64,000 bases of DNA from Periplaneta americana (taxonomy: Eukaryota; Arthropoda; Insecta; Blattodea; Blattidae). How positions within the stretch are numbered: position 1 is the first letter of the stretch; each line of letters begins with the position of its first letter. Below, in pieces: positions 1-64,000 of this stretch. The position numbers and the translations under genes are program-made. Location: positions 129,897,121-129,961,120 of the forward strand of contig NC_091125.1 of NCBI RefSeq assembly GCF_040183065.1, written 5' to 3'. The notes beneath the pieces are model-generated. The model did not search any database. It was not told where the DNA came from and saw only the letters and a list, made by a program, of their open reading frames with translations.

Positions 1-419
1 TTAGTGACAATCTCATGCAACAAGGATCGCGATATCTACGGAAAATGACTGCTCAGCTCCGTAATCGTGAAGCGACGGTTCTCCATGATGCACTGCCGCA
101 CCAGCTCAACACGATCATCATTGATGCGCTCTTCATCATGGACACTTTGACGACCTTCGGAAAATTGCCTACACCAGCGACGCACCATCTGCTTACTCAT
201 GATTTTCGGCCCATAGACGTGACAGAGCTCCCGATGAATTTCAATTGGCGCAATGCTTTGTGCATTAAAGAACTTTATCACCGACCGAACTTCGCAGGTG
301 GCGGGAGAAGGAATAAGAGCTTTCATTTCGGACCACTGCTGCCACGCTACTGGCACCAGGTGGGACCTGTCCGGGTGGCATATGATTGGTACGTCATAAG
401 ATCTGTTACGCATGCGCAA
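1..419 (-). pseudogene. mariner-family transposase N-terminal fragment
   Basis: The minus-strand frame carries the helix-turn-helix DNA-binding part of a mariner-type transposase: a CEVRSVIKFFNAQSIAP stretch, then IHRELCHVYGP, the second helix MSKQMVRRWCRQFSEGRQ, and RFTITELSSHFP near the window edge. After SHFP the codon is TAG, where glutamine would be expected, and the same frame continues as ISRSLLHEIVTK to base 1, so it is an inactivated copy truncated by the window. A short in-frame loss follows HDEER, where an SGRPS-like segment is usual. The catalytic DDE domain is not in the window. Assignment rests on recognised family motifs. Confidence 0.8.
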
Positions 420-1043
420 TTGACACGGCTAATTACGTTTACTTTCAAGGGGAAAAAATCGGGAAACTTACTTTCTGGATGCGCCTCGTATCATAAAGTA
501 ACTACCCCTCTATGTTCCTCTCCTTTTTTATTACCTACAACCCACGTTTAACTACCTATTGGTACTAGCTAGTACTGCAACTAAACTTATGTTACCATAA
601 CTTATTTCATTATTTTATATTTTTATTACAAGTACGTCTTACCTCAGATGAATTCGAACTCACTACCTCTCGTAGATAAGAGTCAATCCATGTAACTCTA
701 CACTGTATAAGAAATTTTCATTTAAAATTGTTTTTCCGTGAAAGTATGTTGAGATACATTTTAAGAGGTCCTAGTTCATGTTGCTAACGGTGATGTGGGT
801 CAGGTGGGTTATTCTGTCTCAGGCCAAACTCAGGTCCCAACCCTAGATGAGTACATAAATCCCGGGACCCATAGTTGGGCTAATAGTCCTTAAATGCCAT
901 ATCAGTACCTACCTTGAAGACTTCATCCCAGTCAATTTTTTAACTATGGCAAATTATATATGAAATGGTGGGATGGAGTGTGTTGGTGGAATGAGTCAAC
1001 CAGTAATATCCCGAGAATAATTCTCTACAAAATTTTAAATTAA
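420..1043. other. intergenic, no gene seen
   Basis: AT-rich sequence with no convincing coding frame. The stretch around 780-930 is somewhat GC-richer and contains short near-repeats of a CCCGGGACCC type, but I cannot assign it to a family. Confidence 0.4.
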
Positions 1044-1266
1044 CATGGTTTATTTAATGATGCTCACAACTGCAGAGGTTATATCAGCATCGCCGGTGTG
1101 CCGGAATTTTGTCCCGCAGGAGTTCTTTTACATGCCAGTAAATCTACTGACATGAGTCTGTCGCATTTAAATACACTTGAATGCCGTCGACCTGGGCCAA
1201 GATCGAACCCACAACCTCGAACATAGAAGGCCAGCGCTATACCCAGTATGCTACAGAAGCCGACTT
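1044..1266 (-). mobile_element. tRNA-derived SINE, family 1 (copy 1)
   Basis: Read on the minus strand, a tRNA-like head with a B-box-like GGTTCGATCTTGGC is followed by a conserved body (cgacaggctcatgtcagtag, then gcaggacaaaattccggcac) and ends in ...gttaaataaacca. The same order occurs at 21658-21893 and 45805-45985, which defines a dispersed family. In this copy the A-box region is worn. It lies 5' of mRpL10 in apparently intergenic DNA. Confidence 0.75.
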
Positions 1267-1474
1267 TCTCTACAATACCTGCTTTGGCAGCCACAATAAA
1301 ATTCCATCATGATCAGGCTGGATGCTGAAGCAGTGCTCGCTAGTGCTGAGCCACAGATGCACCTTGGTGTTTGATATTAGTATATTGTAGCACCAATGCA
1401 TTGTATAAATATGGGTCTTCAAAAAGAAGGAAACAGTTCATTCAGAAGGACTAAAAAATAAAATAATAAGTACT

Positions 1475-2808
1475 TACTTACTTATTGGCTTTTAAGGAAC
1501 CCGGAGGTACATTGCCGCCCTCACATAAGCCCGCCATTGGTCCCTATCCTGAGCAAGATTAATCCAGTCTCTACCATCATATCCCACCTCCCTCAAATCC
1601 ATTTTAATATTATCTTCCCACCTACGTCTCGGCCTCCCCAAAGGTCTTTTTCCCTCCGGCCTCCCAACTAACACTCTATATGCATTTCTGGATTCTCCCA
1701 TATGTGCTACATGTCCTGCCCATCTCAAACGTCTGGATTTTATGTTCCTAATTATGTCAGGTGAAGAATACAATGCGTGCAGCTCTGCGTTGTGTAACTT
1801 TCTCCATTATCCTGTAACTTCATCCCTCTTAGCCCCAAATATTTTCCTAAGAACCTTATTCTCAAACACCCTTAATCTCTGTGCCTCTCTCAAAGTGAGA
1901 GTCCAAGTTTCACAACCATACAGAACAACCGGTAATATAACTGTTTTATAAATTCTAACTTTCAGATTTTTTGACAGAAGACTAGATGACAAAAGCTTCT
2001 CAACCGAATAATAACACGCATTTCCCATATTTACTCTGCGTTTAATTTCTTCCCGAGTGTCATTTATATTTGTTACTGTTGCTCCAAGATATTTGAATTT
2101 TTCCACCTCTTCGAAAGGTAAATCTCCAATTTTTATAGTTCCATTTCGTACAATATTCTGTTCACGAGACATAATCATATACTTAGTCTTTTCGGGATTT
2201 ACTTCCAACCCTATCGCTTTACTTGCTTCAACTAGAATTTCCGTGTTTCCCCTAATTGTTTGTGGATTTTCCCCTAGCATATTCACGTCATCCGCATAGA
2301 CAAGAAGCTGATGTAATCCATTCAACTCCAAACCCTGTCTATTATCCTGACCTTTCCTAATGGCATATTCTAGAGTGAAGTTAAAAAGTAAAGGTGATAG
2401 TGCATCTCCCTGCTTTAGCCCGTAGTGAATTGGAAAAGCATCAGATAGAAACTGGCCTATACGGACTCTGCTGTAAGTTTCACTAAGACACATTTTAATT
2501 AATCGAATTAGTTTCTTGAGAATACCAAATTCAATAAGAATATTATATAAAACTTCTCTCTTAACCGAGTCATACGCCTTTTTCAAATCTATGAATAACT
2601 GATGTACTGTACCCTTATACTCCCATTTTTTCTCCAATATCTGTCGAATACAAAAAATCTTATCAATAGTCGATCTATTATGCCTAAAACCCCGCTGATG
2701 ATCCCCAATAATTTCATCTACATATGGAGTTAATCTTCTCAAAAGGATATTCGACAAAATTTTGTACGACGTCAACAAAAGTGATATTCCTCGAAAGTTA
2801 CTACAGTT
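1475..2808 (-). pseudogene. LINE reverse transcriptase, 5'-truncated copy A
   Basis: This is the reverse transcriptase of a non-LTR retrotransposon on the minus strand. It enters at a [10 protein letters not shown]-type motif near 2808 and runs through [11 protein letters not shown] (palm motif A), [14 protein letters not shown], the catalytic [37 protein letters not shown] and a C-terminal RRLRWAGHV and GRPRRRWEDNIKMDLREVGYD segment. It ends in LRVP before a 3' tail of (TAAG) repeats at 1475-1490. A single in-frame TAA at about 1807 replaces the glutamate of a TGEW motif, so the copy is dead. The endonuclease domain is absent, a normal 5' truncation. The clade is probably RTE-like but not resolved. 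A second copy lies at 62740-63617, and deleted relatives at 36918 and 41364. Confidence 0.9.
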
Positions 2809-3181
2809 AAAATAATAAGCAATCATATAAAAATAATTAGGACTGGAAAACAGATTGCATTCTTTCCTACATAACTTACTACTCATTACTTAGTTTCGTC
2901 ATACATGTTGGAGACGACAGCAAAAGAGAGAATGACAGTGACAGCAATGATTCCTCTTCATCTATCAACACACTGGGAACAGCTGCAGTATAGGGGCCAA
3001 CCTCCTTATTGGTTGAATGGTATGAATGTTACTTTCGATATGTCTTGTTACAATCGATATAAAATATGTTGCCAACTTCTAAATGAACATTCTTTCAATC
3101 ATTTATTATCATAATATGGCTCCATAAGTTGACTCAGTGTGTTGGTAATTCAATCAATGCCTTTCCCAAAACACACTATGA
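2809..3181. other. intergenic, no gene seen
   Basis: Short AT-rich spacer between the LINE truncation point and the long inverted repeat. No feature recognised. Confidence 0.4.
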
Positions 3182-4285
3182 AATACTATTAAGTTTCAAA
3201 TGGGCCGTCTGTGCTTATCTAGTTTTATGAAGTACTAATAATAACATGAACGTTTTCGGCACTGGTGTGCCATTTTCAAATGTATAGAAGATGCTGCCTA
3301 GTTACATTGTCAAATAGATACACGTAAACATGATCATTATGTGTGTGAAAACTTATAGTATATACCCTTAAATTATAACATGAAATGCAAAACCCTTACA
3401 TATAGTTAATTAAAACACATACTTAAAAATAGTAAATTAAAATATTGTTTTGCTATTATAAAGTCCATCATTGTGTGATGAACGTTGTGGTTAACTTGAC
3501 GTTGTCAGATGGAGTGATCCAGTTTCATATTAAAAACGTTGTTTAGTTGCACTATGATGTAAAATATTAAAATGTTAATTAAACTGTGGAAGTCATAAAA
3601 TCGTTTCTTATTGATCAAGGTCCACTTGTCTTTTGTTGATCACTTTCACATAATGAAGCACAAGGCTAGGCTGATATTCGGACGGTGACAACCCAGAATT
3701 TGTAACATCTTAACATCGGCAATCTGAAGAAAACAAATACCAGGTATTATAATTAATCACCGCAACTTACATTACGTGTCACAGACCATGTTTCATTATT
3801 GCGAAGTGCTTCATTATGTGAAAGTGATCAACAAAAGACAAGTGGACCTTGATCAATAAGAAACGATTTCATGACTTCCACAGTTTAATTAACATTTTAA
3901 TATTTCACATCATAGTGCAACTAAACAACGTTTTTAATATGAAACTGGATCACTCCATTTGACAACGTCAAGTTAACCACAACGTTCATCACACAACGAT
4001 GGACATTATAATAGCAAAACAATATTTTAATTTACTATTTTTAAGTATGTGTTTTAATTAACTATATGTAAGGATTTTGCATTTCATGTTATAATTTAAG
4101 GGTATATACTATAAGTTTTCACACACATAATGATCATGTTTACGTGTATCTATTTGACAATGTAACTAGGCAGCATCTTCTATACATTTGAAAATGGCAC
4201 ACCAGTGCCGAAAACGTTCATGTTATAATTAGTACTTCATAAAATTAGATAAGCACAGACGGCCCATTTGAAACTTAATAGTATT
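3182..4285. mobile_element. long inverted repeat (fold-back) element
   Basis: The left arm 3182-3661 and right arm 3806-4285 are reverse complements over about 480 bp with few differences, separated by a 144-bp unique spacer. The outer ends read AATACTATTAAGTTTC and its complement; the inner ends read ...AATGAAGCAC. No coding frame is conserved in the arms. Architecture suggests a non-autonomous fold-back DNA element or large MITE. A target-site duplication is not obvious, so the exact ends are inferred from where the symmetry stops. Confidence 0.8.
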
Positions 4286-5976
4286 ATAACTTGCTTATCG
4301 GAACAAATCAAAACAAAATGAAAACACTATGAAATGTTTCATATAAAATAATTTTATCTCGAAAAGGAATCAAAAACAGGCAAAACTGTATTCAACTATT
4401 TTGTATGAAATATCTCAAAGAATAACATCCTGAAATTAATTACATTACTTACAGTTCATCCTGTATAGAGTTATAAAATATTGCACTTTAGAGAAAAAGG
4501 AAGATGTTCAGGTATCACACAATAAACCTACAGAACGAGCTGTTCGTTTGTTAGGTTTATGTAAATGAATCATATGAAAAATAGGCCTACAAAAGGAAGG
4601 CAAGCAAGTCGAACAAAAAGTATAGTCAATGCTACTCCGAAAAAAAAAAAGCTGAAATTAAACCTGCAAATAAAATAGTTATTGATGAATTCTAAGGTGT
4701 AGATACTCCTTCAATTTAATTTATTAATACCGATACTATGAAAAATAATTTCTAGCTTTGTTAATTTGCTCAGTGCGAACCAGGATGTATGCCGTATTGA
4801 CTTTTTACGACCACAAACCCTGTTCATTATTTTTTTATTACAATACCAAATGAAACCATATCTTTTATCACTGCATTTCTTTAAAGTCTTCTGAGCATTA
4901 TACCTACATTATCCGCATATCATTTCATTCTTGATGACGTGACAATTACATAGAAATGCTTTGAATAAATTTTGACTCAATAAAATTAAGTACATTAAAA
5001 TGTATGCCATACTCACCATGCATAGATTTGCATACCTACAGGCATTTTTTCTTTTATCAAAATTTGGTATTTTACTATTACTGCTATTATTTCCATTTTG
5101 AAGTACAAGTCAACAATATAAAACTGACTGTTCATCTATTTATCTATCTTGTCTTGTGTAATTTCTGTATGTATACATTCTTCACAACTACAATTGTGTA
5201 TTGTCTGTTTTTTTTTTTAATTTGTCCTTATTAATTATTGAAAACTATGTTTATGTGGTGTACACCTTCAATATGCATTATCAATAACTGTAAAATATCT
5301 CCTGTGATTTATTAAATTATTACATATTTAATGGAGAACAGATGTTACATTATTTTTTTTAAATTTGGTAGCATTTAATGCTTATCGAATACTAAAAACG
5401 CTAATTGAACCATTACTTCTACTGACCTTTTTTTTGCGTATAATGTGTGATGGATGACCCCTATAATGCATCTGTTCCAACTTGATACAACTCTCCTGCA
5501 TTCTTCTCAGCACCGATGAGCTCAGTCCCATATAATAATTTACGATCAAGTATAATTTCTTTGTTAAAAAATACTCCTAATTATGCTTAATGGTTTCCTC
5601 CTGATGAGTACAGATGTTTCATTATATCTCTGTTAGTCAGTGACCGTTAAATTTCAAGTGGCTTATCTTAGTCATGGGCATGAGCATATTAAAAGCATAC
5701 AACCTTTTTTGCTGTCTCCTTTCCCCCTCACTGCAAACTGTGATGTTGCACAGAGGCAGAGATAAAAGGTTTGTTCCAACAAGCAATTCAGAACACATTC
5801 CGAACTAATACTGAACTTCTTTTGACATATGCGCTAGTTGTGTACGGTCTCAGAATTAGTTCGGATTTTATGTTTTGGAATGTTTCTTGAACTGTTCTTT
5901 CACGGCCTTCTGAGTTTCTTCTTGTATTAAAATTATATTCATCTTCCGAACTTAATTCGTCATAAAATAAATCACT
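4286..5976. other. AT-rich intergenic stretch
   Basis: No coding frame or repeat family recognised. Runs of A and T and short degenerate frames only. Confidence 0.4.
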
Positions 5977-6106
5977 GTTGTTTAGTCAACTGTCCGAAGA
6001 CAGGTCTGAACCTCTCAAGTGATAGCCAACAAGGCACTACTTATGAGACAACTAGGTCAGGAGATAATGGGGTAGGGTGGCCAGTTCCTTTCCCTCTCCA
6101 TTGACT
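5977..6106 (-). repeat. dispersed repeat, copy 1 (family R1)
   Basis: The module containing tttagtcaactgtccgaaga, acttatgagacaactaggtc and gggtagggtggccagttcct recurs in inverse orientation at 40021-40140 and 47491-47580. It is therefore a dispersed repeat, probably part of a retroelement untranslated region. No coding content. Confidence 0.65.
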
Positions 6107-7444
6107 ACAGCTCTTATTAGCTACAAATTACTAATCAGACTTCAGATATGTACAAACAATTGTTCTTCCTCTGAGACATATTGTCAAGTGAGATGTACAA
6201 TATTCACTATCACCTTCCAAATCACTCATGATGGACTATTTTTTTTTTTTATTTTAACCTGCCTAATCTCGAGGCATTTTAACCCTAACTTCAGATTGAA
6301 CAGAATTCCCAGTCCCTGTTCTTAATCGAGAATCAATTTCACTCATTCCGAACGAGTTCTAAAGCGCATTGGAATAGAGAACTGGGAGTTCATAATCGGT
6401 TCGGAATCAGTTCAAGTCTTGTTGGAAATTGAGCTACTGTGCATGAGCAGGCAGTTCAGAATCGATTCTGAATCGTGCTGGAACAAACCCAAAATAAAAA
6501 GTCTGTATCTATCATAAAGAACTAAACCCTTTTCCACAAGCTTCTCTTTTTCGTTATTCATTGAGTGGAGATAGTGGCGATCCCTATAAAATGCCTCTTT
6601 TAATCTCAATTGGATCAGAAATTTGTTTTGAATTGTGAATTCTTGTGATATTTTCTCTTGCTTAGTTTTAAGTAGTTAACACAGTGATATTAGATATTGA
6701 ATGAGAATTAGATATTCATCAAGATGATTTAAGTTCACAGTGTCCAAAGTTTGAGTCACATCCAACATGGCTAACCAAGATGTTTGTCTTTTCCTTTTTA
6801 ACCTTCCTTAATCAGTCATCAACTGAGGAAACATTAACAAATGTACCTGGCTGGGACACACATCCTCTCTGATCCTCACTGAGATTAATAACTACTTCAA
6901 AATGTTATCAAGAGCTCTATTGAGCCACATACACATGTAGTGAATGAACAACAAACAAATGTATTCATTGACTAAATTTGGAACACGTGGACAGTGATCT
7001 GTTGGTTGTCATTACATCAAAGGAAGCTTGTAATTACTGTAGATGGGATTTATCACTTGTTCCTAGTTTGTTGTAGCAGCAGAGCACAGTGGTTGCTAGA
7101 TATCGAAATGGTAGTGTTAATCTTTCATGAACAGATATTGTTTCTCGCTAGAATGTGTCTTTCTTGCAAATATTTGGCACTATTTTGCATAGTAACATTT
7201 TGAAGACTGTTGCTGAAATTCAACAGAAGTTCTGACACTATTTCGATTCAGTTTGACCTAAATCATTAAGCAAGTCAGTAACTATTTACTGATTGCGACT
7301 TTCGTATAGTGACATCTGCCATCTTCGCCTTTTTTTCTTTAACTTTCTTCATGTTAGACTATGCTGCATCAGAATATGAAAGTGTAGATTTTTTTATAAA
7401 TTACGGTGACCAGATGCCCCATTTTTAACAGGATTACTTATTTT
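6107..7444. other. intergenic, no gene seen
   Basis: AT-rich with only short frames. A motif of the type gaattgattctgaa recurs imperfectly between about 5780 and 6490, but I cannot assign it. Confidence 0.35.
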
Positions 7445-7706
7445 GTTTTTACTATATCCTGTACTCAGCATGGAAACCTGCCATCAATATGGTTCGACCA
7501 CCAGCACACGGCAGGCAGTCTGGACCAGGAACTAGCTCCTGATTGGCCCGCAGTGGCAAGCCCTATTTAGGTGTATATACCGGCTAGACATGGTCCCATG
7601 ACACTTCATTCTCTGAAGAAAATGGCAGAGCTAGCCATCGAAACCTTGGAAGTAAATCTCCAACTCACTTGACTGAGAACCTGAGAAGAGTTATTCAACA
7701 GAACTG

Positions 7707-8259
7707 AAATGGTAGTAAACAGTATGAAGACAAAATGTGGAAATTGAAACCCCTAATGGATATAATGATACTCAAGTTTTCAGGAAGAAATCAATTGGTA
7801 GTAAACTGTATGAAGATAAAATGTGGAAATTGAAACCCCTAATTGATATCATGAAACTCAAGTGTTCAGAGAATTTTCGGAGAAAAATGGTGATGGCCAC
7901 TATTTCTTGAAATATTGATGCAGCAATCCGCATTGCATGGATTTTATTAAAGAATTCGGACTTACAACTAAAATACCTAGCTAAAATTGAGAAGAGATAT
8001 CGTTTAGACATATCTGGTCAGGTATTGAACTCCACAAAAAGATCTGGATGATCACCAGAGGCTCTGTGCACAGGAACAAACTCAAGGGTGTCAGACAACA
8101 TCAGATATGATAGGCTGGATCATTTTGTCGCCCCAACCAAGTATAAGAAGAGGCGCCGTTGTGCATATGAATGTTTCAAAAACCAGACTAGGTTCCAATG
8201 CTAGAAATGTGATGTTGGACTATGCATTGAATACTTTGTTAAGTTCGATTCAAAATAAA
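7707..8259 (+). pseudogene. piggyBac-like transposase C-terminal relic
   Basis: One + frame reads MWKLKPLIDIMKLK, skips most of the catalytic core, continues IDAAIRIAWILLKNSDLQLK and ends with the cysteine-rich tail RRRCAYECFKNQTRFQC, KCDVGLCIE and FVKFDSK, then TAA. The C-x2-C, R-x2-C-x-KC and LC spacing is typical of the C-terminal zinc finger of piggyBac transposases. Stops interrupt the frame (TGA near 7917, TGA near 8048, TAG near 8206). About 80 bp around MWKLKPL is tandemly duplicated (7707-7787, 7794-7873). TTAA ends were not located. Clearly non-functional. Confidence 0.75.
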
Positions 8260-8899
8260 AATAGTGTTCATTTAATGTTTTGTTAATTTTTTTCAATTAT
8301 TTTACATCCCATTGTATTATTTTCATTTTCTAACAAAAACTACAAGTAGGGATATAATGCTAACATAAGAGCCTAGCTGTGCCATATGGCATTGACCATT
8401 TTTTCGCAAAGTGTGCCATGTTTAGTCGAAATGTTTGTATTTGTCATGTTATTAAGAACAAATATAGTTGAATAAAACAAAGATTTTAAAAAATTTATAA
8501 TAAAAATTAATTCAGGCTTTGTAGGGTTAAGGTTACAAAATACCTTCTCTCAGAAAAACTTTCGAATAGTTTAGATTTCATAAAGAAGAATTTTGGTCAC
8601 TTGTCAACAACAATAACATGTATGGAAATGTCTGATGTAGAAATGCGAAACCTTGCAGAACTTGGAGCTGTTACTGAAAAGGTGAAAAAGAAGCTAAGGT
8701 ATATTCTATATATAAAGAGTGGTTTCTCAATCTTGTGGTGTGCAAGATGTGTTATAGAAACAAAAAAAAAAAAATTACCTTCTAAGAGATCAGCAAATGA
8801 CGTAAATCAGTGATATTCAAGCTTTTTTGCTAGTGTACTCCCAAAATAATTTTTTTTCTCCTTCATACCATCTAACTACAATTGTATTAATTATAGATC
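8260..8899. other. intergenic, no gene seen
   Basis: AT-rich. No recognised feature apart from A-runs near 8760. Confidence 0.35.
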
Positions 8900-8963
8900 T
8901 GGTTGAGTGGAAGGGAAGGCCTTAAGACCTTAACTCTGCCAGGTAAAATAAAATTAATTATTA

Positions 8964-9008
<45 letters not shown>
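8900..9008 (+). mobile_element. LINE 3' end with (TAA)n tail
   Basis: The stretch gaaggccttaagaccttaac tctgccaggtaaaataaaat followed by about 14 TAA/AAT units resembles the 3' terminus of an insect non-LTR retrotransposon whose tail is a simple repeat. No coding part is retained. Confidence 0.5.
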
Positions 9009-9839
9009 TGCAATTATATAAGAAATAACAAAAGACTATGAAAATATGTAAGCTTCAATAATTATAAACAAGTATAATAAACTAAATATTTCAACATTTT
9101 TACATACATATTCAATGGGATGCGTACCTTTTGAGACGCAAACCTCTGGGAATACATGTACAATAGATTCAGTACCACTAACCTAATTCATCAGACATTG
9201 GCATTTAATATTATTCTTATGCACCTGTCACTTTTTGCGATGTCGAAAGGAGTTTCAATATAATTATTGTTTAAGTAGCAGTTTCAGAAATTTCACTTTC
9301 GGCCATTTTCGTATGTAGCCTACATCATTGTTCAATATAACGCTAGTATAATTAGATATGTAGTATTTAATTGTACAATGTGTACTTGATAGTAAGCAGT
9401 TAAGAAATACAATTAAAATCTGGTCGACTTTACTATAACCTACAGTTTCTTTGCATATGACTGTAAGAGTGATATAAGGAAACAGTCTAATGTTTACGTT
9501 TGGTATTACCTTCCACATGTTGCATGAAGGGGCAATAGTAAATGCACAGTTAACTTCAGACTCTGATCTACAATATCCGCTCTCTAGTCATTATAATACT
9601 TTTACTTGTGACCCTCCTCCTTTTCTTTTTTATAATTCTTACAAGCACAAAAGCACAGCATTCCACAGTTTTATATGTGAGCCATTGTACGTTTCGTAAA
9701 AGACATGTAGCGTATGTATGTAAGACAAGAAACTAAATTTATACAAGGTTGAATAGAGGTACACCACTTTGCGGAGCATTATGTGTGATAGTGACAAGGT
9801 GATGCTGAGATCTATGACAGATTCATTCATTCATAGTTT
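9009..9839. other. intergenic, no gene seen
   Basis: No coding or repeat signal recognised. Confidence 0.35.
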
Positions 9840-10995
9840 TCTGCCTGAGGGAAGGTTCTTTAGTATACAGTTTCTTCTTAGCCAGTAATCCAGCCAATTT
9901 CTTTTTCTCTTTCTGATCAATTTCAACTCTATTCTTTCTTCACTCTTTCTAGCACAGCTTCATTTCTTATTCTGCCTGTCCATTTCACACACTCTATTCT
10001 TCTCCATATCCATATTCAAATGCTTCTAGTCATTTTTCTTCATTTCGTCATAATGTTCGTGTTTCTGCCCCATAACAATGCCACACTCCACACAAAGTGC
10101 TTTGCTAGTCTCTTCTTTGGTTCTTTTTCCAGAGGTCCACAGAAGATGATCCTTTTTCTGCTAAAAACTTCCTTTGCCATTACTATCCTCCTTTTGACTT
10201 CATGTTACTGCTTTTAGTATACCCGAAGTATTTGAAGCTGTCCATTTGTTCCATTATCTTTTTTAAAATTCGCACATTTACCTTCTTTATTTTTCTTTCA
10301 ATAACCATGGCCTTCATCTTGTTTGTATTTATCTTCATCCCATATTGCTCACAGCTGCCATTTAACTCCAGTAGCATATCCCTTAATTTCATTCCTCTTC
10401 TGCTAACAAAGCCATATCATCATCAAATCTTATGCACTTTCTTCTTCTTCTTCTTCTTCTTCTTCTTCTTCTTCTTCTTCTTCTTCTTCCTTCTATCATC
10501 CCTCCCATGTTCTGAAAACAGTTCGTCACCAAATCATCCAAGTAGATGTTGAACAGGGTAAGTTATAAAGGGCATCTTTGTCGTACACCTCTTGCTATTC
10601 CACTTCCCTTTGACATTTTTTCGTCTATTGTGACTTTGACTCGTTTCATAATATGAAGATTACTGAATATCCTCCTTTGTTTTCAATCCACACCAGTTTT
10701 CTACAGGAATCTCATAAGTTTATTCAAATCTACTCTGTCAAACGCCTTTTCTATGTCCACAAATACTACGCACTTTTTTTTACTCTTCTGTAGGCATTTT
10801 TTGCTGATTGTTCGCAGCATTCTAATTGAATTGCATCTCTGTTACCTTTTCTTGAAGCCAAATTGCTGTTCTTTCAACTCTACTTCCATCATCTATTTAT
10901 TTGCAGGCGAATCTTTGCCAAGTGCGATATCAGTAAATTACATTTCTTGACAATACTTTTCTTCAGTACTGGTAGCAGCACTGTCTCCGTGAAAT
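9840..10995 (-). pseudogene. LINE reverse transcriptase relic
   Basis: On the minus strand, pieces of a reverse transcriptase appear in order. They are a motif A region in the KAFDRVDLNKLMRFL style (about 10740), KVTIDEKMSKGSGIARGVRQ (about 10600), the catalytic region as CIRFDDDMALLAEEE (about 10410, where a YADD-type box has become DDD), LNGSCEQYGMKINTNKMKAM and MDSFKYFGYTKSSNM. A degraded C-terminal region reaches 9840. Many frameshifts and stops are present, and a (GAA/CTT)n microsatellite interrupts it at 10439-10489. This family differs from the LINE at 1475-2808. It is a decayed fragment. Confidence 0.8.
10439..10489. repeat. (CTT)n microsatellite
   Basis: About 16 consecutive CTT/TTC units inside the decayed LINE reverse transcriptase. 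Confidence 0.9.
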
Positions 10996-11509
10996 CTTTA
11001 GGCCATTCGCCTTAGTGACAGCTTTACTTTATTCTTTGCACAGTGTTTGGAGCAGGCGGGTGGGATTATAGTTTTACAGCATTCATAACATGTTACTTAT
11101 AACACTCTCTTTTACTTTCTAGATTATTGCATTGGTTTCATAGTTGCTAAGTTGTATACCTCTCATTATGAATTAAGAAACTATTCTAATTGTTCTCGTA
11201 ACTGATAACCACCCACTTCTACTTACTTGACTGCTAATTGTGGTTAATGAACCAAATCATTCAGTGAAATCTGATATTATTTTATATAATGGTTTTTGCT
11301 CTCTTCTCGAAAGTTTAATAATATACCAAGTGTTTACCTGAGTATAAGACATAAGGAATTTCTAACAAGTAATGAAGATTAAATTTATTTATAAACTTCA
11401 ATAGTAATTTATACAACAAATTAAGGGGGAAAACTAACAAATTAGTTTATGTACAAGTCAGATTAACGTCAAAAAATGCCAAACAAACCATCTGAAAATG
11501 TAAGTTTTA

Positions 11510-11930
11510 CCGTATTTGCTGGCGTAATTTGCGCCCCCGCGTATTTTGCGCACCCTAATTTTTAAGGGATTATTTTGAACTTTATTTTTGCTTCGTGTAT
11601 TTTGCGCACACATTTTACGTACATATTTTTTTCAGTGTAGTAGGGATTTTCCTTCCCTACAGTCCATCGTAGGTCATTCACCAGCAACTGAAGTACCTGC
11701 TTCAGAAAGAAACCCCAAAGTCCCGTTACTTTAACAATGCTTGTCCTTGGTAGAGACAAGTTACCGGTATAGAAAATTAGCCCTACCGTAAATACTTACC
11801 TATACATATACTAATTGAGATAAACTCAGAACAGGACCTCTTATTTGAAAAATCCGTTTTTTTTAAGCACCCCAATTTTTCATTGGCCAAAGTTAATTAA
11901 AAAGTGCGCAAATTACGCGAGCAAATACGG
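11510..11930. mobile_element. MITE with TA target duplication
   Basis: The ends read CCGTATTTGCTGGCGTAATT at 11510 and the near-complement ATTACGCGAGCAAATACGG at 11930, each next to TA, giving a 421-bp element. Inside, CGTATTTTGCGCAC-type motifs recur. There is no coding frame. The TA duplication suggests mobilisation by a Tc1/mariner-type enzyme. It ends about 160 bp before the mRpL10 exon 2 acceptor, so it probably sits at the end of intron 1. Confidence 0.75.
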
Positions 11931-12091
11931 TACTACAATTTAAAGATGGATATAAGGGGGAGATGTTCTATTGTTTTCCTAAGCTTTTTGAATTCATAAA
12001 ATAGATTTTATATGGCAGTATAACATTTTTATGTCCTTTATTCAGGAATATAGCTGGTATGTAGCTATATGTCTCTATTATTTGCTTCCAG

Positions 12092-12300
12092 TACGTCTTC
12101 AACAGAGGTGTCAGACTTCACTACAGTTTGTGAGGTTTAGGAAAAGAATAAACATTCAAAGACCAGCACCACCACATTATGAGAGAAGAAGAGTTTTGGA
12201 AGTTTGCAAGCCTTACTACAAATATTTGGACCCCAGGAAGGGAATGTCCTTAGTTGATCTCTGTGAGAAGCCTATTGAAGCGCTTCCTCGAACACGTGAG
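12092..12300 (+). CDS. mRpL10: mitochondrial ribosomal protein uL10m, exon 2
   Basis: First recognised coding exon of the gene for uL10m, the mitochondrial homologue of ribosomal protein L10. That protein anchors the L7/L12 stalk on the large subunit of the mitoribosome. The exon encodes RLQQRCQTSLQF, RFRKRINIQRPAPPHYER, RRVLEVCKPYYKYL and a tail ending in EALPRTRE. The RINIQRPxPPHYER block is the conserved N-terminal signature of animal L10m. The acceptor is tttgcttccag at 12081-12091; the donor is GAG|GTAAAT at 12300/12301, phase 0. The exon begins in codon position 2, so a preceding short exon must supply the start codon and targeting sequence; I did not find it. An in-frame ATG at 12031 could be an alternative start, but its peptide looks unlike a mitochondrial presequence. 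Confidence 0.9.
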
Positions 12301-12508
12301 GTAAATCTGTGTTACACAGCTTAATACATTAGAATCTGTTACAGTTGTAGTAGAGATAAGTCATCAAACCTAATAAATATGTCTGAAGATGTTTCATACG
12401 TTCAAGTTATTCCTTAATGACATACGGAGTGCTAACTTCTCAGTTGAAATTTAACCGTACAGTAGAACCCTGTTATGGCGTATCTAAGTATACCACAGAA
12501 TCAAGGTG

Positions 12509-12768
12509 CATGCCTGTGGAGTAACGGTTAGCACGTCGAGCCGCGAAACTAGGTGTCCCGGGTTCGATTCCCGGTCGGAGCAAGTTACCTGGTTGAGGTT
12601 TTTTCAGGGGATTTCCCTCAACCCAATACGAGCAAATGCTGGGTAACTTTCGGTGTTGGACCCTGGACACATTTCACCGGCATTATCACCTTCATCTCAT
12701 TCAAACGCTAAATAACCTAAACTGTTGATAAAGCGTCGTAAAATGACCTACTAAAATAAAATAAAAAA
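12509..12768 (+). mobile_element. tRNA-derived SINE, family 2 (copy 1)
   Basis: A tRNA-like head carries an A-box region (gtggagtaacggttagcac) and a perfect B box in cccgggttcgattcccggtc. The body follows with caagttacctggttgagg, ccctcaacccaatacgagca and aatgctgggtaactttcggt, and it ends in gataaagcgtcgtaaaatga plus an A-rich (AAATA) tail. Copies recur at 38391-38568 and 39360-39607. It lies in intron 2 of mRpL10, in the sense orientation. Confidence 0.85.
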
Positions 12769-13622
12769 GCCACAATCGGATATATTGGACGCCACATTTG
12801 AAAGAAAAGAAAAGGAAAAAAAAAAGCACAAATTTTACAAAATTAAAACTTTCAGAAAATGTATTGACGACAAATTAAAAACAATTAAAACAATACAGTT
12901 CAGTTAACAATAAACAAATAAATTTCATCCTAGAAAAGGACGCATTTCAAATCCATCCTATGTGCATGCACTGCATGTGTCAGTTGTCTTACTTAATCAG
13001 CCGTTTACATGATATCCTGTAATATTAATAGCATGTGTTGCGATTTCCATGATCTTTTGCATCTTCAATAATTTTAAGTTTCTCGTTGCAAGTAAAGGAT
13101 CACAATCTCGTACTTTCAGAATTGAAAATATAAGATGCACAAACTGTACACTTATCACACTTGAACTTGATTCTGACGCATGTACTGCAAATCCAAACGA
13201 CATTTAACAATGTTAACAATTGAAATACCAGTTCAGGAATATAATGACATGTGCTATCTCCTTAGAAGTTGCATGGGAGGAAAATCAGGCAATGTTACCA
13301 ACTTCATTTCAAATCATGCATCTGTATTTTCTACTTGTATTTTTTTTCTCAGAAAAGAAAGTGCACAAGGTATTAGAGAAAATAAGGTGTTACGGTTGCA
13401 TATTATTTTAAAACAAAATATTTACGATTAGTATTTGTCTAGATCAGGCATGTCAAAACCCTGCACATTGTGCAATCGCGCACATTGTGCAGCGGTCTGT
13501 GTGCACTGTTCGTTTCCTATTCCCCTACCTGGAGGGAGTGAATCGGCGTGAACGGGAGCGCGACAGGGCTGTACAGTTCGGTATCTGCAGTTTCAGATAA
13601 GTTATCGTTCCAGGAACACAGT

Positions 13623-13853
13623 ATGTCCTGCAACCCAGAAAAACGAAAATCCTCCAGTCGATTCAATCCCGATTGGCGCTATATGTTTCTTAGTGCAGAA
13701 TATCGTGGAGATGCACAGTGTTTAGTCTGCAAGAAACAAATGGTATGTAAGAAATTCAATGTTCAGCGGCATTATGAAATGCACCATGAAGTGGATTATA
13801 GAAGTTACCAAAGCGAAGAGAGGATAAAATTGATTTCTCACCTTTCAGAAGAC
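13623..13853 (+). CDS. hAT transposase, exon 1
   Basis: N-terminal exon of the hAT transposase. The start at 13623 (MSCNPEKRKSSSRFNP) is preferred because family similarity begins there; an in-frame ATG also exists at 13548. It encodes a BED-like zinc-finger region: W at FNPDW, a C-x2-C in CLVCKKQM, and an H-x4-H-type pair in RHYEMHHE. It resembles the ZBED5/GTF2IRD2-like group of hAT proteins. The exon ends at GAAGAC|GTAAGT, phase 0. The 120-bp intron (13854-13973) ends in ttgctttcag. Confidence 0.85.
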
Positions 13854-13973
13854 GTAAGTACAATTTAGAGGACCTAAATATTTTCTATAATTTTCTACAC
13901 TTTATTTATACTTTTAGGCATTAACTAAATAAACGTTAATAATTGTTAATTAGTCTATATTAATTGCTTTCAG

Positions 13974-15735
13974 AATGCTACTAACACTGTTGACTCACAA
14001 CCTAATCATCATGAAAGCTGCTTACGTGTTAGTTATGAAATATCTTTGAAAATCGCAAAGAAATGTCGTCCGTTTACAGAAGGGGAATTCATTAAAGATT
14101 GTATTACCGATGCAGTGCATATAATGTCCCCTAAGAAAGTTAAGAAATACAGCTCGATACCTTTGTCGAGAAATACTGTATCTAGCAGAATAAACGATCT
14201 TGCCGAAGACTCAGAACGTCAATTGAGAAGCCTATGTAATAATTTCGTTTCTTTTTCGCTGGCTACTGATGAGAGCACTGACGTATGTGATACGGCTCAG
14301 CTTGTTGTATTTATTAGAGGAGTGGATGAAAACTTAGAAGTTACGGAGGAATTTTTAGACTTAATTCCTCTGAAAAATACAACAACAGGTGAAGATATTT
14401 TCAACGGAATCGTAAAATCCATTGAACGTGTAGGGCTGTCTTGGGATAAATTGACGTCCGTCACAACTGATGGTGCCCCTTCTATGACTGGAGAGAAGCA
14501 AGGTTTCGTAGGATTATTAAAACGGCATCTTGAATTAAATAATTTCAAACGTAACATAATAGCTATTCATTGTATTATTCATCAAGAAGCCTTATGTGCT
14601 AAACGTGCAAATATTAAACATGTGATGGATGTAGTATTGAAGTGTGTAAATTTCATAAGGTCACATGCTCTAAATCACAGACAATTCAAGGACTTTTTGG
14701 AATCAATTGAATGTGACTTCACGGATGTTCCATATCATTGTGAAGTTCGGTGGCTAAGTTGCGCAAAAACTCTCGAAAGATTTTTCAATTTGAGAGAGTA
14801 CATTTCGGAATTTATGCTTGGGAGGGGCAAAAATATTCCTGAATTAGACGATCCTACATGGGTTCAGGACTTGGCTTTCTTGGTGGACCTCACGAAACAT
14901 TTGAATGATTTAAACTTAAAACTACAAGGGAAAGATAAACTGATTTGTGATATTAATGATGCAGTGAAAGCATTTAAACTTATGATTTCCTTATGGAAAA
15001 CACAAATAGAGGATCACAATTTTACCCATTTTCCCTATCTTCGGTCGCTGAATGCAAGAGTGGACGTCCAGAAATACATAACCATTTTGAGCAGTGTGAA
15101 AGATGAATTTGACAATAGATTTCATGACTTGGAGGCACTGCAATTGAAGTTGGAACTCTTCACTATGCCATACTCTGCAAAGCCTTTGGACGTTCCTTCC
15201 AGTTTGCAACTTGAACTAATCGACTTACAATGTAATTCAGAACTTAAAAAAATCTACATTAATAAAGATATCACTGGATTTTACAAGGCACTTGAACGAA
15301 CACGCTACTCACAATTTCATAAATTTGCAGCAGAAATGATTTCTATATTTTCCAGCACTTACACTTGCGAACAGTTTTTTTCCCTGCAAATCAAGATTTC
15401 AGGTATAACTCCCTGTAAAGTTGATTTGAATAATTTCGAGGGAAAAATTGTTCCGGAGCCGGGTATCGAACCCGGGACCTTTGGTTTAACGTACCAAAGG
15501 TCCCGGGTTCGATACCCGGCTCCGGAACAATTTTTCCCTCGAAATTATTCAGTTTTTTTCCCTGATGAAGCAAAATAAATCTGGAGAGAGAGCCCGACTT
15601 TCAGACGAAAATCTCCGCTCTGTAGTGAGACTTTCTACAGCTAATAAAATAGTGCCAGATATAGAAAGAATAGTATCTGCAAAAGTGAACATTGTGCCTG
15701 ATAATGAAGCATCGTCATCCAAGTCGGACCAGTAA
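13974..15735 (+). pseudogene. hAT transposase, exon 2, interrupted by a SINE
   Basis: The catalytic exon continues in phase 0 from the short intron (NATNTVDSQPNHHE). It shows hAT landmarks in order: FSLATDESTDVCDTAQL (first Asp), LTSVTTDGAPSMTGEKQG (second Asp), IHCIIHQEALCAK, EVRWLSCAKTLERF, and SSTYTCEQFFSL with the dimerisation region. After QFFSL a 163-bp fold-back SINE is inserted (15387-15549) with 15-bp duplications. The original frame resumes at 15565 as MKQNKSGERARLSDENLRSV and ends in SDQ with TAA at 15733-15735. No other stop or frameshift is seen, so the uninterrupted protein would have been about 604 residues. The gene was probably intact until this one insertion. Confidence 0.9.
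15387..15549. mobile_element. tRNA-like fold-back SINE inside hAT transposase
   Basis: A 163-bp insertion flanked by perfect 15-bp duplications CAGTTTTTTTCCCTG (15372-15386, 15550-15564). It begins caaatcaagatttcaggtat and then forms a perfect 57-bp inverted repeat (15429-15485 and 15493-15549) with a 7-nt loop. Each arm contains the T-arm/B-box half of a tRNA-like sequence (cccgggttcgatacccgg). The duplication length points to LINE-type target-primed insertion. It is related to the copies at 52690 and 59038. Confidence 0.9.
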
Positions 15736-15845
15736 ATACTGTGTTCACAATACGTAATTTGTGTTTCATTGTATCTTCAAATTTACAGTAGTAAAAATTA
15801 ACAAAAACTTTTGTCATTTCGTACTCACGAAAAACTACTTCCATA

Positions 15846-16640
15846 AAATTTAACTATTCTCTTAACAACGTCTGTATTATTAGGAAAAATTCTATTAAAG
15901 ATCTTGGTGTACTACTCGATTCTAAATTATACTTTCACAATCATGTTCAATATATTTATAATCATTCAATAAGAATGCTTGGTTTAATAAGGTCTATAAC
16001 TTATTCTTTTTCTACTCCAGAGTCACTATTAATTCTATACTTTACTTTGGTTCGATCTAAACTTGAATATGCATCTGTAGCCTGGAATTCCATTACTTCA
16101 ACTGATTCGGTTAAATTGGAAAATATTCAAAGAAAATTTATTTCCTTATGTGCTTTTCGATTTATACCCAATTCCTCTGACTTTAACTATGAGATTACCT
16201 GTAAATATTTTAACTGTTGTAGCCTTTATTCTAGACGTCTAAATCTTGATTATCAATTTCTTTGCAAAGTTATCAAGGGTGATATTGATTGTGAGTCTAT
16301 CATAAACAATATCAGCCTTCGTATTCCTACAAAAGGTTTAAGATTTCAAAAAAAAATTTATAACAGAAATTCAAAATCACTTTCTCCAGTCTGTAGATGC
16401 ATAAAATATGCCAATTTGCATGGGCACAATTTAGATCCTTTTAAGGTATAGTTTCGTTTTGATTATTAGTATTTACTGTTCTTGTTCTCAATTTTATTTA
16501 TGTATGTTTCTGTTTATTTAAGATATTTATTTTGTTTTTGCACCTTTGTATCTTCTGTTTGTGTTTTGTGCTGAACTATAATTGGCCTCTGGCTATTGTT
16601 CAGCACACAAATATTAATAATAAATAAATAAATTATTATA
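15846..16640 (+). pseudogene. jockey-like LINE 3' fragment nested in hAT
   Basis: The + frame reads IKDLGVLLDSKLYFHNHV, then MLGLIRSITYSF, TLVRSKLEYASVAWN, LENIQRKFISLCAFRF and a C-terminal region to TAG at about 16451. This is the C-terminal part of a jockey-type reverse transcriptase: LGV.LD.KL.F..H, R..LEYAS..W, E..Q..F. The 3' UTR has a short hairpin (gtgctgaac ... gttcagcac) and ends in (AATA)n repeats near 16635. It is 5'-truncated and non-autonomous. Precise duplications were not found. Confidence 0.8.
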
Positions 16641-16710
16641 ACTACATTATGATTACATAGGCCTATGCCGGTTTCCCTTCAATTTATAAATGTTCCTGCA
16701 TTTTCTTTCC

Positions 16711-16771
<61 letters not shown>
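16711..16771. repeat. (TTA)n microsatellite
   Basis: About 20 uninterrupted TTA units within the 3' part of the hAT element. Confidence 0.95.
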
Positions 16772-16772
<1 letters not shown>

Positions 16773-18279
16773 CATTTTTTTAACTTATGTAGCTAAGTTT
16801 TATAAAATTATAAAATCACCTCTTATTCTGATAAGTGGATGAATTATTTGCCGCTCAAATACTACCATTTACTCAATGCGTACTATTGTATTACACTCGC
16901 TCAAAAAACTGTACACGCGCAATTCAAAAGCGATCAGGATTTGAAAATAATTAATTTTCTTAGAAAATCACAATCCACATTAGGTACAATGTAGAACTTT
17001 ACACTTGTTTTGGGTATGGTGAATGATTGGCCTGTGAATGTGAACGCGTTACGAAAAATAAAGTGAGTCCGCAGACATAACGAAGACGAGAAATCAGGAA
17101 TCATAGAAAATGATTATTAATATTTCCTCAATCAAATATAGCTAATAATTATTTTAAAACGGTAGGATTTCATCAGCCCATGTCAAGCTAATAATGTTGT
17201 GACAGTTTAGATTAGGTTAGTAAAGTTTTCAGAATATATTCGACAACGCTTATTTCTTAATCAGTAGGCCTATTGTCAAGGGAAGACAAAACGTGAGTTT
17301 CTTCTCACACTGCCGTCAAAGGTTAAACGACTTACGACTTCCATTTGATAAGCTGTTAAGTTATGAAACTACTGAGCGAGGAATACCTGTGAGGCTCTTG
17401 AGGTTGTAAGGGAGCAAGAAAGAAACTATTTGCAAAGACGGAAACATTTTCTGGAAAAATATAATGGCAAATTTTCCATGTTACGCCAGTAATTTATCTT
17501 TAATTTTTAATCCAACACCAGAAGCGCAGAATAGATTCTTGTACACCCCTCCAGCTAAGAACTGATAACAGCAGCGTGTGAATGACGCAATCTGCACAGA
17601 CAGACGATCCCGTGCACATATACTGCACATTCAGTGCCTCGTTTTTGACATGCCTGGTCTAGATTATAGGTTAGAATCTTCATCATTAAAAAAATACATG
17701 TATTGATACTTAACTCGATATATGTCTTGCAGTTTCCACATATTATTTTTTACATGTTGTCGTATTCTACAGAACTGACTGTGTAGGGGCATGGGTTTAA
17801 TTTATATAATTGAATTAACTCTCAAACAACTTTCGGCCAGGAGACCATGTTTTTTGTCTAAGACTTTTTAAGTGTTGTAAGTGATTTGACCATAAAACTT
17901 GTAAAGTAAACTTGAAAAATCTTGTGAAGCGATAAATTTGACCAAAATTTGATTGTGTACAGGCAGCTTACCTTTCACCTTATGTAAATGTCATATTGTT
18001 ACATGTGTGCAATGCCTCTCCTTCCATACGAATGCATTATTTAAGAAAAATGCTAAATTTCTCTTCAATTTCTGCAAAATTTATAATTAAAAGCCCTGAA
18101 TCTGGATAATGAATTGGGCATTTATTTCCTGAAGCGAGCAGCAAATACAGACGCAACAACAGAACCAACAGTGATCAGTGAAAGTGCAAGATAGTGCAAT
18201 ATAAGTGCAAGTGCAAGTGCAAAAGTGAAGTGAAAAGAAAACATACCAATCAGTGAATACACTGTAGTCGGAATAGCAA

Positions 18280-18443
18280 CAAACCTGTGAAATACCCCAG
18301 AGCAACAAACACTCTCTAGGAATAGCTAGCCTAGTGAGTGCAGGCACCCGCTTTAGTGAGTGCTCGTAAAGCTACCCCACCTACCGGTGGGAGGCCTTAG
18401 CCCTCAAGGGATGTTATAGGCTAAATTCATTCATTCATTCATT
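18280..18443 (+). mobile_element. LINE 3' end with (ATTC)n tail
   Basis: A GC-richer block (ctaccggtgggaggccttag, cctcaagggatgttataggc) is followed by ATTC repeats at about 18427-18444. The layout matches insect LINE 3' termini ending in a tetranucleotide tail; a similar block ends the LINE at 33925-34375. It is in intron 2 of mRpL10, after the hAT. Confidence 0.5.
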
Positions 18444-19055
18444 CCCGAATATGACAGTATGGATACAGTGCTTTTGAGGAAAAAATTTAAAGCTTGGTTA
18501 AGAGATGGCTTTTGTTTGCAAACCATTTTTCAATTTTTCCTCTTCTCTCCTCTCCCCGTCTTTTTTCCATTTTCTTTTTTCTGTCTTATCTCGGTTGACT
18601 GGCACATGTCGAATTTATTTTATAATGCAGTTGATGTCTTTAATTTGCTTCATTTTAGGGAATGTAGTGCTCTTATGGCCTGAATTGCAGTTTAGAGCCT
18701 GATAAGGAAAGTGTATTGTTGCCTCTTTGTAACCAATCAAATTTTGGAGTGATGTGTAAATGGCTTTAAGCTTGCCGTCGAGATTTATTATATATTTCCC
18801 AACATTTTGTATAGACGGCAAAGAGCTGGCAAGTAGTACCTGCTCCAGCTCTACCTTCATGATCGAAAAGAGATCCATGTACATGTTCATCAGTCACTTT
18901 GTGGATATCTTCTATAACTGTTTCTTCGGACTTTATTATAAATGTGTTTTCAGGAAGATTTTTTCTAAATAAGACACATCACTTCCAAGTTATAAATAAA
19001 AAAAGTAAAATGAATATGTGTGTTTCTGAATTCTTATGTCTTTTTGGATTTTCAG

Positions 19056-19166
19056 GACAATCCTTATGAAAGAATTTTGGCTCGAGAAATGTTGAACTGG
19101 TTCAACCATTCAAGAATGATTGCTTTCTTCCATGGCAACCCAATTTCTGCAGAGGACAGATTCAAA
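19056..19166 (+). CDS. mRpL10: mitochondrial ribosomal protein uL10m, exon 3
   Basis: This 37-codon exon encodes DNPYERILAREMLNWFNHSR, then MIAFFHGNPISAEDRFK. The NPYE.ILARE..NWF.HSRM motif is highly conserved in animal uL10m. The acceptor is ttttcag at 19049-19055 and the donor is AAA|GTAAGT at 19166/19167. Both junctions are phase 0, matching the preceding exon's donor. The intron upstream (12301-19055) is 6.8 kb and holds a SINE and a complete hAT transposon. Confidence 0.95.
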
Positions 19167-19295
19167 GTAAGTTTAATATGGAAACAGCTAGGCCTGTGTG
19201 CAGGAAGATGGAGTATTGGATATAAATTATGATAATACTGATAAGTCGTTAAAGTTTTTGTTTTATGCAGTACAGTATGATGTTGTTGTTGCTTC

Positions 19296-19795
19296 CTAAT
19301 GCCAGGCATTTGACAGTAAAGTCATTTGACCTCTTGCACTCCAGTATTTTTCAAAGATATTGTCATGGTTAGGCACTGACGCACAGATTTTGAGATGTTC
19401 TGAATCCATTTCTTGATTTGAGTTGCACAATGGGCAGTTAGGGAACTGATATATTCCAATTCTCTGCAGATGCTTGGCCAAACAGTCATGGCCTGTTGCC
19501 AATCTAAATGCAGCTACAGACGATTTGCGTGGTAAATTGGGAATCAACTGTGGATTATGATGCAGAGAGTTCAATTTTTTCCCTTGAGATTGTGTTATCA
19601 AATTTTGTTTGTTGAAGTCTAAGTATGTAGATTTAATAAATCTTTTCACAGAGTAATACGTAGATTTAGTAACAGGTCTGTAAGTAGCAGTGCTGCCCTT
19701 CTTTGCTAAAGCATCCGCATTCTCGTTTCCCAGGATTCCACAATGGGATGGTATCCATTGGAATACAATTCTTTTATTGAGTGTTATTAGTTAAG
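19296..19795 (-). pseudogene. LINE RNase H domain fragment
   Basis: The minus strand reads FQWIPSHCGILGNENADALA, KKGSTATYRPVTKSTYYSV, then KSSVAAFRLATGHDCLAKHL and RIGIYQFPNCPLCNSNQEMD SEH. The WIPSHxGxxGNxxAD motif is the end of an RNase H domain as carried by I-type and some jockey-type LINEs. The following LRTGH-like and CPLC..x..ExxEH zinc-knuckle motif is the usual C-terminus. It stops at TAA (19296). It lies antisense in intron 3 of mRpL10, starting only ~130 bp after exon 3. Confidence 0.8.
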
Positions 19796-19874
19796 AGAGC
19801 ATTTTATTTATTTCTGCTATTTGAGATGAAGGTGTGTGTCTAGAGACTATTGATAGAATAGCAGTACATCATTT

Positions 19875-20115
19875 AACAGGCTTCATTAAAGTGGTATGTC
19901 TTGCATTGTACCTTACCAGAGGACTCAGATGTTATCCCCAACTTGAGGCATGGCATATGGTTACTTGCTTTGTGAAATATTCGCCAAAAGACTTCCCATT
20001 GAATTGTTGTTATGGAAAGATTATGCATTGCTAGTATATTCATCTGCTTTTTGGGTCAATGACAAGTGTTGTTGAGATTTATTGAGAAATGACAGGCTGA
20101 TGACAGTAAAAATGA
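19875..20115 (+). repeat. dispersed repeat, copy 1 (family R2)
   Basis: About 240 bp beginning caggcttcattaaagtggta, with ggcatatggttacttgcttt and gaattgttgttatggaaaga, is repeated in the same orientation at 46248-46490 with about 80% or better identity by eye. Unclassified, no convincing coding frame. Confidence 0.6.
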
Positions 20116-21390
20116 GTGTATTCCGAGAAAATATGCCCCAAGACACTTTTGTTCATAAATTTCAGTTTGTCATGAAAACCATCCTAAGAGTCGCAGATCT
20201 TTTTGGCACTTGTGAGGAAAGAAAGCGAGCCTTTGTGACGGAAATCCTGTGCAGGGATGGGTCAAGCAAAGGAACTGGGATAGACAAGGGAGGAGCAATG
20301 ACACTAAAGAGAAGTATGCTCATTTGTTTAGAAGAAGTCGACCTGTCGCGTATAATTTTTAAACTAAAATATAGCAGGCCTACTAAAAGGGAATGAACAA
20401 GCATAGTAGTCAAAAATAAGTTACAGAGAGTAGCAGAGGCAAACAAGGTGTCTCTAACAAAGGTGAAGGGGTTTTTGCCTGAACAGCATGGATCTGAAGG
20501 AACATCAGTGAGTGCACCAGAGAAGAAATGTCAATGGCAAAAGACCTCTACTAATATTGATAACTTGCAGCAGTGCTGACATCCTCTTCTTCGTATTTTC
20601 ACTTGCGCATTGTTCACTTTATTTCGTTTTCTTTCATTTTAGTTTCTATCGCCATTGTACGGCCAACGACTCTAGTCAAGTGCCACTGCATTGAATAATA
20701 AAAAAAAATATTGATAACTATGAAAAATGCGTGATACGACAAACGATTCACGAATTCCATCTTTTGCACAAAATTTCTCCTGCAATTTCGAAGTTATTAC
20801 CCATTCTATGTGAAATTATCCGTCATTGATTAGGAGGCACTAGTTTAAAAAGTATTTTATGATCGACCATGCCGAAATGTAGTAATTATACACCTGGTAG
20901 CAGCCCTTTAATGGACCTCATTAAAGTACACCTATTCATTAAAGTTCAGGTGTTCCACCAATCAGAAAACACCATTGTAGCAATATGGAAGCGCAAGTAT
21001 CGATTATTCTCGGATATGCATTCGAAAGACAACTAGCGAAATGTCACGGAGGCTGGAAATCCAATACTGTTGCAGAAGGTTATGTACTGTTACTATAATA
21101 ATTAGCGTTAATTGTAAATGATATTCAAATAAATTCAATTTGTCATCTCGTTTTTCAATGTCTAAATCAATTTGAAGGTTATATCAAGATTAATGTTCAT
21201 TTTACTCTCTAGATTATATCAAGGTCAATGACATTTGTTCCTAGGAAAAAATCAATACTTTCGCGTCTGCGCACATCTCACAGTTTACGAGATATTGCAC
21301 AAGGTCAGTTCTGCTCCCCACTCAGATAAGAATAACATGAATACTTATGAATAATTTCAAGTTAGAAATATGGTCGAGCATAAAAAGTCG
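20116..21390. other. intronic stretch without recognised feature
   Basis: Lies in intron 3 of mRpL10. A 104-codon frame at 20082-20396 matches nothing I know. No splice-consistent exon fits the mRpL10 protein here. Confidence 0.35.
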
Positions 21391-21503
21391 TATGAAACTT
21401 GCCTATAATGGTAATTAAGACGCTCGTATGAAAATTATGAAACTCGCGCTCGTTTCATAAACATACTCTCGTCTTAATTACTACCATTATAGGCTCGTTG
21501 CAT
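21391..21503. repeat. palindromic MITE-like hairpin
   Basis: The outer arms TATGAAACTTGCCTATAATGG ... CCATTATAGGCTCGTTGCATA, with inner AATTAAGACG/CGTCTTAATT, make a near-complete palindrome of about 113 bp. Probably a small non-autonomous DNA element. Confidence 0.6.
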
Positions 21504-21657
21504 AATGTACTATTAAGACAGCTAGGGTTCAAGTGTTAAGAAGACGGAGAAAAATAGAAGTGTTCTGATCGAGAGCCAAAGAATATCAGCTCTGTCAGTC
21601 ATAAAGTTTAGAGAGGAAGGCTGATCCATCATCTATAGGGGAGAAATGTTGAAATGT

Positions 21658-21893
21658 TAGCTTTTATTTAACGACGCTTGCAACTGCCGAGGTTATATCA
21701 GCATTGCCGGTGTGCCGGAATTTTGTCCTGCAGGCGTTCTTTTGCATGCCAGTAAGTCTACTGAATTGCAAAATACTACTGACATAAGCCTGTCGCATAT
21801 AAGCACACTTAAATGCCATCAACCTGGCTCGGGATCGAACCCGCAACCTCGGGCATAGAAGGCGAGCGCTATACCAGCTGTGCCAACCAGGCC
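21658..21893 (-). mobile_element. tRNA-derived SINE, family 1 (best copy)
   Basis: On the minus strand the head reads cctggttggcacagctggta (A box) and gaggttgcgggttcgatccc (B box). The body follows (gcgacaggcttatgtcagta, caggacaaaattccggcaca) and the end cgtcgttaaataaa. Both polymerase III boxes are intact, making this the best copy in the window. It is antisense in intron 3 of mRpL10. Confidence 0.85.
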
Positions 21894-22506
21894 GATTTCT
21901 ACAGGGGAGATAACTATATACATAGAAGTTACAATGATAAGAGGGTAGGATGAAGATCATAATAATAGCAAATTACAATGAAAGCAGTAGCGATAGTGTA
22001 ATGGCAAAAATTTCTAACAATAACAATAAATGCAAGGTTTATAATGTTTTATTAGATTTGGTGTTTGTAACTTATTGGCAATATAGGTCTATTTACATGA
22101 GTTCTGAGTGTACTTCTACTGTCACAGTGGCAGGCGGGTGTCAGTTGGGTCTGCAGCTTGCTGAGGGAGACAACATACAAGTTGGATAGTGACTCACTTC
22201 TATGCTTAACATATAAAATTTCAGGGACGATAAAGATCTGCGATACTTATACCCTAATTCATTGACATTAATCTTTCTTAGTTGTCAGCATTCTGAAAAA
22301 AGTAGTAATATTATTGAGGTACATTATGAGATGTTTTTTAAGAGGAAAGAATCCTTGATTAAAGATAAGTATTAGGTGGTATTTAAAAAGTTCAGTTACA
22401 ACAATTTTAATCATTTTAATACTTTTGGAAATATTAAAATTATTACAAAATTTACTACAGTCACATTTTAAATTCCTGAAGTCCGTATGTGTTAGCAGGA
22501 GTAAAT

Positions 22507-22507
<1 letters not shown>

Positions 22508-22568
<61 letters not shown>
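22508..22568. repeat. (AAT)n microsatellite
   Basis: About 20 AAT/TAA units without interruption. Confidence 0.95.
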
Positions 22569-22768
22569 CCATCAATCATTATCATCGAAGGACTGTAACA
22601 GTCTGTCTTATTCCTGTCTCTTCATGAAATGTCTCAGGGATCTTCTCCTCGTGGGTCAATAATGAAGAGTAAGTTTAATGATAACGAAATTTCTATTTTG
22701 ACAGATTTATTTAAAAATGACAAAAATAATTAATTGATTAACTAGTGGACTTACTCGTGTTAATTATG

Positions 22769-23223
22769 TAAGATTTGTCTGGCTTACAGCTGTTTCAGTG
22801 CTTCACGCACCATCCTCAGAGCCTACTAGATCACGGCGTCATCTCGAACTTCTCTGCCTGTTATGTGGGTGTGTTTGATTGTTGAAAGGTGTTGTAGAGT
22901 GGCTACAAAGAACATATTAGAGCAATAACCAGAGGGCACAATACATCTACATACGCCGATATTATAACCAATGCTAACCATAGATACAATAACATAAATA
23001 CAGACATGGAAATCCTACACATACAACCCAAGAACCAAAAACTCAACACACTAGAACAATATGAAATATACAAACACACTATTTGATTCCACTCTTCAAC
23101 ACCTTTCAACAATCAAACACACCCACATAACAGGCAGAGAAGTTCGAGATGACGCCGTGATCTAGTAGGCTCTGAGGATGGTGCGTGAAGCACTGAAACA
23201 GCTGTAAGCCGGACAAATCTTAC
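22769..23223 (+). mobile_element. Penelope-like element remnant with inverted pseudo-LTRs
   Basis: Two inverted arms of about 127 bp (22769-22894 and 23097-23223; ends gtaagatttgtctggcttac / gtaagccggacaaatcttac) flank a 200-bp coding remnant. On the + strand that remnant reads YKEHIRAITRGHNTSTY, ADIITNANHRYNNINTDM and EILHIQPKNQKLNTLEQYEI, then TGA. This is the distal part of the GIY-YIG endonuclease region of Penelope-like elements. Inverted or tandem terminal pseudo-LTRs are a known property of that class. The reverse transcriptase is absent. In intron 3 of mRpL10. Confidence 0.8.
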
Positions 23224-23552
23224 ATATGGATGACAAAAATTTTGTAGAGTATGTTCTTGTGATATGCTGCTTTATCTACCACATTAATCTTTCTTTAACG
23301 TAACTTTATTGTTTTCAATGTTATCATCCTTTTATGAAAAGTATATGATATTCTGGAATTTACCTCGGTGATATTTTTATTCTTAATTTTTTCCCTTCCT
23401 GAACATCTTCAGGCTCTTACCAGTGCACACCAGTTTACAGATCACTGTTGTAGCCATCACTGTTGTGGTGAATGAACGTTGTGCATATAAAGAACGTGAG
23501 TGAAAAATGGTTTCCATTTTCATAATTGAAAATGTAAATGTATTTGTTTCAG

Positions 23553-23751
23553 ACTAACATCATATTCAAAAGGAACAACATGCAGCTGAAGCAGTATGGA
23601 AGAAGAGTGGCCACAATGGCTTTGGAGGACACAAAGTATGCAGCTGTTCTCAAGCTGTTTACATCTCACAATTATATGGTATTCAGCACGGAGCCTCAAG
23701 TGGCTAAACTTATCAAATTAAACAGGAAAATACCTCAGCTCGTTCTGATGG
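23553..23751 (+). CDS. mRpL10: mitochondrial ribosomal protein uL10m, exon 4
   Basis: Encodes TNIIFKRNNMQLKQYGRR, VATMALEDTKYAAVLKLF, FSTEPQVAKLIKLNRKIPQL and VLM. The NM.LK.YGR followed by a valine-rich segment is the core of the L10 fold in uL10m. The acceptor is tttgtttcag ending at 23552, phase 0. The donor is ATGG|GTAAGT at 23751/23752, phase 1, and the next exon's first two bases (CT) complete an alanine codon. The intron upstream is 4.4 kb. Confidence 0.95.
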
Positions 23752-23937
23752 GTAAGTCTGATAGCTCTGAGCTCTGGCATGACCTCAAGATGTCTCTGAC
23801 ACTTGAACTTCTGGTTCTATTTTATCTGACTAGTTTCTTGTCTTATCTCTCATGGAATTTGTTTTTTAATTTATTTTTAGATATAAATAATGAAACAATT
23901 GTCTTTAGAGACAATTAATATTATGTACCCTCCACAA

Positions 23938-24025
23938 AAGTAGCTTCATTTATACACCGACGGATCCTTGGTCTCCAGGGAACAAGGTGCAGGTGCAGAT
24001 GTTATGTGCTGCACCTTTATGTTTT
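23938..24025 (+). pseudogene. LINE RNase H start fragment
   Basis: The + frame reads LHLYTDGSLVSREQGAGAD. The YTDGS motif with its catalytic Asp opens the RNase H domain in several LINEs. Only this short piece remains before a composite MITE begins. Confidence 0.55.
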
Positions 24026-24051
24026 ATACTTTTTTTTTTGTACAGTATTAC

Positions 24052-24913
24052 CACAGTCTATACAGTTACGAAACTCAATACGTAGTAAATATGCATCCAT
24101 AGATAGTTGCTAACCATTAGGATCGCTAATATCACCTCATTACAGACAATGCGAAATAGTACCAGCACAGTCTGTTGTTCCTAGCACCCTCACAACTCAA
24201 GCTTCGTGACTGTATATACTATACTGTTTTCGCTGTAAGAAAAATCCTAGTGTAAACACAAGCACGTGGCTGTCATATCCGTGATTGGCTCACAGTCGAA
24301 ACACTCACACGACACAGGAAAATATAGTCTGTATTTGGAAATTACCATGTTGTATTATTTGAAAATAAAAAATTGAATTCTAGTTGTTAAATATGATGGA
24401 TCATATACATATGTAAAACGCTATGTAAAAGAAAAGCTACTTTTATATTTTGTTATATACTATGAACGTGGATGAATACAAACAGTAATACCGAAGTAGT
24501 CTGTTCTTGTAACAAGCTGGTGTCACTTGAGCTCCTAGTTGTTCACGTAAGCACGTGGTACTGAAGTTTGGCTTCTGCATCCTGGGTGTGTTTGGTTATT
24601 AAACATAAGAGTAGAAACCCTCTTAAAAGCGGACAAAAACAAGTAGTCTTAAATGTATATAATAAGCTATGTGAGTTTTAATTAGAGTAATTATAAAGTA
24701 AATGTTTCCTAAGAAAATGAATGCATAGTAGTGAGGTTAGGCCTGCTTGACGAGTAACGGGAAATGTTTAACATGAAACAGAATGTACAACAGTAGGTGG
24801 GAACACGTACTGAGAATCTATGGCGCCAAACAGTGGCCAATGAAGCCTCACTTCAGTCACGTGCTATTGTTTATATTAGGATTTTTCTTACAGCGAAAAT
24901 ATTATAGACTGTG
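24052..24913. mobile_element. composite MITE with 7-bp target duplication
   Basis: The ends CACAGTCTATA and TATAGACTGTG are flanked by GTATTAC on both sides (24045-24051, 24914-24920). The first ~176 bp (24052-24227) are a copy of the 183-bp MITE found complete at 46573 and 56600. The rest carries a second pair of terminal repeats: TTTTCGCTGTAAGAAAAATC near 24228, with its complement near 24885. The two families share the CACAGTCTA tip. No coding frame. In intron 4 of mRpL10. Confidence 0.7.
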
Positions 24914-25308
24914 GTATTACCCATAATTTACTTATAGTAAATTTTTGCGAAAGTATTCAACATTTTTTACTACTTGGAAGGAAGATAGATACTCGGAAGG
25001 AAAGAGCAATTGCTCAACTTGTAATGTTCTGGATTGAAAACATAAGTATGGAGTATTGTAGCTTGAGATTCAGCTAGTGGTAATGTATAGACATATGTAC
25101 TATAACTTCATAGAAAGACTCCTCATCTTGGATACCTATTCAATATCCAAAGTATTGTACAATACTGTACAGAGTTATATATTCTTTCTTGATCACAAGC
25201 CGATAGTAGATTTTGTATTGTAATGTGACACAGATAAATGTACCTTCAGGAAAGTTCTGTGCAGATCGGCCGTTATCACGTTTTGTTATTTATATTCAGT
25301 GTCTGCCA

Positions 25309-25830
25309 AGTTAGCTCTGTTGTAGCGTGTCTGCCTCCAGACTAGCTGGCCCGGGTTCGATTCCCGGTGGGGTCAGTTCTACCTCGAGATTAGGAGAGAT
25401 GACAGTGCACAACTTCTAATCACTAAATTGTGCACCAATATGTGTGTGTTAAATCCCAAATCTCTCCACAGTGCATATGAAGAGAAGGCATATGTCACTG
25501 TTGATAGTGATTCGTCCATCGGATGGGGACGTTAAGCCTGGTGGCCCCCTTGGTGCTATTCGACAGGAGTAGGCTACTTGCTGGCACTGGGTTTCCCCTT
25601 CTCCCTTCATCATCATCCTCACCTATTCCCAAACTACACTTACACAAACACTTAACATACACTCACCCTAGTACATGGCATAACTCTTCACAGATACACA
25701 TCATGTTTAACGTGGCCCGCTGAAGTGGTGTGCAATTTGAAAATGGGTCACAGTCCTGCCATCTATCTGCAATATGCGGAACCCGAATCACGCAAAGTGA
25801 AGTGGGTAGGCATTAGACACACACACACAT
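25309..25830 (+). mobile_element. tRNA-derived SINE, family 3
   Basis: The tRNA-like head (ttagctctgttgtagcgtgt, then B box cccgggttcgattcccggtg) is followed by a long body with ccatcggatggggacgttaa, which resembles a LINE-type 3' module found in many arthropod retroposons. It continues to gaagtgggtaggcattagac and a short (AC)n run at 25818-25830. Sense orientation in intron 4 of mRpL10. Length is about 520 bp, long for a SINE, so the distal part may be a LINE-derived tail. Confidence 0.7.
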
Positions 25831-26745
25831 TTTATTATATTGTAACTTTTTATACAAATCAATAATGTAGTTTTATTATTTCAACAATAATTCACTTTCT
25901 ATAATTTAATTCTACACTCCCGTCAACAATGGGATTTTCACTCCACACATTAACACAGTATTCGTTATTGCACTCCACAGACGACAATGACAATTTACTT
26001 TGATTATTGAGAACAACAATGTGTTGCTAATTTTAACTAATGTTCACAAAGCACTATTTACAAATCAGAACTGTCAGTTCTCAGTTCACAGTTCGTTTGC
26101 CTTGGCTAGCTCAGTTACTCGAGTTCACAGTATCTCGAACCCCAGACCTTCAGAGACAATCCACTGACCGTCGAACTCAGATCCCCCAACTGCGGTCCAC
26201 TGCACTCATACTCAGGACTTCCGGCTCCCACAGTTACGGACACAACTCAAGTCGAACTCTGGTCTCGAAGCTGGCGTCACTGCTACACAAGACTGGCTGG
26301 CTTGCTGTCCAACGATTACAACAACAACTGCTCAAGTTCACTCGCGTGTTGTATTTATAACTAAACCATAGTTTCTGGAGAGTTCGCGATCAGTCGACAG
26401 ATACCGAGATGATGACGCCTATCCAGACTTCTCTGGATTTCTCTCCTCAGTCACCAGCTGCTTACTTTCCCCTCACCCTTCGTCACGTCCGTGCCTCCAC
26501 CTCGCACCCCCTCTTACATCTGTCCCCTCCAGACTCGAGAGGCCACAACCTTCTTCACCGCGTTTTCTCGTGCGCCCCCGACCTCTGTGGGACGCGATCG
26601 ACTCCCGACTGTCACAATATACTAAATCATATCCAGCTTTTGGTTTATTTCTGGTCGCTTCCATTGCGATATGTTGGTCAAATCCCTATTCATCTTCAAC
26701 ATCTGACTCGGTAGATGTACCCAATATGCTGTGTGTGTGTGTGTG
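25831..26745. other. unclassified insert between (AC)n and (GT)n
   Basis: A GC-richer block (26080-26620) with frames of about 100 codons that look non-coding in composition. It is bounded by (AC)n at 25818-25830 and (GT)n at 26730-26745. It may be an LTR-like or other retroelement piece; no family recognised. Intronic. Confidence 0.35.
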
Positions 26746-27012
26746 AGACATCTCAATGTAATATAGGAAGTCGTGAAGAAACTTGTTAGATATTATTTGG
26801 ACTAAATTGCCTTTGTATGTTGTTGATTTCATATAAAGACCTATTAATTTCTTTATGAAAATTGTATTATTTCATGTAATCATGTAGATACTGGATATTT
26901 GAGGGCCCCTTGTTTGATGGAAACTGTACTTTGGATTTTTTTCACTTGAAAATATTTAACTTAAGTTTCATGCTTCTTCCTTGTGATGTTTGTTAATTCT
27001 TTGATGTTGCAG

Positions 27013-27236
27013 CTGGGATTGTGGACGATAGGTTTTTGAGTAAAAACGAACTGGTAAAGTACAGCTTAATGCCGGACTTGCAGACAGCACAGGCAGGTTT
27101 GGTTGCACTCCTGAATTCGGCTGCCATGCACCTGACACAGAATCTGACACACCATCAGCAGACCTTGATCGGGCACCTGCGAAAACACGTCGAACTGCAG
27201 CAAGAGTCCTTGAAAGAAGATGGCAAGGAGTCATGA
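27013..27236 (+). CDS. mRpL10: mitochondrial ribosomal protein uL10m, last exon
   Basis: Encodes (A)GIVDDRFLSKNELVKYSLMP, then LQTAQAGLVALLNSAAMHLT, LTHHQQTLIGHLRKHVE and a charged tail ending in GKES with TGA at 27234-27236. GIV.DR.LSK.E and the NHHQQTL..HL helix are typical of the C-terminal half, the part expected to bind mitochondrial L7/L12. The acceptor is ttgttgcag-like (gatgttgcag ends at 27012). The four exons give about 246 codons, close to the ~250-260 of animal homologues, so only a short N-terminal exon is missing. The frame is open throughout and the gene looks functional. Confidence 0.95.
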
Positions 27237-27447
27237 GCTGCCTTGTGTTCCAACAGCAGTAAGAAGCACCGAAATTTATTGCTGTCATAGAAGTGGCATT
27301 GTGAAATTTTGTTTGTGCTTTCGTTCATTCTGTCAAGTGCAGTGTCTCCTGTAAGAGTGGCACAGTAAAATTGCATGTGAGGCAAGGAAAATTCATACAT
27401 GTGTGAAGAAAGAAAGTAGCGGTGAAATACTGCTAGATTTTTTGAAT

Positions 27448-27453
27448 AATAAA
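27448..27453 (+). promoter_or_regulatory. poly(A) signal of mRpL10
   Basis: AATAAA lies 212 bp past the stop codon, followed by T-rich sequence. This would give a short 3' UTR. It is the first canonical hexamer after the stop. Confidence 0.7.
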
Positions 27454-28059
27454 ATTGTTAAATTCTATATCTTTGAAAATGGCATTTATGTTACAGTTTT
27501 ATTATTATACAGTTAAAAATTCTCTCATGTTGTGGTGATCCTGATGAGAAAATTGACTACATGAGTGTTGTAGCACTACTTAATCAAAGGATAGCATAAT
27601 ACCAGTCCATCAACTCAGCACACTAAAAGCTTAATGCGTGTGGAACGCTGGAAGGGATTGAAGCAAGTAATGTAATTTGTATTTGAAAGGGATGTCTATG
27701 TGTTGCAGTAACTGAAATTTTTGAAGCAGCTGTCACTGGATGCTTACCGACCTTTTGGAATGGTTGATAATGAATGCAAATTTTCTAGCGTTTGCAGACA
27801 GGTCAAGGTGTTTAATTATTTTGTTCAGAATGTGCTCACCATACAAAAGCAGATGGAACAGAGGTGGAGGAAGTATACTGTATGCATGCCAGCTTGAAGA
27901 TGTAGAATACCTACTCTAATATTTAATAAAGATAATTAATAAAAACAATAGGTTGTGTTTAAATTATTATTCTTCTTCCTTCTCTGTTCCTCTTCTTCCT
28001 CCTCCTCCACATCTGATATTTATCATTTTTGCCTATTATGTTCTCTCAGTAGTGTGTAA
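27454..28059. other. downstream flank of mRpL10
   Basis: AT-rich, no gene recognised. A CT-rich run occurs at 27968-28006. Confidence 0.35.
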
Positions 28060-28350
28060 TTGTACAGGGTATCCGACAAGAGATGCATCATAGGGTAAAT
28101 TATAATATGTGCTCGATATGAGTGCCTTCAAGTTCATAACATGTATGGAGGCGAAACTCCATGCTATTGAGAATGCGGTGTAACATATAAACGGTGTTTT
28201 GACAATACATTTTCTCGATCTGTGTTCGTAGATGTTGCGCCTTTTCCTTCAGATAACCCCATAAGGCAAAGTCAAGGGAGTTTAAGTCTGGCGACCTGGA
28301 GACTATTCTCTGGGTTCTCTGCGTCCTATACATCAATTATAATCGGTAAT
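28060..28350 (-). pseudogene. mariner/Tc-type transposase C-terminal fragment
   Basis: The minus frame reads RSPDLNSLDFALWGYLKEKA, the conserved PDLxPxDFxLWGxLK block around the last catalytic acidic residue of mariner-like transposases. A degraded C-terminus follows (LHRILNSMEFRLHTCYELEG). Near 28062 an end-like tacagggtatccgacaagag may be the element terminus. No N-terminal or first catalytic domain is retained. Confidence 0.75.
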
Positions 28351-28557
28351 GTACAGAGTTGACTCAACGAGAACTTCCATAATTATGAAGCCAACTCTGT
28401 ACATTACAAATTTTATGATATCGCACGTGAATACAAGAGATGAGCTCTAGTAGCCCTAATTGCTCTAGTTGTTAGTATACAACCTACTGTTTCGTCTGTG
28501 AATGAGGTCATGTTACGAGATATATTGCAATGAGAGAGGTAATGTATATACCTTACA

Positions 28558-29325
28558 CCTTATATTGTCCATATACCAAAATGTCCATATTCCAAAATAT
28601 TCATGAGGACAAAATGTCCATGAGATCAGAATGTCCATACACAAAATATCCATGAAATCAAAATGTTCATAACACTAAATGATCATGAGAACAAAATGTG
28701 AAAAGGATATTTATTTCTTTATTGCCTAAATTTTCCAAAACTAAACTACTGTTCATCTTGGGGCACAGTTCCAGGTTTCAAATGATATCCAATTCCTCGT
28801 ATATATGTGAGAATTTCTCCATTCCGTGCATAAGTGTCATAGTTCTTCACAATTTGGAGTATTTGTCTTTGAGATTTTATTTAGAGGTTCTTGAATTTGT
28901 GTGTGTCCACCTCTTACTCGGGTAATTTGCATCCATACGTGGTTTTCTTCATTTTTTAAGCATTGTAGAAACCTCCAAATTGAAGATTGCTGCCGGTAAT
29001 CATAGAAGCATCACAAATTTTTCTTTCGCTACATCTCCAGTAAATGTTTGTTCTACTTCTGTTGTAGTCTTGATGGTGGTACAAGTAATCAGAATAACTT
29101 AGGAATTCTTGTGAATTCAAGATTTCAGCTGGTCTATCCACTGCACTTGACAATTTTACATAGGTTATTGTAACTACCATGAACAATGGATATAGTGAAC
29201 ATTATAGGGTATAGTGAAGTGGACATTATAGAACTATGCACATTTTGACTCTGGACAATTTGGCATGGACATTATTTCATGGCCATTTAGACGCCTGGAC
29301 ATTCTAATCCTGGACTTTATGACTG
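28558..29325. repeat. element bounded by inverted clusters of ~19-bp subrepeats
   Basis: From 28558 to 28700 a motif of the type caaaatgtccatgagatcag is repeated about seven times with variation. From about 29205 to 29325 the complementary motif (tggacattat, tggacaattt, tggacattct) recurs in the opposite orientation. The arrangement looks like a fold-back element with array-like ends. The interior has no recognised coding frame. Confidence 0.5.
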
Positions 29326-29327
29326 GT

Positions 29328-29328
29328 A

Positions 29329-29354
<26 letters not shown>
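29328..29354. repeat. (TA)n microsatellite
   Basis: About 13 TA units next to the subrepeat cluster. Confidence 0.95.
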
Positions 29355-29359
<5 letters not shown>

Positions 29360-29367
29360 AAATACGG

Positions 29368-30110
29368 TGCATAATAAAGGGTCATCCAGAAAGCTTGCCG
29401 GTTTTGATATATCAAATTATGAACTTTATTTTTTCAAAATACTTTAAACTAGGACATAAACATGTTCAACTCATTTTCCCATTTCACGTATGAAAAATGA
29501 TGTCGGGCATATGACCCCCTCTACTGCACTGGCATGCAAGAACTCAGTCCGTGAAATTCACTATGACTGTCTGACAAATTTCCACTTGGATTTTGATGAC
29601 AACTCGTCGAATTTCCTCTTTTAACTTGCGGATGTTTTGGGGTTTATTGACATACTCTAATGATTTAAGATTATCTCATGAAAAAAAATCGTATGGCGTT
29701 AAATCACATGACCTTGGTGGCCATTGGTGGTCACCATTACACAAGATGAGACAATCCAGGAACCGCTAATGGAGCAGCTCAATTGTTTCGCGGGCAGAGT
29801 GACTTGTGGCACCATGATGGTAATGGAGATCATATCGGAGAATTCGCTGTGCTGAAGAACATTCTATGCCTAATTCTTGGGAATGGCAAAGAACCGATTT
29901 CATTGAACTAATAGTCACACTGTCACGAACCACACGTTGCGCAATAGTAAACTGCTCCATGGCTAGACACACAATGACGAAATTCGAGAAATTCAGACTG
30001 AAGCATCAATTGGAATGTTTATGGATATCGAAATGAAATAAAACAATGTCGACAACCGACAAAGAAAAAAATACCAAGTGATTCAAAATCGGCACGCTTT
30101 TTGAACACTT
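29368..30110 (-). pseudogene. mariner-like transposase relic
   Basis: On the minus strand: MEQFTIAQRVVRDSVTISSM, LGIECSSAQRILRYDLH, then directly HHGATSHSARETIELLH and, after frameshifts, HQWPPRSCDLTPYDFF. The GATSHxARET block carries the second catalytic Asp region and PPRSCDLTPxDFF the third. The part between the helix-turn-helix region and GATSH is deleted. Both edges show similar sequence (gggtcatccagaaagcttgc at 29379; a weaker match near 30100), probably worn terminal repeats. Confidence 0.75.
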
Positions 30111-30525
30111 TTACAGTATTTATACGGGTACTGTACAGCACTCATATACATGTGTATTCACCACTATCTCATACAAGTCGCTGGCATGAACAGTAAACAT
30201 CTTTTTATCAGCTCAGTATTTACTCAGGTCACAAAGGCCAGAGGGAGAGGGAACGGTGATTCACATTCTTTCCTGATGCAGATTTAACTTGGGCATGTAG
30301 TATGTATGTATTGATTTTTCTTTCAAATCATATTGTATGTCATTGATATAAACACTTTTTCAATTTTATTTCAGAATATTGGTTCTGGTACATAGCCCCT
30401 TTATGATTTCCCATTCTACAATTATCATGAAACATTATTTTAGTATGAAAAAAAAAAACAAACAAACAAAAGTTCGTATGTTTTTTTGGTGCATATTCAA
30501 TGCTATTTTATGTGTTCTTTTTTAA

Positions 30526-31269
30526 GGGAACTGGGTAGTGATACTGTGCGATTAAAAAATTTCAATACAAAAGTTTAGTTGAATATTTCTAGGCTTCTAG
30601 TGCTCAGAAAGGAATAACAATTTCCATGTTTATGCAATCAATCATTCTGAATTCAGTGGTATAAAAGACAACTAATTAGCTTCGAATCCAAGTGCAAGAA
30701 AGGCCCTAACTGATAACCTGTTTTCCAACTTTGCTAGGTGTACCTCATTCTTAAGGTGCACATTACTTGCTACTATCTTCACTCATAAACCTTGTATTTT
30801 TTTAAGTTATCCAGTATTGTGTATTGTAAATTCCAAAGCAAAATTTAGTTAAATATTTCACCCCTAGTGAAACAGAAAAAAATATTGATTTTTGTTTAAA
30901 ATTTTTTACAATTTTTTCAATACATATACATTTTTTTCTCGTGTTATGTGTGTGACATTCTTAAACCCGTAGGTCTACAATGTAGAACACAGGCTGCAGA
31001 AAACACTGTAAAAATTTCATGTAAATTGATTCAGTAATTTCAGAGAAAAATGCACTTAAGTTTGAAAATGTCAACTTATGGAAAACTGTATAAAAAAAAA
31101 GAATGTATTAATTACATGCACCGCCAAATTTAAAGAGGTCATTTAAAAGGCTTATCTGCAGAAATACCCTCCACAATATTTATATTGTTTTAAAGACCAG
31201 TTTTGTAATTTATTTTAAAACACAAAATAAAAAATCGGATTTTTTACCCTTAATCACTACCTGGTTCCC
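30526..31269. mobile_element. TTAA-flanked MITE
   Basis: The ends GGGAACTGGGTAGTGAT and ATCACTACCTGGTTCCC are imperfect terminal inverted repeats, each next to TTAA (30522-30525 and 31270-31273). A TTAA duplication is characteristic of piggyBac-type and a few other superfamilies. The 744-bp interior is AT-rich without a transposase, so this is a non-autonomous copy. Confidence 0.75.
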
Positions 31270-31609
31270 TTAAGGACATATCTTATACAATTTATATCCT
31301 GAGGTTACATTTTGTTGTTTTGTATTTGTTTTTACATACTTGACATTTCGGACCTTCTACATACGAATATTTTATAAAGTTTTGTTGTTTTGAAATTCAC
31401 CGTATAATTTGTCTTTGGTGGCATTTGTTTTATTATTTTGTCGTCTCTTTTCAAATACTACGTAGGGTCTGAGAACTGCTCATTTTTGTGATTTTTTACG
31501 TGTTAATACTGCATTTGTGTAATTTGTTTTTAACGTGACGTTTTTTAGTTCGTGTTAGGATTCAGCTTGTAGGCTATTGTTTGTGTTTTTGATTTTGAAG
31601 AATTTTAGG

Positions 31610-31682
31610 TAAGGGCGCAAATGGCCATAGTAGCTGACACACCCTTTTTAAACCTCACTAACTAACTAGCCTATACTGTAGA
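31610..31682 (+). mobile_element. LINE 3' end with (AACT)n tail
   Basis: The block aagggcgcaaatggccatag followed by tagctgacac and a short ctcactaactaactag tail has the form of a LINE 3' terminus. No coding part. Confidence 0.4.
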
Positions 31683-32117
31683 CCAGCGTTTCTCAAACTA
31701 TGGGTCGTGAGTGATGTTTTGATGGGTCGTGGAATGATACGTCAGGTCTATAAAAAATGTTTTAAAAGTTATTATCAACATTCAATTAACTTCTCAGCTT
31801 GCAGTGAACATGGGAGTAGTAAACCTGTCTGCTTTCAGTGAACACGAGACTGAAAACAAAACTAATACAGCACACCTGCAACAATGGGCGTTATGAGTGC
31901 ATTCACTCTCTTTAATTTAATTGAGATCAGTAGCAGTGTATTTATGTAATGTAATTCTAATTGACGAAAGTCAACAATGAGTTTTAATCAGCTTGAAATT
32001 TAATTCTAATAATGGGAAATAAAATGTTACTGCTAATAAAATAAAATTTTTCTTCAGTAGTCTTCTGTTGTGTCTTTCTTCGTGTGCTTGTGAGTTTATA
32101 TAAAATTAATTAGTTAG
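31683..32117. other. no gene; possible hAT-like end
   Basis: CAGCGTTTCTCAAACTATG at 31685 resembles the terminal repeat of some hAT elements, but no matching second end was found nearby. Otherwise AT-rich. Confidence 0.3.
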
Positions 32118-33095
32118 GAAATAATGTCCATGGATCAGGAAATAAAATCTGCTATCAGAAATTACAATCCACGGATCAGGAAATAAAATCCGCGGATCTG
32201 GAAATATAATCCGCACACAAGGAAATAAAATCCGCTGATCAGGAAATAAAATCCGGTGACCAGGAAATAAAATCCACGATCAGGAAATAAAACTCGCCGA
32301 TCATGACAAAATCCGATATCAGAAATTATAATCCGTGGATCTGAAAATATAATCCGCGGACGAGAAAATAATATCCGCGCCACACAATATAAAATCCGCT
32401 ATCAGAAATTACAATCCTCGGATCAGGAAATAAAATCCGCGGAATCAACAAATAAAATCAGCGATCAGGAAACAAAATCCGCGAACATGGATATAAAATT
32501 CCCGGTTCAGGAAATAAAATCCGCGGATCAGGAAATAAAATCCACGCACCAGGAAATAAAATTCGATGATCAAGAAATGAAATTCGCGGACCAGAAAATA
32601 AACCCGCAATCAGGAAATACAATCCGCGCAGAACAAAATAAAATCCGCGGACCAGGATAAATCCGTGGGTCTGATTTCTGATAGCGGATTTTATTTCCAG
32701 ATCCGCGGATTTATCCTGGTCCGCGGATTTTGAAATAAAATCCGTTCGCCAGGAAATAAAATCTGCTATCAGAAATTACAATCCGCTGATCAGGAAATAA
32801 AAATCTGCGGATCAGGGAATAAAATCTGCGCACCAGGAAATAAAATCCGCGGACCTGGAAATAAATCCACGGACATGGAAATAAAATCCGTTATCAGAAA
32901 TTATAATCCGCGGACCTGAAAATAATATCCGCGATCAGGAAATAAAATTCGCGGATCAGAAAATAAAATCCGCAGACTAGGATATAAAATTCGCGGATCA
33001 TAAGATATAATCCGCAGACCAGGATATAAAATTCGCTGATCAGGAGATAAGGTCCGCACACAAGGAAATAAAATCCGCGCAACAGGAAATATAGT
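32118..33095. repeat. ~21-bp minisatellite array
   Basis: About 45 imperfect copies of a ~20-21-bp unit close to ATCAGGAAATAAAATCCGCG. Variants alternate gatcagg / gaccagg, and some units read atcagaaattataatccgcg. At 32640-32735 a block of units is inverted, making a hairpin (ccgcggaccaggataaatcc against its complement). Because units are mostly 21 bp, the minus strand shows open frames with a repeating RGFYFLI heptad. These are unlikely to be genes. Confidence 0.9.
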
Positions 33096-33479
33096 GTTTA
33101 TTTTATTTATAGAATTTAATAAATTTATTTTACTTTGAGCATAAGAGGCGTAATATGAAAAATATAACACATAGTAATTTTTAACCATAGCATAATTGAT
33201 TATTACAAGTTCATTATCTAACACAGGCCTGGGGGATTTATGCGTTAGCTTAAGCGATCTTGAGATAGTGGTCTCCTTCTACCGCAGTTGTGTTCTTCGT
33301 GAACATAAGAATCGATTAGTGGAGTGCGATGTGTAAGCTACATTTACAAATGTAGTGTTTATATATAGATGCGGAGGCAAGACCTGGCATGTGAGCTGCG
33401 CATGATGAGTAATAATGAGCTGTCAGAAATAGAATTTGTCTCATGATGGTTAATATCATACGAATCAACTGACACGGAA

Positions 33480-33905
33480 GTTCATCTCAGGCTGTACCTA
33501 ATAAAAGCTGGATCATTCTTATCGAAATCTCTATCACCTTCTTTAAGCTGGAAAAACGTTCATGCAAGTATCTGCATGCTTGCAGCCGGGATCCCCACCA
33601 TGTTAAAACAGGAACAGGCGGGAGAGGCAATCCAGGACACTCGTTCCTCAATGTAGTAACACGAGCTGGAGTGTTTGCAAATACTTTTTCACATTTGCAA
33701 CTAGCCTATCGACTTCTGGAAATGGCGTCTAACACCCTCTGTTGTTCTGTGGCACGCAGGGCGAGACAAGTGATGTGTACCATCTTTCTGTATGTTGTTT
33801 TCAACGTAGTTACTGCCTTTAACATAATAGGATGCTGCATCGGTAACAATCAGAAGTACGTTGTCATGCTGTATACCTGATGACCATAATAATTGCATTG
33901 CATGT
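33480..33905 (-). pseudogene. hAT transposase relic, C-terminal part
   Basis: Minus strand: MQLLWSSGIQHDNVLLIVTD, AASYYVKGSNYV, then HLSRPACHRTTEGVRRHF, and after frameshifts PGLPLPPVPVLTWWGSRLQA and CRYLHERFSSLKKVI. VTDAA.Y..KA, CL.HA.HR.AE.VR..F and LPPxPxxTRWG are landmarks of the CGGBP1-like hAT group. Its N-terminal part lies at 34385-34735; a LINE has been inserted between them. Several stops and frameshifts. The terminal repeats were not located. Confidence 0.75.
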
Positions 33906-33924
33906 AGAAAAGGGCTCTAACAGA

Positions 33925-34375
33925 CAGAGAAAGAAAAATGTTAGGAACATGCCAAAGAAAGTTGGAGAGAAAGATTCTTGGCGTCAGCCTCCATGACAGA
34001 ATCCGCAACGAACACCTGAGGAAGATGACAGGCATCAAAGACTCAGCAACATCAGCTACCTACATCAAATGGAAGTGGGCAGGCCACGTCATGAGGATGG
34101 ACCACAACAGATGGGCGTACAAAAAAATAGCCTGGGACCCAAGAACCGGACAAACGAGCGTAGGCCGACAGAAAAAAAGATGGGCGGACGATCTGAAACT
34201 TCACTTTGGATCCAACTGGACGACAATAGCCAAGGACCTCCGAGACTGGAGACTACTGATAGATGCAGCATCAAAAGAATGAGGCTACGCGGGAATGCCA
34301 GAATAGCCACCTTGCCAGCCAAGAGGCCCTTGCCCTGCAGGGATTCTACGGGCTAATTCTAATTCTAATGTTGAA
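33925..34375 (+). pseudogene. RTE-like LINE C-terminal fragment splitting a hAT
   Basis: The open frame 33938-34282 reads MLGTCQRKLERKILGVSLHD, RIRNEHLRKMTGIKD, IKWKWAGHVMRMDHNRWAYK, GRQKKRWADDLKLHFGSNW and DLRDWRLLIDAA, then TGA. This is the characteristic C-terminus of RTE/BovB-type reverse transcriptases (WAGHV.R, GR...RW.DD). The 3' UTR ends gggattctacgggctaattc and a (CTAATT) tail near 34370. Only the last ~115 residues remain. It sits within a hAT transposase of opposite orientation. Confidence 0.85.
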
Positions 34376-34384
34376 AAACCACAC

Positions 34385-34735
34385 ATATTGTAGAATTGTT
34401 CATAGCATTTATCACATCGCATGACAGTAGGTATGATCCAGCAGAGTCTTCCGGATCCAGAACCCCAACAATCACATTAACTACATGCCGCCCAACAGCA
34501 TCCGTCGCCTCATCAATTGATACCAGGTGTGTTGGTTTGTTAGTTTACATCTGATCTCAGTAATGTATGTGTTGTAAATTTTCTCGACATAGTATTTCCG
34601 TAACGTAGTCTGATGTGGAATTTCTCTTGTAGTGTATTTCTGTAAATACTCGCGGAACGCCGTATCTGCGAGTTTGTTAAACGGTATGTCGGCAAGTATA
34701 AATGCCTTACACATGTCTTCATAAAATGCACTCAT
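34385..34735 (-). pseudogene. hAT transposase relic, N-terminal part
   Basis: Minus strand from ATG at 34735: MSAFYEDMCKAFILADIPFN, KLADTAFREYLQKYT, REIPHQTTLRKYYVEKIYN, EIRCKLTN, and after a frameshift THLVSIDEATDAVGRHVVNV and LDPEDSAGSYLLSC. FYxDxCxAFxxADIPxxKL, STLRK.YV and SIDEATDA.GR are the N-terminal landmarks of CGGBP1-like hAT proteins; DEATD holds the first catalytic Asp. One frameshift near 34560. It joins 33480-33905 across the LINE insertion. Confidence 0.78.
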
Positions 34736-34739
34736 ATCC

Positions 34740-35335
34740 CCATGAATCTCCCTAATTACTCTAAATTAATTAATGATTACATCTCTCCCCTCTCTTCGTA
34801 ATTGAGCCACCATAAAGCCAAATGGCTGGTCTCTAAATTGAGACGATTCAACAAGGCTCATGACAACAATCACCTCCTACATAATAGCCAAATTGGCTAG
34901 TCTCTTATATATGAGACAACTCATCCTGCCTAAGGTATTCCGTGGTTTTCCTAAGGCGTAAGACAAATGTCGGGATGAGCCCTATAAGAAATGGGCCACG
35001 GACCTATACGCCCTTCCCCATATATATTCCCCTTTTCTTGTAAACGACGTATGCCCTAGTTCAGAACCTATAAATTGTCTATTAAATGTACGAGGTCACT
35101 CAATTAGTCGCAATTTGAAAGGACAGGGACCTCTCAAATTGCAGATTTAGATTTCACGGCGCTTCTTCCGACGGCCTTCACATGCCTTGTCATCGAACAA
35201 CAGATGACAGCGTTTTGCCATCCTAACGGCAAACACCAGCCATCTCCTCCTCGCCCCGTTCCGTGATCACTTGATCAAATCTCAGTCCCCCTCGCGTATG
35301 TGGTCCAATTTCGGCTTCCCCTTCAAAATTTTCTA
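34740..35335. other. unclassified repeat-like sequence
   Basis: Contains ccaaatggctggtctctaaa and ccaaattggctagtctctta (two related ~60-bp units), then gggatgagccctataagaaa. This looks like retroelement sequence, but no domain or family could be assigned. Confidence 0.35.
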
Positions 35336-35400
35336 GAGCTCCTTCAGTGGAGCAGCGTAACCCGGAGTGAGACTAGTGGCCAACAGGCTTGGAGCTCACA
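35336..35400 (-). repeat. short dispersed repeat, copy 1 (family R3)
   Basis: The minus strand reads gagctccaagcctgttggcc actag..., matched on the + strand at 60549-60608 (aagctccaagcctgttggcc). The match covers about 60 bp to ctgcactgaa. Probably a shared retroposon 3' module. Confidence 0.6.
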
Positions 35401-35879
35401 TATTTAGTTTTGTACAGCCCCCAACCCCTTGCAAGGACGCGTTTTGCGTACCTTTTAAATTTGTTCTCCCAATTCTCTTTCGATTTTTCGATTTTTTTTT
35501 TTTTTTTCCATAAAATGTTGAATTTGAGTCCTGCACATTTCCTTGTTCCAGCCGTTTATGTTTCATTGTACTTACGTGCCTTTGAACATTATATTCCTTG
35601 TTTTTAGCAGACGTAATGCTGACATTGCAAAGATTGTTATTTAGAATGCAAAATACATCTGCACCATATTGTGAAACTAAATATTCTAGTTTCCAAGACG
35701 TGTTTCTTTCCTTCTGAGCCATACTGCGGAGCGCACTACACTTCACGACAGTTTGTATTGTCCATGTTGAATCTTTTGTACACTACTTTTAACACTTGAA
35801 TATAAATATGCGACAGCGGGATGCTCTTTGCTGGAACACCGTAAAAATGTGGGCATATTGCAGGAACTAAAAATGGATC

Positions 35880-36075
35880 CTATAGTTAATTTTGTTCAAC
35901 AATATCGACTTCAGTGGAAAAAAACATGTCAAAAGGATGGATCGCACACGATGGCCTAAACAGATTCTTACTTATGTACCAAGAGGAAAGAGGAAATTGG
36001 GAAGACATGCAAGCGCTGGCATGAGACCGTAACAGATCCTGCAGGGTCTAATACGCGAGGGATATGATGATGATA
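35880..36075 (+). pseudogene. LINE C-terminal fragment with (GAT)n tail
   Basis: The + strand reads QWKKHVKRMDRTRWPKQILT, then YVPRGKRKLGRHASAGM, then DPAGSNTRGI after a frameshift, followed by a short GATGATGAT tail. W..HV.RM...R.P and PRGKRKLGRP are the C-terminal motif of RTE-like reverse transcriptases. A related family member lies at 50190-50640. Confidence 0.65.
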
Positions 36076-36082
36076 TAAATAA

Positions 36083-36374
36083 TTGATTAAATGGCGATCT
36101 TACTCGTGTTAATTATGTAAGTGTGTGCGGCTTACAGCTGTTTCGGTGCTATTCGACACCATCCTCAGAGCCTACTACAACACACAGATCAATTTCAGAA
36201 CACACACTATTTGACACAACTCTTCATCACACGAACGCACCCACACAACAGGCAGCGAAGTTGAGATAGCGCCGAGATCTAGTAGGCTCTGAGGATGGTG
36301 TCGAATAGCACCGAAACAGCTGTAAGCCGCACATGCTTACATAATTAACACGAGTAAGATCGCCATTTAATCAA
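36083..36374. mobile_element. Penelope-like pseudo-LTR pair
   Basis: Arms 36083-36177 and 36280-36374 are nearly perfect inverted repeats of 95 bp (ttgattaaatggcgatctta / taagatcgccatttaatcaa) around about 100 bp that retains only an acacactatttgacacaact-like piece. The arms are homologous to those at 22769-23223. It is a remnant in which almost all coding sequence is gone. Confidence 0.75.
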
Positions 36375-36917
36375 CTGTTTGTATTGTACTTGAATGAACT
36401 GCACCGCGGCGGTTGTGTCGTCTCCGTACACACATACACTTGCTTACTCTGTGCATAACGTATAGTGAATTGGCTTCCTTTCACTGTAAACATGCTGCAA
36501 TGTCACAGGCCCACTTATGACAGTGTTAAAGTCTCTATGCCTTGTACTCAGAAAAACACAGGGCATATGGAGTGATAATAAAATGAAGCGGTTCATCTAT
36601 TTAAATAAATAAGCCACAACTACTGGTGAGAAAACTGAAGAATATGAGAGAAGTAAGACAAGAGAAAAACAGGAAGTAAAAGAGGAAGGAGAAAGAAAAA
36701 CGTGGAATTTGACAAAATGTAAATAGAATAAAAAATGAATAGGGATACATGATTGAAGATTGATAGCATATTAATGTAACGACATATTTACATTAAATGT
36801 TCTGTCACACAAATGGCGGAAGAGAATGTTTAATACTGTAAAGGAAGAGAACTTAAGATCTTACAGTATACAAGCGCTTATATTTTCTATTACTATTTTA
36901 TTTAATCCATGTATTGT

Positions 36918-37262
36918 GGGTCCCTATCACCACGGCATGGCGCGTCCTCAGGTTGCGGATAGAGGAGACGGCCTCCAGATATGGAGGGTAGCTGCGAATA
37001 TATTGAATAAGCAGTCGTGGACAGCCGATAAGGGGTGGTCCTCCAGCTTGGGGGTTGGGCGAAGGGCTAACAACCCATCACCGTAAAAAACAGCTTGTTA
37101 CGTATCCCTATAATAAGATAATATTAAAATGGATTTGAGGGAGGTGGGGTATGATGATAGAGACTGGATTAATCTTGCACAGGATAGGGACCGCTGGCGG
37201 GCTTATGTGAGGGCGGCAATGAACCTTCGGGTTCCTTAAAAGCCATTTGTAAGTAAGTTAAG
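36918..37262 (+). mobile_element. internally deleted LINE derivative, copy 1
   Basis: A 5' module (36918-37102; in frame GMARPQVADRGDGLQIWRVA and GWSSSLGVGRRANNPSP) is joined to the last 140 bp of the LINE A family. That 3' part encodes IKMDLREVGYDDRDWINLAQ, then RDRWRAYVRAAMNLRVP, TAA and a (TAAG) tail at 37249-37262. All reverse transcriptase sequence is missing. The module's last 37 bp (37066-37102) recur at 41364-41400 in front of the same LINE 3' end, so this is likely a mobile non-autonomous form and not a chance deletion. Confidence 0.75.
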
Positions 37263-37812
37263 TAAGCAATTTTATTTAATATATAAATTAATGTTATTTT
37301 GTATTTCCCAATTGGGTTACTTTTATTTAGTTACTAGAACGTAAAATTCAATTCCCGACTTTTAGCTCCAGGCTTCGTAGAAGTGTACAAAGATTAACAT
37401 AAAGATTTACTAAGTCTAACGATTATTAAACAAATTACACCAATAATAGATTTAATTTATATTTCAGTGATGAAATTATATACATAAAAAGATATATTAT
37501 TATTAACTTACTGCATCGCGCCATGTAGATACATAGAGGGTTATTACTTCCGATTCGAACGCCATCTACTAGAACAGAATACGAGTTCGAGCACCCGTGT
37601 CTCACGACAGCCCGTCATTACTAGTCGTTGCGTCGTCGAGAGAAGTCTGATTGCGTGCGTTTAATTCGTAAGACTGAGATTTCGTTCGAAGTGCATATTA
37701 CCTTCTCAAGATTTTTAGAAATCTCAAACTATTACTCAAATGTAAGCAAGAGGAACATGTAGTTTCAAATATTTGTTTCTTTAGAAGAATGAAGAGCAGT
37801 AAACTCATTAGA

Positions 37813-37960
37813 TATAAAGTTGCAGATAAATTCCGCGCTTTTTAAAAAGAATTCTAATGCATTTCGTGTGTGTCAGTTTCGTATACGTACTTTGTGTTCT
37901 GATTACATTAATGGATCTGTTTAGAAAATTTCTCCAAAACATTAGGCCTACTTAACTTTG
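37813..37960 (+). repeat. dispersed repeat, copy 1 (family R4)
   Basis: The segment with gcagataaattccgcgcttt, cagtttcgtatacgtacttt and gtgttctgattacatta resembles 40183-40320 in the same order and orientation. Unclassified. Confidence 0.45.
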
Positions 37961-38390
37961 AAAGTTACTCTATTTGACTCGACTTAGACTCCGCAGTGTA
38001 GAATTCAGTATCGAGGTATACTATAAAATGAAATACGATTGATCGAAATGTGAACTCTTACTTCCCAAATGTTCTGGGATTGCGAACAAGTAGCGAACAT
38101 TAAGGCGTAATTCACACAGAGAAGACGTAGACAGGACGTGGCTCGGACGTCGGGCGGAGACACGACGAGGACACGACGACGTGAGCAAAGCATACTGAAG
38201 AGTCAAAAACCCTTGCGACACTTCCGCGTCGCACAGCTTTCGTAATGTCTTCTTCAGACGATGAGAATGCCCTGGCTCTCATACAAATGGATGATATTAA
38301 AAAACAGACAAGATTTTGTGTGCACCCTTAGTGGTTGAAAAAAGGAAGAATGTATGCCATATCTTATTTAATTTATTTTAATTGGCCCGA

Positions 38391-38568
38391 GTTCAAATCC
38401 CGGTCGGGGCAAATTGCCTGATTGAATTTTTTTTCCGGGGTTTTTCCTCAACCAATACGAGCAAATGTCTGGTAACTTTCGGTGCTGGACCCAGGACTCA
38501 TTTCACCGCCATTATCACCTTCGTATCATAACCTGAGATGTCGATACAGCGTCGTAAAATAATCCAAA
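38391..38568 (+). mobile_element. tRNA-derived SINE, family 2 (5'-truncated copy)
   Basis: Begins inside the tRNA-like head at the B box (cccgagttcaaatcccggtc), then the usual body (cctcaaccaatacgagcaaa, tggtaactttcggtgctgga) and end gatacagcgtcgtaaaataa. The A box is lost. Nested in the Harbinger-like element. Confidence 0.8.
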
Positions 38569-38599
38569 AAATTATTTTTGTTTCATTTATTTATGCATG

Positions 38600-39310
38600 G
38601 TTTATTTATCCATTTTAATTTATTTATGAATGTATTCATTCATTCGTTCATTCACTTATGCACTTATTTATGCATTTATTTATTTTTTTATTCTGGTAGT
38701 TAAGGCCAAGAGACCTTCTCTTCCACACTACAGAAGTGAAATATAGTATGCATAGAAACAATAAAATGTAGTAGTACTTAAATATAAAATCGTTATCATG
38801 CATATTAAGGAGCTTACATACTGTATAATGAAATACTAACATGATACATAATAATTATTTACAGTTTATATCCTATTGCCACTTTACAATAGGTCTAAAT
38901 GACAATTTATACAAATGTTAACGTACCTTGTTAACACAAGAAAGTTCTTATCATACATATTCCGAAGTGATACAGTGTTAAAAGTTGTGTAATCAAGATG
39001 TATTATACAAATGCATAGAATAACCTATTAAATTCGGCTAACACTCACAAATCAATTCCATGTAAAAGTATGTAATTTTAATTCTTAATTTAAATTGATT
39101 AACTGTTCGGCAATCCCTGACATGACGAGGTAAGGAGTTCCATAGGGGACAAACTGACACTGTAAAAGAGGATGAATGGAAAGAGGTATGGTGACGAGGA
39201 ATGGATAATAAAGTCTGATGTTGATTCCGCAAAGTTGTAAGATATTCAAAGCGAGTTCTTAGATATTTTGGAGCAGAAGCTGTGATGAAAGAATTGAACA
39301 TGTATCCCGA
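38600..39310 (-). pseudogene. LINE C-terminal fragment
   Basis: The minus frame 39301-39038 reads MFNSFITASAPKYLRTRFEY, HQTLLSIPRHHTSFHSSSFT, VSVCPLWNSLPRHVRDCRTV and NQFKLRIKITYF. The WNSLPxxVRDxxxxxxFKxRI pattern is the C-terminus of many LINE reverse transcriptases. The 3' UTR runs to about 38640 and ends in (AATG)/(AAATA) repeats at 38600-38690. Nested in the Harbinger-like element. Confidence 0.75.
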
Positions 39311-39359
39311 CCGTTTCCAGAATTTTTATATAATGTCCCACCAATGTTTCTATATCATA

Positions 39360-39607
39360 TTGACGGTTAGCGCGTCTGGCCGCGAAACCAGGTGGCCCGG
39401 GTTCGATTCCCGGTCGGGACAAGTTACCTGGTTGAGATTTTTTCCGGGGTTTTCCCTCAACCCAATATGAGCAAATGCTGGGTAACTTTCGGTGCTGGAC
39501 CCCGGACTCATTTCACCGATATTATCACCATCTCATTCAGACGCTAAATAACCTAAGATGTTGATAAAGCGTCGTAAAATAACATACTAAAGTAAAAAAA
39601 AAAATGA
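39360..39607 (+). mobile_element. tRNA-derived SINE, family 2 (full copy)
   Basis: The head ggttagcgcgtctggccgcg (A box) and cccgggttcgattcccggtc (B box) precede the family body and gataaagcgtcgtaaaataa with an A-rich tail. Both polymerase III boxes are present. Nested in the Harbinger-like element. Confidence 0.85.
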
Positions 39608-40020
39608 AATATACCGTATTACACCATCTCTTCACAAATTGAATATTAAATTCAAAATCGTCGCGAATTTTCTTTTACAGTCGGACGTCACGTGTTGCTT
39701 TGAAGGGCCACTCTTGACTCGAAAGAGGCGAACCGCTGGCTTCGAAGTGGCGTGCCCCCATCCCGTCCTCTCTGTGTGCATTGATACATTTATTTACTTG
39801 GGAGAGACTCGAAAAGTCATCATGTCTCCGCCCCATGTCCGAGCCACGTCTTCTCTGTGTGAATTGCGCCTTAAAGATAACGTAGTTTATATTGGTTATA
39901 TGATTGCGTATTTATCTATGATTAAACTGAATCTAGCTAGACGCTGGACACATTTTACAATGTAATTGCGTTGGAATATCGAAATTAGTGCCCAGATATA
40001 AAATGTAGGTGTATATGACC

Positions 40021-40140
40021 GACTGAGGAGGAAAGGAATGGCCACCCTACCCAATCATGTCCTGGGTTAGTTGTCTTATGAGTGACGTCTGTTGTCACTT
40101 GTGGTTCAAACCTGTCCTCTGACAGTTGACTAAACGACAG
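40021..40140 (+). repeat. dispersed repeat, copy 2 (family R1)
   Basis: Complementary to 5977-6106: gaaaggaatggccaccctac, ggttagttgtcttatgagtg, cagttgactaaacgacag. Confidence 0.65.
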
Positions 40141-40182
40141 ACTTCTAGTCTGAAAAATGAGCAATATTCCATTACGTATAAA

Positions 40183-40320
40183 GCTACAGATATACTCGTA
40201 ATAAAATCCCGTGCTTTGTTAAATAGTTAGTGTGATTAGTGTCTGTCCATTTCGTATATGGTACCGTACTTCGTGTTCCGATTACGTTAGTGAAATAGTG
40301 AGTCGGTGCGCAACATTTCG
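40183..40320 (+). repeat. dispersed repeat, copy 2 (family R4)
   Basis: Similar to 37813-37960: ataaaatcccgtgctttgtt, cgtacttcgtgttccgatta. Function and class unknown. Confidence 0.45.
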
Positions 40321-40359
40321 CCCAATATTAAAACTTAAATTCTACGCAATAATTACAAA

Positions 40360-40482
40360 CAGTGTTGCCAACAGTTATTCGTATAATCCCGCTAGATGGC
40401 TTTCGAAAACCCGCGATTTTCTAACAAATATCTCTAGATTTTAATGTATACTTATTATTCAATAATGATGATGATGATGATG

Positions 40483-40530
<48 letters not shown>

Positions 40531-41188
40531 GTCAAGATAGAGCATCCACCCGCCAATGTAACGAATATTGCACACTATTGTCATTGCCAATGTGGCGCTA
40601 TAAAGCAATTTTGAACACTTTTATCACAGAACAACATATTTAAATTCTTATTGCACGATATGTTACCGTTAAAACCCAAAATTCGACAAAACCAGTTTAA
40701 ACTAGTAAAAACTATTTTTAAAAGAAAGACAGACAGACAGATAGATAGAAAGCGAATTTTCGTAAGATTTAGAATCAATGACAGGTTAAGTTTGGTTTGT
40801 TTAGGTTTTTTTAGGCTTTTACCAAATAAAAACCTAAACAAACCAAACCTAACCTGACATTGATTCTAGATCATACGAAAACTCACTTTCTATATATCTT
40901 TATTTGCTTAAACTAGTTTTTACTAGTTGACGGATTTCGGGTTTTAACGGTTATATAATATGGAATTATCACTACATTAACACATCCATTATTTCACAAA
41001 ACACACACTGAACGAATTAAATGTAATTATAAAAGCCGCTTATAATGCTAATATGAATTTAATTTCTGAAAATTTAAAGATTAAAAACCGCTAGTATTCC
41101 CGCTAAGCGGGATAATATAATTTTACCTGCGAGACGGTTATCCAAAAAAGCTAGATTTAGCGGGAAAGCCGCTGAATTGGCAACACTG
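40360..41188. mobile_element. hAT-type MITE
   Basis: The ends CAGTGTTGCCAAC and the complement CAGTGTTGCCAAT are terminal repeats of a common hAT type. The flanks ATTACAAA (40352-40359) and ATTACAAT (41189-41196) match at 7 of 8 positions, as expected for an aged 8-bp duplication. It contains a (ATG)/(ATA)n microsatellite (40465-40530) and an internal hairpin (about 40655-40805 with 40832-40960). There is no transposase. Confidence 0.78.
40465..40530. repeat. (ATG)n(ATA)n microsatellite
   Basis: About six GAT units followed by about 16 AAT units. Confidence 0.95.
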
Positions 41189-41363
41189 ATTACAATATTC
41201 GATCCTCTTGACTATAGACACCCTAGTGCAGAATCCATTATTGAGGTGAAACGAAACATGATTGAGTGGTAGTTAATTGGAACTTTTCCGAGTTTTTTTC
41301 GTATTGCGTATTTGTCTAGAATCAAGTTCTAGCTAGATTTATTTACTATAAATGTCATGTTTT

Positions 41364-41575
41364 GCTAACAGCCCATCATCGTAAAAAACAGCTTGTTACG
41401 AACCTTTGGAGAAGCCGAGACGTATATGGGAGGATAATATTAAAATGGATTTGAGGGAAGTGGGGTATGATGATAGAGACTGGATTAATCTTGCTCAGGA
41501 TAGAGACCGATGGCGGGCTTATGTGAGGGCGGTAATGAACCTCCGGATTCCTTAAAAGCCATTTGTAAGTAAGTA
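41364..41575 (+). mobile_element. internally deleted LINE derivative, copy 2
   Basis: A 37-bp 5' module end (41364-41400, gctaacagcccatcatcg ... ttgttacg) is fused directly to the LINE A 3' end. That begins at PLEKPRRIWEDNIKMD-like sequence and runs through LREVGYDDRDWINLAQ, then RAYVRAVMNLRIP, TAA and a (TAAG) tail at 41563-41575. It shares the same 5' module with 36918-37262 but keeps slightly more 3' coding sequence. Confidence 0.75.
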
Positions 41576-41887
41576 ATGTTTTGCAATAGAATTACGATAA
41601 CTGAGAAATTCGAAGTTAACTAGCCAAGCAATTTAGGACGTTTGTTTCTGGCTCAGTGGAAGAGGCCTCATGGTTTTGCCTCCGTCAGAATAATAATTAT
41701 TGTCATGAAATCATTGCACTAAACAGCAATTAACGTAATATTTGTAATTTTTTGTTCCATGCAAGACTGTTAACTAAAGTCGGAAAAACACCGAAGGTCT
41801 GAGGTCCCCCGCTAAGGGATGGAGTCGTCTGTAAACAGTGAGTAGCATAATTTAATTTTCTTGTACTCTTGAGGGGACATATGCACC

Positions 41888-41903
41888 TTCGGGGGGGGGG
41901 GGG
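41888..41903. repeat. poly(G) run
   Basis: About 14 consecutive G residues, unusual in this AT-rich sequence. Confidence 0.9.
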
Positions 41904-41999
41904 AAAGGAAAGATTCGTTGAATGGACTTTAGTCATTAGTATGGTGGAAAAAAATGCAAATATCTCTAATACCCTTACAGAGTCAGGACCTAAAACGTG

Positions 42000-42940
42000 A
42001 CTAATTTGACGTGGCTATTTATAATAAATGGTTTGATATAAATTGTTTTTCAATCAACGAAAATAAAACCATAATTATTCCATTCTCATTATCTGAAAAA
42101 TGTAACAAACCTCCTACATCTATATTAAGTATTAAATTACAAAATTCTAATTGCTGCCTTATACAGTGTAAATGTCCGATTATTAAGGAGTCCTCTGAAG
42201 TTAAATATTTAGGCATAATTTTCGACGTCATTTAAAATGGAACCAACACATTAATTACCTTTGTAATAAATTACGTAAAATATATTATTTTGTTTTATTG
42301 AGGAATTACTTGTCAATAAGTTTATTACGCACAATATACTTAACTTTATTTCAATCAGTAATTATGTATGGAATTATAAGATGGGGTAGCTTATTTAAAT
42401 CCAATTTTAATCCACTTTATTTATTACAGAAGAAAATAATTAAAATATGTCTTCATAAACATACTGATTTTCCATCTCAAAAATTGTTTTTAGACTTTAA
42501 TGTTCTTAAAATAAGACAAATTTATTATATTGTATTAATAAAATTGATACATAAAAACCGAAATAATTTTGAATGTATTCTCATAGTTACGAAACAAAAG
42601 GTAAGAATTCTTTAAGATTGCAACACTGCTACAGTATTTAATCATAGTAGTAATTTAGACCCAAGAATATAAATATAACAAATTATTATTTAAGTATCCT
42701 AATTTTGTCAATTCTAATATTTCTAGTATTACATTTAAAAAGTTATGTATGGATTTTATAAAAATTGAAAAATTGTAAATTTAAATTTATATATATTCTT
42801 ATTGCGTAGTAGACACAAGACAAATTGTATTATATAAGCTTACTACTTAATTTCAATTCAGGAATCCGCCCCTGAGCACGAATTCTACTCTTTCAGGGGC
42901 AAGCTAAAGTTTTTCTGTATATATTATATTTTATGTTACA
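42000..42940 (+). pseudogene. LINE reverse transcriptase C-terminal fragment
   Basis: The + frames read WFDINCFSINENKTIIIPFS, EVKYLGIIFD (end of the palm/thumb), then, after a one-base shift, HLKWNQHINYLCNKLRKIYY, LRTIYLTLFQSVIMYGIIRW, LYLLQKKIIKICLHKHTDFP and VLKIRQIYYIVLIKLIHKNR. N..KT..I.F, KYLG...D..L.W..HI and YGI..WG are typical of LINE reverse transcriptases. The 3' UTR holds a hairpin (gcccctga 42868-42875 / tcaggggc 42893-42900). It ends next to the CACTA-like element. Confidence 0.8.
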
Positions 42941-42943
42941 ATT

Positions 42944-45601
42944 CACTAGTCAACAAATTTTAACTTTTTATCTGTCACAGAAATGAAATCAGCTGATTTT
43001 TACTAAATCGACCCTGCTGATTACGAAAATCGCACTGAAAAATCTGTAACACGTAACATTTTTGTGTGAGAGAAGGGGAAGTATTTTGACTTAAAAAATG
43101 TTTTCGTGCATTTCAAAATGCGTAATTACAACAGTGGTAATAAATAAATTCCTAAGATAAAAAATGTATATACAAAATACACTGACGTTTCACAGAACAA
43201 TAATAACGCTGCATAAATAATAATTACAATAAGAAAAAGTAGCATTATATTCCTTTTTTTCCCTTCAAAATAAGCTTTTACTTTATTAATTTAAAACTGG
43301 ATCAAATGAACTATAATTTTTTAAGATTTATAAATTAAATTGATTAAAATATCAAATCAAATAACTTAGAAGCCCTACACTGAAGTAAACAACCATATAC
43401 AGACTTCAAGATAGATTTTTTTTTAAATGTATTTAGTTATTTAGAGTTATTTTTTCCTCTTGTAGTTTGAGTCACCTTCTCTGAACAAAAACAAACAGTA
43501 GTCCCCCATCATACTAGAATCCCACCTTCCTTGATGTTGTTGTTCCATCCTGTGTATATCTTGATGGAATTTTTCCCCTTGTCCATCGCTTACAGCTCCT
43601 AAGTTCTTTGGGAAAAAGTCGAGATGGGAATGTAGGAAATGTATTTTCAAAGAAATTTGACAACGAAGCTTCTGGTAACTATGCAAGAGTTCTTGCACAA
43701 GCTGTTGGTAATTGTCAACTTTATTATTACCTAAAAGCCCACTAAAACACTTCAAAAGCATTCCAAGCTTCTAGTTCCTCGACACTTATTTTTTTTTCGA
43801 AGCTCTTATCTTCCAAAAGTTTTCTAATTTGAGGGCCAACAAAAATTCTCTCTTTCACTTTAGCTTCACTGAGTTTCGGAAACATATTCCCTACATATGC
43901 AAAACCTTCTCATTTTTATACATAGCTTTAACGAAATTCTTCATTAAACCAAGCTTGATATGTAAAGGAGGAAGCAGTACTTTTTCCGGTTTTACTAAAG
44001 AGACATACTTGATATTATGTTCTCCTGGGACATAGCTTTCTCTGGGAGGCCAGTCTTTCACTATGTAGGGTTTTTCAGTTACTCTACTATCCCATAATCA
44101 GAGAAAGCAACAGTATTTTGTGAATCCACCCTGAAGTCCGAGCAATAAGGCAACAATTTCCAAATCTCAGCGGAGTTTCCAGCAGTATGTTTTATATTGG
44201 ATTGCATCTAGTAACAATGACAAATTTGTATGTTTCCTTCATATCCACTGAATACCCCACTGGAATTGATGGTTTAGTGTTTCCATTGTGCATTAACACT
44301 GCTTTTAAACTTATTTTGGAAGAATCTATGAATAACCTCCATTCCTCTGGGATGTGTTGAAATCCTAGTTCTTCCATTAAGCCGTCTATATTTACATACA
44401 CGCACATAGAATTTTCCATTATAAAGTACTTCGAAAACCGTTCATGTCTCTTCCTGTACAATGAAATTCTAGTATCTGGTGCTAGCAGGTTCCACTGTTG
44501 CAATCTAGACCCTAAAATCTCAGCTTGTTGTTTAGTGAGATTAAGATCTCTTGTTAAGTTGTCCAGTTCACATTGTTGAATTAAATGGGGTTCTTTATGA
44601 TGTTCTGGACTATAGGACGGATCAGAGGATGTTGATGGTTGAGCCAAGTCATCTGTTTGTTCTATTAGAAGAACCTATTCCTCCAATTGCGAAGGTGGAT
44701 TAGGAATAGGGAGTTTTGGTCCATGTGATACACGTCTTATTGCAGATTGAACATTAGGATATTCAATTTTAGATCTTGTTTTCTTTGAAAATCCCGTAAT
44801 TTTTGTTAAACAGAAATAACAGTCTTCTGCATGGCTTGTCGGTTTACGCTAGATCATTGGAACTTCAAACCGCATACTTCGATTCTTCTCTCCATTCATC
44901 CATTTTATCAGTTTTGAGTAACATGTTGTGCAGCACACATGGGGAGCCCATGATTTGACCTCATCACACACATTACATTCAAAATAGCAATAATATGCTT
45001 GTTTCAACTTATCTGATAAAGGCCGACGCTGCGATTTTGCCGTAAATTCTCCACATATGTAACAAAAGCTGTCCGGTGAAGTTACACACGCACGATGAGA
45101 TTTTTTCATTCTCAGAAAGCGTAAATGAACGCGAAGATAAACACTTAAAACCAGCGATACAAGTTGTCACAAGCTCAAACAATTTACAACTAATCCTAAA
45201 ATGCAATCTATGTCGCTCTAAAAGCCCACCCTCTCAGTGCCTTCTCTTGGTCTAGCGCCATAAAGCAATAACTTTATATAGATATATATCGCCCACTACG
45301 CGCCTTATTAATGCAGACTCACATATTTGAAAGAACCTATTCCTTAAAATATACTTCTAGTATATTCTGAGCAACAATAAGTTATAAAACGTATGAATAT
45401 ACTGTGTAACCATTTAAATAAAGTCAATAGTTCGATACCCGAGTTCTCTAGTAAATTCATTCTTCTTTTTTTACAATTTCCAATTTTCCTCTTAAATGGT
45501 GCGTAATGGAAAATTTTCAAGTTTAGGTCCACTATCAGCACACAAAAATTGATCTAAAATGACCATTTTCACCCTTGTGACAAGAACCTTGTTGACTAGT
45601 G
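42944..45601 (-). mobile_element. CACTA-ended DNA transposon with uncharacterised protein
   Basis: The left end CACTAGTCAACAAATTTT and the right end, read inward, CACTAGTCAACAAGGTTC are inverted repeats with 13 identical terminal bases. ATT adjoins both ends (42941-42943, 45602-45604), compatible with a 3-bp duplication. A CACTA tip plus a 3-bp duplication is the hallmark of EnSpm/CACTA (CMC) transposons. The 2.66-kb element encloses one decayed gene (43447-45109, minus strand). The superfamily assignment is inferred from the ends, not from the protein. Confidence 0.65.
43447..45109 (-). pseudogene. decayed gene of uncharacterised, probably transposon-borne family
   Basis: On the minus strand from ATG at 45109 the protein begins with a cysteine-rich domain (FCYICGEFTAKSQRR; ECNVCDEVKSWAPHVCCTTC), then CYFCLT, a long middle (ILGSRLQQWNLLAPDTRISL, EELGFQHIPEEWRLFIDSSK) and VALLLGLQGGFTKYCCFL. 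After that come WDSRVTEKPYIVKDWPPRES, LLPPLHIKLGLMKNFVKAM, KVKERIFVGPQIRKLLED, NNKVDNYQQLVQELL and GEKFHQDIHRMEQQHQGRWD, SSMMGDYC. I recall similar uncharacterised proteins from arthropods and Hydra in many copies. At least four in-frame stops (for example TAG for Trp after VPMI, TGA within CFL-LW) and about three frameshifts inactivate it. No introns are visible. GD, GLQGG and CFLC may be catalytic or metal-binding, but this is a guess. Confidence 0.75.
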
Positions 45602-45604
45602 ATT

Positions 45605-45702
45605 ATTAGCAAAATAAATAAATAAATAAATAAGTAAGTAAGTAAATAAGTAGGTTAGATAGATAGGTAGATAGATAGACAGACAGACAGACAGATAGAT
45701 AT
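45605..45702. repeat. mixed tetranucleotide microsatellite
   Basis: AAAT, then AAGT, GATA and GACA units in succession, directly beside the CACTA-like element. Confidence 0.9.
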
Positions 45703-45804
45703 TCTAAAGATGCCGAAAGTTGCTTAATTGATGGTGAAATAAAATAATGTCTCTTGTTTCCTGGATTTCAATTTTTATTGATAACAATGTGGAATTAAAT
45801 TAAA

Positions 45805-45985
45805 TTATGGTTTATTTAACGACGCTCGCAACTGCCGAGGTTATATCAGCGTCGCCGATGTGCCGGAATTTTGTCCCGCAGGAGTTCTTTTACATGCCAG
45901 TAAATCTACTGACATGAGCCTGTCACATTTAAGCACACTTAAATGCCATCGACCTGGACCGAAATCGAACCCGCAACCTCCAACA
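45805..45985 (-). mobile_element. tRNA-derived SINE, family 1 (head-truncated copy)
   Basis: Contains the 3' end and body (gtttatttaacgacgctcgc, gtgccggaattttgtcccgc, acatgagcctgtcacattta) up to the B-box region gaaatcgaacccgcaacctc. The A-box half is missing. Confidence 0.75.
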
Positions 45986-46247
45986 ATGTGGAAGACTTGA
46001 TTGCACTTATTCCTCAACCTTCAGTTTTGACTATGAAATTATGAAAATTCTGCTGAATTGCGTTAGAAAAATTCATATACAGCAATGTGCAAGAATCATT
46101 CAACCATTTTAATAATTAACAATGAAAATCCGCAGATATCTGGGGACAAATTATTGTATCCGGTGACATTCTGAGGACTAATTTTGTCCGGGACTGTCTC
46201 AGGGAAACAAGGACGTCTAGTAACCTTATTTTATACAGTATGTAACA

Positions 46248-46490
46248 GGCTTCATTAAAGCGGTAGGCTTATGTCTTGCATTGTACCTTACGAGAGGACT
46301 CAGATACTAGCCCCACCTGAGACATGGCATATGGTTACTTGCTTGTGAAATATTCGCCATATATCATTGAATTGTTGTTATGGAAAGATTATGTATTACT
46401 AGTATATTCATCGGTTTTTTGGGCCCTGACATGTATGACTGAGAATAGTGAGAAATGACAGTCTGATGCCAGCGAAAATGCCTGTAATGT
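46248..46490 (+). repeat. dispersed repeat, copy 2 (family R2)
   Basis: Same orientation as 19875-20115: ggcttcattaaagcggtagg, catatggttacttgcttgtg, gaattgttgttatggaaaga. Confidence 0.6.
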
Positions 46491-46572
46491 TCGTTGAAGA
46501 ATTCTTGACGTTAGTCTTCTGGGAAAGATGGTTTGGTGCAGTTGTTTTAAATTCTTTAGCATCGGTGATAGT

Positions 46573-46755
46573 CACAGTCTAGTATATACAGTCACGAAGC
46601 TCAATATGCAGGGAATATGCATCCATAGATAGTTGCTAACCATTAGGATCGCTACTATCGCCTCATTACAGACAATGCGAAATAGTACCGGCACAGTCTA
46701 TTGTTCTTAGTACCCTCAACAACTCAAGCTTCGTGATTGTATATACTAGACTGTG
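46573..46755. mobile_element. 183-bp MITE, CACAGTCTAG family
   Basis: The terminal repeats CACAGTCTAGTATATACAGT ... ACTGTATATACTAGACTGTG-like are about 30 bp each. The 8-bp flanks GTGATAGT and GTGATAAT differ at one position, suggesting an 8-bp target duplication. Identical length to the copy at 56600. Confidence 0.85.
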
Positions 46756-47259
46756 GTGATAATGATTTTAGATTAAATAGGAACCATAAATGCCTCGCAA
46801 TACTGTCTTGATTCACCATAATTTGACTTCATTCACCGGGATTTGGATTGGGACCTTCAATATGGAAACCTGACTGTTTGGCATATGGTTAAATTACACT
46901 CATAATGATATGGTTAACTTACCTTCAGATGTTAATGAATGCAAGTCTATGTAATTCTTCTTTTTCTTGTTCTTAAATTTCAGATGAAATTTTGTGAGTT
47001 TTAAGGATATTTTCCCCAATTACGAGGGAATATTTCTGAAACCTCAGATCGACACTACTCGTGTGTAGTCAATGGAAAAGTCAAACATAAGAATAGTTGC
47101 CAATACGTGTGATTGACACAGTTCTCTGTGAACCTTCAGTTTTCTTAATGCTCTAGGAATATAGACTAAATGTATCTAAACATTCTGTTTTTAAAAACAA
47201 ATGAGATTTATATCAGCAGAAATAGGCTACATCTCAAGTCTGATTAGTGAACTATGTTA

Positions 47260-47476
47260 CTATACTTCGTTTCATAATGTCTGACAGCAGATGTAAACAG
47301 CTATTCAACCAATGGTAGAGGTCTCATTCCACGCTTGACTTGAAATTGGACGATCTGAAGCTTCAAGATAAGCGTGGAATGAGACCTCTACCATTGGTTG
47401 AATAGCAATTATACTTCTCTCCTCCTCTCCCGGCAATATTTACTCCTCCTGTCAGACATTATGGATCGACGTATAG
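47260..47476. mobile_element. MITE with palindromic core
   Basis: Imperfect 28-bp terminal repeats (outermost CTATACTTCG / CGACGTATAG, inner CATAATGTCTGACAG / CTGTCAGACATTATG) enclose a perfect 36-bp inverted repeat (47301-47336 and 47370-47405). No coding frame. Confidence 0.7.
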
Positions 47477-47490
47477 TCAGCAAAGTATGC

Positions 47491-47580
47491 AATGGAGGAC
47501 GAAAGGAATTGATCAATCTATCCCATTATCTCCTGGCTTAGTTGTCTCATAAGAGATGTCTTACTGATGTTACTTATGAA
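47491..47580 (+). repeat. dispersed repeat, copy 3 (family R1)
   Basis: Same orientation as 40021-40140, more diverged: gaaaggaattgatcaatcta, cttagttgtctcataagaga. Confidence 0.55.
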
Positions 47581-47758
47581 GTTGCTTAAAAAATAAATAG
47601 TAGTGTAGTGTTTGTCCATATATGTGAAAATTTATAATTTTTTATGGAATTGATTAAAAGAAGGTTTTTAGAAATAAAAGTTAACTCTTCTCGATCTAAT
47701 AATAAACCAAAGGCTTTGAAAAACTGGAGAACAGTGTTAGAGACCGTTCATCTTGACA

Positions 47759-47786
47759 AAAAAAAAAAAAAAAAAAAAAAAAAAAA
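47759..47786. repeat. poly(A) run
   Basis: About 28 consecutive A residues. Possibly the tail of a retroposon, but nothing recognisable precedes it. Confidence 0.9.
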
Positions 47787-48603
47787 CACTCCTACTACCA
47801 TATGGATGAGAAAATTGATATTTTAGTAATTTACACAATTTTCATATTATATGGCCTGTTTTTCTTGTTCTGTTCATTTTATTTTTTGTTTCATTTTGTA
47901 GACATAGAGTTTTGTATCCTTTTTCTTGCGTACCTACAGATGTCATTAATGTAAGAACAGATAGAAACAACACAATACATATTACAATACGAGATAACAT
48001 AAACCATAGGTCTCACAAAAATTTGTACGGAGTTACGCAATAAGAGACCAACCGACAAAAATGTGTTTTCGAGATATTTACCATTGAAGTAAATTTGGTT
48101 ATTTATTAAATATTTTGTACAAGAAGTATTGTAACATTCATTCTGTTACAAAAAATAGTACAAATAATAATAAAAAAGACTAACCGATTTTTAATAACAG
48201 ACCAGCAGTTGAGTTAATATTTCAAAGCTAAATAAATAAATAAATTTTATTCAATAAACGAATTTTGCTGATAAATGGCAGCAGAATGCAGATATCGCAT
48301 TCTTTATTTTTTCTTAGTTAAATAATTCAGGCAACAACAGATTTGTGAAAATATCTCAGTTTTTTTCAAAATGTCGGTTGGCATATTGTTGCGTATTTCC
48401 ATCCATGTAACAATCGATAGGTCTCTAAGCTCTCTTTTCTTACATCAGAATCATAAAATAAATCCATTTAATAAAGCTTAGATTTTTAAGTGACATATAT
48501 ATTTTTTTAAGTATGACATAGTGTATACAATATAAACAGCCAAAATTATACATATCGATCTACTGAACAAAATGTCTAGTGAAATTGAATTATTTATTAC
48601 AAT

Positions 48604-48945
48604 ATTTTATGATGTGATGTGTAGTATTTCCATATTTGTTTCTATGTTATTGTAGTCGTGATTGTTGTTGGTAATATGTTCTGAGTAATTTGATGTGATG
48701 TAGGGTTTAGTTATAGCTTTAATGTATTCATTGTATCTTGCTTGAAAGGATCTTCCTGTCTGTCCTATGTAAAAATCTGTACAGCTATTGCATTTTAATT
48801 TGTAAATACCAGTTGAATTATACAGGGACATCACTTTATTTTTAATAACATTTTTAATATTAACTTGGCTATTCCTTTGGATTAACGCCGTTTCTACCCC
48901 CTTCCACGACTGGAGTTCGATGATACTGGCGTAATGTTTAAACAA
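48604..48945 (-). pseudogene. Penelope-like GIY-YIG endonuclease fragment
   Basis: The minus frame reads GVETALIQRNSQVNIKNVIK, STGIYKLKCNSCTDFYIGQT, GRSFQARYNEYIKAITKPYI, then ITNNNHDYNNIETNMEILH and TS with TAA. GIYKL ... FYIGQTGRSFxxRYxEYI is the GIY-YIG nuclease of Penelope-like elements. The reverse transcriptase piece at 50640-50990 lies upstream on the same strand, in the expected RT-to-endonuclease order, so both may come from one disrupted copy. Confidence 0.85.
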
Positions 48946-50189
48946 ATCACTTTACTAGGTATAGGAGGGAAGAAAAGTAGTTCATCCATTTACGTAAAGT
49001 AGGAAATATCGCAATTTTGAGTTTGATAATTTTCATTAGGTTTTTCTTTAATCAAATACAGTACAGTATTAACAATGAGTGTTTTTACTCACGAACTGAG
49101 CTGTCCATGTGGACGTATTCATTATGCAGTGTATATTATACTGTCTACAGAACATTGGCGTACAATATAGAGAATGAAGTTAAATTGAAGAATAATCATA
49201 ATATGGATCTTTAAACACATTTTTTAAAATGGTGTCCGTTCATTTCGATACAGGCTTCAGTTCTAATGTGCATATTATCGCATTATAGACTATTGTACCT
49301 AATCCCAATTACCAGTTTCGTCCTTCGTACTAGTAACTCATGTTGAAATAATTCCTTACCTACTCTATAAAAAAGTACCTTACGTATTGTAAATTCAACC
49401 TTCACTTCTGCCCGATCCGAAAAGATAAAATTACTCAGACATATTATCTACTGTCCGTCCAAGTGGTTATGTCGTAGGGTCGTAGAAAGGGAGGAAATCA
49501 CGTGACAGTTAATTATTTAACGAGGCCCTCTTATTTAAGTTATTTTAAACAGTTGTATAATATTACGTAGACGTCCATTTCCTAACACAAATTAATGTTC
49601 TCAGAAAAGAGCTAAGACATCCCAGCCACTAGCTGGCGAATAAAAGCTTGTGGGGGAAACCGGGATACGACGTAGGCAAATGGATGACAGTATCTGTGCG
49701 AAAATGATTCAATATTGAAACTCTTTCGTCACTGGAAAACGCGAACATATTTTTGGAACGTACTGTTTACTATGAGCGTAAGGCTACTATGACTGTATGC
49801 GGTCTTCGATCTGTGTGGAGGACGATTGAACTTCATTAGTAGAAGGGGTGGGAGTGAAGTACATTCAAAAACTCAGGTACAATAAAAATTGAAGTAAAAA
49901 TAAAATGATGTCCCTGTATTAATTTGTATGTTTGATGTGACTATTTAGATATTTCTGTGTTGTATTATTTGCTTTATATGCTATCTTGTATTTTAGTTTT
50001 CTGAATGAAGTTGCAATTTTGTATGTATTGGTGTTGTGATATATTAATGTTTTGTATTTATTGGGGTGAAGAAGGGATAGTGACGCGAAACATACAGCCT
50101 CTCCTATCCAAATGCCATCCTCACCTTCCCGTGGTCCACCCTGTTTCTACCAACGAGGAAATGGCGACCGAGTCACAGCGGTATAACTG
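48946..50189. other. no gene recognised
   Basis: AT-rich with a GC-richer part at about 49590-49860 (tgtgggggaaaccgggatac). No coding frame or known repeat. Confidence 0.35.
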
Positions 50190-50640
50190 TTTCATCAAAT
50201 GCAGAGGAAATGCTGCATTACAAGCCTGTCCAGAGGCTAAAAGTGGCAGCCCCACTACTGGACTACCTAACGATAAGGCTAGTAACCTATCTTAGGGAAA
50301 ACTACATTACTTTCAAGCCTCAAACAAGCAGTATAAGGATTATCAAAGCAACGGAAATGAAATTTTTCAGGAGAACAGCAGGATATACTCTTTTAGACCG
50401 AAAAAGGAATGAAGAAATTTTAGAACAATTAGAAGTAGAGTCAGTAGAAGAAAAAATCAGCAGATACAAATTCAATTGGCTAGATCATGTAAGAAGAATG
50501 GAAAATTCAAGAATCCCAAAAATTATGACGCAATATAAACCTAGAGGACATCGTCGACCAGGAAGACCGTTAAGAAGACTGCTAGATGGGGCCGAAACAG
50601 GTCTACAGAGGCCTAATTCGTGAAGGATGATGATGATGAT
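50190..50640 (+). pseudogene. LINE C-terminal fragment with (GAT)n tail
   Basis: The + frame to TGA at 50623 reads SSIRIIKATEMKFFRRTAGY, DRKRNEEILEQLEVESVEEK, YKFNWLDHVRRMENSRIPKI and YKPRGHRRPGRPLRRLLDGA. The E.KFFRRTAG, W.DHV.RM...R.PK and PRG.RRPGRPxRR order is the C-terminus of RTE-like reverse transcriptases. Ends in GATGATGATGAT at about 50627-50640. Confidence 0.8.
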
Positions 50641-50990
50641 GTATTTATTCTCGCGTGGTGTATGTGTGTTTTTTTTTTCTATTTTTGTTTTGTCTTTTTT
50701 TTATTAGTGTGTCTATTATGTTAGGGTTATATCCATTGTCTTGTGCTAATATGTTATTGTATTTAGTTCTTCAGTGTAGTTATCATTGTTCATTGGTATA
50801 TTAATTAATCTGTGTGTCATTGTGCAGAAAGCTGCATGTTTGTGTTGTAAGGGATGGTTTGATGAATTGTGTATGTGCGTTGTGGTTGTGGTGGGTTTCC
50901 TGTATATCTTGAATTCGTGTCTGTTATTTGTCTTGTTTATAGTGATGTCTAAGAAGTTCATAGTTTGGTTATGTTCTGTTTCTATTGTAT
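50640..50990 (-). pseudogene. Penelope-like reverse transcriptase fragment
   Basis: The minus frame reads MNFLDITINKTNNRHEFKIY, RKPTTTTTHIHNSSNHPLQH, KHAAFCTMTHRLINIPMNND and NYTEELNTITY, then breaks up. NFLDxTIxxxxxxxxFxIYRKPTxTxxxIxxxSxHP is the diagnostic motif of the Penelope reverse transcriptase thumb region. Truncated on both sides. Confidence 0.85.
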
Positions 50991-51099
50991 TGTACTAATT
51001 GTTCTTTCCTAGACACTTTGCAAATAATTGATAGGATATTGATCCTTAGCAATCAGCGTATTTACAGATGGCAACATTTACATTATTTACTCGCTGTGT

Positions 51100-51180
51100 T
51101 AAGTTCTAGTTGTATGTAATTGGGCTGAACAGAACCTCCTCCAAGAGATTAAAAAATAAAAAACAAAAACAAAAACAAAA
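51100..51180 (+). mobile_element. LINE-like 3' end with A-rich tail
   Basis: taattgggctgaacagaacctcctccaagag followed by (AAAAC)n-like repeats has the form of a retroposon 3' terminus. It is close in wording to the 3' UTR at 16560-16640. Confidence 0.4.
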
Positions 51181-51979
51181 TAGCGAATGTATCTTTTTAT
51201 TCTATATTATCCGATTTTTACATAAATAAATTACATTCGTTTGTGAATGAAACAATATTCTTAAACTCATGTAAAGCTTTGTACAATTCCAAATGTATTC
51301 TGATTTTTTTTGTAACCCATACACACCTCTCTCTTTTTATGGCAACCTCATTAAGATTTTTATTCAACTCGAGAGCAGTACAGATTGTCATTTCCTCATA
51401 TAGAAGACATGGTTGTATCGTTACAAAATTTGTGTTTCACAAAACACGGAAATCATTAGCATATTATGTCACTATCTTAAGATACACACTACCCTTATTT
51501 CATTTCGAAAACAGTGATAAGACATAAGTACATAATGGTCATAGATTATTTTTCAATAAGGTATGTGCCAGTTAGCATGAATGCACCTTGTTTTATTTCT
51601 TTCATTATGTAGGAAATGTTTCTCAAAAAAAAAAAGTTTACAAGGAAAATATAGTAAGTTAAAGGAAAAAGTACATAGTAATTAACACAAAAATGACTAG
51701 AGATACTCATCCTTACTTGCACTTTAAGTACAAGTCAATAAAAAAGAAAAATCTTTGCGTAGTTCTATATACAAGGCTTAGAAGGAAACTTTCAACAATC
51801 CCCTCAAACTCACAGCAGATAGACAAACAAGATTCAGCTGCCCGTGACTGTAATATTATTATGAAAATTAAGACTTGAACAAAAGATTATTGAAGTATCG
51901 AGTAGCTCAGGGAAGCCGTTAGCGGGAGGCATATCTTATTTGGCCTAATATTTGGCCTAATTGTGTAATTCTTAGAATT
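51181..51979. other. no gene recognised
   Basis: AT-rich, only short frames without family resemblance. Confidence 0.35.
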
Positions 51980-52055
51980 AGGCTTTTAGGTATTCCACCG
52001 TGTCCTTGACCTTGAAATGTCAAGTTCCAGTACACGGTGGAATGACCGAAAGCCT
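51980..52055. repeat. short hairpin repeat
   Basis: Arms aggcttttaggtattccacc (51980) and ggtggaatgaccgaaagcct (ending 52055) are imperfect 24-bp inverted repeats around a 28-nt loop that is itself partly self-complementary (cttgaaatgtcaag). MITE-like or a structured remnant. Confidence 0.55.
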
Positions 52056-52685
52056 ATTTCTGATCACAGTTACTGTAAAAAGTCTAAAAACTCTAATTAT
52101 TAATCTGTTGACACGTGATTAATTATATATATTTTGTCATTCACAAATAATACATACGTAAATAATTAATATTTTGTTTGTCTTTCCAGAACACCTTTTA
52201 ACTTTATATAGTCTAAAGTCTTTTAATTCCTAGTGCCCCTTCCCCCACAAATAACTAATGGCGTCAATTAATTGTAGCCCCTGGCCTTGAAGTGTCTCAA
52301 CTACTCTTTCCAAGTGCGTGCTGTTGTTACTTAATGTAACATTTGAAGTAAATTTTCCCTTACAGCTACTGTATTATCAGCAGCTATTTCTTTTTGTTTC
52401 TCACATGACGTAAAGATTTTTGTGCTCAGTTTGAGGGGAGGCTTCGACATGACCTCATATAACAGTTTCCTCGTTAGATAAAAAGAAAATATTTGTTATT
52501 AAGTTGATATTCTAGTGTGCAACTTCCAGAGATCATATTGTTTCGAAAGACAGCTGCGTGCATTTTTAGTTTCAGCATTTAGTTCATGTTAGATTTATTA
52601 GTCAGTCTTTTTCTTTTTATTATACAGTCCTAACAGGGTTAACCCAAGTTTTAATGACCTTTTAGAATATTCACAACAATGATAA
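52056..52685. other. no gene recognised
   Basis: AT-rich, no recognised feature. Confidence 0.35.
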
Positions 52686-52688
52686 ACT

Positions 52689-52975
52689 GTACAAATCTGA
52701 CTTGAATAATTTCAAGGGAAAAATTGTTCTGGGGCCGGGTATCGAACTCGAGACCTTTGCCTGAGCGCGCCAATGCTCTACCAGACCCCGGCTCAATTAT
52801 TCCCTTTTTATATCCACATACCTGAAGTGGGTTGACAAGACATCAAAGACCCAGCATTGAGTGCACACTTTTGCTGTGTGACTTAAATTGTGGTTTTCTG
52901 TTGACGAACAGTGACGTGTATTATACAAATCTGGCTTTTCAGAATTAGCTCGCTGTAAAGCTGACTTGAATAATT
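52689..52975 (-). mobile_element. tRNA-like SINE family 4, copies with partial duplication
   Basis: From 52690, acaaatctgacttgaataat and ttcaagggaaaaattgttct lead into a tRNA-like stretch (52729-52792; B-box region gggccgggtatcgaactcga). The body follows (tatccacatacctgaagtgg, gtgtgacttaaattgtgg). A second partial start, ttatacaaatctggcttttc ... gacttgaataatt, lies at 52919-52975. The same body occurs at 59200-59295, so this is the family that makes the fold-backs at 15387 and 59038. Confidence 0.7.
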
Positions 52976-53289
52976 GTTAAGTTATGATTTCCATTTTCGC
53001 ATCAGACCCAGTGGAAAATCTGTCCCCTCGAAAAGGAGAATCTTTGGTTACGTTAATTTTGCAATTCTTGTGTGAACTTCATTTTAGAGAGAATAACATT
53101 GAAAGAACTACAAGCATGTTTGAGAAAAGATTAGGAAGTTACTCACTGCACGTTCGTCAAACCCAAGATTGATGAAAGCTTACAAGCAAACGTTCTCAGT
53201 GGGGCAGATAAAAAAGTTATCTTTTTTTCCACCATGTTAATAAGGTCAAAACAAGGCTTATACAAATTTTGGCCACACGAGTGCAATTA

Positions 53290-53676
53290 CGAGGGCCGTG
53301 AATAAAGTAAGTTTCCCTAGGGCCGTTTACAGAAAGAAAACACAACTTCATGAAAAAATTTAATGGAACAGATACAGCAATTGTTGAGCTATTTTCAGCA
53401 TATTTCCCACCGGAATTGAGATATTTGTCATAACGTGGGACCGACAGAGAGATGCAGATGGCTGTTACACACTTGTCCCGATCCCAGGCGGCAGACTTCT
53501 ACGACACAGGGATACAAAAGTTGATCCCATGGTATGACAAATGTCTCCATGCCGGTGGGGAATATTAAAAAAAATAGCTCAAGAGCTGCTGTATCTGTTC
53601 CTTTAAATATTTCCATGAAATTGTATTTTCTTTCTGTATACGGCCCCAGGGAAACTTACTTTATTCACGGTCCTCG
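53290..53676 (+). mobile_element. deleted mariner element with ~70-bp terminal repeats
   Basis: The ends CGAGGGCCGTGAATAAAGTA and its complement (TACTTTATTCACGGTCCTCG) extend as imperfect inverted repeats of about 70 bp and are flanked by TA (53288-53289, 53677-53678). The interior keeps only the C-terminus of a mariner transposase: MAVTHLSRSQAADFYDTGIQ, KLIPWYDKCLHAGGEY, then TAA. The catalytic domain is gone, giving a 387-bp deletion derivative. Confidence 0.85.
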
Positions 53677-54340
53677 TAATTATGCTCAAGTGACCAAAAT
53701 TTTGGAGTTTACTAGTTCGTCCCATGGTCAAACATATATATTAGTTCGGTCCGGAGTCAAGAAGTAAACAATAACAGTCTTACTAATAAACCGTGTATAG
53801 TTTTTATACTAGACTTATGCAGAGTTGAGACAGAAAACTTTACTAATAAACCATGCAGAAGCGATGGACGTATAAACAGCCTGTAACTATACAATGGGAA
53901 TTGCTTTGCAGTAGTTATATACACGAAACCCCTTGTTTAAGCGTTGTATATAGAGAAAAAATGGCCGCCCCTCTAACAGCTGTTCGTATCGACTGTCATT
54001 ATATGATGATGGTTGCCTAGTAACCAAAGAAGAATAAACCAAAGAGCACAGAATAATTAGAATAATATTACTGTAGCTTGTACTCTTTGATCAAATTATA
54101 GTATGGTAATCGATTAGAGCCAGTTGTACTATCGATACTTAACACGCCACACTAGAGCGCTCTACCGGATGCAATAGAGAACCTCAGATATTCTATTCTG
54201 TTTCGTAACGAAGTAATGACGAAACTATGACGTAGCTGTGTAACAGTTGTACTGTTATACGCGACGTATGTAGTGATTATATTAGTAAGGAATTTACACA
54301 CGACTTATAAACGAGCTACTCATTGTATAAGTATAAGACA

Positions 54341-54962
54341 TATGATGAAAGAGTGATGGAGCGGAGAAAAATTCTCTCCGGCGCCGGGATTTGAACCCGG
54401 GTTTTCAGCTCTACGTGCTGATGCTTTATCCACTAAGCCACGCCGGATACAACCCCGACGCCGGTTAGAATCGTCTCAGATTAAGCTCCATCTCTTGGGT
54501 TCCCTCTAGTGGCCGCCCTCTGCACTACGTCATAGATGTCTATGAACGCAGGACCGAAGTCCATACATGTGTTGAGGTGCACTCAGATGAGTGACTGATT
54601 GGCCGGGATCCGACGGTATAGGCGCCGTCTTAAATCACAAAGTGATTTATTACGCATATCATATATATTTTGATGTACCGAAGTACATATGATATTTCCA
54701 TGCAGATATTCTGCGTTATCATATGATGAAAGAGTGATGGAGCGGAGAAAAATTCTCTCCGGCGCCGGGATTTGAACCCGGGTTTTCAGCTCTACGTGCT
54801 GATGCTTTATCCACTAAGCCACGCCGGCACATAGAGCTGAAAACCCGGGTTCAAATCCCGGCGCCGGAGAGAATTTTTCTCCGCTCCATCACTCTTTCAT
54901 CATATGATAACGCAGAATATCTGCATGGAAATATCATATGTACTTCGGTACATCAAAATATA
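54341..54962 (-). mobile_element. tRNA-like fold-back retroposon with 15-bp duplications
   Basis: TATAAGTATAAGACA flanks the insertion on both sides (54326-54340 and 54963-54977). Inside, a 108-bp unit occurs twice in direct orientation (54339-54446 and 54720-54827). A perfect 134-bp inverted repeat follows (54661-54794 with 54832-54965, loop 37 nt). Each unit contains a tRNA-like sequence. The body between them (54447-54660) is unique here. Target duplications of this size suggest LINE-assisted insertion of a structure made by strand switching or by recombination of several copies. Confidence 0.85.
54378..54447 (-). other. tRNA-like sequence, first copy
   Basis: On the minus strand it can form a full cloverleaf: acceptor TCCGGCG/CGCCGGA, D stem GCTT/AAGC, anticodon stem TCAGC/GCTGA with loop ACGTAGA, and T arm CCGGG-TTCAAAT-CCCGG. 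The formal anticodon is GTA (Tyr), but base 33 is C instead of U. It sits in a repeat, so it is a SINE head, not a confident tRNA gene. A second identical copy is at 54759-54828. Confidence 0.7.
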
Positions 54963-55019
54963 TATAAGTATAAGACAGTTAAACGTCTGTATATAGAGTT
55001 TTTATTAGTAAGACCGTAA

Positions 55020-55703
55020 TAGTTCGGTCCCAATACAAAATCCCTTTTATGTTCATAGCACGAAAAAAACTTGTCTGCTAGTGAAAAGGGAGCATCTTTT
55101 CCTCTTTCTAAAATTTTATAGACGTTAAAATACTAATATAATAAACGAATTTTACCTTCGCGCTATTCAACTTTTGATTTAGACGTATTCAATCTGAACG
55201 AAGTGTCCTTAACTGAGAGGTAAATTACATCCAGTAGAAATAATAATAGTGTCCATGTCCGTCTTGCAGAGTTCCCATTTTAAAGCGGTAGACCTATATT
55301 TCAGTATGGTACACCCTATCCCTTTGGCCAGGAACTTTACTGCTTCGTCCGTTATTGGAGAAGCTCCTCAAAGAGAGGTTTCACTACATAGGAAAGAAAA
55401 GAACCGAAATTGGAATTTAGGGAAATCATTAGAAACTCTGATTTTGTCCACCGTCGTGCTGACGTCAAATTCCGGCAGTCCTACAGTATTAACCAATAGG
55501 AATCTTCAATATTATTACTGTTAGTAGCAGGCCTAAAATTATTATTTTTACTGTAATGTTCACGGATTTAAATGCAGTAATGTTTAATTTTTGATCTCTG
55601 TAAGCTTAAGTACTATAATGAGTAAAACAAAAATGTCTGAACATACCAACAAAACATAGAGAAATGTATATACAAAATATGCCAAACTAAAATGAACAGG
55701 AAT
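55020..55703. other. no gene recognised
   Basis: AT-rich, no recognised feature. Confidence 0.35.
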
Positions 55704-56119
55704 TATAGTCCCGTCGCTCTTATTTCCGGCAGCCAATCACGTTGCAGGTCGGCTATATTTAAACGTGTGCGTCTTTTCATTCGCTGCTGATGAAGTTATG
55801 CACTTTCTAAGGCTCGATAAATACTTAATATAATCACCCGCCATTTTGGCTCTTTCGTTGGCGTTCGCAGAAAGCACACGATGACGTTATTTGCCGCTCA
55901 ATTATTTGCTCAATTACAGTACGTTTGATTTATTATCATAGGAGCTACGACTTGATAATGTTTAACGGTGCGGCAAATAGATTCCTCGTCTGGTAGCTCG
56001 GCAACGAAAGAACAAAAATGGCGAGCGATACTACCTACCTAGACTTTATAGAGCCTTCACTTGCTAAGGCGTAAGCAAAGAGGAGGAGTCACGCCGGAAA
56101 TAACAGCGACGCGGCTATA
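55704..56119. mobile_element. MITE with TATAG ends
   Basis: TATAGTCCCGTCGCTCTTAT and the complement of TATAGCCGCGTCGCTGTTAT are terminal inverted repeats of about 26 bp, followed by TTTCCGGC on both sides. Inner inverted segments (cgccattttggctctttcgt / acgaaagaacaaaaatggcg) extend the fold. The target duplication is TA or TATA. GC-richer than its surroundings and without a coding frame. Confidence 0.7.
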
Positions 56120-56599
56120 ATGGCAATAAACTAGGAACTAAATATTCAGAATCAGAAAAAATGACCTTAGCAAATGCAGGAACATCAAATAATGATGGTA
56201 ATGTATTTATAATTACTATACTTTTAAATATTTTGTATTTGTACCTGTTTTGCAAAAAAAAAAAATCGTCAATAAAACATTAGATCTTGAGTATTTCTAA
56301 AAACAATTAAGTTACATATTTACAGCTCCTACCGAAAGTTTAAGGACACCCCTCCATTAAGTGATGTTTCACTCCTGTACTTTTACTTATGTGAAACTCC
56401 CTGATGTTTATACAGGAACCAAATTTCTTTGAAAAGTGAAGCTTTTACTGCAAATCCAATCTGTCTTCCAAGCTGTGGATTATATAACAATATTTGTCTG
56501 TTATGGAACTTATTGAAAAATTACATATTTTGTAGGAAAAAATAATTGCTCCACAATGGGTTAACTTAGACCAATGAATTTTGGAATGGTGTTAGATAT

Positions 56600-56782
56600 C
56601 ACAGTCTAGTATATACGATCACGAAGCTCAATACGTAGTAAATATGCATCCATAGATAGTTGCTAACCACTAAGATCGCTACTATCACCTCATTACAGAC
56701 AATGCGAAATAGTACCTGCCCAGTCTATTGTTCCTAGTACTCTCATAAACTCAAGCTTCGTGACTGTATATACTAGACTGTG
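56600..56782. mobile_element. 183-bp MITE, CACAGTCTAG family
   Basis: Same length and terminal repeats as 46573-46755 (CACAGTCTAGTATATACGAT / ACTGTATATACTAGACTGTG). The flanks do not show a clean duplication. Nested in the Tc1-like fold-back. Confidence 0.85.
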
Positions 56783-57357
56783 GTATTATCTCCAGTCATT
56801 CTTCCACATCCCAATAATCTGCGACATCATGTCCACACTCACTGAATTTCGATCTATTTTCATTTCTTTTCGATGAAGAAATCCAATCTTTCCACACTTG
56901 TAACAAAAAACATGGAGGGAATAAGCTGATTGACCAATGTTACGTAGGTCTACTCACAATGTTATGATGTAAATGACAGTGGCGGACCCGGGTGCCTTTG
57001 TCGCGAATTCCAAGCTCAAGAGAATTAGAAAAAAATGGCATTTTTTCTCAAGGAAAAAAAAAAAACAATCTGGATTACAATGTCTGCACGAACTCTTACA
57101 ATTTTTTTAAACAAAATGCAATAATTGCACAAATTCATTGATTTAAGTCAACGCATTGTGGAGTAATTAATTTTTTTCTATAAAATATATAATTTTTGAA
57201 TAAGTTTCATAACAGAAAAACTGTTATATAATTCACAGTTTGGATTATAGATAGATTGGTTTTCAGTAAAAACTTGACTTTTCATAGGCATTTGGTCCCT
57301 GTATAAATATCAGGGGGTTTCACATAATTATAAGGACAAAAATGAAACATACCTTAT

Positions 57358-58499
57358 GGGCTATTCCATCTCAAATCGACCGAAATATAGAGAAAATTGA
57401 CCTTGCAATTTTTAAATACAATGAAACTTTTTCTGTCCGTAGACAACTATGATACAATGCTTTGTGCAAAGTTTGAGGCATCAGAACTTCATAGTGTTTA
57501 GATTAAAAATATGTTAATTTATCGTATTTTCATAAAATTAGCAACTTTAAATTGTTGTGGCTCCAAAACCCTTTCACCCAATGATCAAAATCATGGTTTA
57601 TTTTGATGCTGAAAAGTTAAAGTTTATATTGACATGTAAACAGTTTTTCTTACATTTTTATGGATATGGAGAAATTTAGATTTTTCTTAATTAAGACACC
57701 TTTGCCCACGAAAAAATATTTTTAAAATATATGGTTAGATTCCGCATTGAAAGTACAAACAAACACGTATTTTTTATTGGTGCAACGTTAATAAGAAAGT
57801 ATTGAAAAATCGAACAAAGAAAATAAATAGTACGCGCGTGAGCTAACCAGCTGACTGTGAGGCGGGAGCTAGCCTAGGCAAGCAAGGCCAGGATACATAA
57901 ACACGTGATGTTTCGTCTAGTAGAGCATAGCTGGGCTAGCTTTATCACAGGTTTTCGTAAACACAGGAGTAAAATGACGCCCAGCGCTCGCTTATCTTCA
58001 TCTCTCGGCCAGTCCGTGCTGTGTTGCGCCTTTCAAGTCTAGGCGTGTGAAAATAATTTATTTAATACCCCCGAAACTTATTGCCGTGACACTAAGCGAA
58101 CAATGCCGAATCCCTCTTAATAATGCAAGGTTTTTCTCAATATTTTTTTTACATTTTTACAAATGAGCAAAAAGACTAAAACTAAGTAAAATCAGATTAT
58201 CTGTCTCTCTGTATACAATAAAAATAAGGATTACTTCTTATCATAACCTACCAAATGTCAGCTTCAAAATGAGCTCTCGTTCAGTGTTCTGCAGTAAATG
58301 GTTCCAGAGTTCTGAGCGCTAAAAGAGGCTTGTTTTTCTAAAATACGCTAAATTTGTCGCTCAACAATACGAAAACCGTTTGACTTTCGATAGTATATTT
58401 TTGCAAATGCACTCTCCTCAGCACCTTGTATAAATAGGGAAAAAATTAGAGTATAAAAATGCGAGGTTTTTTACTCATCGATTTCATATGGAATAGCCC
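57358..58499. mobile_element. MITE-like element, GGGCTATTCCAT ends, TTAT duplication
   Basis: GGGCTATTCCATCTCAAATC at the left and GGGCTATTCCATATGAAATC read inward from the right are ~22-bp terminal repeats. TTAT precedes and follows (57354-57357, 58500-58503). It lies precisely in the right arm of the Tc1-like fold-back; removing it restores the arm's symmetry. The 1.14-kb interior has no recognised coding frame. Confidence 0.75.
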
Positions 58500-59037
58500 T
58501 TATGGAGAGGCGTCCTTAAACTTTTGCTAGGGGCTGTACTGTACCTTTAACATTTTTAGAAATTATTAAAAATTTCATTTTCAATTTGACGTCAATCTCC
58601 CTTGATTGTTAATCAATATGTGATTTGTAGTAATGAAAACTGACTATAAAAGCCATATGTGCAGAGGGGGAAAAACATTATCTGTTTCAAGAAACCATGC
58701 TAGTATACAGTATCCACTATAGTAAGGCTAGCCAGAAGTAGCGGGTGGACTAGATATACTCCCACATCATCTTTCCTACATCGCTTATCTTCAATAGATC
58801 AGTACGAAAAATCATATTCTGATTATAAGTACTACTGAATTTATATACAGTAGGCCTATGTACTTTTTTATTGAGATGCGTTATTATGGTACCCGTAAAT
58901 ATAAGCCAACCCAAAACAACGACGTCATGCTCTGTTACCAAACGTTATACCTGTTTACTGTTCCGTTTACATTCTACATGGAGATAGAATGGATCGGTTT
59001 AAATATCTAAAAAAAAAAAAGTGTTCCTATAATTATT

Positions 59038-59353
59038 ATACAAATCTGGCTTTCAGGTAGTAGCTCCCTGTAAAGCAGGTTTGAATAATTTCAAGGAAAA
59101 ATTGTTCCGGGGCCGGTATCGATCCCGGGACCCTTCGCTTAGCGCACGAACGCTCTACCGACTGAGCTACCCCAGGAACTATACAAGATACCGTCACAAT
59201 TTTTCCTTTTATATCCACACAATTCACATGAGCTGACAAGACTCCAGAACTCAACTGTGAGTGCACACAAATACTGTGTGACTTTAAATTGTGGCGAAGG
59301 GTGCCGGGATCGATACCCGGCCGCGGAACAATTTTCCCTTGAAATTATTCAAA
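59038..59353 (-). mobile_element. tRNA-like fold-back SINE with 12-bp duplications
   Basis: CCTATAATTATT flanks the insertion (59026-59037, 59354-59365). Inverted arms of about 58 bp lie at 59082-59139 and 59296-59353, again centred on the B-box half (ggtatcgatcccggga / gggatcgatacccgg). Between them are the rest of a tRNA-like sequence and a body shared with 52800-52885 (tatccacacaattcacatga, ctgtgtgactttaaattgtg). It is the same architecture as 15387-15549 with a longer loop. Confidence 0.85.
59107..59176 (-). other. tRNA-like sequence in SINE
   Basis: The minus strand reads cctggggtagctcagtcggt (A box), then agagcgttcgtgcgctaagc and a B box in gatcgatacc. D stem GCTC/GAGC and anticodon stem TTCGT/GCGAA can pair. 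The loop GCGCTAA would give GCT, but base 33 is C and the T stem is one pair short. A tRNA-derived promoter, not a functional tRNA. Confidence 0.7.
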
Positions 59354-59685
59354 CCTATAATTATTGTTTATATAACAGCGCACGGAAATGTAGTGACTAA
59401 CACGTCCGTCTTTGTAGTTGGGACGTTCGGGATTCGATCCCAGGGGCCGTTTATCCTGATTTGCTTCAGAGTAAGTAAACACTACTCCCTTCCACCAGCT
59501 AAAATTCTACATGATGGAAAGACCGCTCCCCTCCTAGCTAAAACCTAAAACATCAGTATATGGACAGTACAGCCGATAGGAACTGAATATAGGTCGTCAC
59601 TACTGTCTGTTGGAGGACACGTGACAACTAGTTAATGTTTGTAAACAAAACGCACGGACCAAGGATGCCTATCCTGATACAGCTA

Positions 59686-59899
59686 GGGGAGAGTCGGGTA
59701 GTATCGGACATCGGGTAATATCGGACAGTGAGTTTCTTTCGTCTACCACACGATGATAGTACCTGATTAATATGGTTACGTTTCTGTGATGTCGCATAGA
59801 GAAACGTAACCATGTCATTCAGGTACTACCATATGGTGGTAGAAGAAAGAAACGCACTGTCCGATACTACCCGATGTCCGATACTACCCGACTCTCCCC
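59686..59899. mobile_element. 214-bp MITE, fully palindromic
   Basis: The ends GGGGAGAGTCGGGTAGTATC / GATACTACCCGACTCTCCCC are flanked by TA on both sides. Nearly the whole element is an inverted repeat, including tandem cggacatcgggta / cggacagtg units and inner gttacgtttct / agaaacgtaac. No coding frame. Confidence 0.85.
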
Positions 59900-60548
59900 T
59901 ACTTTATCCGAACCTTATTAATCATAAACTGGTGAATAAATTTCATGTGACAGGAAATGTTCAAATTAAGAGATCTGGATGTCAGGTTATGTTTCTCACC
60001 GAAGAATGTGTGAATGATATTACTTAATACCTAATTTAGGTAATTTCCCGACAAGAGCTCTTCTGCAGCGAACAGGAATTTCTTTTGGTTCTGTACTCAC
60101 AGCTACGACATTATTGAAAATAAAACTGTTTATAATTATGTTGTGCATTATAAGAAACTGTTAATGCTGATAAGCATGAAAAACTTAAACAATTATATTA
60201 ATAGATCTGAATTTCACAGTCACAACATGAGTTATTATTACCTTCCGGTTGCAGTTGCTGTGTCCAGTTTAAAATCATCTTGCTACGTTGCCAATAGAAA
60301 AGCCCTTTTATGTTACTGAGAAATTTTTCGACTCTTCTGTAGATATGAGAAATTTTTTTACACTTCTGTAGATCTGAGAAAATTTTTGACATTTCTGTAG
60401 ACAGTATTTTTTAGTAGTGTACCTTGTTAATGTTAGTTTTGTTTTTATCTTATTTTAAATGTATTGAACTGAATTGAAAGAGAGGAAAACTGGAAAAGAA
60501 ACTTTAAAAGGTACACGAAAATGCGTCGGGTCTGAGAAAACTGAATAT

Positions 60549-60608
60549 GTAAGCTCCAAGCCTGTTGGCCACTTGTCTCATCCGGATTTCGCTACTGCAC
60601 TGAATAAA
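60549..60608 (+). repeat. short dispersed repeat, copy 2 (family R3)
   Basis: aagctccaagcctgttggcc acttgtctc to gctactgcactgaataaaat; complementary to 35336-35400. Confidence 0.6.
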
Positions 60609-60705
60609 ATCTTTTTTTTAATGTATTTGCTCTGGCTTTGCTTTATATTCATCTTTGTTGTTATAGTTCATAACTGTCTATAGCATCATTCTCGATGGTT
60701 ACGGT

Positions 60706-60732
60706 AATAAATGAATGAATAAATAAATACTC

Positions 60733-60775
<43 letters not shown>

Positions 60776-60792
60776 GTAAATATGTAAGTACA

Positions 60793-60863
<71 letters not shown>

Positions 60864-61635
60864 GTGAGTGAATGAATAAACAAATGAATAAGTGAATAAT
60901 GAACGAATAAGTGTATAAATAAATAAATGAATGAATGAATGAATGAATAAATACATAAGTAAATAAATAAACAAATGAATAGGTGAATAAAAAGAATAAG
61001 TGGATAAAAATGAACAAGTGAATAAATAAATGAATAAGTAGATAAATAAGTGAATAAATGAATAAATAGATAAGTGAATAAGTAAATAAATAAATAAATA
61101 ATAAATAAATATATAGGTACGTAAGTGAATTAATGAATAAATAAATAAATAAATAAATAAGTGAATAAGTAAGTGAATAAATAAACAAATGAATAAGTGA
61201 ATAAGTAAATAAATAAGTAAATAAATAAACAAATTAATACGTGAATAAAATGAATAAGTGAATAAAAATAAACAAGTGAATAACTAAATGAATAAGTGGA
61301 TAAATAAATAAGTAAATAAATGAATAAATAGATATGTGAATAAATAAATAAACAAATAAGTAAATACATAAATTCATAAATAAATACGTAATTAGATAAG
61401 TGAATAAATGAATGGGTAACCGAACGAACGGACAAACAAAAGAATGAATGAATAAATAGTGAATAAATAAATAAATAAATAAGTTAATAAAAATGAACAA
61501 ACAGACGAGCAAACAAGTAAGTAAATAAGTGAATAAATAAATGAATATATAAATAAATAGTCTATTTGAATAAACAAGTGAATAACTAATTACATGAATA
61601 AGTGAATAAGTAAATAAGTTAGTAAATATATGATT
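60706..61635. repeat. ~930-bp tetranucleotide array
   Basis: Nearly continuous TAAA units with interspersed TGAA, TAAG, CAAA and occasional TGAG variants. Purer (TAAA)n blocks lie at 60735-60865 and around 61140. Because the period is 4, all three frames of the minus strand stay open for long stretches (I, Y, L, F, S, H only). These are not genes. Confidence 0.95.
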
Positions 61636-62095
61636 TTGCACCTCTATTTTGGTAATTTTGCCCATTTTCAAAAAGATTCTACTAGAGCACGTACAGCCAA
61701 TTTTTCAGTGAAAGCAATTCATGAAGTTCGGAAGGAGACTTACGGATGAAACCTGACATCTCTAACTTTACGAAACTGCATACTGTTACACCTTGAGGGA
61801 AATAATATAATAAGACCTGAAGGGTCACTTATTCCGAAGCTTCTGTTACGCCTGGCTACTCCAAAGAACTGAACATGGAGTCCTAATTTCCTCTATATCG
61901 TGCATAAATTTTATCTTTCACGCTGGCGGATGTAGAGCGAAAATGGCAGTGTACAGCTCAGTTGCCCATATACGAGCGTGGAAATGTGAAATGTATGCCC
62001 TGTAATATTAGCTATATTATAACAATGGGTCAAATTAACCATCCGAAGAGACCTGAAAATACTGATAACATAAATGTATAAAAATATGTAATTTA
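61636..62095. other. no gene recognised
   Basis: AT-rich, no recognised feature. Confidence 0.35.
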
Positions 62096-62510
62096 TATGG
62101 GGTGTGGTAAATCACTTAGTCATTTATTCTACGGGTATATAAGATTATTGAAAAGTAATTTACATTTTGACGTCGCCATAACCTTTTTAAAAATTAAGAT
62201 ATACACAAAACAAGAGCACACTTATACTCGTAAAGATACGGGGTTTATTGGATTCAGTTTAAATATTGAATATGTCCGTCGTTTTGTCCTTCAACAAGCA
62301 ACAATCTTTCTTCTATGTTGTGAACAGCATTTACTAATACCTCTGGTGGAATATCTTAAATTTGTTGCGAAATCGCATGTTTTAGTTCGTAGGTAGTCGT
62401 AGGATTAGTTAAAAAACTCTGTTTTTGAATCAAGCCCATAGACTAAAATCTGCTGGATTGATATCAGGGCAACGCGATGGCCAGGAGTTAAGTAAATTAT
62501 GTTTTGTTCT
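62096..62510 (-). pseudogene. mariner/Tc-type transposase C-terminal fragment
   Basis: The minus strand reads NSWPSRCPDINPADFSLWA, FKNRVFLTNPTTTYELKHAI, SQQI, then DIPPEVLVNAVHNIEERLLL and VEGQNDGHIQYLN with TAA. WPSRxPDxxPxDFxLW..xK.xVF and the IPPExLxxxVxxxxxRL...xxGGHxxxL tail are the standard C-terminus of insect Tc/mariner-like transposases. At least three stops (after LWA, after SQQI, final). A sister fragment of another family is at 28060-28350. Confidence 0.8.
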
Positions 62511-62739
62511 AAATTTTCGTATGCCGTTTGTTAAACTTCCTAACATTCATAAAAACATTGAACAAGACTAATTTGATCTTGTAAAGTCAAAACCATTTTT
62601 AAACACAGTCAATTATAATGATTAAAAAATGCAATAAGATGTAAATTTAATTTTGACACATTATAAACAAAACCTGTTACCATTTAACCAAATCCAATGA
62701 ATGTGATCAAATCCCGTTGTTCGATGCATACAAATGTGT

Positions 62740-63617
62740 TACTTACTGACTTACTGGCTTTTAAGGAACCCGGAGGTTCATTGTCGCCCTCACATAAGCC
62801 CGCTATTGGTCCCTATCCTGAGCAAGATCAATCCAGTCTCTATCATCATATCCCACCTCCCTCAAATCCATTTTAATATTATCTTCCCATCTACGTCTCG
62901 GTCTCCCCAAAGGTCTTTTTCCCTCCGGCCTCCCATCTAACACTCTATATGTATTTCTGGATTCGCCCGTACGTGCTACATCTCAAACGTCTGGATTTAA
63001 TGTTCCTAATTATATCAGGTGAGGAATACAATGCGTGCAGTTCTATATTGTGTAACTTTCTCCATTCTCCTGTAACTTCACCCCTCTTAGCCCCAAATAT
63101 TTTTCTAAGAACCTTGTTCTCAAACACCCTTAACCTATGTTCCTCTCTCAAAATGAGAGTCCAAGTTTCACAACCATAAAGAACAACCGGTAATACAACT
63201 GTTTTATAAATTCTAACTTTCAGATATTTTGACAGCAGACTGGATGATAAAAGCTTCTCAACCGAATAATAACAGGCATTTCCCATATTTATTCTGTGTT
63301 TAATTTCCTTCCGAGTATCATTTATATTTGTTACTGTTGCTACCAGGTATTTGAATTTTTCCACCTCTTCAAAGGATAAACTTCCAATTTGTATATTTCC
63401 ATTTCGTGCAATATTCCCGTCACGAGACATAATCATATACTTTGTCTTTTCGGGATTTACTTGCAAACCTAACGCTTTACTTGATTCAAGTAAAATTCCC
63501 GTATTTTCCCTAATCGTTTGTGGATTTTCTCCTAACATATTCACGTCATCCGCATAGACAAGAAGCTGATGTAGGCTAACCCGTTCAATTACAAACCCTC
63601 TCTGTTATCCTGGACTT
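62740..63617 (-). pseudogene. LINE reverse transcriptase, 5'-truncated copy B
   Basis: Same family as 1475-2808. It starts just upstream of the catalytic [14 protein letters not shown] (about 63560) and continues through [61 protein letters not shown] and NIKSRRLR. There a 10-nt deletion removes the WAGHV region and shifts the frame (about 62985). The last 240 bp to the (TAAG) tail are still recognisable. Unlike copy A it keeps the Glu of TGEW. The truncation point is near 63617. Confidence 0.88.
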
Positions 63618-64000
63618 TACCATTTTTTATATAGGTCTACGTTAATTTTTAAAAATGTTATACCTATTTCAAGATGTAACTTATTTTTAAATAACCATAT
63701 ACTGTGATTTGCAAACAGTAACGAATTATAATGTTCGTGGAACTTGTATAACCTAGCAGTCTAAACCTACATTATATACTTAAGAAACAAAAATGGTTAA
63801 GATATAAATGATTGCTTTGGCTATACCTACATAAGTTCTGAGGGAGAAACATTAATTCTTTTCGTCCAATCGCCATTTCTGATCAGCCCTTGTACAATTT
63901 TAATAACCTATAACTACTAGTTATTAGTTCACAATAAAACAACATCATTAAATTAAAAAATAATTATGATTGAAGTAACATATACACCAAATGTTCATGT
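63618..64000. other. no gene recognised
   Basis: AT-rich sequence to the window edge, no recognised feature. Confidence 0.35.

Follow-up and report, generated by a model that had tools for sequence, protein, structure and literature searches.

The 64-kb window analysed here, which is the whole stretch of 64,000 nucleotides of Periplaneta americana DNA, carries a 622-bp insert (54341-54962) enclosed by a single pair of perfect 15-bp duplications. The left target-site duplication, TATAAGTATAAGACA (54326-54340), is repeated exactly on the right (54963-54977), as the initial annotation had proposed. Read on the minus strand, the insert consists of an antisense tail, body and half tRNA, then unit 1 (tRNA, body and tail, 173 nt), a 208-nt linker and unit 2 (tRNA and partial body). 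On the forward coordinates, the left duplication is followed by the partial body of unit 2 (54341-54375, minus strand; 35 nt, ending in CATATG at the duplication), the 72-nt tRNA-Tyr-like head of the same unit (54376-54447, minus), the linker separating unit 1 from unit 2 (54448-54655, minus), the rest of unit 1 (54656-54756, minus), which comprises its body, its AT-rich tail and a GTAC-TTCG-GTAC hairpin, and the 72-nt tRNA-Tyr-like head of unit 1 (54757-54828, minus). Three bases at the inversion junction, ACA on the plus strand (54829-54831), then lead to a 5′-shortened unit in the opposite orientation, which runs from the anticodon loop to the tail (54832-54962, plus) and belongs to a perfect inverted arm of 134 nt. 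The tail of this plus-strand partial unit is flush with the right duplication, and unit 2 has no tail. The full 173-nt unit, the linker and the flush tail of the inverted partial unit go beyond what had been described before. No tail apart from that of the inverted partial unit reaches a duplication, so that the 3′ end of the insertion is most simply placed at 54962.

Both heads were recognised by ARAGORN as tRNA-Tyr-like, on the minus strand in each case, and matched the Rfam tRNA family with 63 bits (unit 2) and 56.1 bits (unit 1). The complete cloverleaf with a 7-bp acceptor stem, previously attributed to the tRNA-like part in general, is true of the unit 2 head (54376-54447; z = -3.57), while in the unit 1 head (54757-54828) the outermost acceptor pair is broken. 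A B box was found by pattern, and TGGCTTAGTGG fits, by eye, the A box consensus TRGYNNARNNG (PMC9191728). The insert therefore has the head expected of a tRNA-derived SINE, tRNA-like and with Pol III promoter boxes inside it, and its exact 15-bp duplications compare with the usual length of about 10-15 bp. A 3′ tail at a duplication is present for the plus-strand partial unit only. The layout departs from that of such SINEs, which consist of a single unit or a dimer in one orientation, whereas here an inverted unit lies inside one duplication pair. A T5 run located just after the tRNA was considered as a case against Pol III transcription, an argument that was dropped because another tRNA-SINE-like family in the window has T6 in its body. 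The linker (54448-54655, minus) holds CCACTAGAGGGA and a GGAC-TTCG-GTCC hairpin. CCACTAGAGGGA is close to a CTCF core motif, and the linker and the unit together may resemble a repeat common in cockroach sequences.

The two direct copies of 108 nt (54339-54446 and 54720-54827) are 100% identical, in agreement with the initial annotation. This 108-bp repeat is a shortened form of the 173-nt unit (54656-54828), and the first 2 nt of its left copy (CA) are common to the element and the duplication. The inverted repeat described earlier, with its third, partial unit, was likewise recovered. Its arms (54661-54794 and 54832-54965) are perfect over 134 nt and 99% identical over 139 nt, and the last 3 nt of the right arm (TAT) fall inside the duplication. 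Apart from one mismatch, positions 54827-54834 agree with the anticodon loop of the unit, and the inversion junction shows a short imperfect match, GCACATAG versus GCACGTAG. In addition, ACATA marks either edge of the inverted block, at 54338-54342 and at 54829-54833, a pair that could be a short duplication left by a second insertion or a piece of the 5′ leader of the RNA.

Within the 64-kb window there was no second copy of the insert, nhmmer found no second copy of the linker and none was seen of a unit-linker-unit RNA source. The insert has no coding frame of at least 110 codons. The probability that one given flush 15-mer pair arises by chance is about 3e-9. When exact 15-mers repeated 150-700 bp apart were counted in 20 first-order Markov windows, 17 of them contained no such pair and the remaining three contained 1, 3 and 1. 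The real window has 873 15-mer pairs at this spacing, which are not evidence, since they stem from the repeats of the window, the insert included. The insert is an apparently recent retroposon insertion of unusual form.

B-box patterns, inverted-repeat scans, BLAST and nhmmer, applied to the 64-kb window, revealed a second tRNA-headed family (family B, the insert being family A) with three loci, all on the minus strand. The locus el2 (15372-15564, including 15-bp duplications CAGTTTTTTTCCCTG at 15372 and 15550) is a palindrome with perfect arms of 59 nt (15427-15485 and 15493-15551) and a tail on one side only, the 7 nt at its centre being, by position, exactly the anticodon loop. The minus strand of el3 (59026-59365, including 12-bp duplications CCTATAATTATT at 59026 and 59354) reads as an inverted half-unit, a linker and a tRNA-body-tail unit, and its inverted arms, in which small indels occur, share 93.7% identity in 63 aligned columns. 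The third locus (52690-52975) is made of a tail fragment, the same linker as in el3 and a unit whose tRNA head is partly deleted; neither an inversion nor a duplication was found there. The edges of el2 and el3 match their own duplications over 2 and 3 nt, respectively, and the inverted pieces of both end within a few bases of each other. These two loci may share ancestry and thus may not be independent. Inverted pieces were present in 2 of the 3 family B loci and in 3 of the 4 loci of families A and B combined, and all three inverted loci have their own duplications and an inversion junction at the anticodon arm. As further observations on family B, the linkers at 59176-59296 and 52776-52893 (minus) carry a TATA-box-like GGATATAAAA upstream of the tRNA head, which is conserved between both loci. 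The el2 sequence (15387-15551) lies within a 542-codon open frame (13950-15575) whose DUF4371 match (29.4 bits) is below the cut-off of 32.1, so that el2 seems to have been inserted into another mobile element.

As controls we used seven further tRNA-SINE-like loci of the window (12524, 38383 and 39363; 1035, 21663 and 45795; 25323). None of the seven appeared among the best 40 pairs listed by the inverted-repeat scan or among the inverted pairs given by BLAST (E 1e-6). As to duplications, D1 and D3 had clear ones of 10 and 12 bp, respectively, C3 had a doubtful AT-rich 12-mer, D2 showed by eye a 13-bp duplication with one mismatch, and none was found in C1, C2 and E1. A one-sided Fisher test of families A and B against the controls gave 0.024, a value to be read as that of a comparison chosen post hoc in which only 2 of the 7 controls had clear duplications by script. 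The excess of inversions in families A and B is a pointer, not proof, and a hint of a family-wide tendency. With 2000 shuffles for each comparison, the tRNA parts of both families were alike (p = 0.015) and no significant likeness was detected outside the tRNA (body/body, p = 0.23 and 0.30; linker/linker, p = 0.22). The shuffle tests therefore gave no support for an origin shared by both families in the parts other than the tRNA. Both carry AATTTTTC at an equal offset after the tRNA, which may be chance.

Searches with family A patterns gave 0 matches in viral and prokaryotic contigs, and those with family B patterns gave 0 in viral contigs and 2 in prokaryotic contigs (L001 and L002). A control tRNA-SINE-like pattern from the window also gave 0 matches in the viral contigs, so these zeros say nothing about insect DNA. 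Both L001 and L002 are titled as bacterial MAGs and were rejected as family B relatives, the matches being due to chance; when compared with the window (E 1e-5), L001 matched only 26 bp around the pattern, in both el2 arms, and L002 had no match.

Other repeats were observed in the window. Two inverted-repeat pairs at 22717-23240 (arms of 138 bp, 98.6% identical) and 36073-36384 (105 bp, 95.2%) are related to each other, and the former has an 11-bp duplication, ATGACAAAAAT. Both pairs carry CTGAGGA..GAAAC hammerhead-like motifs in both arms, which account for 4 of the 14 loose matches in the window. On the basis of these motifs the pairs are probably Penelope remnants, a label that was confirmed neither by Rfam, applied to 22700-23290 only, nor by Pfam, applied to a 58-aa piece. 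At 3182-4285, two arms of about 480 bp enclose about 144 bp of spacer in a large inverted repeat. Direct copies with 89.7% identity, at 1471-2355 and 62740-63618, have reverse-transcriptase frames on the minus strand (frame 1810-2889, RVT_1 E 1.1e-35; frame 62948-63604, E 2.2e-6, below its cut-off), and shorter pieces occur at 37115-37258 and 41402-41575. Finally, 32116-33093 is a diverged tandem array with a GGAAATAAAATCCGCGGATCA-like unit.

Like the tRNA-derived SINEs described in Blattodea, the insert has a tRNA-like head with A and B boxes and a duplication in the range of 10-15 bp, and dimers are known among them, such as Sbg9 in the cockroach Blattella germanica (PMC9191728). In contrast to the insert, Blattodea SINEs are described without an inverted unit, the comparison with Sbg1-Sbg9 and termite Talua-Talud being one of descriptions only (PMC9191728). 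A parallel for the inversion is the 5′-inverted L1, which combines one pair of 10-20 bp duplications, a direct 3′ part with a tail, an inverted 5′ part and short matches at the junctions (PMC2912911, PMC4245944, PMC12016303). Duplications of 10-20 bp are reported for most inverted L1s (PMC4245944), and their reliance on short junction matches is reflected by the 28 of 605 that lack them (PMC2912911). Unlike these L1s, the insert is a tRNA-headed SINE-like dimer in which 75-80 nt were copied twice, and such events are near-absent in Alu, with 1 inverted copy in 5554 in one survey (PMC2912911) and one among 5936 germline insertions, or 0.02%, in another (PMC12016303). In cell assays, 5′ inversion is described for human L1 in human cells and otherwise for one Nimb-2_DR insert only (PMC4245944). 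Among the matches listed for inverted, palindromic or dimeric SINEs and for Penelope together with SINE or tRNA, a literature lying mostly outside subscription journals, titles and abstract openings contained no tRNA-headed element of this layout.

We consider that the insert was probably produced by one retroposition event of a tRNA-headed SINE-like element, in which cDNAs were joined in opposite orientation by twin priming or, equally, by template switching, so that the array would be a by-product of insertion. Twin priming is indicated by the single exact 15-bp duplication pair around the whole insert, by the flush tail of the plus-strand arm, by the inverted block that begins within the body at the opposite edge, and by the bases shared at the left edge (2 nt, CA), at the right edge (3 nt, TAT) and at the inversion (GCACATAG versus GCACGTAG). 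The edge matches of el2 and el3 are of the same kind. Template switching during target-primed reverse transcription, one of the two explanations put forward in the initial annotation, is compatible with the same observations (one duplication pair, a SINE-like tail flush with it and short shared bases at the junctions), and stands on a par with twin priming. The template would have been an RNA carrying unit 1, the linker and unit 2 in this order. One cDNA, the first, would have started in the tail at one end of the target and halted in the anticodon arm of the head. The other target end would have primed a second cDNA inside the body through the 2-nt match (CA), and this cDNA would have run through unit 2, the linker and unit 1 up to the 5′ end of the unit 1 head. 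Both cDNAs would then have been joined at the short imperfect match. The enzyme may have been of LINE or of Penelope type.

Part of the data fits this single event less easily. The stretch present in both cDNAs is 75-80 nt, compared with a median overlap of 12 bp at L1 inversions (PMC12016303), and a single RNA primed simply at two points may be too little to account for it. Furthermore, the inverted ends of el2 and el3 nearly coincide, which counts against random internal priming. The rarity of inverted Alu, the near-restriction of 5′ inversion to human L1 in cell assays and the lack of a second unit-linker-unit copy in the window also weigh against this reading. These misfits would, we infer, be eased if two RNA templates were involved, if the enzyme displaced strands or if the cDNA primed itself from the anticodon hairpin. 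With the anticodon loop at its centre, el2 agrees well with hairpin self-priming. In family A, where the inverted block reaches the 5′ end of the tRNA head, the anticodon hairpin alone is not enough. To judge from the inverted half-units of family B, elements of this type seem unusually prone to inversion in this host.

A different reading would make the insert a non-autonomous Penelope-type element, in which the tRNA-headed unit stands for the pseudo-LTR, the linker serves as interior and the shorter unit in inverted orientation corresponds to the inverted pseudo-LTR that usually lies next to it, the whole being made by a Penelope-type enzyme and partly self-primed at the inversion junction. 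We regard this as unlikely. In Adineta, Penelope elements are described with two pseudo-LTRs in direct orientation and, next to them, a third that is shorter and inverted; one member of the inverted pair may bear a tail, a single duplication surrounds the whole, and the palindromes at the inversion junctions are attributed to self-priming (PMC3846280). The insert follows this plan, with direct, direct and inverted shorter units, a short interior, a tail on one of the inverted pair and one duplication, the match being one of layout only; el2 and el3 share the inverted-unit part of the plan. The 7-nt anticodon loop at the el2 centre is what hairpin self-priming would give, and the two inverted-repeat pairs in the window resemble Penelope remnants. 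Against these points, the tRNA-like head is located in the repeated unit, and the insert carries neither a reverse transcriptase or GIY-YIG endonuclease frame nor a hammerhead-like motif, none of the 14 loose matches of the window falling within 54341-54962. The insert had no BLAST match (E 1e-6) to the two presumed Penelope pairs, whose identity Rfam and Pfam did not confirm, and the extent of its inverted block makes the anticodon hairpin insufficient here too. Since hammerhead, long frame and BLAST match to the pairs are all lacking, we did not file the insert as a Penelope element. It is even more speculative, and in our view improbable, that the insert represents a class of non-coding elements built on the Penelope plan from tRNA-like units (unit, linker, unit and an inverted unit), in which the tRNA-like fold takes the place of the hammerhead and the anticodon hairpin in the cDNA self-primes the inverted arm.

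Two other classes of short non-coding elements were considered and rejected. Helenus, a TRIM with a tRNA-like sequence in the LTR, resembles the insert in having two direct repeats with a tRNA-like sequence and a short non-coding interior, but it has duplications of 4-5 bp instead of 15 bp, the reason for its rejection, and there is no inverted unit in its described structure (PMC10886601). Metazoan non-LTR retrozymes also consist of short non-coding tandem units, and Penelope-type helper enzymes have been proposed for them; unlike the insert, in which none was found, they are defined by hammerhead ribozymes (PMC7761336).

The array might instead belong to a standing composite family, the whole direct-plus-inverted structure being transcribed and retroposed as one piece. 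A whole plus-strand transcript would end in a proper tail at 54962, and family B points in the same direction, since the order tail-linker-tRNA head recurs at one of its loci and the order linker-tRNA head at two. However, the array is present as a single copy within 64 kb, the family B loci combine their parts differently and not as the same array, and the plus-strand unit that bears the tail is missing the 5′ half of its tRNA head, which leaves this a poor candidate. The composite SINE class that the initial annotation offered as its second explanation would thus be the less probable one: the window holds one copy of the insert, and the two inverted family B loci share with it the inverted half-unit but not the whole layout.

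We see very little chance that the array was built by two successive insertions, of which the later one hit the 5′ edge of a 5′-shortened copy of the same family that was already in place. The ACATA pair (54338-54342 and 54829-54833) can be read as the 5-bp duplication of such an event, but the second element would have had to be tailless, of the same family and inserted within a few bases of the edge of the first. The 75-80 nt and 108-nt repeats have not diverged except for one base, so both insertions would have to be equally young. An assembly artefact, with the inverted arm as a false join or a chimeric read, is similarly far-fetched: the arms are perfect over 134 bp, as an artefact would have them, yet the duplication encloses the whole insert with the tail at its edge, and el3, within 40 kb, contains a comparable inverted pair in which small indels and an identity of 93.7% between the arms attest to divergence, which is not what an artefact would show.

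Inverted SINEs are near-absent in the surveys that counted them (1 in 5554 and 1 in 5936 Alu), yet 3 of the 4 loci of families A and B are inverted here, small as these numbers are. Should this apply across the genome, the host would offer a natural setting in which to study what decides between forward and backward joining of retroposons, and to ask whether Penelope-type enzymes can move tRNA-derived elements.
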